A stretch of DNA of 64,000 nucleotides from Lachnospiraceae bacterium 3-1. Its GTDB lineage: Bacteria; Bacillota; Clostridia; Lachnospirales; Lachnospiraceae. A program made the position numbers and the translations under genes. The notes beneath the pieces were generated by a model. That model ran no database searches. It saw only the letters and a list, made by a program, of their open reading frames with translations, and was not told the DNA's origin. The stretch lies in contig KE159572.1 in assembly GCA_000403255.2 (NCBI GenBank), positions 62,001 through 126,000 on the forward strand, in the 5' to 3' direction. Below are positions 1-64,000 of this stretch, piece by piece; the first letter of the stretch is position 1, and each line of letters starts with the position of its first letter.

Positions 1-156
1 GTGTGTAAAGTAGTATAAAGTTCCGCTGAAAAAAAAACTTATTTGGCAAAGTAGTAACATTAATGTACATATTGGTGAAATCCTATATGTGAAACAAATA
101 CATATAAAATTGATTAAGCAAAGTACTAAAGGTAACAAGATGTTTAATTTATTCAT
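1..156 (-). CDS. N-terminus of membrane protein, probable sensor histidine kinase (runs off window)
   Basis: An open frame starts with ATG at 156 on the minus strand and continues without a stop for 52 codons to the window edge. A GGGAGG ribosome site lies at 171-176. The peptide has two hydrophobic stretches (about residues 4-24 and 29-50), as in the membrane input domain of a sensor kinase. It begins 22 bases after the stop of the response regulator at 179-859, the usual regulator-then-kinase order. No kinase motif is inside the window, so the kinase call rests on context only. Confidence 0.5.
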   Translation of the reverse strand, partial: MNKLNILLPLVLCLINFICICFTYRISPICTLMLLLCQISFFFSGTLYYFTH

Positions 157-178
157 AGCTTTCGAAATTTCCTCCCTA

Positions 179-859
179 TCATTGATCCATCCACATATAT
201 CCAGTTCCGTAAATGGTTTTTATATAATGAAATTCTTTAGTATCAATTCGATTTCTAATTCTACAGATCATGCTATTTAGTGATGATTCATCTACATAAT
301 TTCCTCTCTTATCCCAAATAACATCTAGAATACGTTGGCGGGTAACAATGTGACCTTTGTTTTGGATTAATAGTTCCAAAAGTTGAAATTCAAGCGGTGT
401 GAATTCGACAAGTTTATTATCAATGTGTGCAGTATATGAAGAGAAATTTAGCTGGAGCCGATGGTCTGAATATGTTTTGGTAGGTTCATGTAACGCAATT
501 CGATTAAGGATAGCGTTCAATTTTTTTTCTAATATAAGAATAGAAAAGGGTTTTGTTATATAGTCATCAGCACCTAAATTGTATCCTTTAAGGATATCTT
601 GTTCGATATCATCTGCAGTTAAAAAGATAATTGCTGTGTTTAAATTGATAGTTTGACGTATGTTACGGCATATAGAGAAACCATTGCCATCCGGCAAAGA
701 AACATCAAGAAGAACTGCGTCAAAGAGTATACTTTTTAATTTTGTTAAAGCTTCTTTTTGGTTTTGGGCAGATTGAATAATATATCCTTTTTGCTGTAGA
801 TTGAAAGACAGTGTTTCGTTCAATATAGTATCATCTTCTACAATTAAAATATGTTTCAT
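179..859 (-). CDS. OmpR/PhoB-family response regulator
   Basis: A 226-residue two-domain regulator. The receiver domain (about 1-118) has the acidic pair E8-D9-D10, phosphoacceptor D52 in LLDVSLPD, T81 and K103 in YITKPF. The C-terminal part (about 130-224) is a winged-helix effector domain with the typical FTPLEFQLLELL and IKTIYGTGYMW segments. It should bind DNA as a dimer after phosphorylation by a partner kinase, which probably starts just downstream at 156. Target genes cannot be read from the sequence. About 300 bases separate it from the divergent XRE gene, giving room for promoters for both. Confidence 0.9.
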   Translation of the reverse strand: MKHILIVEDDTILNETLSFNLQQKGYIIQSAQNQKEALTKLKSILFDAVLLDVSLPDGNGFSICRNIRQTINLNTAIIFLTADDIEQDILKGYNLGADDYITKPFSILILEKKLNAILNRIALHEPTKTYSDHRLQLNFSSYTAHIDNKLVEFTPLEFQLLELLIQNKGHIVTRQRILDVIWDKRGNYVDESSLNSMICRIRNRIDTKEFHYIKTIYGTGYMWMDQ

Positions 860-1100
860 GTGAATATCTCCCTAGTTTGTTTGATGGTGTCAAGATAGGT
901 TTGAGTGGCTTCCCGGTAATGGCTCATCCATAACTGCAATTTTTAAGGTTCGATTGAAATTTTCTTTTGACTCGGTTTTGATTGCTTACTTGACGTACCT
1001 TTATTTTAAGTAAATATACTAGAAAATATAGATTTTTTGCTTAGAACGCCATAAATCTTGTTTAAATGGAAGTCATTGTTACAACTAAAATACAATGAAA

Positions 1101-1118
1101 AGTAGTGAATATACTACT
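1101..1118. promoter_or_regulatory. Palindromic operator candidate upstream of XRE regulator
   Basis: AGTAGT and ACTACT form a perfect 6-bp inverted repeat with a 6-base centre, 60 bases before the XRE start. Small palindromes near the promoter of an XRE gene are often autoregulatory operators. The intergenic stretch 860-1177 otherwise holds only AT-rich promoter-like sequence. The role is inferred. Confidence 0.35.
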
Positions 1119-1177
1119 AATAGAAGTAAATACAAGGCGTTAAAGAGTGTAATATTGATGTATTGGAGGTGAGACAT

Positions 1178-1513
1178 GTGAATCGAACTGCGGAACTCAG
1201 AAAAAAGATAGGACTTAGCCAAAATGCGCTTGGTGAGATACTTGGAGTAAGTCAACAAACAATTAGTAAATATGAAAAATCGGATTTGAATGTACCTGCC
1301 GATATATTGGCAAAAATGTCTAGGGTGTTTAAAGTATCTATTGAGTATATTTTAAGAAATGAATTAAATGAAAAGGAAGAAGATGTAAAATCTGAGATTA
1401 TGAGGCTTTATAGAAGCTTGGATCGGTATAATAGGGAGACCTGGGTGATTCTAGGTAAGAGGCTTTTGGGCGGACAAATACAGGATTATACGGAAATTAT
1501 AGAAAAGAGTTAA
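1178..1513 (+). CDS. XRE-family helix-turn-helix transcriptional regulator
   Basis: About 111 residues. The N-terminal 60 form a Cro/CI-type helix-turn-helix (LRKKIGLSQNALGEILGVS then QQTISKYEKS), followed by a short helical tail. GTG at 1178 is preferred over the in-frame TTG at 1163 because the TTG overlaps the GGAGG ribosome site at 1165-1169. It probably represses its own promoter through the palindrome at 1101-1118. A strong terminator follows at once, so it is monocistronic. No metabolite-binding domain is present. Confidence 0.85.
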   Translation: MNRTAELRKKIGLSQNALGEILGVSQQTISKYEKSDLNVPADILAKMSRVFKVSIEYILRNELNEKEEDVKSEIMRLYRSLDRYNRETWVILGKRLLGGQIQDYTEIIEKS

Positions 1514-1524
1514 TAGATGCAGAA

Positions 1525-1555
1525 AAAGAAGCATTGCGTCATGCTTCTTTTTTTT
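1525..1555 (+). terminator. Rho-independent terminator after XRE gene
   Basis: AAAGAAGCAT pairs with ATGCTTCTTT across a 6-base loop, and the arm runs into a T tract of eight bases ending at 1555. Confidence 0.85.
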
Positions 1556-1666
1556 GTTATATTTTAGCAATAATTGCATGAGAAAATATAAATACAGAGA
1601 GTTATAATAATGAAACGCAAATATTGGGATATTTTGAAATAATAAAAATGAAGCAGGAGATTCAAT

Positions 1667-2440
1667 ATGAAAAAAATATTATTAGTTGATGATGATAGTA
1701 ACTATATATGGTTATTGAAAAATTTTTTGCAGCGAAAAGGCTATGAAGTAATAACAGCGTGTTCTGTAGAAGATGCCTCACATATTATAGAAGAACAGGA
1801 ACTATTATATATAACTTCTGACTTAGATTTGCCGGATGGGGATGGTTTTAAATTATTGGAGATAATGCGTTTAAAAAAATTTCAAGTACCATTTCTTTTT
1901 TTATCATGTCATGAAAAGGAGGAATATGAAACAAGGGCATTAGAGAAAGGGGCAAATTTGTGTATGAATAAGCTTAGCTCAGAGTTAGTTAAGGAGACTC
2001 TTTTAGAGTATGCATATAAGGAATCATGTGGGGAAGGAGCAGTCTTTCATAAAATACTTCTTGTAAAGAAAATTTCAGAAACAACTAGCGTGATACAGAC
2101 AGAGCTACTCAAAAAAGGTGTATATACTATTACAGCAGAAAGTATAGAAGAGGCAAAAAATAAATTATTAGAACATCGGGATATTGAATTGATTCTGTGT
2201 GATTTGTTTATGGAGGATGGAATTGCTATGGATTTTCTTCATTCTATGCGAAAAGTAGCAGGGATTTTTAAGGATATGAAGAATCCAAGTTTCAGAGAGC
2301 TGCCGTTTTTTATATTCACTGATAATAAAGATTTATCTTTAGAATATCAATATCGCCATGAAGGTGTAAGCGATTATATAACTAGTCCTGTTAATATTCC
2401 AGAATTAATCAGACGGATATGTTATTTCGTAGAAGAATAG
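1667..2440 (+). CDS. Tandem double-receiver protein, second receiver degenerate
   Basis: 257 residues made of two CheY-like receiver domains and no output domain. Receiver 1 (about 1-118) keeps D8-D9-D10, phosphoacceptor D52 (DLDLPDGDG), S80 and K102, but the proline normally after the lysine is Leu. Receiver 2 (about 128-255) keeps a possible acceptor D179 and T218, while the acidic pair is K134-K135 and the conserved lysine is S240. It probably works as a phosphorelay or sink protein, or by protein contact. Start: ATG at 1667 behind GCAGGAG. No kinase is adjacent. Confidence 0.8.
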   Translation: MKKILLVDDDSNYIWLLKNFLQRKGYEVITACSVEDASHIIEEQELLYITSDLDLPDGDGFKLLEIMRLKKFQVPFLFLSCHEKEEYETRALEKGANLCMNKLSSELVKETLLEYAYKESCGEGAVFHKILLVKKISETTSVIQTELLKKGVYTITAESIEEAKNKLLEHRDIELILCDLFMEDGIAMDFLHSMRKVAGIFKDMKNPSFRELPFFIFTDNKDLSLEYQYRHEGVSDYITSPVNIPELIRRICYFVEE

Positions 2441-2574
2441 AAAAGTTATTTGATTTGAAGGCAAAACCAACCGGACAGAAAAAAGTACAATGTAGACAAA
2501 AAATATAGTAATCATAGTAAAGATATTTTATGTTATTGACAAATATGAAATATTGATACAAAGGAGAATTTACT

Positions 2575-3765
2575 ATGGAGAAAAGATTATTTACCTCAGA
2601 ATCAGTAACAGAAGGACATCCGGACAAAATATGTGATGCCATATCAGATGCCATATTGGATGCTCTTATGGAGAAGGATCCAATGAGCAGAGTGGCCTGC
2701 GAGACTGCAATTACAACGGGTATGGTATTAGTGATGGGAGAAATCACGACCAATGCGTATATAGATATGCAGCAGGTGGTAAGAGAAACGATCAAAGAAA
2801 TTGGTTATGACAATGGAGATTATGGATTTGATGCACATACCTGTGCCGTCTTAACGGCAATTGATGAGCAGTCAGCAGATATTGCTTTGGGTGTGAATAA
2901 GGCATTGGAAGCAAAAGAACACAAAATGTCAGAAGAAGAGCTTGATGCAATTGGTGCTGGGGATCAGGGTATGATGTTTGGTTACGCATGTGACGAAACG
3001 AATGAATTTATGCCATATCCAATTTCACTGGCACACAAATTGACTCGGCAGCTTACTCAGGTTCGTAAAGATGGTTTGTTGAATTATTTAAGACCGGACG
3101 GTAAGAGCCAGGTTACTGTAGAATATGACGAAGCAGGTATTCCGCACCGGCTGGATGCAGTTGTTCTGTCAACACAGCATGATCCAGATGTGACACAGGA
3201 GCAGATTCACGATGATATAAAAAAATATGTATTGGAACCGATTATTCCAACAGAACTGGTAGATGAGAATACAAAATTTTTCATTAATCCAACAGGGCGT
3301 TTTGTCATAGGCGGTCCTCACGGCGATAGTGGTGTAACAGGACGCAAGATTATTGTAGATACCTATGGTGGTATGGCACGGCATGGCGGCGGAGCTTTTT
3401 CTGGAAAAGACTGCACGAAAGTAGATCGTTCTGCATCTTATGCTGCTCGTTATGTTGCGAAGAATATTGTGGCCGCAGGTCTGGCAAAAAAATGTGAAAT
3501 TCAGTTGTCTTACGCAATTGGGGTAGCGCATCCGACCTCTATTATGGTAGACACTTTTGGAACCGGAAAAATTTCAGATGAGAGTCTGGTAGAGATCATA
3601 AGAAGAGAATTCGATTTGCGACCAGCAGGAATCATTCAGATGTTGGATCTCCGCCGTCCGATCTATAAACAGACGGCAGCCTATGGACATTTTGGGAGAA
3701 ATGATCTCAACCTTCCATGGGAAAAATTAGATAAGACAGAAGAACTGAAAAAATATTTGAAATAA
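2575..3765 (+). CDS. metK: S-adenosylmethionine synthetase
   Basis: 396 residues, full length for MetK, which makes S-adenosylmethionine from methionine and ATP in the cytoplasm. Visible hallmarks are the N-terminal [15 protein letters not shown], the [12 protein letters not shown] signature and the glycine-rich GGGAFSGKD loop. The ribosome site AAAGGAG precedes the ATG. No SAM riboswitch was recognised in the 130-base upstream gap. Codon use and GC look typical of the host, unlike the AT-rich regulators before it. Confidence 0.97.
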
Positions 3766-3784
3766 TTTACTTAGGAGGGAGCGT

Positions 3785-4804
3785 ATGAGAAGATACAAAA
3801 AGAGAATCTCAAGAATTGTGATGGTTGCACTGCTGTTTGTATTTCTGGTAGGAAATTCTAATATGGTACATGCTATGGGAGCAACGCAAGTTGGATATGC
3901 GAGTAAATATATCACAGTGAAAGGGAATAATATGCATCTTGCTTTGTATGGAAAATTGGATGCAAGTGGAGAAAAATTTGCAGATGAAGGAAAAACCACA
4001 TTGGTGATGATGCCGGCACTGGGAGTACCATCACCGCATATCTACTTCAAACCTCTGGCAGAATCTTTAGATGAGAGTTTTAACATAGTGATTGTAGAGC
4101 CGTTTGGATATGGGCTTAGTGATGGTGCATCGACTGCTCGAACTGTAGATAATATCAATGATGAATTGAATACTGCACTGGACACCATGGGAATTAAGCA
4201 GTGCGTATTGCTGGTACATTCGATTTCTGGAGTATATGGACTCAACTTTGTACAGAATTATCCGGAAAAAGTAAGAGGTTTCATTGCTGTTGATAATACG
4301 GTATATGATGAAGAACTGGCAGAGGCTATGGAAATGGAAAAGAAATATATGCTGCAGGGAATTGATGAATTTCAGAAAATCAAGAATTCCTTTTCTTCTT
4401 TGGAAGAATTCCAGACGGCACTGAAAACAGATCCAGATAAATATGGGGCAGCATTACCACAGGTTTCCGGGTACACTTATACGGAGAGTGATGGGGAGGA
4501 ATACATTCAGGCATATTCTTTAAGCAGCAACGATACGATTAGAAATGAAGTGAACGGGATGGATCAGTCATTACTCTCTATAAAAAATAAAAAATTCCCA
4601 TCGGCACTTCCTGTATTAACTATGATTTCTTCAGAGAATGTACAAAATGTTCCGGCATGGGAGACTGCTCATAGAAATCAATTGGATTTAGAATCTGGTA
4701 ATCACCAGTTATATATTGTAAATGGAGGACATTATATCTGGTATACCAATCTGACCCAGGTTGTGCAGCTTATTAATGAATGGAGAATGGAGAATCATTT
4801 TTAA
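3785..4804 (+). CDS. Secreted alpha/beta-hydrolase
   Basis: 339 residues. A signal peptide (RRYKKR followed by a hydrophobic stretch, with a likely cut after MVHA near residue 31) directs it out of the cell. The alpha/beta-hydrolase core shows an oxyanion-region MMPALG, the nucleophile elbow VHSISG (a variant of G-x-S-x-G with His first), and a late GGHYIW that would supply the catalytic His. The substrate is unknown. The gene follows metK by 19 bases with AGGAGGG before the ATG. Similar proteins are annotated only as hydrolases. Confidence 0.8.
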   Translation: MRRYKKRISRIVMVALLFVFLVGNSNMVHAMGATQVGYASKYITVKGNNMHLALYGKLDASGEKFADEGKTTLVMMPALGVPSPHIYFKPLAESLDESFNIVIVEPFGYGLSDGASTARTVDNINDELNTALDTMGIKQCVLLVHSISGVYGLNFVQNYPEKVRGFIAVDNTVYDEELAEAMEMEKKYMLQGIDEFQKIKNSFSSLEEFQTALKTDPDKYGAALPQVSGYTYTESDGEEYIQAYSLSSNDTIRNEVNGMDQSLLSIKNKKFPSALPVLTMISSENVQNVPAWETAHRNQLDLESGNHQLYIVNGGHYIWYTNLTQVVQLINEWRMENHF

Positions 4805-4859
4805 AAGGAATTTGTGTGATGAGATTTCCAAATAAGAGAAAACAGAAGGGAAGTGTAGC

Positions 4860-5261
4860 TTGGGGAAAGTAACTATTTCAACTGTATTGGGATACAAAGA
4901 ATATGTGGCGGAAAATATAAAAAGCATTCTGGGAGAGGATGAAGAAAATTCCGATTTTAGGATTTATCCGGATTATCATAAGATTTATAGAGGGCAGACG
5001 GAGATCGTCTTAACGAAAGCAGAATATGAATTGTTTATGCTTTTGTCAGGGAGACCAGGTGTGATATTTACTAAAGAAAAAATTTTTGAGATTTTTTATA
5101 ACGAGGAGTTGCCGGAAAGCATTGATAATATTGTGTACTGTCTGGTATCCAGTATGAGAAAGAAAATTGAACCGGAGCTAAAGCGATGCCGCTATATTAA
5201 AACAGTGAGAGGTGTAGGATATAAGTTTGAAGGAAAAAAGATGGACATCTTTCCAGAATAG
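4860..5261 (+). CDS. Winged-helix DNA-binding protein (PhoB-type effector domain without receiver)
   Basis: 133 residues. From about residue 38 it matches the Trans_reg_C winged helix: LTKAEYELFMLLSGRPG, FTKEKIFE and the wing YIKTVRGVGYKFEG. The first 35 residues are not a receiver domain, so phosphorylation control is absent. The start is TTG at 4860, since AGAAGGGA lies just before it and no ATG is available. A terminator follows directly. It may regulate the hydrolase upstream, but this is inference. Confidence 0.75.
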   Translation: MGKVTISTVLGYKEYVAENIKSILGEDEENSDFRIYPDYHKIYRGQTEIVLTKAEYELFMLLSGRPGVIFTKEKIFEIFYNEELPESIDNIVYCLVSSMRKKIEPELKRCRYIKTVRGVGYKFEGKKMDIFPE

Positions 5262-5270
5262 TTGATCTGA

Positions 5271-5308
5271 AGACAGAGGTAATTTTCAAAAACCTCTGTC
5301 TTTTTTTG
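5271..5308 (+). terminator. Rho-independent terminator
   Basis: Perfect 10-bp stem AGACAGAGGT / ACCTCTGTCT with an 11-base loop and a run of T after the stem. Confidence 0.9.
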
Positions 5309-5352
5309 TTGCTTTTTTATGTCATCTTGCGTACAGAAGTAGTGAAAGTCAC

Positions 5353-5463
5353 CTCCCAAAAAGTATGCTTTTTGATGGGAGATGTAATAGGCTATTTTTT
5401 TATTTCCAAAAAGTATATAAGAAGGTTTTGAGATATGCCAAAATATTTTAAGACTTTTTGGGA
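5353..5463. repeat. Three CCAAAAAGT boxes upstream of the serine recombinase (res-like site)
   Basis: CCCAAAAAGTAT at 5355-5366 and TCCAAAAAGTAT at 5405-5416 are direct copies 50 bp apart. ACTTTTTGGGA at 5453-5463 is an inverted copy. The first copy also sits in a local hairpin closed by CTCCC/GGGAG (5353-5381). Serine resolvases bind repeated subsites next to their own gene, so this is a candidate recombination and autoregulation site. Function inferred from position. Confidence 0.45.
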
Positions 5464-5483
5464 ATGTATAAAGGGGGATACGT

Positions 5484-6140
5484 ATGGCATATTATGGGTA
5501 TCACAGAATCAGTACTAAGGAACAACACTTGGACCGAGGTATTATAGAAATAAAGAGGTTCTGTGAAAATCAGAAAATTAAACTGGAAAGTATTTTTACA
5601 GATAAGATAACCGGTAAAAATTTTGACAGACCACGTTATACCGTTCTTGTGGAAGATGTTTTACGGGTAGGGGATACCCTGATTATTACAGAGCTGGACA
5701 GACTTGGCAGGAACAAACAGGAGATTTTAAAGCAGCTACGTTTTTTAGAAGAAAAAGGGGTTCGGGTAATGGTATTGGAACTTCCTACCACGTTGTTTGA
5801 CCTGTCTCAGATGGAAAATAATCTGGCAAAGATGATGATAGAAACAATCAATAATATCATGATTGAACTCTATGCATCCATGGCACAGGCAGAGATGGAG
5901 AAAAAGGAGAAGCGACAAAAGGAAGGTATGGAGGCAAAAAGGCTTCGGGGTGAATGGGATGAAGTAGGAAGACCACGGGCTATAGAACAGGAAAAGTTTA
6001 ACCAGGAATTTATGAGGGTGGTACAAAAGAAGGTAACACCGACACAACTGCAGCGGGAGTTGGGGTTAACTTCTTCTACCTATTATCGGTATCGGAAAAA
6101 CTTTTATGAAATATTTCCGGAATTTCTTCAATCTGTATAG
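5484..6140 (+). CDS. Small serine recombinase (resolvase/invertase family)
   Basis: 218 residues. The N-terminal catalytic domain begins YYGYHRIST, with S10 as the likely nucleophile and Arg8 beside it; TELDRLGRN carries further conserved active-site residues. A long helix (about 120-155) leads to a C-terminal helix-turn-helix (about 170-205). The protein should cut and rejoin DNA at paired sites, possibly the repeats just upstream. AAGGGGG precedes the ATG. It heads an accessory segment with a DUF5348 protein and an integrase-like protein, typical of mobile element cargo. Confidence 0.9.
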   Translation: MAYYGYHRISTKEQHLDRGIIEIKRFCENQKIKLESIFTDKITGKNFDRPRYTVLVEDVLRVGDTLIITELDRLGRNKQEILKQLRFLEEKGVRVMVLELPTTLFDLSQMENNLAKMMIETINNIMIELYASMAQAEMEKKEKRQKEGMEAKRLRGEWDEVGRPRAIEQEKFNQEFMRVVQKKVTPTQLQRELGLTSSTYYRYRKNFYEIFPEFLQSV

Positions 6141-6188
6141 GGATGAGGTAATTACTAAGTAAAAGAAAAATTTAAGGAGGCAGATGTT

Positions 6189-6410
6189 ATGAGTGAACAC
6201 AGAGAAGGAACATTGTTTTATGATACTGAAACAGGGAGGTATGATATACGTTTTGATTTGGAATCTTTTTATGGAGGACTACATTGCGGGGAATGTTTCG
6301 ATGTAAAGGTGAAAGATGTTTGGGTTCCGGTTCGAATTGAAATGGGAGATGACTGGTATCTGGTTGGACTGAACGTGTCGAGATTAGATGGACTGAGAGT
6401 ACGTATGTAA
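6189..6410 (+). CDS. DUF5348-like small protein of mobile elements
   Basis: 73 residues with the pattern EGTLFYDTETGRYDI, LHCGECFDVKV and WYLVGL. This resembles the DUF5348 family, small beta-rich proteins of unknown function that are common in Firmicute conjugative elements. AAGGAGG stands before the ATG. Its neighbours are the serine recombinase upstream and two overlapping small genes downstream, so it is probably element cargo. The family call is from memory of the motif pattern. Confidence 0.6.
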   Translation: MSEHREGTLFYDTETGRYDIRFDLESFYGGLHCGECFDVKVKDVWVPVRIEMGDDWYLVGLNVSRLDGLRVRM

Positions 6411-6427
6411 ATAGGAGGATAAGCCTG

Positions 6428-6721
6428 ATGAGGGGAAGTGCAATGAGAGAAAGTGTTACGGATGTTCGCATTATACTGGAATGCTTACAGGAAGCATATC
6501 AAATGGAAGGGGATATGGTACGGTCCGGGAAAAATATTCATGCGACTATGATATATCCGTTTGTCCGTATGCTGCAAGAAAAGTGTAGAGATTTAACGGA
6601 GGAACAGATACATAAGACACTTTGGAAAGAATATGAGATTTCAGGGGCGGACAGGATGTTTGTGGAGAGGGCTTCAAAGATTTTGGAGCCATACGAAGGG
6701 GAATCAGAAGATGAGAAATAG
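6428..6721 (+). CDS. Hypothetical protein in recombinase cluster
   Basis: 97 residues, charged and mostly helical, with no motif I recognise. AGGAGG at 6413-6418 supports the ATG at 6428; a second ATG five codons later is possible. It overlaps the next gene by 11 bases, which suggests translational coupling in one operon with the DUF5348 protein and the integrase-like protein. Confidence 0.6.
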   Translation: MRGSAMRESVTDVRIILECLQEAYQMEGDMVRSGKNIHATMIYPFVRMLQEKCRDLTEEQIHKTLWKEYEISGADRMFVERASKILEPYEGESEDEK

Positions 6722-7406
6722 TACAATGGAATACAAAGTGAATCAAGCCTATGAAGAACTAAAGCGTTTAATACAGTGGCATCCGGATAGTGAAGAAAAA
6801 TTTTTACAGAAAATGGTATGTTTATTGTTACCTGGAAAAAGAAAATGTTGGCCAGAGGCTATCTGTGATTTGAGGCAATCTTTTGAAGCTGAGCAGGAGA
6901 TGATATTTGTTGAAAAATATAGAGGAAAACTGGAATGGCTGGATAGTATTTCTTTGGCAGAACTACAAAGAAAGATAGGAGAAATTTATTTTGTTGATCA
7001 TTACAAGATGATAGCGGATCAATTCCTATACAAAAAGGATTTTGAAACTTCCTTATTTTTGAGAATTGCAATGGAAACAGGGATAAGAAGTGCAGATATT
7101 CCATGTATAGAATGGTCTTGTATGCATGGAAAAACTATTATTTTGGAAGAAACCAAAAGAGAAGATTTGTACAAAAAACTTAATGGAGCGTTCCCTAAGA
7201 TTTCGGCTCAGTCGTTGCGGATTATGAAGTTATTATATAGGAAGCAAGGAAAAATATTTACAAAATCAAAAGAGTTCTATGTTCGTAAACTTTCATGTGC
7301 ATGGGGAATTCCTGGGTTTCATATCCATAGCTTTCGGAATTATAGGAGAAGAATAGAGAGGGGAATTTCAGCAGGAGTACAAGTTACAAGGATAATCCCA
7401 TTATAA
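6711..7406 (+). CDS. Tyrosine-recombinase-like protein without catalytic tyrosine
   Basis: 231 residues from the ATG at 6711, which overlaps the preceding gene by 11 bases. The second half looks like a phage-integrase catalytic core: METGIRSADI carries the first Arg (R126), and HSFR (206-209) is the box II HxxR. The protein ends 22 residues after that motif with no tyrosine in the usual place and no clear H/W residue, so it is probably inactive in strand transfer. It could be a truncated integrase or a DNA-binding accessory factor. The insertion sequence starts 70 bases downstream. Confidence 0.6.
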   Translation: MRNSTMEYKVNQAYEELKRLIQWHPDSEEKFLQKMVCLLLPGKRKCWPEAICDLRQSFEAEQEMIFVEKYRGKLEWLDSISLAELQRKIGEIYFVDHYKMIADQFLYKKDFETSLFLRIAMETGIRSADIPCIEWSCMHGKTIILEETKREDLYKKLNGAFPKISAQSLRIMKLLYRKQGKIFTKSKEFYVRKLSCAWGIPGFHIHSFRNYRRRIERGISAGVQVTRIIPL

Positions 7407-7492
7407 AGAACGTGTTAGATAAGAAAAATTTATAGGATGTTATTGGAGCTGATTATGTAGATGGTAAATAAAGGTACACCAGTTTACAACTA

Positions 7493-8734
7493 TTATAAAT
7501 AGCGCTCCTTTTGCTGAACAAGGTATTTTAAGGCTCTCATAAGGGCAGATGATTTTATTATACTTTCGCTCTTTTTCACGAAAGTGGCAAAAAATACCTC
7601 CTGCCTGATCCGCTCGCTGAGCACAAACCTGAAATCCTGTACGCTTTCCCTACGGTACTTTGAAAATGCTTCATCCTGATATGGCAGCAGTTTCATCGCG
7701 CAATAAGCTATGTTGATCAGATTCACCAGCATTTCAATCCCTTTCCGGCTGCGCACCATATAGCTGCATAGTGACCAGAAGGTTTTCTGTTCGTAATAGC
7801 TGACTTCTATCTTCCATCTGAATGAGTACAGGAACAAGGGGATGTAATCCATCCATGCGCTCCCCGTCTGGTTCAGGGGAGTCTTTTCCTGCCATGCGCA
7901 AAAAATTTGCAGCTGTGTGGGGAAAACCGTACTGAAGAACAGGCGCCTGGAACCGCCTTCCTTCTCTGTAGCTGTCACATAGGCAAAAACTTCCCTTGTG
8001 CCGAAAATATTTGTAAGGACACGGCGCATCCCAATATAATAACCGCCTATTTTTTCGTCTGAAAGTGTAAAATCTTTTTCCGCCGAAAGGCGTTTCCCAT
8101 GTTTTGCAGGCCTGCCCCTTTTTCCGGTCCGCTGCGGGGCAAGGTCATAAAGGACAGAGTCATACCTTGCATTTCCGATTAGGCCAAGGTTTGGGCATTC
8201 ATCCACGACAGAAACCAGATCCCCTTTTGTATACCAGCTGTCGCATAGGATAATGACATTCGCCTTCCCCTGTAATTCAGGCATGGCCTGACGTACCATG
8301 GAAGCAGCCAGCTTTAATTTTGACTCTTCTTTCTGCCACATACGGTAGGAAAGCGGAAACGCCTGGTAAACAATCTTGCCTTTATCCCACATTGGCACAC
8401 AGAGCATGACGCTTACAAAGCAGTGCCCATTCAGGCAGCCGCTGCCGTTGTGCGCGGAATGGTCAAAGAGTTTTGAGACATCCTCAAATTTCTTTCCATA
8501 TTTGGGAACAATGGTATCATCCATGCATAAAAAAACGGGCTGCCTCTCTAAGGATTTCGGGATTAGTTTCAATGCCATAGATGCTGTTGCATTCATAAAC
8601 CTGGAATAATCCACTTTAGCATAGGAGCAGGCATAGTAAAAGGCATTCAGGGATTTATCTGTTAGCTTTGACAGGAAATGTCTGTAAAGGAAACGGATGG
8701 AATCCGCTGACTCCAGTGTCAGTATGGACAGCAC
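7493..8734 (-). CDS. DDE transposase (IS4/IS701-like)
   Basis: 413 residues from the GTG at 8734. Candidate catalytic residues are D72 (CMDDTIVPKYG), D165 (ILCDSWYTKGD) and E310 (WKIEVSYYEQK), matching the D-D-E layout of RNase H-fold transposases. The same frame stays open upstream to a TAG at 8816-8818, and the piece before that TAG (a GTG at about 8867, basic codons) also looks like transposase N-terminus. The true start is therefore unclear, and the gene may carry a nonsense mutation. It has few close ribosome-site matches, common for transposases. Confidence 0.8.
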   Translation of the reverse strand: MLSILTLESADSIRFLYRHFLSKLTDKSLNAFYYACSYAKVDYSRFMNATASMALKLIPKSLERQPVFLCMDDTIVPKYGKKFEDVSKLFDHSAHNGSGCLNGHCFVSVMLCVPMWDKGKIVYQAFPLSYRMWQKEESKLKLAASMVRQAMPELQGKANVIILCDSWYTKGDLVSVVDECPNLGLIGNARYDSVLYDLAPQRTGKRGRPAKHGKRLSAEKDFTLSDEKIGGYYIGMRRVLTNIFGTREVFAYVTATEKEGGSRRLFFSTVFPTQLQIFCAWQEKTPLNQTGSAWMDYIPLFLYSFRWKIEVSYYEQKTFWSLCSYMVRSRKGIEMLVNLINIAYCAMKLLPYQDEAFSKYRRESVQDFRFVLSERIRQEVFFATFVKKSESIIKSSALMRALKYLVQQKERYL

Positions 8735-8838
8735 AAGCAGGACTAATGTCTCGGCTGTAGGAATGGAACAAGTCTTAAAGTAAATGTAAAAAAAAATGTA
8801 AAAATAATGATAAAGTCTACCAATTATAGTTTTTTCGT

Positions 8839-8904
8839 TGTATAATAAGTTTGTCGTATGGGATCACTTCTTTCGTATATTTTAGTGTGCAAACTTATTA
8901 TACA
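8839..8904. promoter_or_regulatory. 15-bp inverted repeat with mirrored TATAAT boxes inside the IS
   Basis: TGTATAATAAGTTTG at 8839-8853 is the exact reverse complement of 8890-8904, with 36 bases between. Each arm has TATAAT, so a promoter could fire on either strand. The minus-strand copy points at the transposase. In RNA the arms would form a hairpin in the transposase leader, a known way for insertion sequences to limit read-through expression. The regulatory role is inferred. Confidence 0.5.
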
Positions 8905-8955
8905 CCCAAGTGTCTCATACGGCATTTTTTTCTATAAAAACTTGTAAAGTGGTGT

Positions 8956-9390
8956 TTTAATGAGCAAAGTTCACAAATTCTCATACTAGTAGCGAATAAG
9001 AGTTCTGCAATGGCGGCATCTCGTAGGGCATTTGGTTTCTGGTATATTGTCTTAGTCTCTTGACGCTGTTTGTAGATTGTAGATAGAAACATCTCAACGG
9101 TATGTAATGGTATTATTTTTGGCAAAATTATAGGTTCCCGAAAACGTATCTGTATTTTGCTAAAAGAATTTCGGTCAATTATATCTTTATACTCAAGATA
9201 GTGGAATAGGGCTTTTACAGAAGAAATTTTGCGTTTTGCAGTTTTAGGTTTGTACCTATGATGAAGCTTAGCTATATAAGTTTCTAATTCAGAAGTGGTG
9301 ATTTCTGTTACATCTGGAATGGTAAGTTGTTCAGAAAATTATTGTAAATAAATTTTGGCTAGCCTTCTAAAATATTTTACTTGACTTATA
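8956..9390 (-). pseudogene. XerC/D-type integrase relic cut by the insertion sequence
   Basis: Reading on the minus strand, a continuous frame gives a SAM-like N-terminal domain (SELETYIAKLH, KTAKRKISSVKALFHYL) and the start of a catalytic domain (ALRDAAIAELLFATSMRIC, ELCSLK). It stops at 8956 where the insertion sequence begins. A TAA at about 9342-9344 replaces a Gln codon in the same frame, with similar coding-like sequence before it. The rest of the catalytic domain is absent on the other side of the insertion, so a deletion has also occurred. The upstream boundary is approximate. Confidence 0.7.
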
Positions 9391-9498
9391 AATCTTACGG
9401 GTGTAATATTTTTAATGACGAACACTAAATTTTTTTGATACAAAATCTTACATTAGTAATATTTAAAATTAAAGTGGTTTCACTTTGGAGGAAAGCTC

Positions 9499-9603
9499 AT
9501 GGCGAAAAAGAAAAGCAGACGCAGAAGAAAGAGTCTTGATTGTGAGTATGGTAGAAGATGTAAAAGGGAGAGGGGGAAGCGGTTATGTTGTTGGAAAAGA
9601 TAA
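9499..9603 (+). CDS. 34-residue Arg/Lys-rich peptide
   Basis: ATG at 9499 stands nine bases after GGAGG (9487-9491). The 34 codons hold about 18 Arg or Lys and four Cys, starting MAKKKSRRRRKS. The stop lies 19 bases inside the next gene in another frame, so the two are probably coupled in translation. A 6-bp hairpin (AAAGTG/CACTTT, 9471-9486) abuts the ribosome site. No family is recognised. It may be a leader peptide or a nucleic-acid-binding peptide. Confidence 0.5.
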   Translation: MAKKKSRRRRKSLDCEYGRRCKRERGKRLCCWKR

Positions 9604-11036
9604 AGAAGTTCTGGAAAGCTGGTTTGGCGGAAACAATTAAGGATATCGCTATACCCTCCGGGGCACGCGTGCCATTCTGCAGTAAAAAGGAAACCCTAAA
9701 GGATGCTTTTATGCCAGAGTCTGCCCCAGCGACAGCGAGGGTATTCGGCAGAAAAGAGGATAAGAATAAAATATTAACTTTATTTGTAGTGACGGGTACT
9801 GCTATCTTGGTAATGACTGGATGCAGCAATGAATTGCAAGAGGTGCCGGAGAATAGGGAAACAGTTGTCGATAATGAAGTGTATTTGCCAAATGAAGACG
9901 ATTTTGATGATGCGGTAAGCATAGCGGAAGTTTACCGTGATATTTATGATGAAGCGACAGAAACACCCTCCGGGCATCCCTCTATGCCATCCGGCAATAA
10001 AGAGGAAACAAATACTTTGAGCAGTTTGGAAACGCTGCGGCGCATTGTTGCAAGGCTTGGTGAGAATGGTTATGTAGCTGTTGACAGTGAAAATCAGGTT
10101 GACATGGCAGGAGCAGAACAGGTAATAGAGTTTTGTAAAGCAGTAGATGAAAAGAAGAGCGCAATGCTGACAATCATAGTAATCAAAGACTTTGGATTTC
10201 GGAAATTTGATCTAAAAGCGGAGGATGGAAACGTAAATGTTGTCAGAGGGTACTACCAATATGATCAGGACGGGTGTCTTCAGAATAGAAGTACAGTTAG
10301 CTATCCGGCTGATTTCTGGCAGTTTACGGAGGAAGGGTATCTGATTTTTGAAGGAAAGTATTTTTCGGATATGGAATATGCGCTGACGTTAAGTGATACG
10401 CCAGAGCATACGGCATTGCGGGTATTACCGTTAGATGAAAAATGCAGGGAATTGAACCGGAAGTATATCCTGCCAGTCGGTTATGAACAGAACAATATTT
10501 TTCTCACTGATTGGAATGAAGAAGATATTGTAAATTTGGATTTCTATGATATATTTGACAATTTTTATCCAATTTTGTATGGGCAGTCCGTTCCTTGTGT
10601 TGCAGACGAAAATTTGGCGGTCGGAGCGGTCTATCAGATACCGGAAGAAATATTTGAGAATGTCATTATGACGTATTTTAATGTAAACAAGGAAACGCTT
10701 CGGAGGGAGACAACATATATTCCAGAAAAGGCAGCTTATGAGTACAGGCCACGGGGGTTTTATGAAGTCGAATATCCTGATATTCCGTATCCGGAAGTAG
10801 TTAGTTATACAGAAAATCAGGATGGAACAATCACGCTTATTGTCAATGCTGTATATCCGAATGGCAATACATCTATGGCGTATTCACATAAAACAGTAAT
10901 CCGTCCGTTGGATGAGGATTGTTTTCAGTATGTATCGAATCAGATGATGAATTTAATAGATGAACATGATATTTGGTGGCATTCCAACCGCCTGACAAAA
11001 GAAGAATGGATTGAAATATACGGAGGAACTGAATAA
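9585..11036 (+). CDS. Paralogous lipoprotein A (possibly DUF6070-like)
   Basis: 483 residues. A hydrophobic segment ending in the lipobox LVMTGC (about 76-81) would anchor the protein as a lipoprotein, but it is preceded by an unusual 60-residue leader containing SGARVPF and SAPATAR. The extracellular part ends with the family motif NQDGTITLIVNAV and a closing FQYVSN. Genes B and C share this C-terminal pattern. GAGGGGGAAG precedes the ATG. Its stop overlaps the start of gene B (TAATG). Function unknown. The DUF6070 label is a guess from general resemblance. Confidence 0.75.
   Translation: MLLEKIKKFWKAGLAETIKDIAIPSGARVPFCSKKETLKDAFMPESAPATARVFGRKEDKNKILTLFVVTGTAILVMTGCSNELQEVPENRETVVDNEVYLPNEDDFDDAVSIAEVYRDIYDEATETPSGHPSMPSGNKEETNTLSSLETLRRIVARLGENGYVAVDSENQVDMAGAEQVIEFCKAVDEKKSAMLTIIVIKDFGFRKFDLKAEDGNVNVVRGYYQYDQDGCLQNRSTVSYPADFWQFTEEGYLIFEGKYFSDMEYALTLSDTPEHTALRVLPLDEKCRELNRKYILPVGYEQNNIFLTDWNEEDIVNLDFYDIFDNFYPILYGQSVPCVADENLAVGAVYQIPEEIFENVIMTYFNVNKETLRRETTYIPEKAAYEYRPRGFYEVEYPDIPYPEVVSYTENQDGTITLIVNAVYPNGNTSMAYSHKTVIRPLDEDCFQYVSNQMMNLIDEHDIWWHSNRLTKEEWIEIYGGTE
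9961..10008 (+). repeat. 48-bp nucleotide island shared with gene C (copy 1)
   Basis: 45 of 48 bases match 12541-12588, although the surrounding paralogues are strongly diverged. It encodes TPSGHPSMPSGNKEE. A related shorter version lies at 9651-9694 and a weaker one near 11211-11228 in gene B. The unit includes a GGCAT/ATGCC mini-palindrome. It may be a small mobile or gene-converted coding repeat. Confidence 0.6.
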
Positions 11037-12352
11037 TGGAGGATGTTAAATGGCTTTTAAAAAAGTATGGTTCTCTCATTGCGCTAATGATAATCATTGT
11101 GATAACAGGCAGTATTGTTTTGGGGAAAAGAAGTTCCGAGAGGAACGCAGAGGAAGTGTGGGAATCTCCAATAGAAATACTTTCCGATAATACTTCTGTT
11201 CCATCCGGCGATAATAAAGAAATATCAGGTAATACTGTTGCAGGAGAGGACGAAGAAGAAAGTGAAACAGAATCAGATTCAGAAATGGAATCATCTTTAT
11301 GGTTCTTTTCGCAGGCAGAAAAATGCTTGATAACCGAAGCGGAAAAAGATGAATTAAAAGATACTGCGTTGGCCGCAGCAGAGCAGGTGAAAGAAATGTA
11401 TAAGGATATAGAGTTGATAAGCGAATCTTCTTATGGCTCCAATATCAAAGGGTTCACAAGGGAGCAGTGCCGGAAGGTTGTTTCACTTCTTGGAGAGGCG
11501 GGCTATGTCAGCATTACAGAAGATACTAATATGGAAAACTATGGGGAAGTGGAAGATTTTTATGCTGCATATTTAGAAAAACGTGATGCAATGGTGACTG
11601 TATTTGATGTAAACCGGGATGGGCTTATCGGAGCTGTCACTTTTATATATAGGAACAATGAGTTACAGACATATTATGTGGGGATTGGCTGGCAGGAGGG
11701 CGGTATACCGGAGATTAAGAATACCCTGGTCAGCGATATAGCGGAAATCAAGCTGACAGAGAAAGGTTATTTTATTTATGCATATAAAGATGTGATAGCC
11801 CATTCCAGTCTGCGCCAGTATTGGAGAATAAAACCGCTTTCTGATAAATGCAGGGAATTAACCGCTAAATATGTATATGGGTTAAGCTATGTAAATTACA
11901 ATGTCCTTGTGATAAACTGGGACAGCAGCAATGTAGAAGATATTCTGATGCCTTGTATGTTTGAAGATATATATCGGATATACACTGGGGAAAATTTAAG
12001 GACAGAAAACTGGAGAATACCTGCGGACACATACGAAAAAATAATGACTACATATTTTCCGGTATCAATAGAACAGTTACGGGAAAAATGCGGCTATGAT
12101 GAGGATAGCAATAGCTATGAGTATGAAATGATATTTGCAAGCCCGTATCCACCGTTTGGAGAAGTCGTTGATTATTCAGAAAATGCAGATGGAACAATTA
12201 CGCTTATTGTTGATGGGGTATGGGCAGATTACAATTCTGACCTTGCTTTTACCAATACAATCGTGGTACAGCCATTTGGGGACGGCACATTCAGGTATTT
12301 ATCCAATACGATAGAACAGAAGGAATTAGAAGTGCCAAAGGGAGGAAGATGA
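11036..12352 (+). CDS. Paralogous membrane-anchored protein B
   Basis: 438 residues. One N-terminal membrane segment (about 12-28, LIALMIIIVITGSIVLG) without a lipobox cysteine, then an acidic Ser/Glu-rich linker (about 45-85) and a globular extracellular domain. The C-terminal NADGTITLIVDGV and FRYLSN segments match genes A and C. The start overlaps the stop of gene A by one base, so the three genes form an operon. Function unknown; the domain could sense or bind something at the cell surface. Confidence 0.75.
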   Translation: MEDVKWLLKKYGSLIALMIIIVITGSIVLGKRSSERNAEEVWESPIEILSDNTSVPSGDNKEISGNTVAGEDEEESETESDSEMESSLWFFSQAEKCLITEAEKDELKDTALAAAEQVKEMYKDIELISESSYGSNIKGFTREQCRKVVSLLGEAGYVSITEDTNMENYGEVEDFYAAYLEKRDAMVTVFDVNRDGLIGAVTFIYRNNELQTYYVGIGWQEGGIPEIKNTLVSDIAEIKLTEKGYFIYAYKDVIAHSSLRQYWRIKPLSDKCRELTAKYVYGLSYVNYNVLVINWDSSNVEDILMPCMFEDIYRIYTGENLRTENWRIPADTYEKIMTTYFPVSIEQLREKCGYDEDSNSYEYEMIFASPYPPFGEVVDYSENADGTITLIVDGVWADYNSDLAFTNTIVVQPFGDGTFRYLSNTIEQKELEVPKGGR

Positions 12353-12359
12353 AAAAGGG

Positions 12360-13679
12360 ATGATAAAGCTAAAGAAGAAGGTAATCCTTGTGGCTTGTGT
12401 GATGGTGTGTGTTACCTTGTTATGTGCCTGTAACAATAACGGAAATATGAAAAACGAATATGCTGGCAAAACCAGAGAAAATGAACAAGAGGAATATGCA
12501 GAAAGTACAGACGAGGAAACAGAAACAGACAGACAAATAGAAACACCCTACGGGTATCCCTCTATGCCATACGGCAATAAAGAGGAAAAAGGCTATGATC
12601 TTCCGATAGATGCCCGTCAACGGGAAGAAGCGGAAGAAGATTGCAAAGAAATGATGGGGCTTATATCGGAGCTATATAAAAACGCAGATAAAGGCTGTGC
12701 GTCCAATGTTGTCATTGCAGATGAAGTCATAGAGCAGATGGTGGAAAAACTGAAAGCCACCGGATGCCCGGTTACAGTAACAGAAATATATTCTAATATG
12801 GAAAATCACAAGAAACTGGAAGAATTCTTAAATGCTTCCTTAGCAGGCAGCAGCGGCTCAGTGATTATTTATGAAGTACATTCGGATGGCGGTATCGGGA
12901 GATATAAATATTCTTATGACGGAAAGGATATGTATGTTTTATCCGCAAAAGACTCATGGAGCGATGATGATAAGCCTGTAATAACGTATATTTCCTATAC
13001 CCGAATCAAAGAATGGAAATTTACGGATAAAGGATGGTTTTGCTATGAGTTATGTGTGCCGGAATACCCGGAAGTTACTGAAATAGTGGATGGAAGCTGC
13101 ATGGTCAGGGTAAAACCCATTACAGAGGAAAACAGGGAAATGTCGGAAAAGTGTGTACTTGGATTAGCCTATCAGGGAAACAATCTTTTATGCTCTGAAT
13201 GGGATGCAGACCATATGGAAAATTTGGATTATAATGGTATGTATGAATATTTATATGCATTGAAATATCAGGAGCAGTTTCCTTCGGGAAATTATCCGGA
13301 TGGGATACCTAAAGAGGAGTTTGAGCGTCTGATTATGGAATATCTTCCAATAACATCGGAGGAAATACAGAAATATGCGGCATTTGACAAAGAAAAACAG
13401 ACTTATGCGTGGGCAAGGCTTGGTTGTTTCAACTATGCGCCTACTTATTTTGGAACTTCCTTTCCAGAGGTTACGGATATTAGGGAAAACAAAGATGGGA
13501 CAGTTACTTTAACGGTGGATGCAGTGTGTAGCATGATTTTATGTGACGATGCGGTGATAACGCATGAGCTTACGGTGCGGTTTTCAGAAGATGGCAGTTT
13601 TCAGTATTTGGGAAACAAAATTCTGGATGGTGGGATTTCAAATATACCGGAATATCAATACCGGATTGTTAGACAGTAA
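12360..13679 (+). CDS. Paralogous lipoprotein C
   Basis: 439 residues with a clear signal peptide and lipobox (LLCACN, Cys at about residue 24). An acidic linker contains the shared PYGYPSMPYGNKEE unit, followed by the same extracellular domain as genes A and B, ending NKDGTVTLTVDAV and FQYLGN. It starts eight bases after gene B. Three tandem paralogues with unequal anchors suggest local duplication and divergence. Function unknown. Confidence 0.75.
   Translation: MIKLKKKVILVACVMVCVTLLCACNNNGNMKNEYAGKTRENEQEEYAESTDEETETDRQIETPYGYPSMPYGNKEEKGYDLPIDARQREEAEEDCKEMMGLISELYKNADKGCASNVVIADEVIEQMVEKLKATGCPVTVTEIYSNMENHKKLEEFLNASLAGSSGSVIIYEVHSDGGIGRYKYSYDGKDMYVLSAKDSWSDDDKPVITYISYTRIKEWKFTDKGWFCYELCVPEYPEVTEIVDGSCMVRVKPITEENREMSEKCVLGLAYQGNNLLCSEWDADHMENLDYNGMYEYLYALKYQEQFPSGNYPDGIPKEEFERLIMEYLPITSEEIQKYAAFDKEKQTYAWARLGCFNYAPTYFGTSFPEVTDIRENKDGTVTLTVDAVCSMILCDDAVITHELTVRFSEDGSFQYLGNKILDGGISNIPEYQYRIVRQ
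12541..12588 (+). repeat. 48-bp nucleotide island shared with gene A (copy 2)
   Basis: Matches 9961-10008 at 45 of 48 positions and sits at the equivalent place, just after the membrane anchor linker. The three differences each change a codon in the Ser/Tyr or His/Tyr positions of the encoded motif. Confidence 0.6.
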
Positions 13680-13723
13680 TTATGGGTATTGCTTGATGTT
13701 GAAAAAAGAAGGGATATGGAGCA

Positions 13724-14236
13724 ATGAAAAAGACACTCAAATTTATATTAGGCTTTGTGGCTGCTACCTTTATTATAATCGCTGTGTTTTAGGGGAGTTT
13801 TGTCTATGTGTCAGATTACAAAATAACAAAGATAGACACCTCTGTTTCACCAGATGGAACTTGTGAACTGGTTTTATAGGTTGTCGGAGAGGCTGATTTC
13901 CCGTTTGGTTCGGCTTCTGGCAGGTTACATGGCATGAGGACTATGTAGAAGTTATCCTGTCTGGAGATGAACAGTTCGATGAGCAGATTATCCTATACTT
14001 TGATGGAAGGAAAGAGATAAAACAATTAACAGATAAAGAAGAACATACAGAATCCGGGGATGTATTACTTTTCCGGAGCAGGACCGACAGGCATGGTTCC
14101 ACGTCCAGATATCAGAATATTTTTAGCCGGAGAAAAAGAATTTTATCTTGCAGAGGATATAATGGCAGATGTTGAACAACATATATTTGAAAAAGACATG
14201 AATAGCGAATCTATTTGTAATTTCATTAAAAGTTAA
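13724..14236 (+). pseudogene. Broken small membrane protein gene
   Basis: ATG at 13724 behind AAGAAGGG opens a 22-codon membrane segment (KFILGFVAATFIIIAVF) that hits TAG at 13790. The frame then reads on (SDYKITKIDTSVSPDG) to a second TAG. After a frameshift it continues as QVTWHEDYVEVILSGDEQF, and later in a third frame as PRPDIRIFLAGEKEF down to TAA at 14236. At least two nonsense changes and two frame changes make it dead. It followed the lipoprotein operon and may once have belonged to it. Confidence 0.6.
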
Positions 14237-14237
14237 A

Positions 14238-14712
14238 ATCATTCAGCGATAAATACGGTGTCTGCCTGTTGGTGGTTCACCATACCCGCAAGTTGGAGTT
14301 CGAGGACAGCTTTGATATGATTTCCAGCACAAACGGACTTCTTGGTGCGGCAGACGGGGCGTTTATCATGCACAAGAAAAAGCACACGGACAACACGGCG
14401 GTCATGGATATTGTGGGGCGTGACCAGCCCGATCAAGAATTAACAATCGAATTTGACCGGGAACAGTGTATTTGGAAATTTTAGAAAGCGGAAACGGAAT
14501 TGTGGAAACAGCCGCCCAGTCCATTATTGGAAGCAATCAACGGATTTCTGACAGAGCAAATGCAGCAGTGGGAGGGGAGGGCAGCGGAACTTCTGAAACA
14601 GTTGCCGGATATGCAGTTATCGGCGAATGTGCTTTCCCGGAGATTAAATGTATTAGAACAGGGAGAAAGAGCAAATAAACGCTCAAAACGTGCCTTTGAA
14701 ATGAGCAGATAG
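14238..14712 (+). pseudogene. C-terminal relic of RepA-like AAA ATPase
   Basis: The frame begins without a start codon and reads GVCLLVVHHTRKLE, NGLLGAADGAF and VGRDQPDQELTIEFDRE. This is the end of the RepA/AAA_25 type replication ATPase common on Firmicute conjugative elements. A TAG at 14482-14484 interrupts it, and the same frame goes on to 14712 (WKQPPSPLLEAINGF). The ATP-binding N-terminus is missing. It marks the remains of an integrated mobile element. Confidence 0.7.
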
Positions 14713-14720
14713 GAACCGAT

Positions 14721-14918
14721 ATGGAGAAAAAAGTTATGATACGGTTGTGCGCTAAAATCGTAGCAGATACAGACCTTTACGAAACGGATAAGGAAGTGCA
14801 AAATCTGATAGATTGGGTTTGCCTGTCAGAGCAGATAAAAGAGAGCAATAATCTGTATGAGAAGCAAAATGACTTGAAAAGGCAGAAGTGGAAAATTGAA
14901 AAATTGTTGGAACGATAA
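14721..14918 (+). CDS. Small hypothetical protein, mobile-element associated
   Basis: 65 residues, charged, probably helical at its C-terminus (EKQNDLKRQKWKIEKLL). No motif recognised. The ribosome site is weak (AGGAA, eight bases before the ATG). It starts just after the RepA-like relic, where conjugative elements often carry tiny genes, and a hairpin follows its stop. It may be a surviving or decayed cargo gene. Confidence 0.45.
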   Translation: MEKKVMIRLCAKIVADTDLYETDKEVQNLIDWVCLSEQIKESNNLYEKQNDLKRQKWKIEKLLER

Positions 14919-14920
14919 GG

Positions 14921-14954
14921 AATGTAGGGCATGGCGGTTGCCATGCTCTGCATT
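14921..14954. terminator. Long hairpin, probable terminator
   Basis: GGCATGGC pairs with GCCATGC inside a longer imperfect stem from AATG (14921) to CATT (14954) with a four-base loop. Only a short T stretch follows on the plus strand. Confidence 0.5.
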
Positions 14955-15058
14955 TTAGTGGTAAATGAAGTTGGGAAGTGGTATAATCTATCGTAAATAA
15001 AAGCAGTTTGTTGAAGTACATAAGATGAAACAAATTGCAAATTTGTGGAGGTTTAAAG

Positions 15059-15097
15059 ATGAACAAACGAATTAACTACTCAGTACAGTTGAGATAA
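15059..15097 (+). CDS. 12-codon leader peptide upstream of ABC exporter
   Basis: ATG at 15059 lies eight bases after GGAGG. The peptide reads MNKRINYSVQLR and stops at 15095-15097. Its last codons cover the first arm (15081-15091) of the alternative hairpins before the exporter gene. A translated short frame overlapping an RNA arm is the usual layout of ribosome-controlled attenuation. It could instead be the stub of a decayed gene. Confidence 0.4.
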   Translation: MNKRINYSVQLR

Positions 15098-15153
15098 ACT
15101 GTTAGCAGATTGTACTGAGGGAAAATAACTTGCTAGCAGTCACAACTGTACTG
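15081..15153 (+). promoter_or_regulatory. Mutually exclusive hairpins (attenuator candidate)
   Basis: CAGTACAGTTG (15081-15091) is perfectly complementary to CAACTGTACTG (15143-15153). Its first seven bases can instead pair with TGTACTG at 15111-15117. The two folds exclude each other, and the first arm lies inside the leader peptide. Stalling on the leader would shift the balance and could change exporter expression. Confidence 0.45.
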
Positions 15154-15202
15154 ATTATCTGTTATGAATAAAGTTAAAGATAATAAGAAAAGGAGTACAG
15201 TT

Positions 15203-16900
15203 ATGCGCTACATAAAACAAATTGTAAATAGAAACAAAAAACTGGTATTTGTATACCTTATAATCGGCTTGTTTAACGCTTTTATGGTAAATTTCAAAGG
15301 GTATTATTTTCAGAAAGTCATTGATGCACTGGCAGAATACACACTTTCGCCTTATAAGGTTATAATTTACGGGACTGTCCTTTTTATCGGTTATCTCATG
15401 GACTACGTAGATGAGTATCCTGCAAAAAAATTAGAACATGGTATTTTTCTTGATTCCAAATTGATGGGACTTGAGAAAATTAGCAGAATAAGTTATCAAG
15501 AATATCAGAAACTTGGAACAGGAAAGCTGGTGCAACAGATCGAAAACGGAGCAGACGCAGGAAAAAGCGTTGTATTTGATTTTTGGTTTGCAGTGATTAG
15601 GAATTTAGTTCCAACAGTTTTATTTAGTATTTTTTTCATTTGGAAGATTGATAAAAGGATAACTATTGTTTTGCTATTGGGCTATATTATCATTTTCTTT
15701 GTAACCAATATTCTTTTAAAATTTCTATACCAGATGAAAGAACGAATTTTGAATAATGAGGAGGAGTTAAACCGCTTTTTAGTGCGTGGCTTTATGGAAA
15801 TGGTGGTATTCCGAATGGCGCATCAGTTTCCAAATGAATTACGAAAGGCACAAGGAGCAAAGAAAGAAATTGTTGATACAAAGGTTAAAATGAATATGAT
15901 TCATGAAGCCTTTTTTACGATTTTTGCACTTTTTGTTGCGTGTCTGGATATTGCAGTTTTAGTGTACGCATGGCAGACTGGCAGTTTATCCGTAGGAGCG
16001 GTTGTTGCTTTGATAACATTGATTGATAATGCCTATACGCCGATTGCGATTTTTAATGTAATTTATGTACAGTATAAATTGAATAGGGCTGCTTTCTCAA
16101 GGTATGAAGAATTTTTAGATATGCAAGATGATAAGCAGCTTGGCAATGGGATTGTTCCTCAAATTTTTTCAGGGAAAATATCAGTTAGGAAATTGTCGTT
16201 TTCGTATGGGGAAAGGCAGATATTGAAGGATGTCTCATTTGAGATACGGTCGGGTGATAAAATAGCTCTGGTGGGTGAAACGGGTTCCGGTAAATCAACA
16301 ATTATAAAGTTACTTACGGGTTTATTAAAATATGACGAGGGCGAGATTCTGTGGGATGGAGAAAACCTTGCCGATATATCGTTAGATGCTTTGTATAGAA
16401 GAATGACTTATCTGTCGCAGGAAGCCCCGGTTTTTGATGGTACGTTAAAAGAAAATATTGTATTTGACAGGAATATTCCAGATACAGAAGTTAGAAAAGC
16501 ATTAGAACGGGTAGAACTTTTATCTTTAGTTGATGAGTTGCCGAATGGCATAGATACGCAAATCGGGGAAAAAGCATCTTCACTTTCTGGTGGAGAAAGG
16601 CAGCGCCTTGCATTGTCGCGTATTTGGTTTAAGGAGTCGGATATTGTCATTTTTGATGAAGCAACTTCTGCGCTAGATAATCTGACAGAGGGTGTTGTCA
16701 TGGAGCAGATATTTGATTATCTGTCGGGGGTAACAGTTTTGGCGATTGTTCACCGCTTTACAACTATACAAAATTTTGACCGTATTTTAGTATTTAGAGA
16801 TGGAAAAATTGTTGGACAAGGAACATTTGATGAATTGATGAAAAATAATGAATATTTCGCAAAACTTTATCGTTGTAGCATGGAAGAACAGGTAAAATAA
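15203..16900 (+). CDS. ABC exporter, fused membrane and ATPase domains
   Basis: About 565 residues from the ATG at 15203, which has AAGGAG eight bases upstream; the ATG at 15164 lacks a ribosome site. The first 310 residues form a six-helix exporter membrane domain. The ATPase domain shows Walker A GETGSGKST, signature LSGGERQRLALSR, Walker B IVIFDEATSALD and the H-loop His in AIVHRF. Such half-transporters work as homo- or heterodimers moving peptides, lipids or drugs out of the cell. No partner half-transporter is present. The leader and hairpins upstream suggest inducible expression. Confidence 0.88.
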   Translation: MRYIKQIVNRNKKLVFVYLIIGLFNAFMVNFKGYYFQKVIDALAEYTLSPYKVIIYGTVLFIGYLMDYVDEYPAKKLEHGIFLDSKLMGLEKISRISYQEYQKLGTGKLVQQIENGADAGKSVVFDFWFAVIRNLVPTVLFSIFFIWKIDKRITIVLLLGYIIIFFVTNILLKFLYQMKERILNNEEELNRFLVRGFMEMVVFRMAHQFPNELRKAQGAKKEIVDTKVKMNMIHEAFFTIFALFVACLDIAVLVYAWQTGSLSVGAVVALITLIDNAYTPIAIFNVIYVQYKLNRAAFSRYEEFLDMQDDKQLGNGIVPQIFSGKISVRKLSFSYGERQILKDVSFEIRSGDKIALVGETGSGKSTIIKLLTGLLKYDEGEILWDGENLADISLDALYRRMTYLSQEAPVFDGTLKENIVFDRNIPDTEVRKALERVELLSLVDELPNGIDTQIGEKASSLSGGERQRLALSRIWFKESDIVIFDEATSALDNLTEGVVMEQIFDYLSGVTVLAIVHRFTTIQNFDRILVFRDGKIVGQGTFDELMKNNEYFAKLYRCSMEEQVK

Positions 16901-17621
16901 TTATGCCTTTTCCTTAGTCAATTAAATAAGCATGGCGCTAGCATCATGTGATAAAGGTGGTTAAGGGAGTAATACGTTTTAGCTTTTTGGAAGGATTTAT
17001 TTTGTAAAGCATTTAGGACATGAGAATGACGCAGGCAATATTTTATACTGCTATTCTAAAAAAAGGTTTTTACTGCGTAACATTTCAAAAATAGGTTGCC
17101 AAATTACTGGGATTTGTTATAATAAATGCGTGGCAACAAATTGGCAACAGAAAATCAGCAAGCCATAATAAATGATGTAATTGATGTAAAAATAGACGTG
17201 TATTTGCATAAAACTTAAATAAAAATAGTTAACAACAACGAAGAACACACCGAGTTCGAGTAGACATTTTGATGTGTTTGAAGTCCGCAAATCTAGTAAA
17301 ATCAAAGGTTTGCGGATTTCATGTTTCTAAAGCGGTAATAAAATGGTAGTGTTTTTAGAGCCAAAACTGAAATTTCATTCTATAAAATCTGCGATAGTCG
17401 AATGAAATGGATAAAATGTTACCAAAGGATATTGTAAAGCATTTGTGGTAATGGCGGGGAAATCTATTGTTATTCTGATACGTTTATAAGATTTGAGTGG
17501 AAGAAAAAAGGACTGTAAAAAGCCGGATTTTCAGAGGGAGAGTGTAGATAACGGGATTTTATGGTATGCAAATAAAGCAGATAGCGGTATCTGCCTGTAA
17601 AACCGTATGCATCGCATGAGA
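16901..17621. other. Non-coding accessory gap
   Basis: About 720 bases with no convincing gene. It holds an imperfect stem-loop at 17281-17320 (GTCCGCAAA / TTTGCGGAT) that could terminate transcription, and TTGCCAA / TTGGCAA repeats around 17097-17148. A short stretch near 17010 reads HLGHEN in one frame, which faintly recalls integrase C-termini, but the frame closes quickly. The sequence looks like scrambled mobile-element debris. Confidence 0.5.
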
Positions 17622-17940
17622 TTATGCAATCAATGGCTTTAAGCTGCGGATATATTGGTGTTTATGGATCTTGTCGGCAACCATTACGGTGACAAGCTAT
17701 GCAATCCCGGCAAGCAGTAAATCAGCGTGCAGAGTTTTTTCATTCCGGGTTTTGCGTCCTGCAACACAAAAGCTGTCCTTGAAATGGTTTATGGATTTTT
17801 CTACATTCACACGGATTTTGTAGGTGGCGTCCCATTCCTGTGCATCACGCAGCGTTCCAGGATAAGCGCGCAGGTTTTTCTCTGGATAAAGAGAACATCC
17901 TGCTGCAGGAAGATGCTGTACATGGGTCTTCACAATGGAA
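17622..17940 (-). pseudogene. Transposase C-terminal fragment
   Basis: The minus-strand frame reads YKIRVNVEKSINHFKDSFCV then AGRKTRNEKTLHADLLLAGI. It is broken by a TAG at about 17697 and continues LVTVMVADKIHKHQYIRSLK to a stop at 17622. The pattern resembles the C-terminal helix of IS1182- or IS4-type transposases (R-x-x-V-E-x-x-I/F). No start, catalytic core or terminal repeats remain. Family assignment is tentative. Confidence 0.55.
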
Positions 17941-18060
17941 GACGCGTTTTGATTTTAATAAAAAACCAAATAGAAAGTAGTTTCTTCACGCACCATTCGT
18001 AAAGGGGAGGACATGTTTGATTGAGTTGAAAACGAAAAGTAAATCAGGAGGGATTGCAGA

Positions 18061-18393
18061 ATGAAATTAATGGAGGAAAGGCTTGTGCTGTGCGCTTTAG
18101 AAGAAATTGCGGAAGCGTTAGGAGATTCTAATTATAATCCTATTTCTACCAGCTTACTATGCTTGAGACATGAAATTAGTATTGCTGAAAGAGACAAAAT
18201 TGTAGTTGCTTTTCATCGGGTATTGCAAGGAAAAGATTTCTATGATTTAGAAGTTATTGATTTCAGGCAGGCATTAGAAGGCATTGTGCCACGAGCAAAA
18301 GACTTTGCTGATTCAGTTGTAGTCGCTTTTATAAAAGCATTTGCAAGGAATCATATTGCAGAATTAGTGCCTTTTGCAAAAACATTGGATTAG
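18061..18393 (+). CDS. Hypothetical cytoplasmic protein
   Basis: 110 residues, acidic, mostly helical, no signal or membrane segment and no motif I recognise. AGGAGGG lies nine bases before the ATG, and a terminator follows closely, so it is probably an expressed single gene. It stands between transposon debris and a transport operon. Confidence 0.6.
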   Translation: MKLMEERLVLCALEEIAEALGDSNYNPISTSLLCLRHEISIAERDKIVVAFHRVLQGKDFYDLEVIDFRQALEGIVPRAKDFADSVVVAFIKAFARNHIAELVPFAKTLD

Positions 18394-18420
18394 AATAATT
18401 TAATAGAAATGGATATGTAG

Positions 18421-18458
18421 AACCGTTTGTTCTTTGGATAGAATAGACGGTTTTTTCT
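18421..18458 (+). terminator. Rho-independent terminator
   Basis: AACCGT (18421-18426) pairs with ACGGTT (18447-18452), followed by a run of T. Confidence 0.7.
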
Positions 18459-18614
18459 TGTATTGGAATTACATTTTTAGAGAACTCTTAGAGGACTTTT
18501 AAAATTTGAACATGATAATATGAGAAAAATACTTAGATAATTGCGAAATGGATATTATTTTGGAAGTTTCACAATTACCTGGGAAAATACTAGATAAAGG
18601 GAGAAAATTGTTGT

Positions 18615-20921
18615 ATGAAAACAAAAGTATTTTTATGGATTATAATTATCTTAGGTCTCATTTGTGCATTTGCTACGGGATGCAATTCTTTTAAGAATGA
18701 TAAAAAGGGATTTGGAAAGGAGACTGGTGTAAAAGAAGAAAGAGCAGGTGGTCAGGCAGAGCAAACGTCTGTGAAGGGAAGATACCAGGAGGAAAAGATT
18801 GTTTTTCCATTATCCATCAAAAACATATTTGATGTAGAATGTAAAGAAGATGGCAATGTGAAAGTGTTGTTTGAAAATGAGCCAGGTAGTTTCTTCTTTT
18901 GTGAAAGTATGGATTATGGGGTTTCCTGGGAGCAGAGGGAAATGGGAAAAGAATGGCTGCCGGAAAATTATCGTGTGGTTTCCGCCTGCTTTGACGCAGA
19001 AGGAGACATTGCCTTGTCTGCTGGGAAAATGTCAGAGGATCCTCTCGATGAAAAACATCCCGTTGGGGAATATTCTTACTTTAAGATAGATCATGTAGAA
19101 GGCGATACAACGGTTCGGCAATTATCCTTACAACTACCAGAGCCCCAAGAGACAGATTTGGAATCAGGTTATGGGTTGCAACAAATTCTCCTTTCCGGAG
19201 ACGGAGGTCTTTATGGAGTGCTTCAATCAGGGAAAGATGAACAAATAAAGTTTCAGATTTTTTGTTTTGGATCTGATGATGGTAAAGTTTTATGGCAATT
19301 GGATACAGGCGCCGCGGAAATTGCATTATTTGAAAATAAGATATACTTAAATGAGCACAGTGGAAAAATCAAGGTTTTGGATGCAAAATCTGGAGAGAAA
19401 GTGGATGATATCTCAATTCCGTTAGAAAATAATTTTTTATGCTGTATGGATATCCAAAAAGATAAGATATTTTATTGTGGTGAAAATGGAATTTATGGGA
19501 CAGATCGTAATGTGACTTTTACAGAACTCTTAGTAGATGGAAGACTGAGTAGTTTTTCTGATGAAACTTATAGTGTAAAAGGGCTATTTAGCGTCAGCGA
19601 AAAAGTGTTCCTTGTGTTTGTACAGAGTTTTTCAGGGGCAGAAATGGAAATTTTCAGGTATGAGTATGACGCGGACCTGCCCACACAGCCGGAACATGAA
19701 CTAGTTGTCTATTCCTTGAAAGAGAACTCTGTGATACAAAAAATAATCTCTGATTTTCAGTTGTCACATCCAGAAGTTTTCGTGAGGTATGAAGTTGGTA
19801 TGAGCGATTCTTCTATCGAAGATGAAACGGATGCGATAAGCAGCCTAAATACAGAGATTATGGCGGGGAATGGCCCGGATGTCCTGATTTTGAATGGTCT
19901 TCCATGGAAATCCTATCAGGAAAAAGGAATACTTGAAAGCTTAAACGATGGTTTGAATACCTATATAACGGAGCATAAGGTTTTTGAAAATCTTTTTTCA
20001 GCTTATGAGGCGGGAGGATCTTCGTATGTAGTTCCAATTTCTTTTAAGATTCCAGTTTTAATTGGAAAAGAGGAGATGGTATCCCATATTGATTCCATCG
20101 AGAAAATATTAAAAACGGCAGAGGATATTGAAGATATGCCGCCTTTTTTCAGAAAGAAGCAGGCGCTCTTGCGTTACATCTTCAGTATCTATTGGCAAAG
20201 GATAGAACAAGAGGAAGGACGGATTTCCAAAGAAGAATTGAAGAAAGTATTAGAAAATGTGAAGCGAATAAATGATGATTTATTGGGAAAGGAAAATGAG
20301 TTATCCAAGTTTTTTGTTGGGGATGAAGAAAGAGAGAAGGACTATGATGTATTTGCAAATGATACCTGGTTAGAAACATCAAGCATCAAATATGGAAATG
20401 TTGCAATGGATTTAGGATATTTGAGCCATCTGCAGGATTATGTGAATGTTCTAAATTGGGACTTATTCTATCAGACCCTTTCGGATGGAGTTTTTAGCGC
20501 CCTTATTGCAGGGATTAATAAAGGATCAGATCACATAGGAAGTGCTGAGGAATTTCTTAAATTTGCTCTTAGTGATGAAGAACAGAAAATATTTATTAAT
20601 GAAATGTATATGGTTATTATGGGATTTCCGGTAAATAAAGCTGCTTATGAGGACATGATTTCACAGCCTTCTCAAAGTGAATTAGAGGAGTATGGAAAAG
20701 GATTTGCAAATTTAGGAGAGACCTTTGAATGGCCAGGACATGAGGATTTTGAACAATTGGAGAAGAAAATTGTGGGCCTTAACACACCTGCAATGGAAGA
20801 CAATATTGTGATTAATACCATATTGGAAAGTGCAACATCTTATTTGTCAGGGGAGAAAGACATTGACGTAACTGTAAATGAAATTACCCAGTCCTTGGAA
20901 TTGTATCTTCTTGAGCGTTAA
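18615..20921 (+). CDS. Lipoprotein with N-terminal repeat domain and C-terminal solute-binding domain
   Basis: 768 residues. Signal peptide and lipobox FATGC (Cys at about 23). Residues about 50-370 look like a beta-propeller (repeated short strands, GDGGLYGVLQSG, GKVLWQLD). From about residue 372 the sequence is an extracellular sugar-binding protein (NSVIQKIISDFQLSHPEV; MAGNGPDVLILNGLPW). A propeller fused to a binding protein is unusual and may link ligand capture to surface recognition. A permease gene follows 18 bases later. The ligand is unknown; carbohydrate is likely from the permease type. Confidence 0.8.
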   Translation: MKTKVFLWIIIILGLICAFATGCNSFKNDKKGFGKETGVKEERAGGQAEQTSVKGRYQEEKIVFPLSIKNIFDVECKEDGNVKVLFENEPGSFFFCESMDYGVSWEQREMGKEWLPENYRVVSACFDAEGDIALSAGKMSEDPLDEKHPVGEYSYFKIDHVEGDTTVRQLSLQLPEPQETDLESGYGLQQILLSGDGGLYGVLQSGKDEQIKFQIFCFGSDDGKVLWQLDTGAAEIALFENKIYLNEHSGKIKVLDAKSGEKVDDISIPLENNFLCCMDIQKDKIFYCGENGIYGTDRNVTFTELLVDGRLSSFSDETYSVKGLFSVSEKVFLVFVQSFSGAEMEIFRYEYDADLPTQPEHELVVYSLKENSVIQKIISDFQLSHPEVFVRYEVGMSDSSIEDETDAISSLNTEIMAGNGPDVLILNGLPWKSYQEKGILESLNDGLNTYITEHKVFENLFSAYEAGGSSYVVPISFKIPVLIGKEEMVSHIDSIEKILKTAEDIEDMPPFFRKKQALLRYIFSIYWQRIEQEEGRISKEELKKVLENVKRINDDLLGKENELSKFFVGDEEREKDYDVFANDTWLETSSIKYGNVAMDLGYLSHLQDYVNVLNWDLFYQTLSDGVFSALIAGINKGSDHIGSAEEFLKFALSDEEQKIFINEMYMVIMGFPVNKAAYEDMISQPSQSELEEYGKGFANLGETFEWPGHEDFEQLEKKIVGLNTPAMEDNIVINTILESATSYLSGEKDIDVTVNEITQSLELYLLER

Positions 20922-20939
20922 ATTTAGGAGGCGTGTTTT

Positions 20940-21779
20940 GTGGGAAACAGAAGGAAGAAAATCTATTGTAATCGAAAGGATTTTGCGTTTATTCTGCCTA
21001 GCTTGGCAGGGGTATCCATCTTTGTGTTTTTACCCTTTGCCGATGTGGTGAAAAGGTCTTTCACAAATGTTACAGGTGAGATGTTTGTGGGATTACATAA
21101 TTATAAAATCGTAGTTGAGAACGAGGCATTTCATTTAGCAATGGGGAATACTTTGAGATTTATTTTGGTATGTGTACCGTTATTGTTGATCTGTTCCTTA
21201 TTATTAGCAAATACCGTCTATTTTGGAATGGCAAAAATATATCGGAATTTTTGTCTTCTTCCGATGTCAGTGCCTGTAGTTTCATTGGTTTTTGTATGGA
21301 AAATGGTATTTCACAGAAATGGGCTGATCAATAGCTTCTTTGATATTGAGACAGACTGGCTGAATTCTTCTTATGCATTCTGGATTTTGGTGATCACCTT
21401 TTTGTGGAAAAATATGGGGTATTATGTTGTCCTGTGGCTGGCAGGATTTCAGGGTATACCCAAAAGCCTGTATGAGGCGTCAAATGTTGATGGAGCAGGT
21501 GTTTTACCGACATTTTGGCACATTACACTTCCTGGATTGAAACCTATGTTTTCTGCAACCCTTATATTGGCAATAACTGGTTCTCTGAAATCTTACCGTG
21601 AATGTTACCTGTTGGCAGGCGAGTACCCGGATAAAAGCATTTACATGATACAGCATTTGTTCCATAATTGGTTTCGAGACATGTCAGTGGAAAAGATGTC
21701 GGCAAGTGCAGTTGTGATTGTATGTATTTTTGCAGTAGTTGTTTATCCATTCCGTAAAAAAGAAGAAGGGAAGCCCTAG
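20940..21779 (+). CDS. Sugar ABC transporter permease (MalF type), partner missing
   Basis: 279 residues with about six membrane helices. The cytoplasmic EAA loop reads EASNVDGAGVLPTFWHITLP, as in MalF/UgpA permeases. The start is GTG at 20940 behind AGGAGG. Such permeases need a second MalG-type permease and an ATPase. Neither is here: the next gene, 16 bases beyond, is HelD on the opposite strand. The partner has been lost or lies elsewhere. Confidence 0.88.
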   Translation: MGNRRKKIYCNRKDFAFILPSLAGVSIFVFLPFADVVKRSFTNVTGEMFVGLHNYKIVVENEAFHLAMGNTLRFILVCVPLLLICSLLLANTVYFGMAKIYRNFCLLPMSVPVVSLVFVWKMVFHRNGLINSFFDIETDWLNSSYAFWILVITFLWKNMGYYVVLWLAGFQGIPKSLYEASNVDGAGVLPTFWHITLPGLKPMFSATLILAITGSLKSYRECYLLAGEYPDKSIYMIQHLFHNWFRDMSVEKMSASAVVIVCIFAVVVYPFRKKEEGKP

Positions 21780-21794
21780 TGTCTCATTCAATCA

Positions 21795-23954
21795 TTAAGA
21801 AATGAGTGGGCTGATTTCTTTTTCACAGAATGCGCTAAGTCGGTGAAGGGCTCTGGTACAAGCGACATATAAAAGATTTTTATCATCTTCATCCTGGTAG
21901 TTTTGGCTGTCTGCATCACAGATTAAGACTGCGTCGAATTCCAATCCCTTTGACATATATACTGGTATGATAAACACGCCCCGTAAGTCGGATGTGCTCC
22001 TATGTGTTATTAATGCAATATCTAATTTATCTTTGATTTTTTGAAATAACTGGATTGAATTATGTTCGGTTTTGCAAATTAAACCGATGGACTGAAATCC
22101 TTTTTCCTGACATAATTTCACCTCGTTTACAATGTGCTCTATTAAGGATTTAGAATCATCTGCCACTAATACTTGTGTGTTGTCTCCCTTCCGGTTAAAG
22201 CTTTTGATTTCGGTATTATGCTCTATGAATTTCAAACTAAAATTTAGTATTTCATTGGTACAGCGGAAACTTTTCTCTAATAAAATAAGAGAAGATTTTT
22301 TCTTATTGAGTATTTTTTGGATTTGCTCATAGAGGGTGATATCTTCTCTTTTTCCAAGGGTTTGCTTCATATCTCCTAAAATTGTAAATTTGGCATTTGA
22401 AAATAACAAGCGGAATATTTCATATTGGAGTGGGTAATAGTCTTGGGCTTCATCAATGACTACCTGCTTGATGTTTTTGTATTGGTTGGTTCCATATATT
22501 TTTAAATATAAGTAAGTGATTGCGATTGCGTCGTCATAGGATAAGCGTCTGAACTCCAGATTTTCTCTTGTATAGTTCCAGATTTTTTTTATAGTTTCTG
22601 ATTCTGTATCGTTTTGGAGCAAGCTGTAAAAATAGGCTTCCTCATGAAATAATATTTGATATAAGGCAATAATGTCAATTTTTATAAATTTTTGTATTTT
22701 CTGTTTGACTAGAATTTTTTCTTCGTGTTGTCCCTGTCCTGTCCCGAATATTTCTTCCAGAATATAATCTTCTAGCTGTTCTAGCCTTATGCCCAATGGC
22801 GTTTCTTTTCTTCCTAAGATTTTCTCCTTTAGAGCTTCTTTGCCTACGACACATTTTCCTTCATAATAAACATCATCAAATGGAATCCATTGATATGGAA
22901 TATCAGAAAGAAATTGGTCTAACATATGGACGAAACGTTTTGACGTTTTAAATTCCATACTCTTTCTGATAATTTCTTTGTATGGTGAATCGCCAATTAA
23001 ATGTTCTAAAAAATTATTTTTGGACTGAATCTTTCTTCCTTCTAATATGGTGTGAAGGATATCTTCAAATACAAGGGAAACAACATTATTTTCTCCCAAT
23101 TCGGGTAATACCTGGGAAATGTATTGTTCAAATATTGTATTGGGAGAAAGAATCATAATATTATTTGCGGATAATTTTGTTTGTAATCCTTGATACATAA
23201 GATAAGCGGCTCGGTGAAGTGCGATAGATGTTTTGCCGCTTCCTGCAACCCCCTGTACCATCAGCAGGTCGTTTTCCATATCTCTGATGATAACGTCCTG
23301 ATCTTGTTGAATGGTTTCAACAATTGCTTTCATTTTGGCGGTGGTATTTTGTGATAATAGCTGTCTCAAAAATTCATCCACAATCTCTATATCTGTATCA
23401 AAAAAATATTCCAGAATGCTGTTCTTTATTTCATACTGGCGTTTTAGGCTGAGTTCGCCTGCTATTCGCCCACATGGAGCGTCATAAAATGCTTCTCCTT
23501 TCATAAAGCGGTAAAAAATACTGGCAATGGGCGATCTCCAATCGTAAACATACATTTCTTCATAACTGTTTTTTCGTAAAGAGGAGCGTCCAATATATAT
23601 TTGTTCAAATGCATCCTCGTCATCAAATTTAAAGTCAATCCGGGCAAAATACGGCGACTTTATCATGTTTTCCAGTAAAAGTATCTTATGCTTTTCTTCC
23701 TCATAATCCACAATTTTATCGGTAACAGGATTGATAGACTGACTCAATTCAATCAGCGCTTCAAAATCATCTGAGCTGTATAGATTTGTAATGCTATGGG
23801 TTGTGTTTTCCCGCACTTCTTTTTTTGCTTCTACAATTTCTGATTTCTTTTTTTCAGCGGATTCTTCTGCTTGTTTTAACTGTTCCTTGGCAAAAGATAT
23901 GGTTTGCTTCAATCTTTTTTCTTCGTATTCCCTTTCTGGTTGATTATTTCCCAT
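21795..23954 (-). CDS. HelD-like RNA-polymerase-recycling helicase (UvrD/Rep superfamily)
   Basis: 719 residues. It begins with a long charged coiled coil (about 1-60), as in HelD, which inserts into RNA polymerase channels. Walker A is GVAGSGKTSIALHRA (about 235) and Walker B is VVIDEAQDY. The C-terminus shows the superfamily-1 motif VACTRAL. HelD uses ATP to free stalled RNA polymerase from nucleic acid. The gene is convergent with the permease and has AGGAGG before its ATG. Confidence 0.88.
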   Translation of the reverse strand: MGNNQPEREYEEKRLKQTISFAKEQLKQAEESAEKKKSEIVEAKKEVRENTTHSITNLYSSDDFEALIELSQSINPVTDKIVDYEEEKHKILLLENMIKSPYFARIDFKFDDEDAFEQIYIGRSSLRKNSYEEMYVYDWRSPIASIFYRFMKGEAFYDAPCGRIAGELSLKRQYEIKNSILEYFFDTDIEIVDEFLRQLLSQNTTAKMKAIVETIQQDQDVIIRDMENDLLMVQGVAGSGKTSIALHRAAYLMYQGLQTKLSANNIMILSPNTIFEQYISQVLPELGENNVVSLVFEDILHTILEGRKIQSKNNFLEHLIGDSPYKEIIRKSMEFKTSKRFVHMLDQFLSDIPYQWIPFDDVYYEGKCVVGKEALKEKILGRKETPLGIRLEQLEDYILEEIFGTGQGQHEEKILVKQKIQKFIKIDIIALYQILFHEEAYFYSLLQNDTESETIKKIWNYTRENLEFRRLSYDDAIAITYLYLKIYGTNQYKNIKQVVIDEAQDYYPLQYEIFRLLFSNAKFTILGDMKQTLGKREDITLYEQIQKILNKKKSSLILLEKSFRCTNEILNFSLKFIEHNTEIKSFNRKGDNTQVLVADDSKSLIEHIVNEVKLCQEKGFQSIGLICKTEHNSIQLFQKIKDKLDIALITHRSTSDLRGVFIIPVYMSKGLEFDAVLICDADSQNYQDEDDKNLLYVACTRALHRLSAFCEKEISPLIS

Positions 23955-24011
23955 AGTAGTGATAACCTCCTTAATAAAAGTACTTGTCTGAAAGTGAATG
24001 AAACACGACGC

Positions 24012-24146
24012 TGTTACTGTTCACACAGGACTTTGCATTCACTGCAAAGTCCGTAAGAAAGTGATTCAGGAGTGAGCAAATCCCATTCGCGAAGCGAATT
24101 TAAGATGGATTTGGGAAGTTTACTGGTCACGGAGTGAACAGTAACA
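24012..24146. repeat. Nested palindromic intergenic element
   Basis: TGTTACTGTTCAC at 24012-24024 is exactly complementary to 24134-24146. Inside are further hairpins: GACTTTGCA / TGCAAAGTC (24031-24052) and ATTCGCGAAGCGAAT. The 135-bp unit occupies most of the gap between helD and the thioesterase gene. It resembles REP- or MITE-like intergenic repeats; no second copy is in the window. Confidence 0.6.
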
Positions 24147-24185
24147 CTACGCTAGTTTAGCATACACAAGAGGATAGAAACAGTC

Positions 24186-24214
24186 TTGTATTCATGGAAT
24201 CTGTATGGTATGAT
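24186..24214 (+). promoter_or_regulatory. Promoter candidate for the thioesterase operon
   Basis: TTGTAT and TATGAT are separated by exactly 17 bases. The downstream gene begins about 165 bases later, leaving a long leader with no recognised riboswitch. Confidence 0.5.
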
Positions 24215-24381
24215 AACAATGGGAGAGGAAAACTTTCCTTTTTTTGTACCTATTTCCTGGAGCTTGCTGATTTTGCCAGAAGGGAGTATAATACCCCTAT
24301 CTGAAAGTACATGTTTCATGTCAGTCAAAAATAAATTACAATAGCTGGGGCAACCCCACAGATTAGAAAAGGAGAATTGAG

Positions 24382-24771
24382 ATGTTAGAAACAGGAATGA
24401 AGGGATACCAGGAAATGACAGTAACTACAGCAGACACTGCAAAGGTGTATAAAAGCGGCACGTTAGATGTTCTTGCAACGCCCAGGATGGCGGCATTGAT
24501 GGAAGAAACAGCATGGAAGAGTGTGGCAGAACATTTAGAGCAGGGCATGGGAACTGTAGGAATTCAATTGAATCTGGAACATCTTGCTCCCACACCAGTG
24601 GGAATGAAAATATGGTGTGAAACGGTTTTAAAGGAAGTGGATGGCCGAAAGCTGACATTTGATCTTACAGTATATGATGAGACAGGAAAAATTGGAGCAG
24701 GGGTACATGAACGCTTTATCATAGAAGAGGAAAAATTCCAGAGTAAAGCCGACAGAAAAAAAGAGGCGTAG
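24382..24771 (+). CDS. FlK-like hot-dog thioesterase
   Basis: 129 residues, one hot-dog domain. The sequence follows the fluoroacetyl-CoA thioesterase-like family: TADTAKVYKSGTLDVLATPR, MAALMEETAW, LNLEHLAPTPVGM. Family members hydrolyse acyl-CoA thioesters, with Thr, Glu and His near the active site (candidates T in ATP, E in MEETA, H in EHLAP). The substrate is not evident. AAAAGGAGA precedes the ATG. The large hydrolase gene follows 44 bases later, so they may share a transcript. Confidence 0.85.
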   Translation: MLETGMKGYQEMTVTTADTAKVYKSGTLDVLATPRMAALMEETAWKSVAEHLEQGMGTVGIQLNLEHLAPTPVGMKIWCETVLKEVDGRKLTFDLTVYDETGKIGAGVHERFIIEEEKFQSKADRKKEA

Positions 24772-24815
24772 ACGAACTTCGTGGCAGTAGAGCAGGAATA
24801 AGGAGTAAATGAATA

Positions 24816-27155
24816 GTGAAAAAGATAAGAACATGTTTCCAGTGGATACAGGGAACATACCGAAAAATCAAACAACGTTTTCTGGATTACAGGGAGCAGA
24901 CCTGGCAGGATACTGACAGGCTTCTTACTGGGACAGCAATTCTTTTGTTCAGCATTTGTGTCGGGTGTATGATGGGAACTTTCATGCGTCCAGTATGGGC
25001 AGGAGCCTTACTGGTGTTTCTGATTACGGTTCCTCTTACGATAGCAGGAGTATGGGTTGTGAAAAAAATTATCCAGATCCTTTTGCGAAACGGTATTACT
25101 GAATTCTTATCCTGGCTGCTGCTCTGGCTGGTTTGCCTGGTTCTTCTTGTGGGGGATATGCCAGAAGAACATTTGGGATTTGCAGTTGTTGTTTCTTTGT
25201 TGGTTAGTCTGATACTTGCGATGCTGCTAAAAAGTCTGTGGGCCTTGATGTATCATAAGGTACAAAGAAAAAGTGTAGTGGCAGTCTTGGTTGTCACTGT
25301 GGCTTTATCGGCAGCGGCGCTAACCCTTCTGGCAGGGCAGGGATTTGACGATACATACATTCAGACCTATCGGAATTTGGAGGAACAGCAGAAAACAGAA
25401 AATCAGACAATGGGGCTTTTGACTAAGGAGCAGGAGAAAGCTTTTCTGGAATTTATGGAGCCAGGTTCCTGTACCGTATCAACTGTCTCCTATGGAACCA
25501 GGGATAAGGATGCATTGGAAGCTGGGACAGTGAACATCAGCAGGTTTGCAAAAAATAAGGGCTTGGATGGTTTTTTCAAAGAAAAGTACCAGGGATATCC
25601 TTTGACAGAGGCGCCTTTATCTGGGATGGTCTGGTATCCCAAGGAGGCGTCTGACTGCCCCACGCTTTTTATTGTGCATGGAAATCACAACTGGGTGACA
25701 GATTCCTATCTGGGATATGAATATCTAGGAGCTTATCTGGCTTCCCATGGTTATGTGGTAGTGTCTGTGGATGAAAATGCTTGTAATGGACTCTCCAATG
25801 AAAATGATGGGCGTGCAGTGCTGCTTTTGGAAAATATCAGGCAGTTGGAAACATATAATAAGCTGGAAAGCAGTCCATTGTATCAGAAAATGGATTATGA
25901 TAACCTGGCTCTGGCAGGACATTCCAGGGGTGGGGAGGCCGTGGCTGCTGCTTATTTATTTAATGAGCTGTCTTATTATCCAGACAATGGAAACCGAAAA
26001 TTTTATTATCATTTTTCCATTCAGTCTCTGATTGCCATTGCGCCTACGTATGGACAATATCGTCCATCTGGTCGGGATGTGGAATTAGAAGACGTTAATT
26101 ACATGCTTATTCATGGAGCAAATGATCAGGATGTCAATTCTTTTATGGGGATGGAACAGTATGAGAAGATTACGTTCAGCGGTAAAAAAGACTGTATGAA
26201 AACGTCCCTTTATCTGGCAGGAGTGAACCACGGACAATTTAATTCTCAGTGGGGAATCTATGATTTGATGGAGCCTATAAACCGTGGTCTCAATGTGAAA
26301 AATTTTATTTCCCAACAGGAACAACAAAAGATTGCAAAAATATTTATCCGGGCATTTTTGGAAGAGACTCTTGGCACAGGTGGAGAAGGGGATTCATCAG
26401 AACTAGAACAAAAGGGAGCTCCAGAGAAGGAAATTGCAAGAGAGATTCTCAAACAAGATGCGGAAAAGAAGCCATATGGAACCTTGTTGACAAACTGCAA
26501 AAGGTATGAGGAGTTTTTGCCAGAAACGTTATATGTGCAATCTTATCAGAGCTCTGATTTCGTGACGCTATGTGATTTTGAAGAGGATATCCGGTTGGAA
26601 ACAGGAACAGCCCAGGGAGTTTGGGTGAAAGCGGAGCATGTGGACAGTTGGGGAGAGAATCTTTTGACTTTTTCAAATGGGAATTCAAGAAAAAATCATG
26701 GGGTAATTCTCAAATGGGAGCCTAAGGAAGAGAAAGAGGGAAGAAGCAAAGAAAATTCTGGTGAGAAAGAGCCAGGGGAGATTTGCTTTTTCACGCCTGA
26801 ATTGAATCTGTCAGGGAAATCTTTTCAATTCGATGTGATGGACTTACAAGAGGATTTTGCAGAGGAAGAGGCAAAACTTTTGGAGATGGAAATTTCATTG
26901 GAGGACAGCAAGGGAGAAGAAGCTGTTTTGGATGCAGGAGCATATGCTATTGTATATCCGGCTTTTTTGGCGCGTTTAAATAAGCTACAGTATCTGTGGG
27001 ATGCAGTGGAATATAAGCATCAATTTCAGACGGTGTCCATTCCGGCGGATGGATTTAAAGGAGTGGACCTAGAGCATATCTGTAAAATTGCAATACGTTT
27101 TCCACAAGAGAAGGGAAAGGTAGCAGTGGACAATGTGGGAATTGATAGAAAATAA
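24816..27155 (+). CDS. Large membrane-anchored alpha/beta-hydrolase
   Basis: 779 residues. The first 180 contain about five membrane helices. The extracellular middle is an alpha/beta-hydrolase with nucleophile elbow LAGHSRGGEAV, a likely acidic residue in HGANDQDV and catalytic His in AGVNHGQFN. This resembles the platelet-activating-factor acetylhydrolase/chlorophyllase group. The last 270 residues look like a beta-rich accessory domain. The start is GTG at 24816 behind AAGGAG. Probably a cell-surface esterase or lipase; substrate unknown. Confidence 0.82.
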   Translation: MKKIRTCFQWIQGTYRKIKQRFLDYREQTWQDTDRLLTGTAILLFSICVGCMMGTFMRPVWAGALLVFLITVPLTIAGVWVVKKIIQILLRNGITEFLSWLLLWLVCLVLLVGDMPEEHLGFAVVVSLLVSLILAMLLKSLWALMYHKVQRKSVVAVLVVTVALSAAALTLLAGQGFDDTYIQTYRNLEEQQKTENQTMGLLTKEQEKAFLEFMEPGSCTVSTVSYGTRDKDALEAGTVNISRFAKNKGLDGFFKEKYQGYPLTEAPLSGMVWYPKEASDCPTLFIVHGNHNWVTDSYLGYEYLGAYLASHGYVVVSVDENACNGLSNENDGRAVLLLENIRQLETYNKLESSPLYQKMDYDNLALAGHSRGGEAVAAAYLFNELSYYPDNGNRKFYYHFSIQSLIAIAPTYGQYRPSGRDVELEDVNYMLIHGANDQDVNSFMGMEQYEKITFSGKKDCMKTSLYLAGVNHGQFNSQWGIYDLMEPINRGLNVKNFISQQEQQKIAKIFIRAFLEETLGTGGEGDSSELEQKGAPEKEIAREILKQDAEKKPYGTLLTNCKRYEEFLPETLYVQSYQSSDFVTLCDFEEDIRLETGTAQGVWVKAEHVDSWGENLLTFSNGNSRKNHGVILKWEPKEEKEGRSKENSGEKEPGEICFFTPELNLSGKSFQFDVMDLQEDFAEEEAKLLEMEISLEDSKGEEAVLDAGAYAIVYPAFLARLNKLQYLWDAVEYKHQFQTVSIPADGFKGVDLEHICKIAIRFPQEKGKVAVDNVGIDRK

Positions 27156-27163
27156 ATCGTATT

Positions 27164-27241
27164 TTGTCTTCTTCTATTCTCTCCGTGATGGCGGGTGTAG
27201 TTGCCTACCACATATGCAAGTGGTTAGACGGTGAGCAATAG
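27164..27241 (+). CDS. Possible 25-residue membrane peptide
   Basis: TTG at 27164 opens 25 codons with a hydrophobic core (SVMAGVVAYHICKWLDGEQ). Similar short peptides ending in ICKWLD occur in Firmicutes and have been annotated as holin-like or type I toxin-like. There is no good ribosome site and no ATG, so it may be a relic. It lies in the 277-base gap after the large hydrolase. Confidence 0.25.
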   Translation: MSSSILSVMAGVVAYHICKWLDGEQ

Positions 27242-27345
27242 CGGTAGCCTAGCCCAAACGGTTTACTTCTCCGAAAAAGTCACGACAATCGCATGAATGT
27301 TTCTATTCTTCAAATTCCTGCAATTACTATTTTTTTAAATTCCAA

Positions 27346-27370
27346 CACCACTTTACAACTTTATAAATGA
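27346..27370. repeat. Solitary insertion-sequence end
   Basis: ACACCACTTTACAACTTTAT at 27346-27365 is nearly identical to both terminal repeats of the element at 7476-8955. No transposase or opposite end is found nearby. It is probably the scar of a deleted copy or an unrelated solo end. Confidence 0.5.
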
Positions 27371-27391
27371 TACCCCTGTTTCTGGACCTAA

Positions 27392-27421
27392 TAGCCCCGA
27401 TTCCATCCGAAATCGGGGCTA
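27392..27421. terminator. Strong hairpin, probable bidirectional terminator
   Basis: TAGCCCCGATT pairs perfectly with AATCGGGGCTA over 11 bp with an 8-base loop, just beyond the end of the HicB relic. Few T follow on either strand. Confidence 0.55.
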
Positions 27422-27432
27422 CTGGTTAAAGA

Positions 27433-27812
27433 TTATGCTTGTATTTTTGAGAGAAGAGCTTCTTGTAATACCTGTGAAAAGTTTATTCCCATAGAAATGG
27501 CACGGTCATTCAGCCATGATGGTATGGTTAAAGTCTTTTTTACTGACTTTGTGTCTTTAGACTGGTTAATGTCACAAGACACAAGGGAAGAAAAACCATT
27601 GTCCGTATGAAGGGCAGAAATATCGGAGGGAGCGGCAATCGCTTTCTTTTGCTCCAAAAGAGTGAGAATATAAGCAGCTAAAGCCTCCTGTGCCGCTTCC
27701 ATGGTTTCATTGATGGAACTGCCGTAGGTGTGGCAGCCCTCCAGATGAGTAAGCCGATAGGAACATCTTTGCCATGTATGGGAATAACAGTAGTTTTCCC
27801 ATCTGTTTCCAT
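27433..27812 (-). pseudogene. HicB-like antitoxin with one-base frameshift, no HicA
   Basis: The C-terminal frame reads YRLTHLEGCHTYGSSINETM, AAQEALAAYILTLLEQ, and a ribbon-helix-helix-like tail (VKKTLTIPSWLNDRAISMG), as in HicB antitoxins. The natural start, ATG at 27812, reads METDGKTTVIPIHGKD and then shifts frame near 27764. Adding one G there would restore KDGSYRLTHLEG. No HicA toxin gene is adjacent. A sequencing error is possible; otherwise this is an orphan, inactivated antitoxin. Confidence 0.65.
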
Positions 27813-27991
27813 AAATACGTACGATTTCCGCATCGCGGAGACTGCAGTCCGTGCTAAGGCGGTACAAGCACTCGCTCTTTTTATTATGATTTAAGCATCA
27901 AAGGCAGATGAAAGGAATAGGAAAAGAGAAAAATATGTGTTAAAATTGAAAAAATAAACTTAAGCATCATGGACTGGAGGGATACGCAATC

Positions 27992-28444
27992 ATGGAGGAA
28001 TTATTGGTTTTCGCATTTTTGTTAAATGAAGAAATAGTGACAATAGACGAATATAATAAAAGGCTCCATGAATTATTCCTTGCGAACCTTGAAAATGATG
28101 GATTACTGTATCTGGAATGGGAAACAGACATAAAAAAAGCCATAACCTATATAAGGATGCATGTTGACTATGATGCCCTTGACTATGGACAATTTGGCAG
28201 GATTTTAATGGGAAAGTTAAAGGTATGCTATAAAAATTGTCCTGACATAAAGAGTTTCGCTAACCATATGTATCATTTGTGGGAAAGCCTGCCAGGAAAT
28301 ATTCAAGAGAAAGAACCATTCTTTATTTTATGTTATGCAGATGACCCCTTGTCATGGGGAGATGAAAAGCAAACCAGAAATATCTATGAGCATATGCTGG
28401 ATTATTATGAGGATGAGAAGGATGGAACCAGCCAGGAGCTATAA
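27992..28444 (+). CDS. Hypothetical acidic protein
   Basis: 150 residues, acidic, cytoplasmic, rich in aromatic residues (EEPFF-like and DYYEDEKD segments). No family recognised. GGAGGGA lies ten bases before the ATG. Size, charge and isolation next to antitoxin debris would fit an immunity protein, but nothing in the sequence proves that. Confidence 0.6.
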   Translation: MEELLVFAFLLNEEIVTIDEYNKRLHELFLANLENDGLLYLEWETDIKKAITYIRMHVDYDALDYGQFGRILMGKLKVCYKNCPDIKSFANHMYHLWESLPGNIQEKEPFFILCYADDPLSWGDEKQTRNIYEHMLDYYEDEKDGTSQEL

Positions 28445-28621
28445 AGGAGATAAGCCCATGAGAGAAGTAAATTAAGAAGCTGGAAAAGTAGTGATGGAAC
28501 ATTTCTTGTTGTGGGGAAAAGGTTCTGGCTGGACACGAAGCATAATATAAAAATCGGAGAGAAAAAATGAAAAAGGAATCTGTCATATCAAAGAAAATAC
28601 CATAAGATTTCTTAAGGTGTC

Positions 28622-28650
28622 TTGAAAAGCACAAAGGTAATTGATAGAAT
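28622..28650 (+). promoter_or_regulatory. Promoter candidate for two-component/ABC operon
   Basis: TTGAAA and TAGAAT are 17 bases apart, ending 33 bases before the response-regulator start. The gap 28445-28682 holds nothing else of note. Confidence 0.5.
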
Positions 28651-28682
28651 ATAAATAGTATTTTGAAATGGAGGGCATTTCA

Positions 28683-29372
28683 ATGGGAGAACCAAGGATT
28701 TTAATTGTAGAGGATGATGAAGCGGTAGCCCAGGGATTGGCAGACATTTTAAACGGGAGTGGTTATCAGACAGAGTGGTGCGAAAAATCCCAAAAGGTTT
28801 TGGAAATTTTGAAAAAGCAGCAAATGGATTTGATTTTATTGGATGTGAACCTGGGGGAAGAGAATGGTTATGACTTGTGTAAAAAAATTCGAGAGATTTC
28901 AGATCTTCCAGTCCTGTTTTTGACTGCTTATCAAAGTGAGATGGATGTGGTACGAGGATTTAAAGTGGGCGGTGACGATTATGTTACAAAGCCCTTTCGT
29001 ATGCAAGAGCTCTTGGTACGGGTACAGGCTCTGCTGCGACGTGCAAAACGGTCTGCTGGGCTTAAAATAATCTCAGGGGAACTGATTTATGATATGGGGA
29101 AGCATCAGGTATATCGGGGACAAGCTTTGTTGGGCCTTACGCCCATTGAATTGCAATTATTACAAAGTCTGTTGCTGGGCTGGCCCCATACACTAAGCCG
29201 AGAAAGGATTTTCAGTGAGGTTTGGGATAAGGATGGCTCATATGTAGATGAGAATACTTTAAGTGTTAATATCAGCAGGTTAAGAGATAAGCTTGGCACG
29301 TTCCATGGGGATGTCTACATAGAAACCGTACGAGGGATTGGTTATCGTTGGGCCGTGCATGTACAGAGATGA
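28683..29372 (+). CDS. OmpR-family response regulator of a peptide-stress type module
   Basis: 229 residues from the ATG at 28683; GGAGGG at 28670-28675 excludes the earlier in-frame ATG at 28668. The receiver has E10-D11-D12, D54 as phosphoacceptor, T81 and K103; the winged-helix domain ends ETVRGIGYRW. It is followed by its kinase, then an FtsX-type permease and ATPase, the arrangement of Bce/Vra-like modules that sense and detoxify cell-envelope peptides. Target promoters were not identified. Confidence 0.9.
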   Translation: MGEPRILIVEDDEAVAQGLADILNGSGYQTEWCEKSQKVLEILKKQQMDLILLDVNLGEENGYDLCKKIREISDLPVLFLTAYQSEMDVVRGFKVGGDDYVTKPFRMQELLVRVQALLRRAKRSAGLKIISGELIYDMGKHQVYRGQALLGLTPIELQLLQSLLLGWPHTLSRERIFSEVWDKDGSYVDENTLSVNISRLRDKLGTFHGDVYIETVRGIGYRWAVHVQR

Positions 29373-29382
29373 GAGTGGAAAA

Positions 29383-30351
29383 ATGGAAGAGAAAATCATA
29401 GCCTTGGTGGGAATCTTTATTACAACAGGGCTTTTTTTATTCGAGAGAAATCGGCGATATTTGCTGGAGCAAAAGATAGATCAGCTAGTCCATGAATTGG
29501 ACTGTTTTTTATTAAGTGGGGAAAGCAGCCTGGAGGAAACTTTAGAAGAGGGGAAGGTGGAGAACCTTAAGAATCAATTGGTGGCAGTAGAGGAACAGGC
29601 GAGGCATCAGAAAAAGTATTGGGAACAAAGGGAAAAGCGTCTGAACCAGTTTATGGAAAATATGGCCCATCAGATGAAAACCTCTCTTACTGCTTTGCAA
29701 ATTCGTATTGATTTGGCACAGGCGAAAGCGTCTCCTTCAGGGGTACAGGCAGAATTGGAGGAGGGTCAGAAATGTATGGCGCGACTGACGGGGGAAGTTG
29801 GGCGTATTCTAGAATGCAGCCAGCTTGCGGACCAGAAAATTAATATGTGGTTCGAACGGTGCGATGTGGAACAGATCATCCGTAGGACGGTAAACGTCCT
29901 TGCGCCGCTATGGAAGAAAAAGAAAGTGGATATTGTGCTGGAGCTTTCCGATATTTCTGGGGTTCCAGAACTCTATCTTGACAGCTATTGGTTTGCCCAG
30001 GCGTTGGAGAATGTGGTAAAAAATGCCATTGAGCATACCCCAGCAGGCTCAAAGGTTCATATTGCGGCTTGTGACCTTACCAACATTCTTGTGCTGGAGG
30101 TGACGGACGAAGGCCCTGGAATTGAAAAAGATGAGCTTTCTTGCCTGTTTGAGAGGTTTCACCGGGGAAGTTATGGGAAGGCAGGGTACGGCATTGGTTT
30201 GAGTATGGCCAGAGATATCCTAACGGCACATCATGGCAGTATTGAGGCAGAAAACCAAAGGGATGGCGGGGCATGTTTTCGCTTAGGAGTGCCGATTCTG
30301 GAGGGAAAAAGACCTTACGAAGCTGTAAGAGAAACTGTACGGGAATTGTAA
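29383..30351 (+). CDS. Sensor histidine kinase, short input domain
   Basis: About 322 residues from the ATG at 29383. One membrane helix (about 5-20) and almost no extracellular part, then a coiled coil. The phosphorylated His is H96 in NMAHQMKTSLTAL. The ATPase part has the N box ENVVKNAIEH and G boxes DEGPGIEKDE and GYGIGLSMA. Kinases with such small input domains usually sense through the linked ABC transporter. In-frame ATGs at 29338 and 29359 would overlap the regulator gene and were not chosen. Confidence 0.87.
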   Translation: MEEKIIALVGIFITTGLFLFERNRRYLLEQKIDQLVHELDCFLLSGESSLEETLEEGKVENLKNQLVAVEEQARHQKKYWEQREKRLNQFMENMAHQMKTSLTALQIRIDLAQAKASPSGVQAELEEGQKCMARLTGEVGRILECSQLADQKINMWFERCDVEQIIRRTVNVLAPLWKKKKVDIVLELSDISGVPELYLDSYWFAQALENVVKNAIEHTPAGSKVHIAACDLTNILVLEVTDEGPGIEKDELSCLFERFHRGSYGKAGYGIGLSMARDILTAHHGSIEAENQRDGGACFRLGVPILEGKRPYEAVRETVREL

Positions 30352-30388
30352 GGATGGCATGTTACCATAGAATTAGGAGGTGGCAAAC

Positions 30389-33028
30389 ATGCATGATTAT
30401 TTACTGGATATTGCATATAACGGTTTGAAGGGAAAGAGGAGAAGTAGCATATATCTGTTTCTGGCCTGTTTTCTATCCGTCACATTTGCTGTGCTCAATG
30501 TAAGTATTACGGGGAGCCTGAATCGAACCCGCAAAGAGCTGCGCTATACGATGTATGGGGAGTGGAATGTGGCAATTTATAACCAAGATCCCTTAACTAC
30601 CGTTTTACAGGATAAGCGCATTCAGAGATATGGGACAGCTCAAGTATATGGGAATCTATTGGATGACAAAGAGACAGTTCTTACAGGAATCGGAACATTG
30701 GATGATTCTTTGCGTGCGTTAGGGCATCTTGAAGTGGAAAGCGGTAAATTTCCAACAGAAGATAACGAGATTGCTGTAGAGGCGGATGTGTTAAGCGATC
30801 TGGGATACGATTATGAACTAGGGCAGACCTTAACCCTGCGGATTATGGACAAAAAGCGAATGGATGAGCAGGAGAAGGTTAAGAACAAAGATCAGGAGGT
30901 TGTAGAAAAAGACACAGAAGCAGCCAGAGATGATGGAACTATAGTCAAAGAATACATCCTCTGCGGTGTGCTACGGGAATACACAGGGTTGTGGAACCGT
31001 GGGACGAAAGGGACGATGCTGGCAGGGGCCTGTGTCACTGAAAATGCGGCAAAGGAGATTGGCGCTCCTTGTTCCTATCAATATTTCTTATCTTTGGAAC
31101 AAGGGGTGTCTCATGGATTTTTCCAGCAATTGAAAAAAGATTATAACAATACGGTAGAAAACACTTCTGCCTATGGGGTGTTGGCAAAGGAAGAATACCA
31201 TTACTTCAATCTTGCTTTGATTTTAATGATAACGATTGTAGCGGTCATTGTTATCTATTCTATCCAATTAAAGGAGCAGATGCGTTCCATTCAATTATTC
31301 CGAGCCATCGGCGTAACCAAAAAGCAGCTTTCCACTGTGATTTTTTATGAGACTATGTTGGTTCTGCTTCCTGCTGCCCTGGGTGGGATTGCAGCAGGAA
31401 GCTTGGCTACTTGGGGATTACTCTTTAGCTTGATGAAGAAAAGTTCCAGGGTTTTTTCTATTTCTATTCCTGTAGCGTTGATTGGGGGGATATTGCTGCT
31501 CTTGTTTGGGGCTGTTTTTGGTACTCGGTTTGCAATTTTTCATGTTTCCCTAAGAGGGCGGCTGTCTACGCAAAAGCGGCTTTTGTCAGGAAGGAGGAAA
31601 AGGGGACAAAAGCGGTTGGGGAGGCTGCTTCTTTCTTCGGCTAGCATGTTAGCGGTTATCTTTTCCTATGTGGAGTCTCTGTCTCCAATTTATATGGATG
31701 ATTTATGGTCCTACGTGAGTTCTTATACTATTAGCAGCAATAGCAAGGGAACACAGACTGCCTTTGCCACAGATACATATATCGAAAGCATACAATCTCT
31801 GCCTGGAGTCGAGAAAGTAGTAGCGTGGCGGCAATTGTCTGGCACATTAGAATTTGCAGGAATGGAGGAAAATCCTTTCTGTTCTTTGCTGGCAGCACAG
31901 CCATGGGCCACCGGAAAAATTGAAGGAACGAACCCCAAAGGGCTGCAATGCTTCGTTTTTGGAGTTGCCGAGGATAATTGGGACATGTTTTTCCGATATG
32001 CAAAAGAAGAGATTGACCTGGAGAAATTCAGGGAGGGGAAATCGGCTCTTTTGTACATTCCTTTCAACACAGAAGGAGGCGTTGCGCTGGACGGGGAATT
32101 GTACCAGGATTTTGGTGTTGCGCCAGGGGATACCATAACTGTAACCTCCTATGGATGTGGAGAATTGTCAAAGAATGGGTCTGGGCTCATTGCCACGGAG
32201 AATGGAAATATGCCCTATGAGGAGTACCAGGAGCTGATGGAAACCAGTAAGGTGAAGGCCCAGGTTGCGGGGATTATTACGGAAGATTTACTGGAAGTGG
32301 CATATCTGAACCTTTCGCCCCATTATTATGCAGTGATTGTCTCCGATGCATTTGCTCAAAAACTAACGGAAGCGGACAAGGACGGAATTTGGCTCTATGA
32401 TGGAATCTGGAGCAATCAGGAATATGGATATAGCCTTGTATCTGTTTATACTGGGATGGATGCCGGATATCTCTCCACAGATTATTTGATGGCAAAGTCA
32501 GCAGCAGAGAGCCACCTGGAATTTTCTAACCAGCGGGAACAAAATACCGCATATCGGCAGGAAGCAGTACAGACATTGCTCCATATCTGGATCGGTGGAA
32601 TATGTATTTTTTTAATTTTAGTTTTGATTTCGTTGAATATAGAAATGCTTGATGGATTGACACGGAAAAGATCTTTTGCGTTGCTCCAGGCCATAGGGAT
32701 GTCACGATGGCAGCTACGGATTCGCTTGGCGAAAAAGGGGGCTCTTTTAAGCCTAGCCGCCTGCTTGATGGGACATGTGGGATACTTTTTATATTTTATC
32801 ATAAAACAGATCGGAACTTACCGCAGGTTTGTGACAGAATTCGAATATGCAGGATCCTTTATCAAGCTGTTGGAAGAACAATGGGAAGCATCTTATCTGC
32901 AAGCGGGTTGGAGTCTGCCTATGCATCTTACATTCTGTGTTTTTGGCATGGCTTGTGTATTTTTCTTGTTCTTTGGACCAAAAAACCGGGTATTGAAAGG
33001 AAATATCAGTGAAAGTATGTCTGAATGA
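30389..33028 (+). CDS. FtsX-family ABC transporter permease
   Basis: About 879 residues. An N-terminal helix is followed by a first extracellular domain (about 45-270), three helices with the FtsX pattern (QMRSIQLFRAIGVTKKQLS), a second large extracellular domain (about 465-720) and three more helices (FALLQAIGMSRWQLRIR). The start is ATG at 30389 behind TAGGAGG. It should pair with the ATPase that follows. Such pairs act as mechanotransducers or remove antimicrobial peptides from the membrane; the substrate cannot be told here. Confidence 0.87.
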   Translation: MHDYLLDIAYNGLKGKRRSSIYLFLACFLSVTFAVLNVSITGSLNRTRKELRYTMYGEWNVAIYNQDPLTTVLQDKRIQRYGTAQVYGNLLDDKETVLTGIGTLDDSLRALGHLEVESGKFPTEDNEIAVEADVLSDLGYDYELGQTLTLRIMDKKRMDEQEKVKNKDQEVVEKDTEAARDDGTIVKEYILCGVLREYTGLWNRGTKGTMLAGACVTENAAKEIGAPCSYQYFLSLEQGVSHGFFQQLKKDYNNTVENTSAYGVLAKEEYHYFNLALILMITIVAVIVIYSIQLKEQMRSIQLFRAIGVTKKQLSTVIFYETMLVLLPAALGGIAAGSLATWGLLFSLMKKSSRVFSISIPVALIGGILLLLFGAVFGTRFAIFHVSLRGRLSTQKRLLSGRRKRGQKRLGRLLLSSASMLAVIFSYVESLSPIYMDDLWSYVSSYTISSNSKGTQTAFATDTYIESIQSLPGVEKVVAWRQLSGTLEFAGMEENPFCSLLAAQPWATGKIEGTNPKGLQCFVFGVAEDNWDMFFRYAKEEIDLEKFREGKSALLYIPFNTEGGVALDGELYQDFGVAPGDTITVTSYGCGELSKNGSGLIATENGNMPYEEYQELMETSKVKAQVAGIITEDLLEVAYLNLSPHYYAVIVSDAFAQKLTEADKDGIWLYDGIWSNQEYGYSLVSVYTGMDAGYLSTDYLMAKSAAESHLEFSNQREQNTAYRQEAVQTLLHIWIGGICIFLILVLISLNIEMLDGLTRKRSFALLQAIGMSRWQLRIRLAKKGALLSLAACLMGHVGYFLYFIIKQIGTYRRFVTEFEYAGSFIKLLEEQWEASYLQAGWSLPMHLTFCVFGMACVFFLFFGPKNRVLKGNISESMSE

Positions 33029-33040
33029 GGAGGGAATGGG

Positions 33041-33712
33041 ATGGATATCATTTTAAGGACGGAAAATATATGGAAGACTTATGAAACATCTTCTGTTAAG
33101 GTAAATGCGCTCAATGGGATAGATTTGGCCTTTGCGAAGGGGAAATTTTATGCGGTGATTGGCAGAAGCGGTTCTGGGAAATCGACGCTTTTGAATATCT
33201 TGAGTGGGCTGGACGCACCCACCAAAGGGAAGGTATATTTTGAAGGGAAGGATCTGTCAGAATATTCAGATGGAAAAATGGCCATTTTCCGCAGAAGACA
33301 TATGGGTTTTGTGTTTCAACAGTACAACTTGATAGAGGAGTACAATGTGCTGGAGAATATCTGCATGCCAGTAAAGCTAGACCAGAGGAAACCAGATCCT
33401 GAATTTTTACATACTATACTTAAAACGCTAGGTCTTTTGGATAAACAGAAGAAATACGTGGGAGAGCTGTCAGGAGGGGAACAACAGAGAGTGGCTATTG
33501 CTCGTTCCATCCTGTCCAAGCCGAAAATTATTTTTGCTGATGAGCCGACAGGAAATCTGGATAAAAAGACAGCTTTTGAAACCCTTAAGCTTCTTATGGA
33601 AAGTGCAAAAAAATTTGGACAGACATTGATTATGGTTACCCATGACCTTGAAATTGCAAGGATGTCGGAGGTAATCATAACCATTGAGGATGGAAGGGTA
33701 GTCAGCGGATGA
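33041..33712 (+). CDS. ABC transporter ATPase (MacB/LolD-like), partner of FtsX permease
   Basis: 223 residues. Walker A GRSGSGKSTLLN, Q-loop FVFQQYNL, signature LSGGEQQRVAIAR, Walker B IIFADEPTGNLD and H-loop VTHDLE are all intact. GAGGAGGGAATGGG precedes the ATG, 12 bases after the permease. It supplies ATP hydrolysis for the upstream permease. Its stop overlaps the ATG of a truncated extra permease by four bases (ATGA). Confidence 0.92.
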   Translation: MDIILRTENIWKTYETSSVKVNALNGIDLAFAKGKFYAVIGRSGSGKSTLLNILSGLDAPTKGKVYFEGKDLSEYSDGKMAIFRRRHMGFVFQQYNLIEEYNVLENICMPVKLDQRKPDPEFLHTILKTLGLLDKQKKYVGELSGGEQQRVAIARSILSKPKIIFADEPTGNLDKKTAFETLKLLMESAKKFGQTLIMVTHDLEIARMSEVIITIEDGRVVSG

Positions 33713-33798
33713 AGAAAAATAAGCGAATGATAGTGTCAGGCATAGGCAGAAAAGTTGCGAATAATCGTATCCTAAAGATTGATTTCACACAATTTTAA
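33709..33798 (+). pseudogene. Truncated start of a second FtsX-type permease
   Basis: ATG at 33709 overlaps the ATPase stop (ATGA), and 29 codons follow (MKKNKRMIVSGIGRKVANNR) before TAA at 33796-33798. Many FtsX-type permeases start with this kind of basic stretch just before the first membrane helix. The frame ends where that helix would begin. It is most likely the stub of a deleted third component. Confidence 0.4.
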
Positions 33799-33930
33799 GA
33801 TTTTTTATAACAAATTTTTATCTTTTTCTGCATAAAGTTTGGTATAATTTCCTTTGAGGAGCCTTGAAAGATTGCTGGAGGGACTCGAAAGCAGAGTGAT
33901 GATAACATTGAGGAGGAAGAGTAACAATCA

Positions 33931-34587
33931 ATGACAAACGAGGAATATTATACGTTTATTCAGCCTTATGCAGATGCCAGTGAAGTGCTGCTTGCCAGGC
34001 TGAATGTGTTAAAGCATAATCTGTATAGTGAATCAGCCGGACAGCCCATCCATACGATTCAAAACCGGATTAAGGAAAAGGACAGCATGGAAGGAAAGCT
34101 TAAGAAAAAGAAGAAAGAACCTACCGTCATGAACGCGAAGGACTATTTGCAGGATATTGCGGGGATACGGGTAATCTGTTATTTTGTTGAGGATATTTAT
34201 AATCTTGCGGACGCTTTAAAGCGACAAACAGATTTGATTGTAATTCGGGAATGTGATTATATTTCTGACCCTAAGCCCAATGGATACCGGAGTTACCACA
34301 TTATTGTGGGAGTTCCGGTATACTGTCTGGACGGAATGGAATACTTTCCGGTGGAAATCCAATTTCGCACCATGTCAATGGATTTTTGGGCAAGCATGGA
34401 ACATCGTGTCCTTTATAAAATGGAACGGGATGACAGGGAGAAGATAGCGGCAGAATTAAAAGAGTATGCAGAGAATTTGGTAAACATTGAAAGACGATTT
34501 GCCCAATATAGCCATGGGCTGGGAGAGCATATACCGGCAATATCCACAGGAAAAGAGAATGAGGAAGCCATGCTTTGGAATGCATAA
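33931..34587 (+). CDS. Small alarmone synthetase, RelQ/RelP-like (p)ppGpp synthetase
   Basis: 218 residues consisting of a RelA/SpoT synthetase domain alone. Visible motifs are IQNRIKEKDSMEGKLKKKK, DIAGIRVICYF, PKPNGYRSYHIIV and VEIQFRTMSMDFWASMEH, matching substrate and Mg2+ binding segments. It should transfer pyrophosphate from ATP to GDP or GTP. No hydrolase or regulatory domain is present. GAGGAGG lies before the ATG. It ends 26 bases before the retron effector relic, which may be chance or a functional link. Toxic members of the wider family also exist. Confidence 0.9.
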   Translation: MTNEEYYTFIQPYADASEVLLARLNVLKHNLYSESAGQPIHTIQNRIKEKDSMEGKLKKKKKEPTVMNAKDYLQDIAGIRVICYFVEDIYNLADALKRQTDLIVIRECDYISDPKPNGYRSYHIIVGVPVYCLDGMEYFPVEIQFRTMSMDFWASMEHRVLYKMERDDREKIAAELKEYAENLVNIERRFAQYSHGLGEHIPAISTGKENEEAMLWNA

Positions 34588-34612
34588 CCATGGTAAGAAA
34601 AGAGTACGAGTG

Positions 34613-35401
34613 ATGAAAGAAGAATCAATACAGGCATCTATGGTGAAATTTTATGAGGAAAATAATATTCATCCTGAAAGATATACAGATAGCATGGAAA
34701 AACATTATTTGGAAGGCTTGTAATGGTGAAATAGGCAAAGACCAATTGGTAGAGGCATATAGTAAAGTTGCCTTAGAGAAAGTTACCCAGATGGAGACCA
34801 TTGTTTTTGCTGATGATATTGTGGCTACTGGAGTTACCCTGAAAGGAACCATCAAGGGGTTATTTTGAAAGATTTCCCAAAGATAATTTTTTATTCTATA
34901 GGAAAGACCTTGTCACGCTAACGCGTGAAAGTATCTTTCCTATAGAATAAAAAAGCTCTTATCGCACTGCGGCGGGGATGAAATCTGTCGCAAAGCGACC
35001 CGCCGCAGGCGGAGAATCCTGCAAAGCAGGATTCTTTCTTGCATACAAAATTTTTTGCCACAGGCGTTTTGGCAACCAAGCGAGGGGAACGGTTCATTGG
35101 GAGCTTAAAGAAAGAAGCCGAAAGCGCTGTTTTGAAATATGAAGAACAGGTAGGAAGAGACGAAAATGGAAAAAGCTATGTGATGGGATATGAAGAGAGT
35201 AAGTTACTAGTGGGATTTCATTATGAAACCCCAAACAATACATTGTGTACATTCTGGCGGCATGGAGAAAAACATGTTCCGCTGTTTGCAAGGAGTGGAA
35301 ATCAGAGGATATCGTTACAGGAAATTATCAACAAGAGGAAAAAGAAGCGTAAAAATGCATATAAGATAGCATCCGTCGAGGTAAAAAATGAAAGTCAGTG
35401 A
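34613..35401 (+). pseudogene. Retron effector, phosphoribosyltransferase-like (PRTase), inactivated
   Basis: Three pieces of one gene are readable. Piece 1 (34613-34722) ends HYLEGL and then shifts frame. Piece 2 reads NGEIGKDQLVEAYSKVALEK and the PRPP-loop-like ETIVFADDIVATGVTLKG, then shifts again at a GGGG run near 34855; dropping one G restores GYFERFPKDNF. There a 156-bp element is inserted. Piece 3 resumes with FFATGVLATKRGERFIGSLK and the family-typical FHYETPNNTLCTFW and VPLFAR. Two frameshifts plus an insertion make it dead. In type III-like retrons this protein is the toxic effector, paired with a winged-helix protein. Confidence 0.75.
34893..35048. mobile_element. 156-bp palindromic element inserted in the PRTase gene
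   Basis: The element is bracketed by AATTTTTT at 34885-34892 and 35049-35056, an 8-bp target duplication. It opens with ATTCTATAGGAAAGA paired to TCTTTCCTATAGAAT, and contains CTGCGGCGGG / CCCGCCGCAG and AATCCTGC / GCAGGATT stems. It has no coding capacity, so it must have moved with help from another transposase. Shorter relatives lie at 37673, 42598 and 57495. Confidence 0.7.
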
Positions 35402-35684
35402 AAAGATGATTTTGACGTACATTAATAAATACAAGGAGATGAATTTTGATATTTTAAGTAAGGAGCTTGGGCTTCCAGTGAGTTCTTTATTGGGAGTGGC
35501 AGATGGGTTATTACAGAATGGGTATATCAAAAGCGTGGACCAGGAGTTTTTTGTCACAGAAAAGGGGAAAAAGGAAGCGTATGGGTTCTGGAATGAAATC
35601 AGCATCGTGGAAGAGGAGGACACAAAACAAGATTTTTCGTGGGACGAATTGTATATTCCCAAAAATTTCCTAGAAAAAATATAG
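35388..35684 (+). CDS. Retron-associated winged-helix protein
   Basis: 98 residues. Residues about 5-65 form a winged helix (NFDILSKELGLPVSSLLGVA, LLQNGYIKSVDQEFFVTEKG), with an acidic C-terminal tail (DFSWDELYIPKNF). The ATG overlaps the end of the PRTase gene by 14 bases. In type III-like retrons a small winged-helix protein accompanies the PRTase effector, and together they are thought to be controlled by the RT-msDNA complex. This copy looks intact, unlike its partners. Confidence 0.75.
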   Translation: MKVSEKMILTYINKYKEMNFDILSKELGLPVSSLLGVADGLLQNGYIKSVDQEFFVTEKGKKEAYGFWNEISIVEEEDTKQDFSWDELYIPKNFLEKI

Positions 35685-35700
35685 AAAGAAAAGATATTTG

Positions 35701-35709
35701 TGATATAAT
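35701..35709 (+). promoter_or_regulatory. Extended -10 promoter of the retron RNA
   Basis: TGATATAAT is an exact extended -10 element (TG-N-TATAAT). It ends eight bases before the a1 arm of the retron RNA, placing the start of transcription at or next to a1. No good -35 is visible, as allowed for extended -10 promoters. Confidence 0.6.
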
Positions 35710-35716
35710 GTAGCAG

Positions 35717-35866
35717 GAGCGGCTGGATTGGGGTGTATTCGCCTCCTTGAAAAAAGGTACTAACATTGTAGTGTGGCTGAATTGCTCGCCTGGAAAAACG
35801 TCGGCTTACAACACAGCCACACTACATGATGTTTTGGATGAGATTTATTTTATGAGGCAGCCGCTC
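35717..35866 (+). ncRNA. Retron msr-msd RNA
   Basis: GAGCGGCTG (a1, 35717-35725) is perfectly complementary to CAGCCGCTC (a2, 35858-35866). Between them are small msr hairpins (GGGGTG/CGCCTC near 35730-35745; CCTT/AAGG near 35744-35756) and a long msd stem: GTAGTGTGGCTG (35768-35779) pairs perfectly with CAGCCACACTAC (35814-35825) around a 34-base loop. The layout a1-msr-msd-a2 directly before a reverse transcriptase gene is diagnostic of a retron. About 150 nt. The branching G cannot be fixed by eye; candidates lie just after a1 (35725-35732). Confidence 0.78.
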
Positions 35867-35881
35867 TATTTTGGAGAACAC

Positions 35882-36410
35882 ATGGAAAAGGAAATTTACA
35901 TAAGAAGATTCAAGAAAGTACACGCAGGAATATATCAATGTATGTGCAGAATATGCTGCCAATCTGTTTAATAAAAATTTACCAGTGATATTTGATGGAT
36001 ATCATTTGTATCGTGTGCTTAAGATGGAGAATATAGATCCTGATTTTTGTCAGGAATTTACAATTACTGGAAAAAGAGGAAAGACCAGAAGGATATCTGC
36101 TCCTAGCAGGAGTTTAAAGATAAGGCAGCGATGGGTCTTAGACCATATTTTGTATCAAATTTCAGTGGCTGAGTGTTGTGAGGGTTTTTTGAAAAATCAT
36201 TCTATTTGCACCAATGCAAAAAATCATATTGGATACAACCAGAGCCTGAATCTGGATATCAAAGATTTTTTTCCAAGCATCACACAGGATAGAGTGTTTC
36301 AAGTATTTCATGAAATGGGATATAGTACAGATGCCGCAAGAGGGTTGGCTTCTCTTTGCTGTCATGAGGGCAAATTACCCCAAGAATTAAATGAGATATT
36401 ATGGGAATGA
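35882..36410 (+). pseudogene. Retron reverse transcriptase, frameshifted and truncated
   Basis: ATG at 35882 reads MEKEIYIRRFKK and then loses frame near 35912; the next frame gives KYTQEYINVCAEYAANLF, LPVIFDGYHLYRVL, GKTRRISAPSRSLKIRQRW and NLDIKDFFPSI. These are RT motifs 0 to 2 of retron enzymes. The chain reaches motif 3 (LASLCCHEGKLPQ) and stops at 36410, where GAPTSP and the later YADD catalytic motif should follow. Removing one A in the early A-rich run restores the frame, but the 3-prime deletion cannot be rescued. No msDNA can be made by this copy. Confidence 0.78.
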
Positions 36411-36502
36411 AGCAGAGCAGGCAAATAATTGATTTTAGGGGGGAAAGCATGGTATAATAGCCCAGAATAATTTCGTATAGAACAAGCGCCAAAGGAGAAG
36501 CC

Positions 36503-37588
36503 ATGGAGAGGAATACATTATTAATTGTTGATGATATTGAAATAAACCGGGAAATGCTGAAATTTATTTTTGAAGAGCAGTTTGAGGTTCTGGAAGCTGA
36601 GGATGGTGAGACAGCCATTCAATTGCTGGAAGAAAAGCAAGAGCAGATTGTATTAATGTTTTTGGATGTCATTATGCCAGGTAAGTCTGGATTGGATGTG
36701 CTGGAATATATGGTGGAAAAGAAATATATAGATTATATACCAGTCATTATTATTACTGGGGAGGCTTCTGCAGATACTGAGTTAAAAGCGTACGAATATG
36801 GCGCCTCTGATATTGTATATAAGCCCTTTACCCCTAAAGTGGTTATGCGGCGTACCATGAATATTATTGAACTGTTTTCCCATAGAATTGACATTGAAAA
36901 GAAATTGGAAAAACGTACAAAACAGCTTCGGGAGAGCAGGGAGAAATTAAAAAAGAATAATGATTTTCTGATTAATGCCCTTAGTTCAGTCGTAGAATTT
37001 CGCAGCTTGGAATCTGGAGAACATATTCAGCGCGTGAAATATTATACCAGTGTGCTGTTGAAATATCTGGTTAAATTTTATCCAGAGTATGAGCTGTCAG
37101 AAGAAGATGTGGAATTGATTATTAGTGCATCGGCTTTACATGATTTGGGAAAAATTGCGATTCCAGACAGCATTTTATTAAAGCCAGGCAGACTGACCCA
37201 GGAAGAATTTGAAGAGATGAAAAAGCACACGGTTTATGGATGTGATCTTTTAGAGAAATTTAAGCAGGAAGAGGACAGCTTTTATCGTTATTGCTATGAT
37301 ATATGCAGATACCATCATGAACGGCATGATGGAAAGGGCTATCCTGATGGTTTGACGGGAGAAAATATTCCAATCTGCGCCCAGATTGTTTCTATTGCGG
37401 ATGTTTATGATGCATTAGTCAGCAAACGTGTGTATAAGGCGCCCTATGAGGTGAATGAAGCAGCACGTATGATTCTGGAAGGGGAGTGCGGCGTCTTTTC
37501 TCCTCAGATTCTGGATTGCTTTCAATTAGCAAAAGAAGAATTTTTCCAGGCCACCCAGACGAAACTGTCCTTTGCAGATGTTGGATAA
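36503..37588 (+). CDS. Response regulator with HD-GYP c-di-GMP phosphodiesterase domain
   Basis: 361 residues. The receiver domain (about 1-122) has D10-D11, phosphoacceptor D55 in FLDVIMPG and a late Lys in YKPFTP. After a coiled linker, an HD-GYP domain (about 155-345) shows SALHDLGKIAIPD and HHERHDGKGYPDGL, the metal-binding and GYP signatures. It should degrade cyclic-di-GMP under control of a sensor kinase not found here. AAAGGAG precedes the ATG, and a strong terminator follows. The GGDEF and EAL proteins further on are likely members of the same signalling network. Confidence 0.92.
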   Translation: MERNTLLIVDDIEINREMLKFIFEEQFEVLEAEDGETAIQLLEEKQEQIVLMFLDVIMPGKSGLDVLEYMVEKKYIDYIPVIIITGEASADTELKAYEYGASDIVYKPFTPKVVMRRTMNIIELFSHRIDIEKKLEKRTKQLRESREKLKKNNDFLINALSSVVEFRSLESGEHIQRVKYYTSVLLKYLVKFYPEYELSEEDVELIISASALHDLGKIAIPDSILLKPGRLTQEEFEEMKKHTVYGCDLLEKFKQEEDSFYRYCYDICRYHHERHDGKGYPDGLTGENIPICAQIVSIADVYDALVSKRVYKAPYEVNEAARMILEGECGVFSPQILDCFQLAKEEFFQATQTKLSFADVG

Positions 37589-37620
37589 TTAGGAGAGAAG
37601 TTAAAATTGCTTCATTGTAA

Positions 37621-37667
37621 AAAGAAATGCCACAAGAGTCAATAAACTCTATCGCATTTCTTTTTTT
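37621..37667 (+). terminator. Rho-independent terminator after HD-GYP gene
   Basis: AAAGAAATGC pairs with GCATTTCTTT, with an inner AGAGT/ACTCT stem, and ends in a T run to 37667. Confidence 0.85.
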
Positions 37668-37672
37668 ATTTA

Positions 37673-37726
37673 ATAGGAAAGACTGTGTTGATATAAAGCG
37701 TTAAAGTATATGACTTTCCTATAGAT
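37673..37726. repeat. Diverged copy of the palindromic repeat
   Basis: TAGGAAAG near 37673 pairs with CTTTCCTATAG ending at 37726, with the same spacing and a GTTAAAGTAT core as the copies at 34893, 42598 and 57495, but with several changes in the loop. Confidence 0.5.
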
Positions 37727-37817
37727 AAAAAGCATCAGGAATTTTGTGTTGAAATGTTCATAAATGTATTGACATTGTTGCACACAAATATATACTATAA
37801 AGATAGGAGGAAGCCCT

Positions 37818-37988
37818 ATGAAAAAGACAATTTCTATAAGCATACGGATGAGTGAAGAAGAATTGGAAAAATTAAAAACAGCCGCTAGATTGGAAGCATA
37901 TGCTTCATATAGTGAATTTATTAGAAGAACAGCTTTAATAGAGGCAAGGCACATTATTGAGAAGAATGGAGAAAAGAAGGATGACTAA
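37818..37988 (+). CDS. Ribbon-helix-helix protein upstream of the restriction system
   Basis: 56 residues. The beta strand TISISIRMSEEELEKLKTAA and the helix SYSEFIRRTALIEA match ribbon-helix-helix DNA-binding proteins of the antitoxin/DUF1778 kind. GGAGG lies seven bases before the ATG. The end overlaps the start of the restriction-methyltransferase gene by eight bases, so both are translated together. It probably controls the operon, like the C proteins of restriction systems. Confidence 0.75.
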   Translation: MKKTISISIRMSEEELEKLKTAARLEAYASYSEFIRRTALIEARHIIEKNGEKKDD

Positions 37989-39960
37989 TAAATCTATCAT
38001 AACTGTTCCTGAGGGGAAACTTTTAGATTTTATTACTAAAAAAATTGTCAATGATAATCCAGAAGAATATGTAAGGCAGAATATAGAGAAAGCTCTAGTT
38101 CGGCAGTATAAATATCATATCGAAGATTGTGCACCTGAAGTAACAATAAAAGTAGGGTCTGCAAATAAAAGAGTAGATATTGTAGTGTTTGAACCAGGAA
38201 GTCATCATAAACAAGAAAATGCTTTAATTTTAATTGAAACAAAGAAAGCTAAAACAAATCCACATGGAAAAAAGGATGGAATTGAACAATTAAAATCTTA
38301 TATGGCAGCATGTTTAAATGCTCAGTTTGGATTATGGACAAACGGAGATGATAGGCACTGTTTTGCGAAACGAAAAAGAGAAGGTACTTTTTTTTATGAA
38401 GAAATTCCTGAAATACCATCTTGTGGTCAAAGCGAGAATGATTTATATAAACCTAAGCGAAAAAATTTGCAAATTGCTACGGCAGATAATTTGATGTTTG
38501 CTTTTAGAAGATGTCACAATTATATTGCAGGTAATTCTGGTCTACATAAAACAGATGCATTTTGGGAACTTTTAAAGGTTATTTTTACTAAAATAGAGGA
38601 TGAACGCACAGGAGATTTGAATTTTTACGTAACACCAAGTGAATTAAAAAATTCATCTGCTTCAGTTACAACAAAAAGTCGTTTAGAGAAACTTTTTGAT
38701 GAAAAAGTTGTAAAAAAATATCCATCTATTTTTAATACAGATGAAACGAAAACGATAGAATTAACAGCAGATGTTCTTGCATATGTTGTTTCACAATTAC
38801 AAGGGTATTCATTATTGGCGTCGCCGGTTGATGTAAAAGGAGTTGCTTATGAAGAAATAGTGGGATCAAATCTTAGAGGTGACAGGGGAGAATTTTTTAC
38901 TCCAAGAAATGCATGTAAAATGGCCGTTGAGATGTTAAATCCGCAACCAGGAGAGAAGGTTATAGATCCATCATGTGGAACAGGAGGATTTTTAATCACT
39001 GCGATGAATCATGCCTTAAAACAACTTCGAGTAAATGAAACTGAATTGTGGGAGAATACGAATCACCCTAATCCATATGAATTAGAGGAATTTTTTAGAA
39101 AGCGTACAGAATATTTGTCAACATGCGTATTTGGAATTGATATTAATCCATCTCTGGTAAGAGCAGCCAAAATGAATATGGTTATGAATAATGATGGTTC
39201 TGGTGGATTATATCGGGAGAACAGCCTTACGAATCCTAATACATGGGATAATGAAACAAGAAAATATGTAAAATTGGAATCGTTTGATTTAGTATTTACA
39301 AATCCACCGTTTGGAGCAAGCATTTTAATAGATGATGTTAATATTCTCGAACAATACGATTTAGCTGCTGTATGGGATAAAACCGAAGACGGAAAACTTG
39401 TAGTTCGGAAAGATAAATCAAAAGAAGTGATTCTTCAAACAAGTATGCCGCCAGAAATTTTGTTTATTGAAAGATGTATTCAACTTTTGAAACCAGGTAC
39501 TGGTCGCATGGCGATGGTTATACCTAATGGTATACTTAATAATCCCTCTTTGGAATATGTCAGATATTGGTTATTAAAAAATGTTCAAGTCTTGGCAGTG
39601 GTTGATATGCAAAGGGATCTTTTTCAGCCTGGGAATGATACTCAGACATCAATGGTTTTTATGAGGAGATTTGATAAGAATGAAAAAGCGCAGGCAGAAA
39701 AAGAAAATATTAATTATCCCATTTTTATGGCTGTAGCAGAAAAGATTGGACATGACAAAAGAGGCACAGTTATATATAAAAAAGATTCTGATGGAAAGGA
39801 GATTATTTCTCATGGTATAAATGCAGAAGAAATCTTAGATCTTGTATCAGGGCAGACAATAATTGTTGATTCTGGTACAGATGATCGAGTGGTAGATGAT
39901 GATATGCCAGAAGTCGTTCAGGCTTATAGGAAATGGCAGGGTGAAGTATATGAAAGTTGA
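37981..39960 (+). CDS. Fused restriction nuclease and N6-adenine methyltransferase (BcgI-like RM subunit)
   Basis: 659 residues from the ATG at 37981 (AGAAGG upstream). The N-terminal 150 residues resemble the HsdR N-terminal nuclease fold: VDIVVF and, further on, ILIETKKA supply the D and E-x-K of a PD-(D/E)xK site. The middle is a type I-like methyltransferase with RGEFFTPR, motif I DPSCGTGGFL and motif IV TNPPFG. A nuclease-methylase chain followed by a separate S gene is the layout of BcgI-type (type IIB) systems, which cut on both sides of a bipartite site. Target sequence unknown. Confidence 0.82.
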   Translation: MTNKSIITVPEGKLLDFITKKIVNDNPEEYVRQNIEKALVRQYKYHIEDCAPEVTIKVGSANKRVDIVVFEPGSHHKQENALILIETKKAKTNPHGKKDGIEQLKSYMAACLNAQFGLWTNGDDRHCFAKRKREGTFFYEEIPEIPSCGQSENDLYKPKRKNLQIATADNLMFAFRRCHNYIAGNSGLHKTDAFWELLKVIFTKIEDERTGDLNFYVTPSELKNSSASVTTKSRLEKLFDEKVVKKYPSIFNTDETKTIELTADVLAYVVSQLQGYSLLASPVDVKGVAYEEIVGSNLRGDRGEFFTPRNACKMAVEMLNPQPGEKVIDPSCGTGGFLITAMNHALKQLRVNETELWENTNHPNPYELEEFFRKRTEYLSTCVFGIDINPSLVRAAKMNMVMNNDGSGGLYRENSLTNPNTWDNETRKYVKLESFDLVFTNPPFGASILIDDVNILEQYDLAAVWDKTEDGKLVVRKDKSKEVILQTSMPPEILFIERCIQLLKPGTGRMAMVIPNGILNNPSLEYVRYWLLKNVQVLAVVDMQRDLFQPGNDTQTSMVFMRRFDKNEKAQAEKENINYPIFMAVAEKIGHDKRGTVIYKKDSDGKEIISHGINAEEILDLVSGQTIIVDSGTDDRVVDDDMPEVVQAYRKWQGEVYES

Positions 39961-41326
39961 AACAATATATAAGAGTGATTTTACAGAAAATCATCGTTTA
40001 GATTCTTCCTTTTACCTTTCATCAGGTGCAACTGCTGATAGGATTATAAAAAATTATATAAAAAGTGGAGAATATATTTGTTTAGGAGATAAGGGGCTTG
40101 CCAATGTGTGGCAGCCAGGAAGAAATATTATAGCGTATGCAGGGGAAAACGAGGAATATGTGCCGTATTTGCAACCATATGATATCTTGGAATATATGCC
40201 AATAGAAAGGTCAAGACTGTCATCCCATCAAAATGATATTGATTCGTTGCGTGTCGAAAAAGGTACTATTCTACAGACATGTTCAGGAAGAAATTTGGGA
40301 CCGCTAGTCATATCAGATAAATATTTAGAGAAGTTTGTTTTTGGAAGTGATTTAATTCGAATCAAAATATATGATGAGGAAATAAAGTATTATGTATATG
40401 CTTTTTTTCTACATGGATAGGTCAGGCGCTTTTGCATTCTAATAAGACAGGATCTGTTGTAGATCATTTGAGCAGAAAAGATATTATGAAAATAAAGATT
40501 CCAATGATTCATAAAAGTCAAAGAAACCATATTGTGAGTTTGATAAAAAAATCTCATGAATGCATGGCAACAGCAAGAGAAAGATTAGATGAATTAAAGA
40601 CAGAATTTGTTGAGAAGAGCAAGGTTGTTTATAATAAGCGCTATCTTCGTAATGGATGGACAGTGGCATTTAATGAACTATCGGGAACCAATAGAATAGA
40701 TGCTGCTTATTATGATCCAGACATGTTTGAAGCAACTATGCAATTAAGAAAGAATGGTGGAATCGAATTAGGAACAATGGCTGATGTAATTAAGCCTGCT
40801 GGAAGGTATAAAACTAATTATGTAGAAAAAGGGTATGGTAAGCCTTTGATTTCTGGAAGGCAATTGTTACAATACCAAATAGTAGGGCTAAAATATTTGC
40901 CATTTAATGAAGAAAATACGTTTGAAAGGTTTAAATTGAAAGATGGATATATTGCATACCCTGCAGATGGAAGGGTTGAGGGAAGACTTGGTACACCTGT
41001 TATGATTACAAAAAATAGAAATGGGTGGTATGCTAGTGGACATATTGGAAGGATAATTGCTCATAAAGGAGTTAAGAATGGTTATTTGTATTTATCATTC
41101 ATCATTCATACATCCAGTGGTACAAGCTCAATTATCAGCTTTAGCATGTGGATCAGTTGTAGATGCAGTATATCCAGAAGATGTTGAAAAAGTAATTATT
41201 CCACCGTGTATAGATTTTCCATATGATGAGGTAGAACGGGCATGGCATTTGTTTGATGAGGCAGAAAAATTAAAAATAGAGGCGTGCGATGAATTGCTTC
41301 AGATTATTAATAACAAAAGAATATAG
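39950..41326 (+). pseudogene. Specificity subunit (HsdS-like) with two slippage-type frameshifts
   Basis: ATG at 39950 overlaps the RM gene by 11 bases. Target-recognition domain 1 runs to a T7 tract (40402-40408), where the frame breaks; one extra T gives YAFFSTWIGQALLHSNKTG. Domain 2 (GTNRIDAAYYDPDMF; KPLISGRQLLQYQIVG) breaks again at a tandem ATCATTC duplication (41094-41107); removing one copy gives LYLSFIHPVVQAQLSALACG. The last part ends at 41326. Full length would be about 455 residues. Both lesions are simple repeats, so the gene may switch on and off by slippage rather than being dead. Confidence 0.75.
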
Positions 41327-41394
41327 CAAATGATAGTAATGCCATGGAGTAATATTATGACAAAGTTGAGAAAAGTTAAAATTGTTGAAAGTTC

Positions 41395-41423
41395 TTGCAT
41401 TTCTCCTATACCTATGTTATAAT
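41395..41423 (+). promoter_or_regulatory. Promoter of rplS
   Basis: TTGCAT and TATAAT are exactly 17 bases apart, with an extended -10 TG at 41415-41416. Confidence 0.75.
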
Positions 41424-41429
41424 ACGAAT

Positions 41430-41482
41430 CTGTGAGACAAGAAAACGATGGTCCTCTGTTACGAAAGGTATTAAGAACATCC
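41430..41482 (+). promoter_or_regulatory. Probable L19 ribosomal-protein leader
   Basis: The rplS 5-prime leader contains GATGGTCCTCTG and AAGAACATC, the two sides of a stem closed by GATG/CATC (41447-41450 and 41478-41481). This matches the Firmicute L19 leader motif as I remember it. It would let free L19 repress its own expression. Confidence 0.5.
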
Positions 41483-41502
41483 AATGAAATAGGAGGTCAC
41501 AA

Positions 41503-41856
41503 ATGAACGCAACAGAAATTATCAAAGGTATTGAACAGGAACAGTTAAAAGAGAATGTTGATGAATTCCGGGTAGGTGATACCGTAAAGGTTTATGGTAA
41601 GATTAAGGAAGGAAATCGTGAAAGAATTCAGGTCTTTGAAGGCATTGTGTTGAAGAGACAGGGAGGAAGCAGCCGGGAGACATTTACCGTAAGAAAGTTC
41701 TCCAATGGTGTTGGTGTTGAGAAGACATGGCCGTTGCATTCTCCGAATGTTGAGAAGATTGAAGTAGTTCGCCGCGGTAAAGTAAGACGTGCGAAGCTGA
41801 ATTACCTGAGAGGCCGTGTAGGTAAGAGAGCAAAAGTAAAAGAATTGGTAAAATAA
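41503..41856 (+). CDS. rplS: 50S ribosomal protein L19
   Basis: 117 residues, normal length for L19, which sits at the 30S-50S interface. Typical segments are [44 protein letters not shown] and [20 protein letters not shown] precedes the ATG. Unlike many genomes, no trmD lies immediately upstream; the restriction island does. The gene has its own strong promoter and a terminator. Confidence 0.98.
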
Positions 41857-41873
41857 TTCAGGTAGAAGGATAG

Positions 41874-41907
41874 AAGGGACAACTACGATTGTATTTGTCC
41901 CTTTTTG
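41874..41907 (+). terminator. Terminator after rplS
   Basis: AAGGGACAA pairs with TTGTCCCTT, followed by a T run. Confidence 0.85.
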
Positions 41908-41988
41908 GTTAAGAATTGAAGGAACAATTATCCTATGTCATCTAACACATTGATATTGTGACAGTTCCTTAGGAAGCTTAGAGGGAAA

Positions 41989-42570
41989 ATGAGAAGAACA
42001 TCGGGATTGAATTTTAATCGAAGGAAAAAAAAGGTAAATACAGGGTTGTTACGGGAAATTGCAGTCTGGGTAGGTGAAATCTTGCTGACAATACTGATTG
42101 CAATGACTTTGGTGTTGTCTGTGGGATTTTGCATTTCGGTGGTAGGGCCATCCATGTCTCCTACCTTGGAAAATGGGGAAAAAATATTGGTCAACCGCAT
42201 AGGCTATAAGTTGTTTGATCCAAAACGGAATGACCTGATTGTATTTTTGCCCAATGGAAATGAAAAGTCCCATTATTATATTAAACGTGTGATTGCTCTG
42301 CCGGGAGACAGAGTGCAAATCAATGAAGGTACAATTTATATCAACGGAGAGCCCTTGGAAGAAAAAGTGGCAGTTTCTGCTATTGAGAATCCATTGCTTG
42401 CAGAAGATGAAATTGTTATAGGGGAAGATGAGTATTTTGTTTTGGGGGACAATCGTAACAATAGTGAAGACAGCCGTTATGCCAGCATTGGCAATGTGAA
42501 AAAAGAACATATTGTAGGAAAGGCATGGTGTATTGTTTCTCCTTGGAGCAGATTTGGATTATTGAAATAG
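41989..42570 (+). CDS. lepB: Type I signal peptidase (first copy)
   Basis: 193 residues. One N-terminal membrane helix (about 25-50), then box B GPSMSPTL with the catalytic Ser, box D YYIKRVIALPGD with the catalytic Lys and box E LGDNRNNSEDSR. It cleaves signal peptides of exported proteins on the outer face of the membrane. GAGGGAAA precedes the ATG. A second, diverged lepB follows after rbgA. Confidence 0.95.
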   Translation: MRRTSGLNFNRRKKKVNTGLLREIAVWVGEILLTILIAMTLVLSVGFCISVVGPSMSPTLENGEKILVNRIGYKLFDPKRNDLIVFLPNGNEKSHYYIKRVIALPGDRVQINEGTIYINGEPLEEKVAVSAIENPLLAEDEIVIGEDEYFVLGDNRNNSEDSRYASIGNVKKEHIVGKAWCIVSPWSRFGLLK

Positions 42571-42597
42571 AAGGAAAGCAAATGAGAAGCATTTTTT

Positions 42598-42690
42598 ATT
42601 CTACAGGAAAGACCTTGTCACGCTAACGCGTGAAAGTATCTTTCCTGTAGAATAAAAAAGCTCTTACCGCACTGCGGCGGGTCGCTTTCG
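42598..42690. repeat. Palindromic repeat copy between lepB and rbgA
   Basis: ATTCTACAGGAAAGA pairs with TCTTTCCTGTAGAAT (compensating base change relative to the copy at 34893, so the pairing is kept). The shared CACGCTAACGCGTG core and the following CTCTTACCGCACTGCGGCGGG tail also match the long copy, which supports a common family. Confidence 0.7.
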
Positions 42691-42705
42691 ATTAGGAGGT
42701 TATGT

Positions 42706-43551
42706 ATGCATTTTCAATGGTATCCAGGGCATATGACGAAAGCAAAGCGTCAGATGCAGGAGGATATAAAATTAATAGACTTGGTGATTGAGTTGGTGGA
42801 TGCCAGAATTCCTCTCAGCAGCCGCAATCCTGACATTGATGAGTTGGGAAAACAGAAGGCAAGGCTGATTTTGATGAATAAGGCAGATCTTGCCGATGAG
42901 GAGCAAACAAGGGAATGGTCTGAATATTTCAGAAACAAGGGCTGTTTCGTGGTAAAAGTGGATGCAAGAGCGAAAGCAGGAATGAAAAAAATCAATGATG
43001 TGGTGATGGAGGCCTGCCAACAGAAAATTGAACGGGATAGAAAACGTGGAATTAAGAATCGTCCAGTGCGTGCCATGGTGGTGGGAATTCCAAATGTAGG
43101 AAAATCTACATTTATTAACACATATGCAGGGAAGGCATGCGCCAAAACAGGAAATAAGCCAGGAGTTACCAAAGGAAAACAGTGGATACGGCTGAATAAA
43201 AATGTGGAGTTGTTAGATACACCAGGGATTTTATGGCCCAAATTTGAAGATCAGCAGGTCGGACTGTATCTTGCATTGATTGGTTCCATAAAAGATGAAA
43301 TTTTAAATATTGACGAACTTTCCTTAGAATTGATCAAGGTTTTGAAAGAGCATTATCCGGGAATTTTGGCAAGTCGGTATGAAGTAAATGAAGAACAGGA
43401 ACCAGCAGAATTGCTAAAGCAGATTGCCCAAAACCGTAATTGTATAAAAAAGGGAAATGAGCTGGATTACAGTAAGGCAGCAGCTCTTGTGGTGGATGAA
43501 TTCCGAAGCGGACGATTAGGAAAAATAACTCTTGAATTTCCAGGAAACTAG
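42706..43551 (+). CDS. rbgA: Ribosome biogenesis GTPase RbgA (YlqF)
   Basis: 281 residues. It is a circularly permuted GTPase: G4 NKADL comes first, then G1 GIPNVGKST and G3 DTPG. The N-terminus WYPGHMTKAKRQM is typical. RbgA drives late assembly of the 50S subunit. TAGGAGG precedes the ATG. The neighbours rplS and rnhB match the order known from Bacillus subtilis. Confidence 0.95.
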   Translation: MHFQWYPGHMTKAKRQMQEDIKLIDLVIELVDARIPLSSRNPDIDELGKQKARLILMNKADLADEEQTREWSEYFRNKGCFVVKVDARAKAGMKKINDVVMEACQQKIERDRKRGIKNRPVRAMVVGIPNVGKSTFINTYAGKACAKTGNKPGVTKGKQWIRLNKNVELLDTPGILWPKFEDQQVGLYLALIGSIKDEILNIDELSLELIKVLKEHYPGILASRYEVNEEQEPAELLKQIAQNRNCIKKGNELDYSKAAALVVDEFRSGRLGKITLEFPGN

Positions 43552-43617
43552 CGATAGAATAAAAAGAGCGAAAGGGAATTTGTTCGCATAGATGATTCAG
43601 AAAGAGAAGTTGTGGGT

Positions 43618-44223
43618 ATGAGGAAAAAGGAAGACAAGAATATAGATAGAAAGCAAAAAAATCAAGAGCAGTCCTCAGATGAAAAATCAGGACTCGTCAA
43701 GGAAACCGTGAATTTTATATTGTATATTGCAATTGTATTTTTGATGACCTATTTGGTCATTCATTACGTCGGGCAGCGCACTCAGGTGAGTGGAACTTCT
43801 ATGGAATATACGCTGAGTGATGGAGATAATTTGATTGTGGATAAAATTAGTTATCGATTCCATGACCCAGAGCGTTTTGATATTATTGTTTTTCCATTTC
43901 AGTATGAGGAGGATACTTATTATATTAAGAGAATTATAGGGCTGCCAGGGGAAACGGTACAAATCGATGAGGCAGGGAATATTCTTATTGATGGAGAGGT
44001 ACTGGAGGAATCCTATGGCAGAGAGGTCATGCTAGAACAAGGCCAGGCAGCAGAACCTATAGAATTAGGTGAGGATGAATATTTTGTTCTGGGAGATAAT
44101 CGGAATGCCAGCTCAGATAGCAGAGAGCCAAGGGTTGGTCTGATTCATCGAAAGGATATTGTTGGAAGAGCATGGCTTCGTATTTATCCATTTGATAGTT
44201 TTGGCTTTATCAGACATCAGTAA
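43618..44223 (+). CDS. lepB: Type I signal peptidase (second copy)
   Basis: About 201 residues from the ATG at 43618; a GTG at 43612 is an alternative. A long charged N-terminus leads to one membrane helix (about 30-50). Catalytic boxes are GTSMEYTL (Ser) and YYIKRIIGLPGE (Lys), with LGDNRNASSDSR as box E. It differs from the first copy mainly in a longer, acidic C-terminal insert, so substrates may differ. It lies between rbgA and rnhB. Confidence 0.93.
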   Translation: MRKKEDKNIDRKQKNQEQSSDEKSGLVKETVNFILYIAIVFLMTYLVIHYVGQRTQVSGTSMEYTLSDGDNLIVDKISYRFHDPERFDIIVFPFQYEEDTYYIKRIIGLPGETVQIDEAGNILIDGEVLEESYGREVMLEQGQAAEPIELGEDEYFVLGDNRNASSDSREPRVGLIHRKDIVGRAWLRIYPFDSFGFIRHQ

Positions 44224-44236
44224 AGAGGAGAGAACC

Positions 44237-45001
44237 GTGGAGGAACGAAAGAAAATTTGTGAGATCAAAGAAGAATTACAGGCAGCAGAGGAGACGATGC
44301 TGCCTTCTTTTATTTCCAGGTATGAAGGAGATGAAAGAGCAGGCGTTAAAAAACTGCTGCACCAGGCCAGGAAGCAGTTGGAACAGTTGGAAAAAGAGAG
44401 GCAAAGAATCGAAAGTCTTAAAAAATATGAACGACAGTATGAACATGTGGGATATGTGTGCGGCATTGATGAAGTAGGAAGAGGTCCTTTGGCTGGTCCA
44501 GTAGTGGCAGGAGCGGTGATTTTGCCCAAGGATTGTAGGATTCTTTATATCAATGATTCCAAAAAGCTCAGTGAAAAAAAGAGAGAAGAGCTCTACGATG
44601 TGATTATGGAACAGGCGGTGGCCACAGGAATTGGCATGGCAGGCCCGAAGCGAATTGATGAAATCAATATTTTACAGGCTACCTATGAAGCCATGCGCCA
44701 GGCTATTCAAAATTTATCTGTTACACCCGATATATTATTAAATGATGCAGTGACGATTCCCAAGGTGGAGCTTCCCCAGATACCGATTATAAAAGGGGAT
44801 GAAAAAAGTCTTTCCATTGGGGCTGCAAGCATCATCGCGAAAGTAACTAGGGACAGATTGATGGTGGAATATGATAAAATTATGCCGGAATATGGGTTTG
44901 CCCGGAACAAGGGATATGGCTCCAAGGAACATTTAGAAGCAATCAAAAAGTATGGACCATCTCTCATACATCGTCAGTCCTTCATAAAATCTTATGTGTA
45001 A
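44237..45001 (+). CDS. rnhB: Ribonuclease HII
   Basis: 254 residues from the GTG at 44237, which has AAAGAGGAGAG just upstream; earlier in-frame starts overlap lepB. The catalytic segment is GIDEVGRGPLAGPVVAGAVI, holding the first Asp and Glu, with further acidic residues in NDSKKLSEKKRE and LLNDAV. It removes ribonucleotides from DNA. The first 70 residues are a helical extension seen in Firmicute RNase HII. Confidence 0.95.
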   Translation: MEERKKICEIKEELQAAEETMLPSFISRYEGDERAGVKKLLHQARKQLEQLEKERQRIESLKKYERQYEHVGYVCGIDEVGRGPLAGPVVAGAVILPKDCRILYINDSKKLSEKKREELYDVIMEQAVATGIGMAGPKRIDEINILQATYEAMRQAIQNLSVTPDILLNDAVTIPKVELPQIPIIKGDEKSLSIGAASIIAKVTRDRLMVEYDKIMPEYGFARNKGYGSKEHLEAIKKYGPSLIHRQSFIKSYV

Positions 45002-45052
45002 AAGAAGTTTGAAAGTTTCATAACTTTTCTTGTAGAAAGGCAGTGAGTAGAA

Positions 45053-46963
45053 GTGTCATTAGGAGGCATTCATCAATATCAGGCTAATACGGCGTCCAAT
45101 ACCCAGACATTGGGAAGTGTAAAAGAAACAACGGGAGTACGCCCCACCGCCCAGGTGCAGGAGCTGACGCCGGGAAAGGTCTTTGAGGGGATGGTCACAG
45201 AAGTAAAAAATAATCAGGTGACTTTAGGGTTAAGTGATGGAAGGACGATTTCTGCTAGGATGGAATCAGGTGTAACCTTAGAACAAGGGCAGCCCATGCT
45301 GTTTGAAGTGAAGGCGAATACCGGAGAACAGATTTCTATCCGTCCAGTAACCTTAGAGAGCGCCCAGAATCCTACACTGTTGAAAGCATTGGAGGCAGCA
45401 GGATTGAAAGCCAATCCAAGGAATCTGTCTATGGTCAACCATATGATGATGGAGCAGATGCCCATCGATAAGAGCAGTCTGATGCAAATGATGCGGGCAG
45501 TGGCTAATTTCCCTCAGGCAGAGATACAGACATTGGTACAGATGCAAAAGTTAGGGTTTGTGATTACTGAGGATTCCTTGAATCAATTCCAGAATTACCA
45601 GAACGGACAACAGGCAATATTGCCGGAAATACAAGAGCTTATGGAGGGAATTGCCAATCTTCCAGAACAGATATTTGGAAAAGAGGGAATGGGGCAGCAG
45701 AATACTTTGCCGGAAAATTTTGTTCTGACAGGTGGACAGAATCCAGGTGTGGCAGAAAATGGACAGAATACAGAAGCTTTACAATTGTTGGGACTGCAAA
45801 AACAGATTTTAGGAATTCTTTTCGGAGACGGCAGCCAGTCAGTTCTTTTGGATGGGGAGAAGGGAAATCAGGTTTTTCCAAATGGCGACCAATTGCCAGC
45901 CGATGGGGAAACGATACAGAATAAAGACGCCATAAATCAGATTCTGCAAAATGGCGAAGGGCTCACTGAGGCTGTGGAGAATAAAGACAATAAGAATTCA
46001 GCTTTGCAAAATGGTAATGTGGGGAATCAAAAGCTGCAAGGGGACATTGCAGCAGAACGTGCAATAGGAGAATTGGCAGGCAAGGAGGGGATTTCCCAGG
46101 AAATGGCAGGAGGGGCAGGAAAGGAAATACAAAGTCCTATCGATGCAATCCTTACCAAGGAACAGCAGGGAAATCTTACTACGATGCTGCAGGAATTTTC
46201 CGGGGCAGCAGAGAATGAACAGCTTCTGCCTGAGGGAAGGCTGAACACCAGCCTTTCTGCTGGGGAACTCTTGCAGCAGATCATGGGAACAGTGGAAAAA
46301 GACGGGGAATTCAAAGACGGCTCCATCAAGAAATTATTTTCCTCCCAGGAATTTAAAGGGTTGATGAAGCAGGCCATGACAGATCAATGGATGCTCACCC
46401 CAGAAAAGTTAAAAGAAGAGGGAGCAGTCAAAGAATTGTATCAAAGGCTGGCCAGACAGATGACAGAGCTGCAGCAGACACTTGCCCAGACAGGAAAAGA
46501 AGGAACTGCTTTGGCGAAAACAGCCCAGTCTGTACAGAGTAATCTGGAATTTATGAATCAGTTGAATCAGGTTTATACGTATGTGCAGCTTCCGTTAAAA
46601 TTGCAGCAGCAAAATGCCCACAGTGATTTGTATGTATATACCAACAAGAAAAATCTCAGGGAAAAAGAAGGAGATCTCTCCGCACTGCTCCATTTGGATT
46701 TGGAGCATCTTGGTTCCACTGATATTTATGTAAAATTGCATGGGCTGACGGTACAGACAGATTTTTATCTGACAGATGAATTGTCCTTTCAATTGATTTC
46801 AAATTTTACCGGACAGTTGATGGAACGCCTGGAGCAAAAGGGCTATAGCTGTGAGGTAAAAGTGGAGAATCGCAAAGAGCACAAAAACTCTGTGCAAGAA
46901 TTTTTAGAACAAGAAAAGCCTGCTGGAAAGCTGCATCGGTATTCTTTTGATGTGAAAGCATAG
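45053..46963 (+). CDS. FliK-like protein (YlqG-type), not linked to flagellar genes
   Basis: 636 residues. Middle region rich in Gln, Asn and Gly with low complexity (about 180-370). The C-terminal part (about 500-630) resembles the flagellar hook-length control domain (VYTYVQLPLKLQQQNAHSDL, VKLHGLTVQTDFYL). In Bacillus the same place, after rnhB, holds ylqG. The start is GTG at 45053. No hook or filament genes are near, so it may serve another role, perhaps with the FlhB-like protein next door. Confidence 0.7.
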   Translation: MSLGGIHQYQANTASNTQTLGSVKETTGVRPTAQVQELTPGKVFEGMVTEVKNNQVTLGLSDGRTISARMESGVTLEQGQPMLFEVKANTGEQISIRPVTLESAQNPTLLKALEAAGLKANPRNLSMVNHMMMEQMPIDKSSLMQMMRAVANFPQAEIQTLVQMQKLGFVITEDSLNQFQNYQNGQQAILPEIQELMEGIANLPEQIFGKEGMGQQNTLPENFVLTGGQNPGVAENGQNTEALQLLGLQKQILGILFGDGSQSVLLDGEKGNQVFPNGDQLPADGETIQNKDAINQILQNGEGLTEAVENKDNKNSALQNGNVGNQKLQGDIAAERAIGELAGKEGISQEMAGGAGKEIQSPIDAILTKEQQGNLTTMLQEFSGAAENEQLLPEGRLNTSLSAGELLQQIMGTVEKDGEFKDGSIKKLFSSQEFKGLMKQAMTDQWMLTPEKLKEEGAVKELYQRLARQMTELQQTLAQTGKEGTALAKTAQSVQSNLEFMNQLNQVYTYVQLPLKLQQQNAHSDLYVYTNKKNLREKEGDLSALLHLDLEHLGSTDIYVKLHGLTVQTDFYLTDELSFQLISNFTGQLMERLEQKGYSCEVKVENRKEHKNSVQEFLEQEKPAGKLHRYSFDVKA

Positions 46964-47010
46964 AAATTAAAAAAATTTCCGAAGAAAAACGAAAATGCAG
47001 GATAGGGAGC

Positions 47011-47349
47011 GTGAGAAAATCTATGGCGGAAACAAGGTATAAGAATACAAATGAACCAGTAACTATGGACACCCCATGGGGAAAAAGACAGAAAACAGCC
47101 GTTGCCATAGCCTACAATCCTGGAGAAACAGCGCCGAAAATCATTGCCACTGGAAAAGGGCATTTGGCGGAAAAAATTATTGAAAAGGCAAAGGAAGACA
47201 ATATTCCTTTTTATCGGGATGAAAAGCTGGCAAAAACCCTCTCCAAATTGGAAATCGGTGATATGATACCACCGGAACTTTACGAGGTTGTGGCGGAAAT
47301 TTTGGTATTTGTAGATGATATGGAACGGATGCGTGAGAAATTAAAATAG
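47011..47349 (+). CDS. FlhB C-terminal-domain-like protein (YlqH-type)
   Basis: About 112 residues from the GTG at 47011, or 108 from the ATG at 47023. It matches the cytoplasmic C-terminal domain of FlhB/YscU: AVAIAYNPGETAPKIIATGK, DNIPFYRDEKLAKTLSKLEI and PPELYEVVAEIL. The membrane part and the self-cleavage NPTH motif are absent (NPGE instead). It follows the FliK-like gene, whose family partners with FlhB in flagella, so both may be relics or a re-used pair. Confidence 0.78.
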   Translation: MRKSMAETRYKNTNEPVTMDTPWGKRQKTAVAIAYNPGETAPKIIATGKGHLAEKIIEKAKEDNIPFYRDEKLAKTLSKLEIGDMIPPELYEVVAEILVFVDDMERMREKLK

Positions 47350-47376
47350 GGGGATTTGTTAATCACGTATCATTTC

Positions 47377-47566
47377 GAGTTTCCCCATTTTACAATTCAT
47401 AGTACCAAAAGGTTTCCATCACGAAGTGATGGAAACACTTTGCACAGAAAAGAGCTCTGGAAATCTAGCTTTTCAGAGGCTTTTTGTGCAAGATGTCTAT
47501 GCTGCCAAAGGCAGCGAGACCTTTTGGTTCTATAAATATCGGCTATTATAAAAAATGGGGAAACTC
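47377..47566. repeat. 190-bp multi-hairpin intergenic element
   Basis: The outer arms GAGTTTCCCCATTTT (47377-47391) and AAAATGGGGAAACTC (47552-47566) are perfectly complementary. Inside, ACCAAAAGGT (47404-47413) pairs with ACCTTTTGGT (47519-47528). Further local stems are TTTCCATCAC/GTGATGGAAA, CTCTGGAAA/TTTTCAGAG and GCTGCC/GGCAGC. It fills the gap before yraN. It is a nested structure different from the other repeat family. Confidence 0.7.
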
Positions 47567-47635
47567 AAACGTATCATAGGTAAACAATAGGGATAGAAAA
47601 ATATAAAAGCATATGGATAGAAAAGGAAGTGTAGA

Positions 47636-48004
47636 TTGGCAAAAACAGGCAATGAAAATCGTAAGCAGGGAATCGCATGGGAGCATTGGGCGGCTGAGTT
47701 TTTAAAGGAAAAGGGATATCAGATTTTACATACAAATTTTTATAGCCGGTATGGGGAAATTGATTTGATTGCAAGGCAGGGAACCTATTTGGTGTTTTTG
47801 GAGGTGAAATACCGGAAAAATATCAAAGGCGGACATCCATTGGAAGCAGTGGATGTAAGAAAGCAGCGTCGGATCTGCAAAACGGCAGCCTATTATTGTA
47901 TGCGTTACGGATATGGGGAAAGTACGCCCTGTCGGTTTGATGTGATCGGAATTTTAGGAGAAGAAATGTTCCATGTGGAGGATGCTTTTCCATTTCGGCA
48001 GTAG
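47636..48004 (+). CDS. yraN: YraN-family protein (UPF0102), putative endonuclease-like
   Basis: 122 residues. The fold resembles Holliday-junction resolvase-like nucleases: GIAWEHWAAEFLKEKGYQIL, RYGEIDLIARQGTYLVFLEV and KYRK provide the E-D-ExK acidic pattern. Activity in vivo is not known. The start is TTG at 47636 with AAGGAAG upstream. It commonly follows rnhB in this order. Confidence 0.88.
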   Translation: MAKTGNENRKQGIAWEHWAAEFLKEKGYQILHTNFYSRYGEIDLIARQGTYLVFLEVKYRKNIKGGHPLEAVDVRKQRRICKTAAYYCMRYGYGESTPCRFDVIGILGEEMFHVEDAFPFRQ

Positions 48005-48046
48005 ATTATTTTGCCTAAAATAGAATCTTTCCTGATAGGAGTGAAT

Positions 48047-48922
48047 ATGGAAGAATCAGCAATAAAGTTTAAAACAGCATCGAAAGAACAGATGCCGTTG
48101 CTTCGACAAGATGAATCAGAAGGAAGGATATTTCCTTATTTGTATTATCCCCTGTTGGAGAAAACAGGAATGGTAAAACATTGTTTTACCACCAGAATGG
48201 GCGGTGTGAGCAAAGGGATATTTGAAAGTCTGAATTTAAGCTTTACCAGAGGAGATGAGAGAGCAGCAGTAGAAGAAAATTTCCGCAGGGTCTCTTGGGC
48301 GCTTGGCATAGAATACAAAAATTTTGTTTTCACGGACCAGACACATACCACCAACGTAAGGCGTGTGGGAAGAGAGGATGCAGGAAAAGGATTGATACGA
48401 GAACGGGGATATACCGATGTGGATGGGTTGATTACCGATGAACCAGGGCTTATCCTCTCTACCTTTTATGCAGACTGTGTCCCGTTATATTTTGTTGATA
48501 CGAAACATAGGGCGATCGGCTTGTCCCATTCCGGTTGGCGAGGAACGGTGGGGCGTATGGGAGAAGCAACTCTTCGGGCCATGCAGCGGGAATTTCAGAC
48601 AGAGCCGAAGGATGTTGTCTGCGCCATTGGCCCTTCCATCTGTCAGAACTGTTATGAAATCAGTGAGGATGTGGCAATGGAATTTCAAAAAGAATTTCCT
48701 CAGTATATCAATGAAATCTTGCTGGAAAAGGGCCAAGGAAAGTATCAGCTTGATTTGTGGCGTACCAACGAAATTGTTTTGTTGGAAGCAGGTATTATGC
48801 AGGAACATTTGTCTGTTACAAATATCTGTACCTGCTGTAATGAAAAGTTATTATTTTCCCATCGGGCCAGCCAGGGGAGAAGGGGAAACCTAGGCGCCTT
48901 TTTATGCATAAAAGAAGTGTAA
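48047..48922 (+). CDS. pgeF: PgeF/YfiH-family protein (laccase-fold, peptidoglycan editing)
   Basis: About 291 residues from the ATG at 48047, which has ATAGGAG upstream; the in-frame TTG at 48011 is less likely. Metal ligands are seen in HSGWRGTVG and DCVPLYF, with a late TCCNEKLLFSHRAS. Family members have been assigned purine nucleoside and peptidoglycan-related activities. The gene ends the conserved rplS-to-pgeF run. Confidence 0.88.
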   Translation: MEESAIKFKTASKEQMPLLRQDESEGRIFPYLYYPLLEKTGMVKHCFTTRMGGVSKGIFESLNLSFTRGDERAAVEENFRRVSWALGIEYKNFVFTDQTHTTNVRRVGREDAGKGLIRERGYTDVDGLITDEPGLILSTFYADCVPLYFVDTKHRAIGLSHSGWRGTVGRMGEATLRAMQREFQTEPKDVVCAIGPSICQNCYEISEDVAMEFQKEFPQYINEILLEKGQGKYQLDLWRTNEIVLLEAGIMQEHLSVTNICTCCNEKLLFSHRASQGRRGNLGAFLCIKEV

Positions 48923-48967
48923 GGGCACTTTTGGAAGATACCATAAGTTGTTAGGAGGAAATATTAA

Positions 48968-49999
48968 ATGGAAAAAATAATCGAATACATTTTAGAACAG
49001 ACAAAGAAAATTCTCTCAATTGACAGCCCAAGCGGGTATACCCAAGAAGTGGCAGACAGGATTTTAGAGGAGTATGCTTCTATGGGATATCATGCCCAAA
49101 AATCAGTAAAGGGCGGCGTTGTGGCAGACCTAGGCGGAAACCATAAGGAAGATGCAATTTTGTTGACAGCCCATATGGATACATTGGGGGCCATGGTTTG
49201 TGAGATTAAGGGAAATGGAAGGCTTAAGGTGTCTCCCTTGGGCGGCTTGCATCCCATGAATACAGAGACTGAAAACTGTCGGGTCATTACCAGATGCGAT
49301 GGAATTTACGAAGGGACATTTCAGTTGGAAAATGCGTCTGTGCATGTAAACAGTGAATATGGCAAAGCAAAACGGGATTTTGATACCATGGAAGTAGTGC
49401 TGGATGAGAGAGTAAGCTCGAAAGAAGAGACGGAAAAACTGGGTATTATGACCGGGGATATTGTTGCCTTTGAGCCAAGGACGGTGATAACGGAAAAGGG
49501 ATATATCAAAAGCCGTTTTCTGGATGACAAACTGAGTGTTGCAATTCTTCTTGGATTTGCAAAATATATGAAAGAAGAAAACATTACCCCAAAACGGAAA
49601 ATATATCATCACATTACTGCTTATGAAGAAGTAGGGCATGGAGCTTGCGGAAGTGTTCCAGAAGGAGTGACAGAAATTCTTTCTGTGGATATGGGATGTG
49701 TGGGAGAAGGGCTGGCATGTACCGAACATCAGGTATCCATTTGTGCCAAGGACAGTGCAGGTCCTTACACCTATCAGGTAGTGAATGACTTGGTGAAAGC
49801 AGCGAAGGAACATGAGATTGATTTTGCAGTGGATGTGTATCCCCATTATGGTTCCGATGCAGACGCCGCTTTGGAAGCTGGTTATGATTGTCGCCATGGA
49901 TTGATTGGTCCAGGCGTGTACGCATCCCATGGCTATGAGAGAAGTCATGTGGATGGTGTGAGAGCCACAGTGGAATTGCTAAAAGCGTATCTGCTATAG
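48968..49999 (+). CDS. M42-family metalloaminopeptidase
   Basis: 343 residues. Zinc ligands and catalytic residues are visible in TAHMDTLGAMV, FLDDKLSVAI, AYEEVGHGACGS and YGSDADAALEAG with a final His in SHGYERSH. M42 enzymes form cytoplasmic tetrahedral shells that trim peptides from the N-terminus. TAGGAGG lies upstream of the ATG. A perfect hairpin separates it from the convergent ABC-F gene. Confidence 0.92.
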   Translation: MEKIIEYILEQTKKILSIDSPSGYTQEVADRILEEYASMGYHAQKSVKGGVVADLGGNHKEDAILLTAHMDTLGAMVCEIKGNGRLKVSPLGGLHPMNTETENCRVITRCDGIYEGTFQLENASVHVNSEYGKAKRDFDTMEVVLDERVSSKEETEKLGIMTGDIVAFEPRTVITEKGYIKSRFLDDKLSVAILLGFAKYMKEENITPKRKIYHHITAYEEVGHGACGSVPEGVTEILSVDMGCVGEGLACTEHQVSICAKDSAGPYTYQVVNDLVKAAKEHEIDFAVDVYPHYGSDADAALEAGYDCRHGLIGPGVYASHGYERSHVDGVRATVELLKAYLL

Positions 50000-50009
50000 A
50001 AAAACAAAA

Positions 50010-50064
50010 AATTCTACAACATATTGCACAAGTACTATTTTACTGTACGATATGTTGTAGAATT
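50010..50064. terminator. Bidirectional terminator hairpin
   Basis: AATTCTACAACATAT and ATATGTTGTAGAATT form a perfect 15-bp stem between the convergent M42 and ABC-F genes. Confidence 0.75.
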
Positions 50065-50122
50065 CTTGCATTTTACGATAGTCTTTTTGTAAATGATTTC
50101 TCAATCATCTTGGAACAGGTTC

Positions 50123-51763
50123 TTAATCATCCTCTTCCTGGGCGTTACTTGTGGAGTATACCTGTCTCTTTCTTGCCATCTCATCGCTTTCTAAGTATTC
50201 ATCATAGGTAGTAACCTTATCAATCATACTTCCATTGGGCAAAAATTCAATAATACGGTTGGCCGTGGTTTGTACAACCTGATGGTCTCTGGAGGCAAAC
50301 AGTAAAACACCAGGGAATTTGATTAATCCATTGTTCAAAGCGGTGATGGATTCCATATCCAAGTGGTCGGTAGGTTCATCCAGAATCAGGACATTTGCCC
50401 CAGTAATCATCATTCGGGATAACAGAACACGGACCTTCTCACCACCAGATAATACTTTCATTTTCTTTACGCCGTCTTCTCCAGCAAAAAGCATTCGGCC
50501 TAAGAAGCCCCGGACATAAGTGGCGTCCTTGATTTCGGAAAACTGAGTGAGCCATTCCACAATCTGCAAATCATTGTTGAAGATCTCTGTGTTATCCTTG
50601 GGAAAGTAGGACTGGCTGGTGGTAACGCCCCACTTGTAGTTGCCTTCGTCAGGCTCTAATTCTCCTGCTAAGATTTTAAACAAAGTGGTTTTGGCAATTT
50701 CGTTGCTTCCTACAAATGCAATCTTGTCGTCATGTCCTACAATAAAGGATATGTTGTCTAATACTTTTACGCCGTCAACAGTTTTACTTAAATTTTCTAC
50801 CGTGAGAACTTCATTTCCGATTTCCCTATTGGGGCGGAAATCAATATAAGGGTATTTCCGGCTGGAAGGTTTAATTTCATCTAGCTGAATTTTTTCCAAC
50901 GCTTTCTTTCGGGAGGTTGCCTGTTTGGATTTGGATGCATTTGCAGAGAAACGGGAAATAAATTCCTGAAGCTCTTTGATCTTCTCCTCTTTTTTCTTAT
51001 TGGCTTCCTTCATCTGCTTGATTAAAAGCTGGCTGGACTCATACCAGAAATCATAATTTCCTGCATAAAGCTGAATTTTAGCATAGTCGATGTCAGCGGT
51101 ATGGGTGCAGACCTTGTTCAGAAAATATCGGTCATGGGAAACAACAATTACAGTATTGTTAAAGTTAATTAAAAATTCCTCCAGCCAGGCAATGGCGTCC
51201 AAATCTAAGTGGTTGGTAGGCTCATCCAGGAGTAGAATATCTGGATTGCCAAATAGCGCCTGGGCCAGAAGTATTTTTACCTTCTGGGGGCCATTCATGT
51301 CTTTCATAAGGACCGTATGGAATTCTGGTTCAATGCCAAGGCCATTCAAAAGCTGCGCTGCATCCGATTCCGCATTCCAGCCGTCCATTTCGGCGAATTC
51401 CGCTTCCAGTTCACTGGCGCGGATCCCGTCTTCATCGGTGAAATCTTCCTTCATATAAATGGCATCTTTTTCTTTCATAATATCGTAGAGATGTTGATTT
51501 CCCATAATCACAGTATCCAGTACTGGGAATTCATCATATTTAAAATGATCCTGCTGCAAGAAAGAAAGACGCTGGCCGGGGGTAATGAAAACATCACCAT
51601 TGGTGGGTTCCAATTGCCCATTTAAAATCTTAAGAAATGTGGACTTTCCAGCTCCATTGGCACCGATTAATCCATAGCAGTTTCCCTCGGTAAATTTGAT
51701 GTTGACGTCTTCAAATAAAGCCTTTTTCCCTATCCTTAATGTTACATTGTTTGCACTAATCAT
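50123..51763 (-). CDS. ABC-F ATPase, YkpA/YbiT-like
   Basis: About 546 residues from the ATG at 51763 (AGAGGA upstream). Two ATPase domains joined by a charged linker (about 240-300). Domain 1: Walker A GANGAGKST, signature variant MNGPQKVKILLAQ, Walker B ILLLDEPTNHLD. Domain 2: variant Walker A GSNEIAKTTLF, signature LSGGEKVRVLLSR, and ASRDHQ where S-H-D is usual. Soluble with no membrane part, it probably acts on the ribosome. The altered second nucleotide site and FPKDN are typical of the YkpA group. A drug-resistance role is not indicated. Confidence 0.88.
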   Translation of the reverse strand: MISANNVTLRIGKKALFEDVNIKFTEGNCYGLIGANGAGKSTFLKILNGQLEPTNGDVFITPGQRLSFLQQDHFKYDEFPVLDTVIMGNQHLYDIMKEKDAIYMKEDFTDEDGIRASELEAEFAEMDGWNAESDAAQLLNGLGIEPEFHTVLMKDMNGPQKVKILLAQALFGNPDILLLDEPTNHLDLDAIAWLEEFLINFNNTVIVVSHDRYFLNKVCTHTADIDYAKIQLYAGNYDFWYESSQLLIKQMKEANKKKEEKIKELQEFISRFSANASKSKQATSRKKALEKIQLDEIKPSSRKYPYIDFRPNREIGNEVLTVENLSKTVDGVKVLDNISFIVGHDDKIAFVGSNEIAKTTLFKILAGELEPDEGNYKWGVTTSQSYFPKDNTEIFNNDLQIVEWLTQFSEIKDATYVRGFLGRMLFAGEDGVKKMKVLSGGEKVRVLLSRMMITGANVLILDEPTDHLDMESITALNNGLIKFPGVLLFASRDHQVVQTTANRIIEFLPNGSMIDKVTTYDEYLESDEMARKRQVYSTSNAQEEDD

Positions 51764-51915
51764 ATCAAATCCTCTTTTTCTGAATTTTAGTTCTGCTTTC
51801 CGAATTTTGCATAAAAGCATGTTTGGCAGAATTACTCTGCTTGTGGAAAATCAGATGGGCCTATGCCCTTGCCCTATTATTATACATAAAACTGTTTTAT
51901 TTTCAAGGAAAACAA

Positions 51916-51944
51916 TTGAAAATAAAGGAATTATTTGGTATGAT
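51916..51944 (+). promoter_or_regulatory. Promoter candidate for EAL gene
   Basis: TTGAAA and TATGAT are 17 bases apart. A 12-bp direct repeat CGGCCTGTCAAA follows at 51994-52005 and 52020-52031, which could bind a regulator. Confidence 0.55.
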
Positions 51945-52061
51945 TGAGAATAATGAAGTGAAATTTAGGAGAAAAATAATATGGATAGTCATACGGCCTG
52001 TCAAACGGAAAGATGGCTGCGGCCTGTCAAAGGATAAGAGAAGTAGGATGGGAGTTTTACG

Positions 52062-53774
52062 ATGAAGACTGAAATAGAAGAGGTACTGTGCCTGCAGGCA
52101 GAGCGGTACAGATTGATGAAGGAAATCAACCAAGAATTGGTCATGCTGCTTCCCAGTGGTGAAGATGTGAATACCTCTCTGGATTTTTTGTTGGATCGAA
52201 TTGGAAAACAGTATGAATTGAAATGTGTAGCGATATTAGAATATGATAAGGAAAAGGGGGAGATAGGACAGATTAATTCCTGGGACAGGAACCATGGAAT
52301 TGTGGTCGGCTTTCCTGGAAAAAACAGCGAGAAAAAGCAGGATTGCTTTTTTAAAGGTTCTGACAAATATTATCTGTTTTGTGAACCCTTAGATACTGGG
52401 ACATGGACAGAGTTTCAGCGGGAGACCTTTCAGGAGCTGGCGCGGATGCTTTCTATTTTTGCAGCGCTTAGGGAGCATAAGCAGGAGGACCAGAGAAAAA
52501 TTCAGCATTTGAAATGGAAAGATCCCTTGACGGGACTGTATGTGGAAGAAGCCTTCAAAGGAAAAGTCAAGGAAAAATTAAAAGACTGGCAGGAGAATAT
52601 GAAGTATGCCATTGTCTATACAGATATCAATGATTTTTCCTACATCAACGATAATTTTGGATATTCTGCAGGAAACGATATTTTAAAGAACTTTGCTTCT
52701 TTCCTCCACAGCGAGGAAAATATGATATCCTGTCGGGTGTATTCTGACCTGTTTATTATCTTTTTGTGGGATATCAATCAAGATATGATTTTACAACGTA
52801 TTGTGAAGACCAGTTTGGATTTCAGCAGGCAGCAGAAGGAGATCTATCCTTCCAGCAGCATTCGATTGACAACTGGTATTTATTTTATGGAGCATAAAGG
52901 GGAAAATCTCGAGATGGCAATTGAGAATGCCAATCTGACCAGAAAAAGCATCAAGGGCCACAGCAGTGCGTTTTGCCATGTGTATGAGAGCAAAATGAGA
53001 AGCAAAAGAGATGAAGAAAAACAAGTGCTGGCAGAGTTTCAGGGGAGCCTTCGAGAAGGGGGATTTCAGGTCTATGTGCAGCCGAAATTTTATCTTTCCA
53101 AATTGGAGCTTTCTGGTGGGGAGGCTCTGGTACGGTGGCACAAAGACAATGGAAAAATAGAATCTCCGGATTTATTTATTCCCATATTGGAGAAATCTGG
53201 TTATATTGTGGAGCTGGATTTTTATGTGTATGAGCAGGTATTAATCTACATGAGAAGCTGGTTAGAGGCAGGAAAAGAGCCACCAGTGATTTCCGTGAAT
53301 TTTTCCAGAAGTCATTTTGAGGGTGAGGGAATTTACCGAAGGATTGTGTCTATGACAAAGGCATATCGGATTGAACCTAAATATATTGAGATTGAAATTA
53401 CAGAAAGCCTTTTTATCACAGGATATGAATTGGTGAAAACAGAGCTGAATCAGCTTCGACAGGAAGGGTTTCGCGTGGCAATTGATGATTTTGGAACCGG
53501 GTATTCTTCCCTTGGGATGCTTCTTGATATTCCGGCGGATATTGTCAAGGTAGATAAAAGCTTTTTACATCAAAAAAACTGTGAAAATGGAAAAGAATTT
53601 ATTCAGCATATGGGTAGATTAATTGAGAGCGTGAAAGATGAAGTGATCTTTGAAGGAATAGAGACAGAGGAGCAGCGGGAGTTTTTAGTAGACTGCGGAT
53701 TTCACTTGGGACAGGGATTTTTGTTTGACAAACCCATGCCTATTGAGGTGTTCCAAGAAAAATACATGAAATAA
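52062..53774 (+). CDS. GAF-like, degenerate GGDEF and intact EAL protein
   Basis: 570 residues. An N-terminal sensor-like region (about 1-145), a GGDEF domain (about 155-300) whose signature reads RVYSDLFIIF rather than GGDEF, and an EAL domain (about 315-565). EAL residues are intact: EALVRW, NFSRSHFE, EIEITESLF, IDDFGTGYSS, VKVDKSFL and FEGIETEEQ. It should hydrolyse cyclic-di-GMP, with the dead GGDEF perhaps binding GTP as a regulator. It lacks membrane helices. A promoter lies about 120 bases upstream. Confidence 0.9.
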   Translation: MKTEIEEVLCLQAERYRLMKEINQELVMLLPSGEDVNTSLDFLLDRIGKQYELKCVAILEYDKEKGEIGQINSWDRNHGIVVGFPGKNSEKKQDCFFKGSDKYYLFCEPLDTGTWTEFQRETFQELARMLSIFAALREHKQEDQRKIQHLKWKDPLTGLYVEEAFKGKVKEKLKDWQENMKYAIVYTDINDFSYINDNFGYSAGNDILKNFASFLHSEENMISCRVYSDLFIIFLWDINQDMILQRIVKTSLDFSRQQKEIYPSSSIRLTTGIYFMEHKGENLEMAIENANLTRKSIKGHSSAFCHVYESKMRSKRDEEKQVLAEFQGSLREGGFQVYVQPKFYLSKLELSGGEALVRWHKDNGKIESPDLFIPILEKSGYIVELDFYVYEQVLIYMRSWLEAGKEPPVISVNFSRSHFEGEGIYRRIVSMTKAYRIEPKYIEIEITESLFITGYELVKTELNQLRQEGFRVAIDDFGTGYSSLGMLLDIPADIVKVDKSFLHQKNCENGKEFIQHMGRLIESVKDEVIFEGIETEEQREFLVDCGFHLGQGFLFDKPMPIEVFQEKYMK

Positions 53775-53785
53775 GCCGAAAACTA

Positions 53786-53814
53786 TTGATTTTTCTGGCT
53801 ATAATTATTATAGT
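53786..53814 (+). promoter_or_regulatory. Promoter candidate for nifJ
   Basis: TTGATT and TATAGT are 17 bases apart, about 85 bases before the PFOR start. Confidence 0.55.
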
Positions 53815-53898
53815 ATAAAGGAAGAATTTGTTATCTATGTTGTGGAAGTCTAAGACTTTCACGGTGACAAATTAAATTCAGGCAGGAGGAAAAATGTA

Positions 53899-56800
53899 AT
53901 GAAAAGATCTATGAAAACCATGGATGGTAATCATGCAGCAGCACATGCTTCATATGCATACACAGATGTTGCAGCCATCTACCCCATCACACCATCTTCT
54001 GTTATGGCAGAAGCAACCGATGAATGGGCAACACAGGGAAGAAAGAACATTTTTGGACAGACTGTACAGGTAACAGAGATGCAGTCTGAAGCTGGAGCAG
54101 CAGGTACTGTACATGGCTCATTGGCAGCAGGTGCATTAACTACCACTTACACTGCATCCCAGGGATTGTTACTGATGATTCCCAATCTTTACAAAATTGC
54201 AGGTGAAGGGCTTCCAGGCGTATTCAATGTATCTGCACGTTGTGTAGCAACACATGCGCTGAATATTTTTGGTGACCATTCCGACGTATATGCCTGTCGT
54301 CAAACTGGTGCAGCAATGCTCTGCGAGTCTTCCGTACAGGAAGTTATGGATTTAACTCCAGTTGCACATTGTGCTGCTTTGGAAGGACATCTTCCTTTCA
54401 TCAATTTCTTTGATGGATTCAGAACTTCTCACGAGATTCAGAAAATTGAAACATGGGATTATGAAGATTTGAAAGATATGGTAGATTTAAGTGCAATTGA
54501 TACATTCCGTAAGAATGCACTGAATCCAAATCATCCCCGTCAGGACGGTTCTGCACAGAACCCAGATATCTTCTTCCAGACCAGAGAGTCTTGCAATATC
54601 ACTTACGATGAAATGCCAGCAATCGTACAGAAATATATGGACAAGGTAAATGAGAAGATTGGTACGGATTACAAGCTGTTTAACTATCATGGCGCTGCTG
54701 ATGCTGAGAAAATTATCATCGCTATGGGTTCCGTATGTGACACCATTGATGAAACCATTGATTACTTAATGGAAAAAGGCGAGAAGGTCGGCGTTGTAAA
54801 GGTTCGTCTGTATCGTCCGTTCAGCAAGGATGCTTTTGTTGCAGCAATTCCTGACAGCGTTAAGACAATCGCTGTATTAGACAGAACAAAAGAGCCAGGA
54901 TCTCTTGGCGAGCCTTTATATTTGGATGTAGTTGCAGCATTGAAGGGAACCAAATTTGACGATGTTAAGATCACAAGCGGCCGTTATGGATTAGGTTCCA
55001 AGGACACTACACCTGGACAGATTATCGCTGTATACAACAATACAGAAAAAGAAAGATTTACGATCGGTATTTATGATGACGTTACCAACCTTTCTTTGGA
55101 AGTAAAGGAAGACCCAGTAACCACACCAGAAGGAACCATCAACTGCAAGTTCTGGGGACTTGGCGCTGACGGTACTGTTGGAGCAAATAAGAACTCCATT
55201 AAGATTATCGGTGACAACACAGATATGTATGCTCAGGCATATTTTGATTATGATTCCAAAAAATCCGGCGGTGTTACCATGTCTCACCTGCGTTTTGGTA
55301 AGAAGGCAATTAAGTCCACATACTTAATCAAACAGGCAAATTTTGTAGCATGCCACAATCCTTCTTATGTACGTAAATACAACATGGTTCAGGAATTAGT
55401 ACCAGGCGGAACCTTCCTGTTGAACTGCTCCTGGAGCCCAGAAGAACTGGAAACACATCTTCCAGGACAGGTAAAGAGATATATTGCTGAAAACGATATT
55501 CAATTCTATACCATCGATGGTATCAAGATTGGAAAAGAAATCGGACTTGGCGGACGTATCAACACTGTGCTTCAGTCGGCATTCTTCAAATTGGCAGCAA
55601 TTATTCCAGAAGAGAGAGCAATTGAGCTGATGAAGGCTGCTGCAAAGGCAACCTATGGCAAGAAGGGCGATAAGATTGTACAGATGAACTATGATGCAAT
55701 CGACGCTGGAGCAACTGGAGTTGTTAAGATTGAAGTTCCTGCAAGCTGGAAAGACGCTCAGGATGAAAGCTTTGCAAAGGTTGCAACTGGAGATAGAAAA
55801 GACGTTGTAGATTTTGTAAATGACATTCAGATTCCAGTAAATGGACAGGAAGGTAACAAGATTCCTGTATCTGTTGTTAAGAAATATGAAAATGGACAGA
55901 CTCCTTCTGGATCTGCTGCATTTGAGAAACGTGGTATTGCAGTTGACGTTCCAGTATGGAATCCAGAAAATTGTATTCAGTGTAATATTTGTGCATATGT
56001 TTGTCCTCATGCAGTCATCCGTCCGGTAGCATTGACAGAAGAAGAAGCTTCCAAAGCTCCAGAAGGAATGCAGACACTTCCTATGACAGGAATGCCAGAG
56101 TACAAGTTCAGCATGACTATTTCTGCACTTGACTGTACCGGATGTGGCTCCTGTGCAAATGTATGCCCAGGCAAGAAGGGTGAGAAAGCTCTTACAATGC
56201 AGAACTGTGAAGCAAATGTTGGAGAACAGGCTTACTTTGATTTTGGTTTAACCACAGAGAAGAAAGTAGATGTCGTAGAAAAATTCAAAGAGACTACTGT
56301 AAAAGGTTCTCAGTTCAAACAGCCATTGCTTGAGTTCTCAGGCGCATGCGGCGGATGTGGTGAGACACCATACGCAAAATTGATTACACAGTTGTTTGGT
56401 GATAGAATGTATATTGCAAATGCAACTGGATGTTCCTCCATCTGGGGTAACTCTTCACCATCTACACCTTATACTGTAAATGAAAGAGGACAAGGTCCTG
56501 CATGGTCCAATTCCTTATTCGAAGATGCTGCAGAGTTTGGTTATGGTATGTTACTGGCTCAGAAGGCAGTGAGAGGAAAATTAAAGAGCAAAGTGGAAGC
56601 ATTGGTAGCAGAAGGCAAGAATGCAGACGTTGTTGCAGCAGGACAAGAGTGGCTTGACACTTATGGAATCGGCGCTGTCAACGGAACAGCTACAGATAAA
56701 TTAATCGCTGCTTTAGAAGCATGTGGATGTGAGGCTTCCAAAGAAATTCTTGCTGAGAAAGATTTCCTTGGAAAGAAATCTCAGTGGATCTTTGGTGGTG

Positions 56801-57435
56801 ACGGATGGGCATATGACATCGGATTTGGCGGTGTAGACCATGTATTGGCAAGCGGACAGGATATCAACGTTATGGTATTCGATACTGAAGTTTACTCCAA
56901 TACAGGCGGACAGTCCTCCAAGGCTACTCCTACTGGTGCAATTGCACAGTTTGCAGCAGGCGGAAAAGAAGTGAAGAAGAAAGACCTTGCTTCTATCGCA
57001 ATGAGCTATGGTTATGTATATGTTGCACAGATTGCAATGGGCGCTGATTACAATCAGTGTATCAAAGCTCTGGCAGAAGCAGAAGCATATCCAGGACCAT
57101 CCTTGATTATCGCTTATGCTCCATGTATCAACCATGGTATCAAGGTTGGTATGAGCAAAGCTCAGACAGAAGAGAAGAACGCTGTAGAAGCTGGTTACTG
57201 GCATAACTTCCGTTTCAATCCTGCATTGAAAGAGGAAGGAAAGGCAGCATTCTCCTTAGACAGCAAGGCACCGACTGGAGATTACAAGGCATTCTTAAAC
57301 GGAGAAGTTCGTTACAATGCACTTGCAAGATTTAATCCAGAAAGAGCAGAAGAGCTGTTTGCAGTTTCTGAGAAGCATGCAAAAGAGCGTTATGAATATC
57401 TGAATAAGTTAATCGCTTTATATGGTGAGAACTAA
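53899..57435 (+). CDS. nifJ: Pyruvate:ferredoxin (flavodoxin) oxidoreductase
   Basis: 1178 residues, single-chain PFOR. It oxidises pyruvate with CoA to acetyl-CoA, CO2 and reduced ferredoxin, a central step of anaerobic fermentation. Seen are the N-terminal GNHAAAHASYAYTDVAAIYP, two 4Fe-4S motifs (CIQCNICAYVCP and CTGCGSCANVCP), the proximal cluster ACGGCGE and the thiamine-diphosphate region GGDGWAYDIGFGGVDHVLAS. AGGAGG stands upstream. Codon use is strongly biased, which fits high expression. A strong terminator follows. Confidence 0.98.
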   Translation: MKRSMKTMDGNHAAAHASYAYTDVAAIYPITPSSVMAEATDEWATQGRKNIFGQTVQVTEMQSEAGAAGTVHGSLAAGALTTTYTASQGLLLMIPNLYKIAGEGLPGVFNVSARCVATHALNIFGDHSDVYACRQTGAAMLCESSVQEVMDLTPVAHCAALEGHLPFINFFDGFRTSHEIQKIETWDYEDLKDMVDLSAIDTFRKNALNPNHPRQDGSAQNPDIFFQTRESCNITYDEMPAIVQKYMDKVNEKIGTDYKLFNYHGAADAEKIIIAMGSVCDTIDETIDYLMEKGEKVGVVKVRLYRPFSKDAFVAAIPDSVKTIAVLDRTKEPGSLGEPLYLDVVAALKGTKFDDVKITSGRYGLGSKDTTPGQIIAVYNNTEKERFTIGIYDDVTNLSLEVKEDPVTTPEGTINCKFWGLGADGTVGANKNSIKIIGDNTDMYAQAYFDYDSKKSGGVTMSHLRFGKKAIKSTYLIKQANFVACHNPSYVRKYNMVQELVPGGTFLLNCSWSPEELETHLPGQVKRYIAENDIQFYTIDGIKIGKEIGLGGRINTVLQSAFFKLAAIIPEERAIELMKAAAKATYGKKGDKIVQMNYDAIDAGATGVVKIEVPASWKDAQDESFAKVATGDRKDVVDFVNDIQIPVNGQEGNKIPVSVVKKYENGQTPSGSAAFEKRGIAVDVPVWNPENCIQCNICAYVCPHAVIRPVALTEEEASKAPEGMQTLPMTGMPEYKFSMTISALDCTGCGSCANVCPGKKGEKALTMQNCEANVGEQAYFDFGLTTEKKVDVVEKFKETTVKGSQFKQPLLEFSGACGGCGETPYAKLITQLFGDRMYIANATGCSSIWGNSSPSTPYTVNERGQGPAWSNSLFEDAAEFGYGMLLAQKAVRGKLKSKVEALVAEGKNADVVAAGQEWLDTYGIGAVNGTATDKLIAALEACGCEASKEILAEKDFLGKKSQWIFGGDGWAYDIGFGGVDHVLASGQDINVMVFDTEVYSNTGGQSSKATPTGAIAQFAAGGKEVKKKDLASIAMSYGYVYVAQIAMGADYNQCIKALAEAEAYPGPSLIIAYAPCINHGIKVGMSKAQTEEKNAVEAGYWHNFRFNPALKEEGKAAFSLDSKAPTGDYKAFLNGEVRYNALARFNPERAEELFAVSEKHAKERYEYLNKLIALYGEN

Positions 57436-57449
57436 GAATAAGATAAAAA

Positions 57450-57489
57450 CGTCCAAGTCCCTGGTTCATAAGGGACTTGGACGCTTTTT
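57450..57489 (+). terminator. Strong terminator after nifJ
   Basis: CGTCCAAGTCCCT pairs perfectly with AGGGACTTGGACG (13 bp), followed by TTTTT. Confidence 0.92.
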
Positions 57490-57494
57490 ATCTT

Positions 57495-57549
57495 ATTCTA
57501 TAGGAAAGACCTTGTCACGCTAAAGTGTGAAAGTATCTTCCTATAGAAT
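57495..57549. repeat. Palindromic repeat copy after nifJ
   Basis: ATTCTATAGGAAAGA and the closing CTTCCTATAGAAT pair around a CACGCTAAAGTGTG core. Same family as 34893 and 42598, but lacking the long GC-rich tail. Confidence 0.7.
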
Positions 57550-57621
57550 AAAAATAATATGTGCATTCGTGCAAGAGGAAGATGTCACTGCGTGACTGCA
57601 CACTTTGTTCAAAAATAAGAA

Positions 57622-57957
57622 TCATACGTAATCTCTGCCACAGTTTTTGCAGAAGTTTTTATATTGTTCATTTAATTCTCCGCAATCAGGGCAATACCAT
57701 GTACCGTCTGGACGAGGGCAGACTTTGATTAAATTTTTATGTTTGGTTACTTCTCCCAGTTCCTTGCTCTGATTTTCGATAGCCATGGCACCTAATGGGG
57801 CAATGGAAGAGCCCTTGTGTCCAAGTCCTGCATATACTTTGGCGTTTTTCCAGGGAAGTTTATCGGACAGCTTTTGTTCTAGTTTGCTGCCGCAGTTCTG
57901 GCAGTACCTGGTACCATTCAAATTTTCAACACCGCATGTTTTACATTTCATTTGCAT
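57622..57957 (-). CDS. Double zinc-ribbon protein
   Basis: 111 residues. Two C-x2-C pairs near the start (CKTCGVENLNGTRYCQNCG) and two near the end (WYCPDCGELN and FCKNCGRDYV) make two zinc ribbons, joined by a basic linker of about 60 residues. The domains probably bind nucleic acid or protein. No ribosome site stands out; the ATG at 57957 or the one two codons later could be the start. Confidence 0.75.
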   Translation of the reverse strand: MQMKCKTCGVENLNGTRYCQNCGSKLEQKLSDKLPWKNAKVYAGLGHKGSSIAPLGAMAIENQSKELGEVTKHKNLIKVCPRPDGTWYCPDCGELNEQYKNFCKNCGRDYV

Positions 57958-58038
57958 TCCCCATTAAAAATTTATAATGTATATTGATTTTTATATTATA
58001 TTGTAATATAAAAATCAATAATAAGGAAGTATAAAAAA

Positions 58039-58257
58039 ATGAGAAAAATTTTAACTTATGCTTTGCTTGTCAGTATTTTGTGTTGTGCGTTTCCATTTCG
58101 TGTTGAAGCTTCGGTACTTGAAACAGTGAGAGAGCGTGATGTTTCAGGAAAGTCACAGTATTATAAGCTCTTTGAAGATCAAAACAAAAATATGGAATTG
58201 GTTCGTATTACAGAGCAAGAATTAAACAGTAACCAGTGGCGGAAAGAAAGTATTTGA
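58039..58257 (+). CDS. Small secreted peptide
   Basis: 72 residues with a clear signal peptide (KILTYALLVSILCCAFPF, cut likely after VEA near residue 24). The mature part is about 48 residues, charged, with no cysteines and no known motif. AAGGAAG precedes the ATG. It stands alone between a zinc-ribbon gene and a terminator. Confidence 0.6.
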   Translation: MRKILTYALLVSILCCAFPFRVEASVLETVRERDVSGKSQYYKLFEDQNKNMELVRITEQELNSNQWRKESI

Positions 58258-58299
58258 TTTATCCGCAACAATAATATTTACGGTGCAATTGTAATAAAA

Positions 58300-58346
58300 C
58301 CAATCAGCAAGTGTCTTTGAAGTAGATGCTTGCTGATTGGTTTTTC
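58300..58346. terminator. Terminator between convergent genes
   Basis: CCAATCAGCAAG pairs perfectly with CTTGCTGATTGG over 12 bp, with a T run on the plus strand. Confidence 0.85.
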
Positions 58347-58371
58347 TTGGGTTTTGGCTAGAACTTGAACT

Positions 58372-60288
58372 TTATGGCAGGTATTCCCCAAAGCCGCCTT
58401 TGGCTTGCCGTTTTCTCTCATAGAGGGCTTTGTCTGCATGGCATAGAAGCTCTTCGATATTGACAGAAGAGTCTGAGGTGCAGGCAAAGCCGCTGGATGC
58501 GTGGATGATCCTTGACTGAGTAGGAGATAATGCTATCGGTGTATCGTCCAGAGCTTCGTAAAACATATGCAAAAGGTCCGTCACATGATTCTTGTCCTTA
58601 CAGCCAAATATCATCATGCAGAATTCATCTCCAGAACGTCGTGCTGTCAAAAAATGCTTACAGGGCATCCTGTGCATCACATGGGAAAAACTTTGCAGAT
58701 AGAAATCGCCAATGTCATGGCCGAAGGTATCGTTGATTGATTTGAAATTATCAAGATCAATCATAACAGCGGCGCACATACTTTCTGCTGGGAGCTCCTG
58801 TAGAAGCTTAGCTGCCAGAAGCTTAAAATGAGAAAATTTATATAGTCCAGTGAGGGTGTCGTGGGTGTTTTCATACTGCATCTGCTTTTTTTCCATGATA
58901 TCATTGCTGACATCTGTAACGATTCCCAGGTGCTTATTTGGAGAATCAGACATATGGATGCGGACATACCGAGATTCATCAATTTGAAAAATATCCTGCT
59001 CTCCTTCCAAGGGATGCTTCATTTTTTCCCGGATGTAATGGTCGAAAAGAGGTGCATTACTATAAAATTGTTCTGCGGTCTGGTCGGAAAGGGCTAATAA
59101 TTCTTTCAGTCCCGGGGTTGCGAATACATGGGCGGTATCAGGGGTATATTCAAAAGCTGCCAGAGGGATACCGCTGATTTCAATAATTGCAGCGATACGG
59201 TCGGCGCTGTTGGTAATGCTTCTTACCATACGGTTGATGCCCCGGCTCAACGCTTCAAATTCCTGGTTTCCTCCAACGGTTACAGTAGTGTCCAGATTTC
59301 CCTTGGTGATGGAATCCAGATTTTCTATAATTCGGTGGATGCCGTCCACTACCTTGCGTTTCACAAGGTAATTTAAAAACAGGATAACGATAGCTTCGAT
59401 AATTAAAAGGTACAGCAGGGTAGTAAATACTTGCTTGAAAAGCTGCTGAAGCAAAATTTCCTGCGGTAATGCGGCGCATAGCAGCATATGATTATATTCT
59501 CTGGCTGCTACATACATCGCTTTCCCGTTTTTTCCTTTTTTCCAAGCGCCTTTCATACAGCCCCAGAGCTGATCCAGTTGGTAGTACTCTTCTTGAAACG
59601 CCTGGTCTATGCCGCCGGAATGCCCCAAAATTTCTCCGGTGGAAGTGTCTACTGCAAATAGCTCTTCTCCCGTGTCTGTGGGAAATTTTGAAAAAATATA
59701 TTCATAGGTATTCCTTGATTCGGCTTCCATCTGCCTGGTAGGTTTAAAACCTACCTGTACAATGCCTTTTTTACTTTTTTGGAGAACGCCCACGTATTGC
59801 ATGACTCTGTGTTCTGCCGCATTAGGCTGGGGTTCTTGAATAAGGTAGGCATTTTCACCATCCATTTCCAAAAGTGCAAGAAACGCCCGGGTTTGCTTGT
59901 GATTATTCATATCGATGCCTATATATTTGGAAACAGAAGAAGATACAATGAATCCCTTTTCATCAATGATATGCAGTTCATCTACGTTGAGCAGGTTAGT
60001 CAGATATTGCATTTCTTCCGTATTCATGGAAATTTCTTCCTGCGTATCAAATATGTATGCGGCTGCTTTTGCTCTGGTTAGATAATCAACATCCAGATTT
60101 TCCTGCATAATTTTCAGTTCCGCCTGATTATTTTTTAAGGTGTGTATAATTTGTTCTGACTTTGCATAAAAGGTATTGAATTGCTGGGACTGCAGGGTAT
60201 GCAGAGTAAACAGGAAATTAATAAATAATGTCAGGAAAATAGCAGTTGAGATAATCACAGATGTATGTCGAATAAAAGTTTTTTGCAT
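58372..60288 (-). CDS. Membrane diguanylate cyclase with Cache-type sensor
   Basis: 638 residues. Helix 1 (about 10-30), an extracellular sensor domain (about 31-285) of Cache type, helix 2 (about 287-310), a HAMP-like segment, a PAS-like region and a GGDEF domain (about 475-635). The signature is RRSGDEF, an accepted active variant, preceded by DLDNFKSINDTFGHDIGD. It should make cyclic-di-GMP in response to an external ligand. The ligand is unknown. Confidence 0.9.
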   Translation of the reverse strand: MQKTFIRHTSVIISTAIFLTLFINFLFTLHTLQSQQFNTFYAKSEQIIHTLKNNQAELKIMQENLDVDYLTRAKAAAYIFDTQEEISMNTEEMQYLTNLLNVDELHIIDEKGFIVSSSVSKYIGIDMNNHKQTRAFLALLEMDGENAYLIQEPQPNAAEHRVMQYVGVLQKSKKGIVQVGFKPTRQMEAESRNTYEYIFSKFPTDTGEELFAVDTSTGEILGHSGGIDQAFQEEYYQLDQLWGCMKGAWKKGKNGKAMYVAAREYNHMLLCAALPQEILLQQLFKQVFTTLLYLLIIEAIVILFLNYLVKRKVVDGIHRIIENLDSITKGNLDTTVTVGGNQEFEALSRGINRMVRSITNSADRIAAIIEISGIPLAAFEYTPDTAHVFATPGLKELLALSDQTAEQFYSNAPLFDHYIREKMKHPLEGEQDIFQIDESRYVRIHMSDSPNKHLGIVTDVSNDIMEKKQMQYENTHDTLTGLYKFSHFKLLAAKLLQELPAESMCAAVMIDLDNFKSINDTFGHDIGDFYLQSFSHVMHRMPCKHFLTARRSGDEFCMMIFGCKDKNHVTDLLHMFYEALDDTPIALSPTQSRIIHASSGFACTSDSSVNIEELLCHADKALYERKRQAKGGFGEYLP

Positions 60289-60406
60289 GAAGGTATCCTC
60301 CGTTGGTACTTTTGCTCCTATAATATTCTTTTCTACATTATACCTTTTTTTACAAATTATATTAAGAGTTGTTTTTCACAAATAAATGATGATTTGTAAC
60401 AGCTCA

Positions 60407-61696
60407 TCAGAATTTGGCAAATAGAATCATCCAAAAGATGCCATTTTCACAGAAGCAGTCAATGGCGCCATTTATTTTTTCTGAAAATGCTTGCACGCTT
60501 TGCATTCCCAAGCCATGGTTCACCCCTTTTTTACTTTTGGGAAGTCCAGTGAGAGAATCAAAGGTAATTTCTTCTTGATATTCATTTTTCATTTGGATGA
60601 GCAAATGGTCTTTGGTACAATGTACTTTAACATCTATGTATCGGTGCTCTTTTTCAAAATTTTTCACACATATAATAGAATTTTCAAACAGGTTTGCAAT
60701 GACTGCCGTAAATTCGTAGTCATTGACGGGAGTTTTCTCATCCACCAAAAGATCCAGATGTACGTCGATATCGAAGGTATTTGCACGTTCCATCATTTCG
60801 GAAATGATGGTGTTCACAATTAGGTTGCGACAGTACTTTACCATCTTATTTTCATCTGTGACTTCATTGAGATGTGTCATAATTTTTTTGATTTCCTCAT
60901 ATTCGCCCTGATTTAACAGCATATGGATCATATTAGAATAATGTCTCATGTCATGACGGAGAATTCGAAGCTTTTTTTCCGATTGCTCTACCAGATAATA
61001 TTGATTTTCTAAGCCTTTGATGTAAGATTCAAATAGTACATTTTTCCAATAAATGTCTTTTTGCTTTGAATCGCTTTCAATATACCGTAAAACAACGACG
61101 TGAGATACACACATGGTAGCCACCATGCAGAGGATGCCCAGGATATTTTGAGGATAGTCATATAGGCTGTAAGGAAAGAAAGCGATACAGGAAAAGCTGC
61201 AATAAAAAAAGACAGGAATCAAGCAAAGCTCCCACCAGCCTTTGGTGTATTCTTTTTCATATTGCTCAAGCCACATGTTCCGAAGGCTTTTATACAAAAT
61301 AATCAGAAGGATGAGGTGTACGATAAAGTTTCCCAACAAAGCAAGAATTCTGTTTTCTCCATAAATGTATAGAATGGTGGCGATGACGCTTCCGATAATG
61401 GTATAATTGGAAGCGCTTAAGCCTATGAATAGAGCTTTACTGTTTCTTCTTTTTGAAATGAGAATACCTGTGAACTGGGTTACAAATATTTGAAAGAGGG
61501 TAATTAGAAAATAGCACCAATCATTATCTGGAAATATGTTTAATTTAACGACATCGGTAATAGATAACAGCAAAAAAGAAGTAAAACAGATTAATCTGGT
61601 TACTGTTTCTGAGTAACGGTGGGTAATAAACAGGTAAATAAAAAGCATTAAAAATATGTGACTTATCATATAAGAGATATTACTAAAATAGTCCAT
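60407..61696 (-). CDS. AgrC-like sensor histidine kinase (GHKL)
   Basis: 429 residues. Six or seven membrane helices fill residues 1-210, followed by the phosphoacceptor segment LRHDMRHYSNMIHML and a GHKL ATPase domain with NLFENSIICVKN and NHGLGMQSVQAF. The type is that of peptide-sensing AgrC kinases. No AgrD peptide or AgrB protease gene lies next to it in the window. The gene starts nine bases after its regulator. Confidence 0.88.
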   Translation of the reverse strand: MDYFSNISYMISHIFLMLFIYLFITHRYSETVTRLICFTSFLLLSITDVVKLNIFPDNDWCYFLITLFQIFVTQFTGILISKRRNSKALFIGLSASNYTIIGSVIATILYIYGENRILALLGNFIVHLILLIILYKSLRNMWLEQYEKEYTKGWWELCLIPVFFYCSFSCIAFFPYSLYDYPQNILGILCMVATMCVSHVVVLRYIESDSKQKDIYWKNVLFESYIKGLENQYYLVEQSEKKLRILRHDMRHYSNMIHMLLNQGEYEEIKKIMTHLNEVTDENKMVKYCRNLIVNTIISEMMERANTFDIDVHLDLLVDEKTPVNDYEFTAVIANLFENSIICVKNFEKEHRYIDVKVHCTKDHLLIQMKNEYQEEITFDSLTGLPKSKKGVNHGLGMQSVQAFSEKINGAIDCFCENGIFWMILFAKF

Positions 61697-61705
61697 TTCT
61701 TTTCC

Positions 61706-62440
61706 TTACTTATATTGCTCTGAAATAAATAAAAGGTATTGCCTTTTTACATTTGCGGTGTTCTTTTTACTGACTGGAATATCTGCGCCGCTGTCCATGA
61801 CAATGTTGCTTCCTTCCAATTGTCTGATAAAATTCAGGTTCACAAGAAATGATTTGTGAACCTGTATAAAATTACTGTTGCCTAGAAGTTCTTTGATTTC
61901 TTCATCAAAGGATTTTCGGATAAATATACTGGTGATAATCGTTTTGTCTGTCAAGTGTACATCTAACATTCTGGAAGAATTCTCAATATATTCTATTTTA
62001 GCACAGGGGACAGAGATCAATCCTTTTTTTGTTTTTATCAGATATAAAGGTCCTCTTTTTATTTCCTGGGAAGCGCGGGCATAATCCAACGCTTCAAAAA
62101 ATTGTTCTTCTACGATTGGCTTTAAGAGATATCTTACTGCACGTACACCGTAAGCATCTAATGCAAAATCATTGGAAGAGGTTGTATAGATAATGGCGGC
62201 GTTGCTGCCAGCCTGATTGATCTGATTGCCAATATCAATTCCGGTTGTTCCGGACATAATAATATCTAAAATATAAATGTCAGCCAACATTTTTTTGTGT
62301 ATTTTTCTGGATAATTGGAAAGGATCTGTAAATTTTTCTACTTCGAAATCTGCCTGGGGATGCAGTTTTTTGTATTTTACAAGCAAATCTTCGATTGCTG
62401 CCATGTCTTTTATGCTATCATCACAGATTGTAATTTTCAT
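61706..62440 (-). CDS. LytTR-family response regulator (AgrA-like)
   Basis: 244 residues. Receiver with D7-D8, phosphoacceptor D59 (ILDIIMSG) and a late Lys in YLLKPI. The C-terminal LytTR domain (about 140-240) shows YIENSSRMLDVHL and FIQVHKSFLVNLNFI. It binds pairs of short direct repeats. TAGTAT-rich repeats lie upstream of its own start (62495-62515), which may be such sites. It forms an operon with the kinase. Confidence 0.9.
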   Translation of the reverse strand: MKITICDDSIKDMAAIEDLLVKYKKLHPQADFEVEKFTDPFQLSRKIHKKMLADIYILDIIMSGTTGIDIGNQINQAGSNAAIIYTTSSNDFALDAYGVRAVRYLLKPIVEEQFFEALDYARASQEIKRGPLYLIKTKKGLISVPCAKIEYIENSSRMLDVHLTDKTIITSIFIRKSFDEEIKELLGNSNFIQVHKSFLVNLNFIRQLEGSNIVMDSGADIPVSKKNTANVKRQYLLFISEQYK

Positions 62441-62681
62441 TTATTTTTCCTCAAAAAAAACCGCAAAATGAATCCAGCGGTTACATTTATTTTGCAGTAT
62501 AGTATATAGTATTGTAATATGTCGTTATTATAATACAGAATTTTGGAAAAAGCAAGATTTGCTTTTTTCTCTCAATGTTATCTTTATAGGAAAAATTTCA
62601 AAATTTGGTTCCCATACTGGCGGTTTTATGGTAAAATGTCCTGTGACTTTTACGAAAACGAGAATCCGAAGGAGTGGAAAT

Positions 62682-64000
62682 ATGATAAAAGTAGTGAAAT
62701 TTGGAGGAAGCTCCCTGGCAAGCGCCGGGCAGTTTTCAAAAGTAGGAAAAATCATCCGTGAAGATGAGAGCCGTAGGTATGTGGTTCCCAGCGCGCCAGG
62801 AAAACGCAATGCCAAGGATACAAAAGTAACAGATATGCTTTATCAGTGCTATGAGCTGGCAGAGGCAGAAGGAGATTTTATGCCTTTGCTGAGAAAGATT
62901 CGGGAGCGTTATGACGCGATTATCAATGGTCTGAACTTGAATTTTTCTTTGAATAAGGAATTTGAGGTAATTGCAGAGAATTTTAAAAAGAAGGCTGGAG
63001 CAGATTATGCAGCTTCCCGCGGAGAATATCTAAATGGAATTATAATGGCCAATTATCTGGAATTTGAGTTTATAGACGCTGCCGAGGTAATTGTCTTTCG
63101 CGAGGATGGAGAATTTGATGCGGACAAGACCAATGCTATTTTGGGCGAAAGGCTTAGGAATTGTGAACGTGCAGTAATTCCAGGATTTTATGGTGCAAAA
63201 GAGGATGGAACTGTGAAAACCTTTTCAAGAGGCGGTTCTGATATTACTGGTTCTATTGTGGCAAAGGCAGTACGGGCAGATATTTACGAGAATTGGACGG
63301 ATGTTTCGGGATTTTTGATTGCAGATCCCCGGATTATTGAAAAGCCAGAGGTGATTAAGGTGATTACTTACCGGGAGCTGCGGGAGTTGTCCTATATGGG
63401 AGCCACTGTACTCCATGAGGATGCAGTATTTCCAGTGCGCAAGGAAGGAATTCCCATCAATATCCGCAATACCAATGCCCCAGAGGATGAGGGAACATTG
63501 ATTGTGGAAAGCACCTGCCGTCAGCCAGACTACACCATTACTGGAATTGCTGGAAAAAAAGGCTTTGTAGCAGTCAATATAGAAAAGGATATGATGAATG
63601 CAGAGGTTGGATTTGGAAGAAAGGTCCTAGAAGCTTTTGAGGAACATGGGATTTCCTTTGAACATGTGCCCTCTGGGATAGATACTATGACGGTATTTGT
63701 GCATCAAGAGGAATTTGAAGGAAAAGAACAGCAGGTGTTGTCAGCAATTCACCGTCTTGCACAACCAGATAGCATTGATTTGGAAGGAAATCTGGCATTG
63801 ATTGCAGTGGTTGGCAGAGGTATGAAATCAACCAGAGGGACAGCCGGAAGAATTTTTTCTGCCCTTGCCCATGGGAATGTCAATGTGAAAATGATTGACC
63901 AGGGCTCCAGTGAGCTGAACATTATTATTGGTGTACAAAATAGTGATTTTGAAGATGCAATTCGAGCAATTTATGATATTTTTGTGGTAACACAGATTTA
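62682..64000 (+). CDS. lysC: Aspartate kinase
   Basis: 439 codons up to the window edge; the final two bases TA could begin the stop. It starts VVKFGGSSLASAGQF, the nucleotide-binding signature, and shows PGFYGAKEDGTVKTFSRGGS and SYMGATVLHEDAVFP. The last 150 residues are two ACT domains that would bind an allosteric amino acid. It makes aspartyl phosphate for lysine, threonine and methionine synthesis. GAAGGAG precedes the ATG. No lysine riboswitch was recognised in the 240-base gap before it. Confidence 0.93.
   Translation, partial: MIKVVKFGGSSLASAGQFSKVGKIIREDESRRYVVPSAPGKRNAKDTKVTDMLYQCYELAEAEGDFMPLLRKIRERYDAIINGLNLNFSLNKEFEVIAENFKKKAGADYAASRGEYLNGIIMANYLEFEFIDAAEVIVFREDGEFDADKTNAILGERLRNCERAVIPGFYGAKEDGTVKTFSRGGSDITGSIVAKAVRADIYENWTDVSGFLIADPRIIEKPEVIKVITYRELRELSYMGATVLHEDAVFPVRKEGIPINIRNTNAPEDEGTLIVESTCRQPDYTITGIAGKKGFVAVNIEKDMMNAEVGFGRKVLEAFEEHGISFEHVPSGIDTMTVFVHQEEFEGKEQQVLSAIHRLAQPDSIDLEGNLALIAVVGRGMKSTRGTAGRIFSALAHGNVNVKMIDQGSSELNIIIGVQNSDFEDAIRAIYDIFVVTQI

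What the first reader, a model, noticed from the sequence alone, without database searches (positions are those of the whole stretch)
35701..35866. Retron RNA gene looks intact although its RT and effector are broken
An exact extended -10 (TGATATAAT) sits just before a1. a1/a2 pair over 9 bp without mismatch, and the msd stem pairs over 12 bp without mismatch. Such perfect stems would be expected to drift if inactivation were old, so loss is probably recent, or the RNA is used by another retron RT in trans.
Basis: partly seen in the sequence, partly recalled or inferred. Interest (0 to 1): 0.65.

Follow-up and report, generated by a model that had tools for sequence, protein, structure and literature searches.

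The report
Dead retron with its RNA preserved
This is the decayed remnant of a known bacterial anti-phage system (a type III-A retron): its RNA gene still looks well formed, but simple recent loss of the system explains that, and no other enzyme found in this genome looks able to use the RNA.

Summary
Window 34.6-36.4 kb is a broken type III-A retron in the order PRTase - winged helix - ncRNA - RT (PADLOC). The ncRNA (35716-35867) keeps a1/a2 (9 Watson-Crick pairs plus a G-U), a 13-bp msd stem and an exact extended -10. Both stems together occur in 0 of 1000 shuffles. A relative with open genes (G448, RT 46-47% identical) shares 33 of 38 msr columns, with paired changes in a1/a2. The RT is frameshifted and has lost its catalytic half. 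The PRTase is in pieces and carries a 155-bp genomic repeat.

The inference from perfect stems is weak. The repeat copy differs from the consensus of 11 other copies at 1 of 153 sites. At that divergence the stems stay perfect by chance with probability 0.75. Recent loss suffices.

The trans idea finds no support in this assembly: 7 of the 8 other RT proteins were scanned, and all 7 match a group II intron model best. "Intact" also needs a caveat. In 6 of 6 nearest relatives with a recognised ncRNA, a1 ends at TAG; here it is TGG. Ordinary decay of a known system.

The parts
34613..34684 (+). probable PRTase N-terminal remnant
   Evidence: 22-residue match to residues 4-25 of the G448 PRTase; 1 of 5000 shuffles of the piece scores as high; no PADLOC family hit
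34725..34859 (+). PRTase core remnant with FADDIVATG motif
   Evidence: PRTase_III-A E 6e-6; tblastn with G448 PRTase
34887..35041 (.). 155-bp genomic repeat element inside the PRTase remnant
   Evidence: 83 match rows in the own genome, own copy and palindromic rows included; 11 other near-full copies fetched; 1 of 153 positions private
35093..35401 (+). PRTase C-terminal remnant
   Evidence: PRTase_III-A E 3e-23; G448 PRTase 41%
35388..35684 (+). winged-helix (WH_III-A) gene, open
   Evidence: PADLOC WH_III-A E 7e-9; 28% to G448 WH
35701..35709 (+). extended -10 (TGATATAAT) of the ncRNA
   Evidence: a -10-like hexamer at the same place in relatives
35716..35867 (+). retron ncRNA (msr-msd), a1 to a2
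35717..35725 (+). a1 (pairs with a2 35858-35866)
35726..35726 (+). presumed branching G; preceded by G instead of the A of the six nearest relatives
35726..35763 (+). conserved msr core with two small stem-loops
   Evidence: 33 of 38 columns identical to G448
35767..35826 (+). msd hairpin, 13-bp perfect basal stem
35858..35866 (+). a2
35882..35930 (+). RT start region, out of frame with the rest (assigned by eye)
35931..36383 (+). RT remnant (up to KLPQ; later motifs including YADD absent)
   Evidence: RT_III-A E 4.8e-43 for 35985-36410; 47% to G448 RT residues 27-177; alignment

Best explanation
A complete type III-A retron once sat between a RelA/SpoT-domain gene and a response-regulator/HD gene. 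Its ncRNA was transcribed from its own extended -10 promoter, folded through a1/a2, and was primed by the RT on a G next to a1 to copy the msd; the RNA/DNA-RT complex held the PRTase/winged-helix effector in check (transcription and all later steps are inferred from known retrons, not shown here). The system then died through several lesions in PRTase and RT. The ncRNA and winged-helix gene have not yet been hit badly because too little time has passed; no present function is needed.
For: Family and gene order: RT_III-A, PRTase_III-A and WH_III-A hits. The same order of open frames is seen in L026/L034 (PRTase and WH matched by tblastn), L028 (PRTase matched), and by eye or annotation in L027, L029 and L031. 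ncRNA identity: 33 of 38 msr columns shared with G448, and 3 of the first 9 a1/a2 pairs changed on both sides. Death: frame change and loss of the RT after KLPQ; PRTase in pieces with a repeat. Youth: repeat private difference 1 of 153; no stops in 396 retained codons; P(stems all Watson-Crick) 0.75 at d = 0.65% and 0.26 at 3.1%. Host site: in 3 of 5 sister genomes fetched the two flanking genes lie about 100-190 bp apart without a retron; in the other 2 a gene lies there, CobD/CbiB by Pfam in the one tested.
Against: The repeat may have entered after the first lesion, so it dates one lesion, not the first. Repeat copies may be homogenised or held by hairpin constraint, which would make them look young. 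At least four lesions against an unhurt ncRNA and winged-helix gene could hint at protection, although that pattern is not improbable at the inferred divergence. No close strain of the species could be compared.
Confidence: 0.88

Rival explanations
1. The ncRNA is still reverse transcribed in trans by another retron RT of the cell or of a plasmid or phage passing through.
For: Promoter, a1/a2, msr and msd are structurally whole. Sister species in the genus carry other retron-like RTs, 34-42% identical to the remnant (8 of 28 sister genomes at E <= 1e-10); retron-like RTs occur in 4 phage and 23 plasmid records. The assembly is 96.75% complete.
Against: In the own genome 7 of the 8 other RT proteins were scanned and match the group II intron RT/maturase model best. 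A G448 retron RT query finds the remnant at E 1.3e-40 and otherwise nothing better than 1.3e-6. The A before the presumed branching G is missing, and Retron-Eco1 is relatively intolerant to changes around its priming guanosine (PMC11754653, passages).
Confidence: 0.03
2. The ncRNA, alone or with the open winged-helix gene, has been kept for another job, for instance as a regulatory RNA or a decoy.
For: The two open parts, winged helix and ncRNA, are neighbours. The closing a1/a2 pair differs from the relatives on both sides while staying paired.
Against: The neutral expectation already explains the perfect stems. The paired change may predate the loss. No homologue without a retron was found: the msr pattern is in 2 of 395 genomes, the other being G448 with its retron genes open, and a shorter msr pattern is in no viral contig.
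Confidence: 0.05
3. The breaks are assembly or base-calling errors and the retron is functional.
For: One RT frame change could be a small error.
Against: The RT lacks everything after KLPQ and no other place in the genome matches its lost part at retron-like similarity. The PRTase has lost segments and carries a multi-copy repeat. Long ORFs close by are open.
Confidence: 0.02

Closest known systems
Type III-A retrons (PRTase + winged helix + ncRNA + RT); PADLOC III-A models
   Same: Gene order, RT/PRTase/WH families, ncRNA between WH and RT, a1/a2, small msr stem-loops, msd hairpin.
   Different: RT and PRTase are broken; the ncRNA is short (152 nt) and has G instead of A before the presumed branching G.
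   Same: msr 33 of 38 columns, short single-hairpin msd, closest ncRNA found.
   Different: RT only 46-47% identical; 24-bp perfect msd stem; priming context CTAG (here CTGG).
Retron-Bth1 and Retron-Sda1 (PMC12548924, section 10 read)
   Same: Retron loci in print with disrupted or replaced protein parts beside a retained ncRNA.
   Different: In Bth1 the RT is interrupted by a group II intron yet RT-DNA is made; in Sda1 the RT is present and the effector is replaced. Here the RT has lost its catalytic half.

Membership tests
Type III-A retron | RT of the III-A group beside the ncRNA | tested here: met
   RT_III-A E 4.8e-43, remnant only
Type III-A retron | catalytic RT with YADD motif | tested here: not met
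   sequence ends after KLPQ; no remainder found elsewhere in the genome
Type III-A retron | intact PRTase effector | tested here: not met
   pieces only, repeat insertion
Type III-A retron | winged-helix partner | tested here: met
   WH_III-A E 7e-9, open frame
Type III-A retron | ncRNA with a1/a2 and msd hairpin between WH and RT | tested here: met
Type III-A retron | UAG context of the priming G (from the six nearest relatives and PMC11754653, not a curated criterion) | tested here: not met
   UGG here; UAG at the end of a1 in 6 of 6 nearest relatives; in a wider scan 6 of 10 distinct loci with a top helix scoring 11 or more end at A before G
Type III-A retron | RT-DNA produced and phage defence | not testable with these tools
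   needs msDNA preparation and plaque assays
Trans-acting second retron in the same genome | another retron-type RT in the assembly | tested here: not met
   RVT_1, G448 RT and NCBIfam scans; 7 of 8 other RT proteins scanned

The most novel reading that the evidence does not exclude
The retained promoter, ncRNA and winged-helix gene form a stripped-down element that outlives its own RT: the RNA is still made and is either primed by RTs arriving on plasmids or phages or serves as a regulatory RNA, with the UGG priming context as an adaptation to a different partner.
Probability: 0.04. Interest if true: 0.6.

Novelty: new member of a known kind. Interest (0 to 1): 0.2.

Why it matters
Taken as it is, it is one roughly dated example of how a retron decays: effector and RT are hit, and the small RNA target is missed by chance. 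It also shows that a 'perfect' RNA stem in a dead locus is weak evidence of use, and it adds a short-ncRNA pair of type III-A retrons (this one and G448) with a promoter-like -10 placed just before a1. If the RNA were still used, it would show that a retron RNA can work apart from its own RT.

Tried and rejected
DNA-level relatives: none in 60 other relatives; in phages and plasmids the locus query matched only over the repeat element, and ncRNA-only queries gave one and five hits at E 2 and 6. Rfam gave one sub-threshold UnaL2 hit and no retron family. The genome-contig scan returned L023, not an RT on inspection. As single sequences the RT and PRTase pieces found no relative in viral contigs; the RT alignment A1 found 61 loci there, 23-42% identical. 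The winged helix found none in plasmids.

Same-genus retron-like RTs were put aside: L015 has a SWIM-like neighbour and is probably type XIII (from memory, by eye), too distant for the ncRNA question. A MAFFT alignment of the two closest ncRNAs misplaced a2, so pairing was compared by script. An early idea that the fragment was truncated on arrival was dropped when a PRTase N-terminal match appeared on the 5' side. Three paper searches meant to find degenerate, orphan or trans-used retron RNAs listed 0, 4 and 1 papers; none looked on the subject from its listing, and none of these was opened.

That choice leaned on the motif itself. I gave 18 of the 61 viral loci and all 7 loci. Among distinct loci whose top helix scored 11 or more there, 6 of 10 end at A before G (L052; L056 with L057 and L058, which print the same; L059; L063; L081; L116). 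L054 runs one pair further, through a TAG. L065, L067 and L113 show another context. The other viral loci had weaker helices, and L114, L115, L117-L119 printed no result. For the six nearest relatives (L026-L031) I had marked the site by eye; an unanchored scan then put the end of the best helix at TA before G in 5 of 6 and two bases short of it, before the TAG, in L031. L024 and L025 were left out because no ncRNA was recognised there. The repeat count is also capped: 40 of 119 candidates were scored, and a twelfth copy at 82% identity was not fetched.

Full report
What is there. Between a RelA/SpoT-domain gene (33931-34587) and a response-regulator/HD gene (36503-37588) lie the remains of a type III-A retron. 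PADLOC assigns the RT remnant (35985-36410) to RT_III-A (E 4.8e-43), 35039-35401 to PRTase_III-A (1.9e-23) and 35388-35684 to WH_III-A (7e-9). The RT reading frame changes near 35.93 kb and the match to a full-length RT ends after KLPQ at 36383, so the GAPTSP and YADD parts are missing. The PRTase survives as a probable N-terminal scrap (34613-34684; 1 of 5000 shuffles as good), a core piece (34725-34859) and a C-terminal piece (35093-35401). A 155-bp repeat lies at 34887-35041; one search lists 83 match rows in the genome (own copy and palindromic rows included, 40 of 119 candidates scored), 11 of them near-full copies that were fetched.

The ncRNA. a1 (35717-35725) and a2 (35858-35866) pair over 9 Watson-Crick pairs and a flanking G-U, and this is the best far-spanning helix in an unanchored scan. 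The msd basal stem is 13 bp. A stem of at least 12 bp and a far-spanning stem of at least 9 bp occur together in 0 of 1000 dinucleotide shuffles, singly in 1 and 7. The fold has z = -5.2. The extended -10 ends 16 nt before the presumed branching G.

Comparison. Among genomes searched with the RT remnant (29 genus, 397 family, 392 order, 388 phylum, overlapping sets with different E-value limits) none more than 48% identical was found. One of the best, G448 (L026/L034), holds a PRTase-WH-ncRNA-RT operon with open genes. Its msr shares 33 of 38 columns with the window, and an msr pattern with up to 3 mismatches occurs in 2 of 395 genomes, the window's and G448. Of the first 9 a1/a2 pairs, 3 differ on both sides between window and G448 and all 9 pair in both. 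So this is a genuine retron RNA that was under selection in the past. A TATAAT-like hexamer 13-22 nt before the presumed branching G is found in 7 of 8 ncRNAs (1 of 5000 mononucleotide shuffles reaches 7; L116 was added after its sequence was seen).

Does perfection of the stems mean use? No. If the 22 perfect pairs drift freely, the chance that all remain Watson-Crick is 0.75 at 0.65% divergence, 0.64 at 1%, 0.26 at 3.1% and 0.11 at 5%. The repeat gives a clock: 1 of 153 positions of the window's copy differs from the consensus of the 11 others, fewer than any of those copies (3 to 15). The one-sided 95% bound on that divergence is about 3.1%. No stop is found in 396 retained codons (two frames overlap by 11 nt), which bounds divergence at 5.3%; stems plus stops together give 3.0%. 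These clocks have weak points: the repeat may be younger than the first lesion and may be homogenised, and the winged-helix gene may still be selected.

In trans? Of 13 RVT_1 matches in the own genome, one is the remnant. The other 12 fall in 8 RT proteins of 435 to 636 aa. Seven of these were scanned and hit the NCBIfam group II intron RT/maturase model best: 4 over its cut-off, 3 below it but far above the retron models. The eighth (L007) is nearly identical to L006 by eye and was not scanned. A full G448 retron RT finds the remnant at E 1.3e-40 and otherwise only five places in these proteins at 1.3e-6 or weaker. So no second retron RT was found in an assembly that is 96.75% complete. Retron-like RTs do occur in 4 phage and 23 plasmid records at under 60% identity, so an outside supplier is conceivable.

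A caveat on 'intact'. In the six nearest relatives with a recognised ncRNA, a1 ends at TAG; here the same place reads TGG, and the a2 partner is C instead of T. In a wider scan of 25 loci, 10 distinct ones gave a strong helix; 6 of these end at A before G, one runs through a TAG, and three show another context, so the motif is a regularity of the near relatives, not a law. PMC11754653 (passages read) reports that the Retron-Eco1 ncRNA is relatively intolerant to changes around the priming guanosine and names a UAGC sequence that includes it; PMC12887533 (passages) reports that changing the priming G abolishes Retron-Eco8 defence. The window's RNA may thus be poorly primable. Against that, both sides of the pair differ, which is unlikely as two neutral hits and suggests a variant tolerated while the system worked. 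This cannot be settled here.

Site. Five sister genomes were fetched, of 19 searched. In 3 of 5 the two flanking genes are about 100-190 bp apart; in 2 of 5 a gene lies between them, CobD/CbiB by Pfam in the one tested. Within that sample the retron is particular to this genome.

Prior work. PMC12548924 (section 10 read; passages) describes Retron-Sda1, with a III-A1-like RT but a replaced effector, and Retron-Bth1, whose RT is interrupted by a group II intron and which still makes RT-DNA. Retron loci with damaged or replaced parts and a kept ncRNA are therefore in print.

Verdict. Observation confirmed, 'recent loss' supported, 'use in trans' not supported. An ordinary remnant of a known kind of system.

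Noticed in passing
L025:1171-2352 (G316): A type III-A retron whose winged-helix and RT regions form one 393-aa open frame, leaving no room for the ncRNA that sits between them in relatives; where its RNA lies is unknown.
   Followed up: partly
window 34887-35041; copies across G000: A 155-bp palindromic repeat family, also in parts (about 68-bp units); parts of it match 8 fecal phage contigs and a Roseburia plasmid at about 76-83% over some 80-110 bases.
   Followed up: partly
window 39896-41326: Downstream of a gene with restriction-subunit and N6-methylase domains (37957-39960) the next gene is split into three ORFs, as a broken or varying specificity subunit would be (by eye); Pfam gives no hit to the pieces.
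   Followed up: no
L024:955-2130 (G398): A full-length III-A RT with no PRTase or winged-helix ORF seen upstream and a transposase-like fragment (by eye) in their place, near a contig end.
   Followed up: no
L130:6951-7937 and the matching site in L131: The RelA/SpoT - HD gene interval that holds the retron remnant here holds a CobD/CbiB gene in sister genome G018 (Pfam) and a similar ORF in G015; a variable site.
   Followed up: partly
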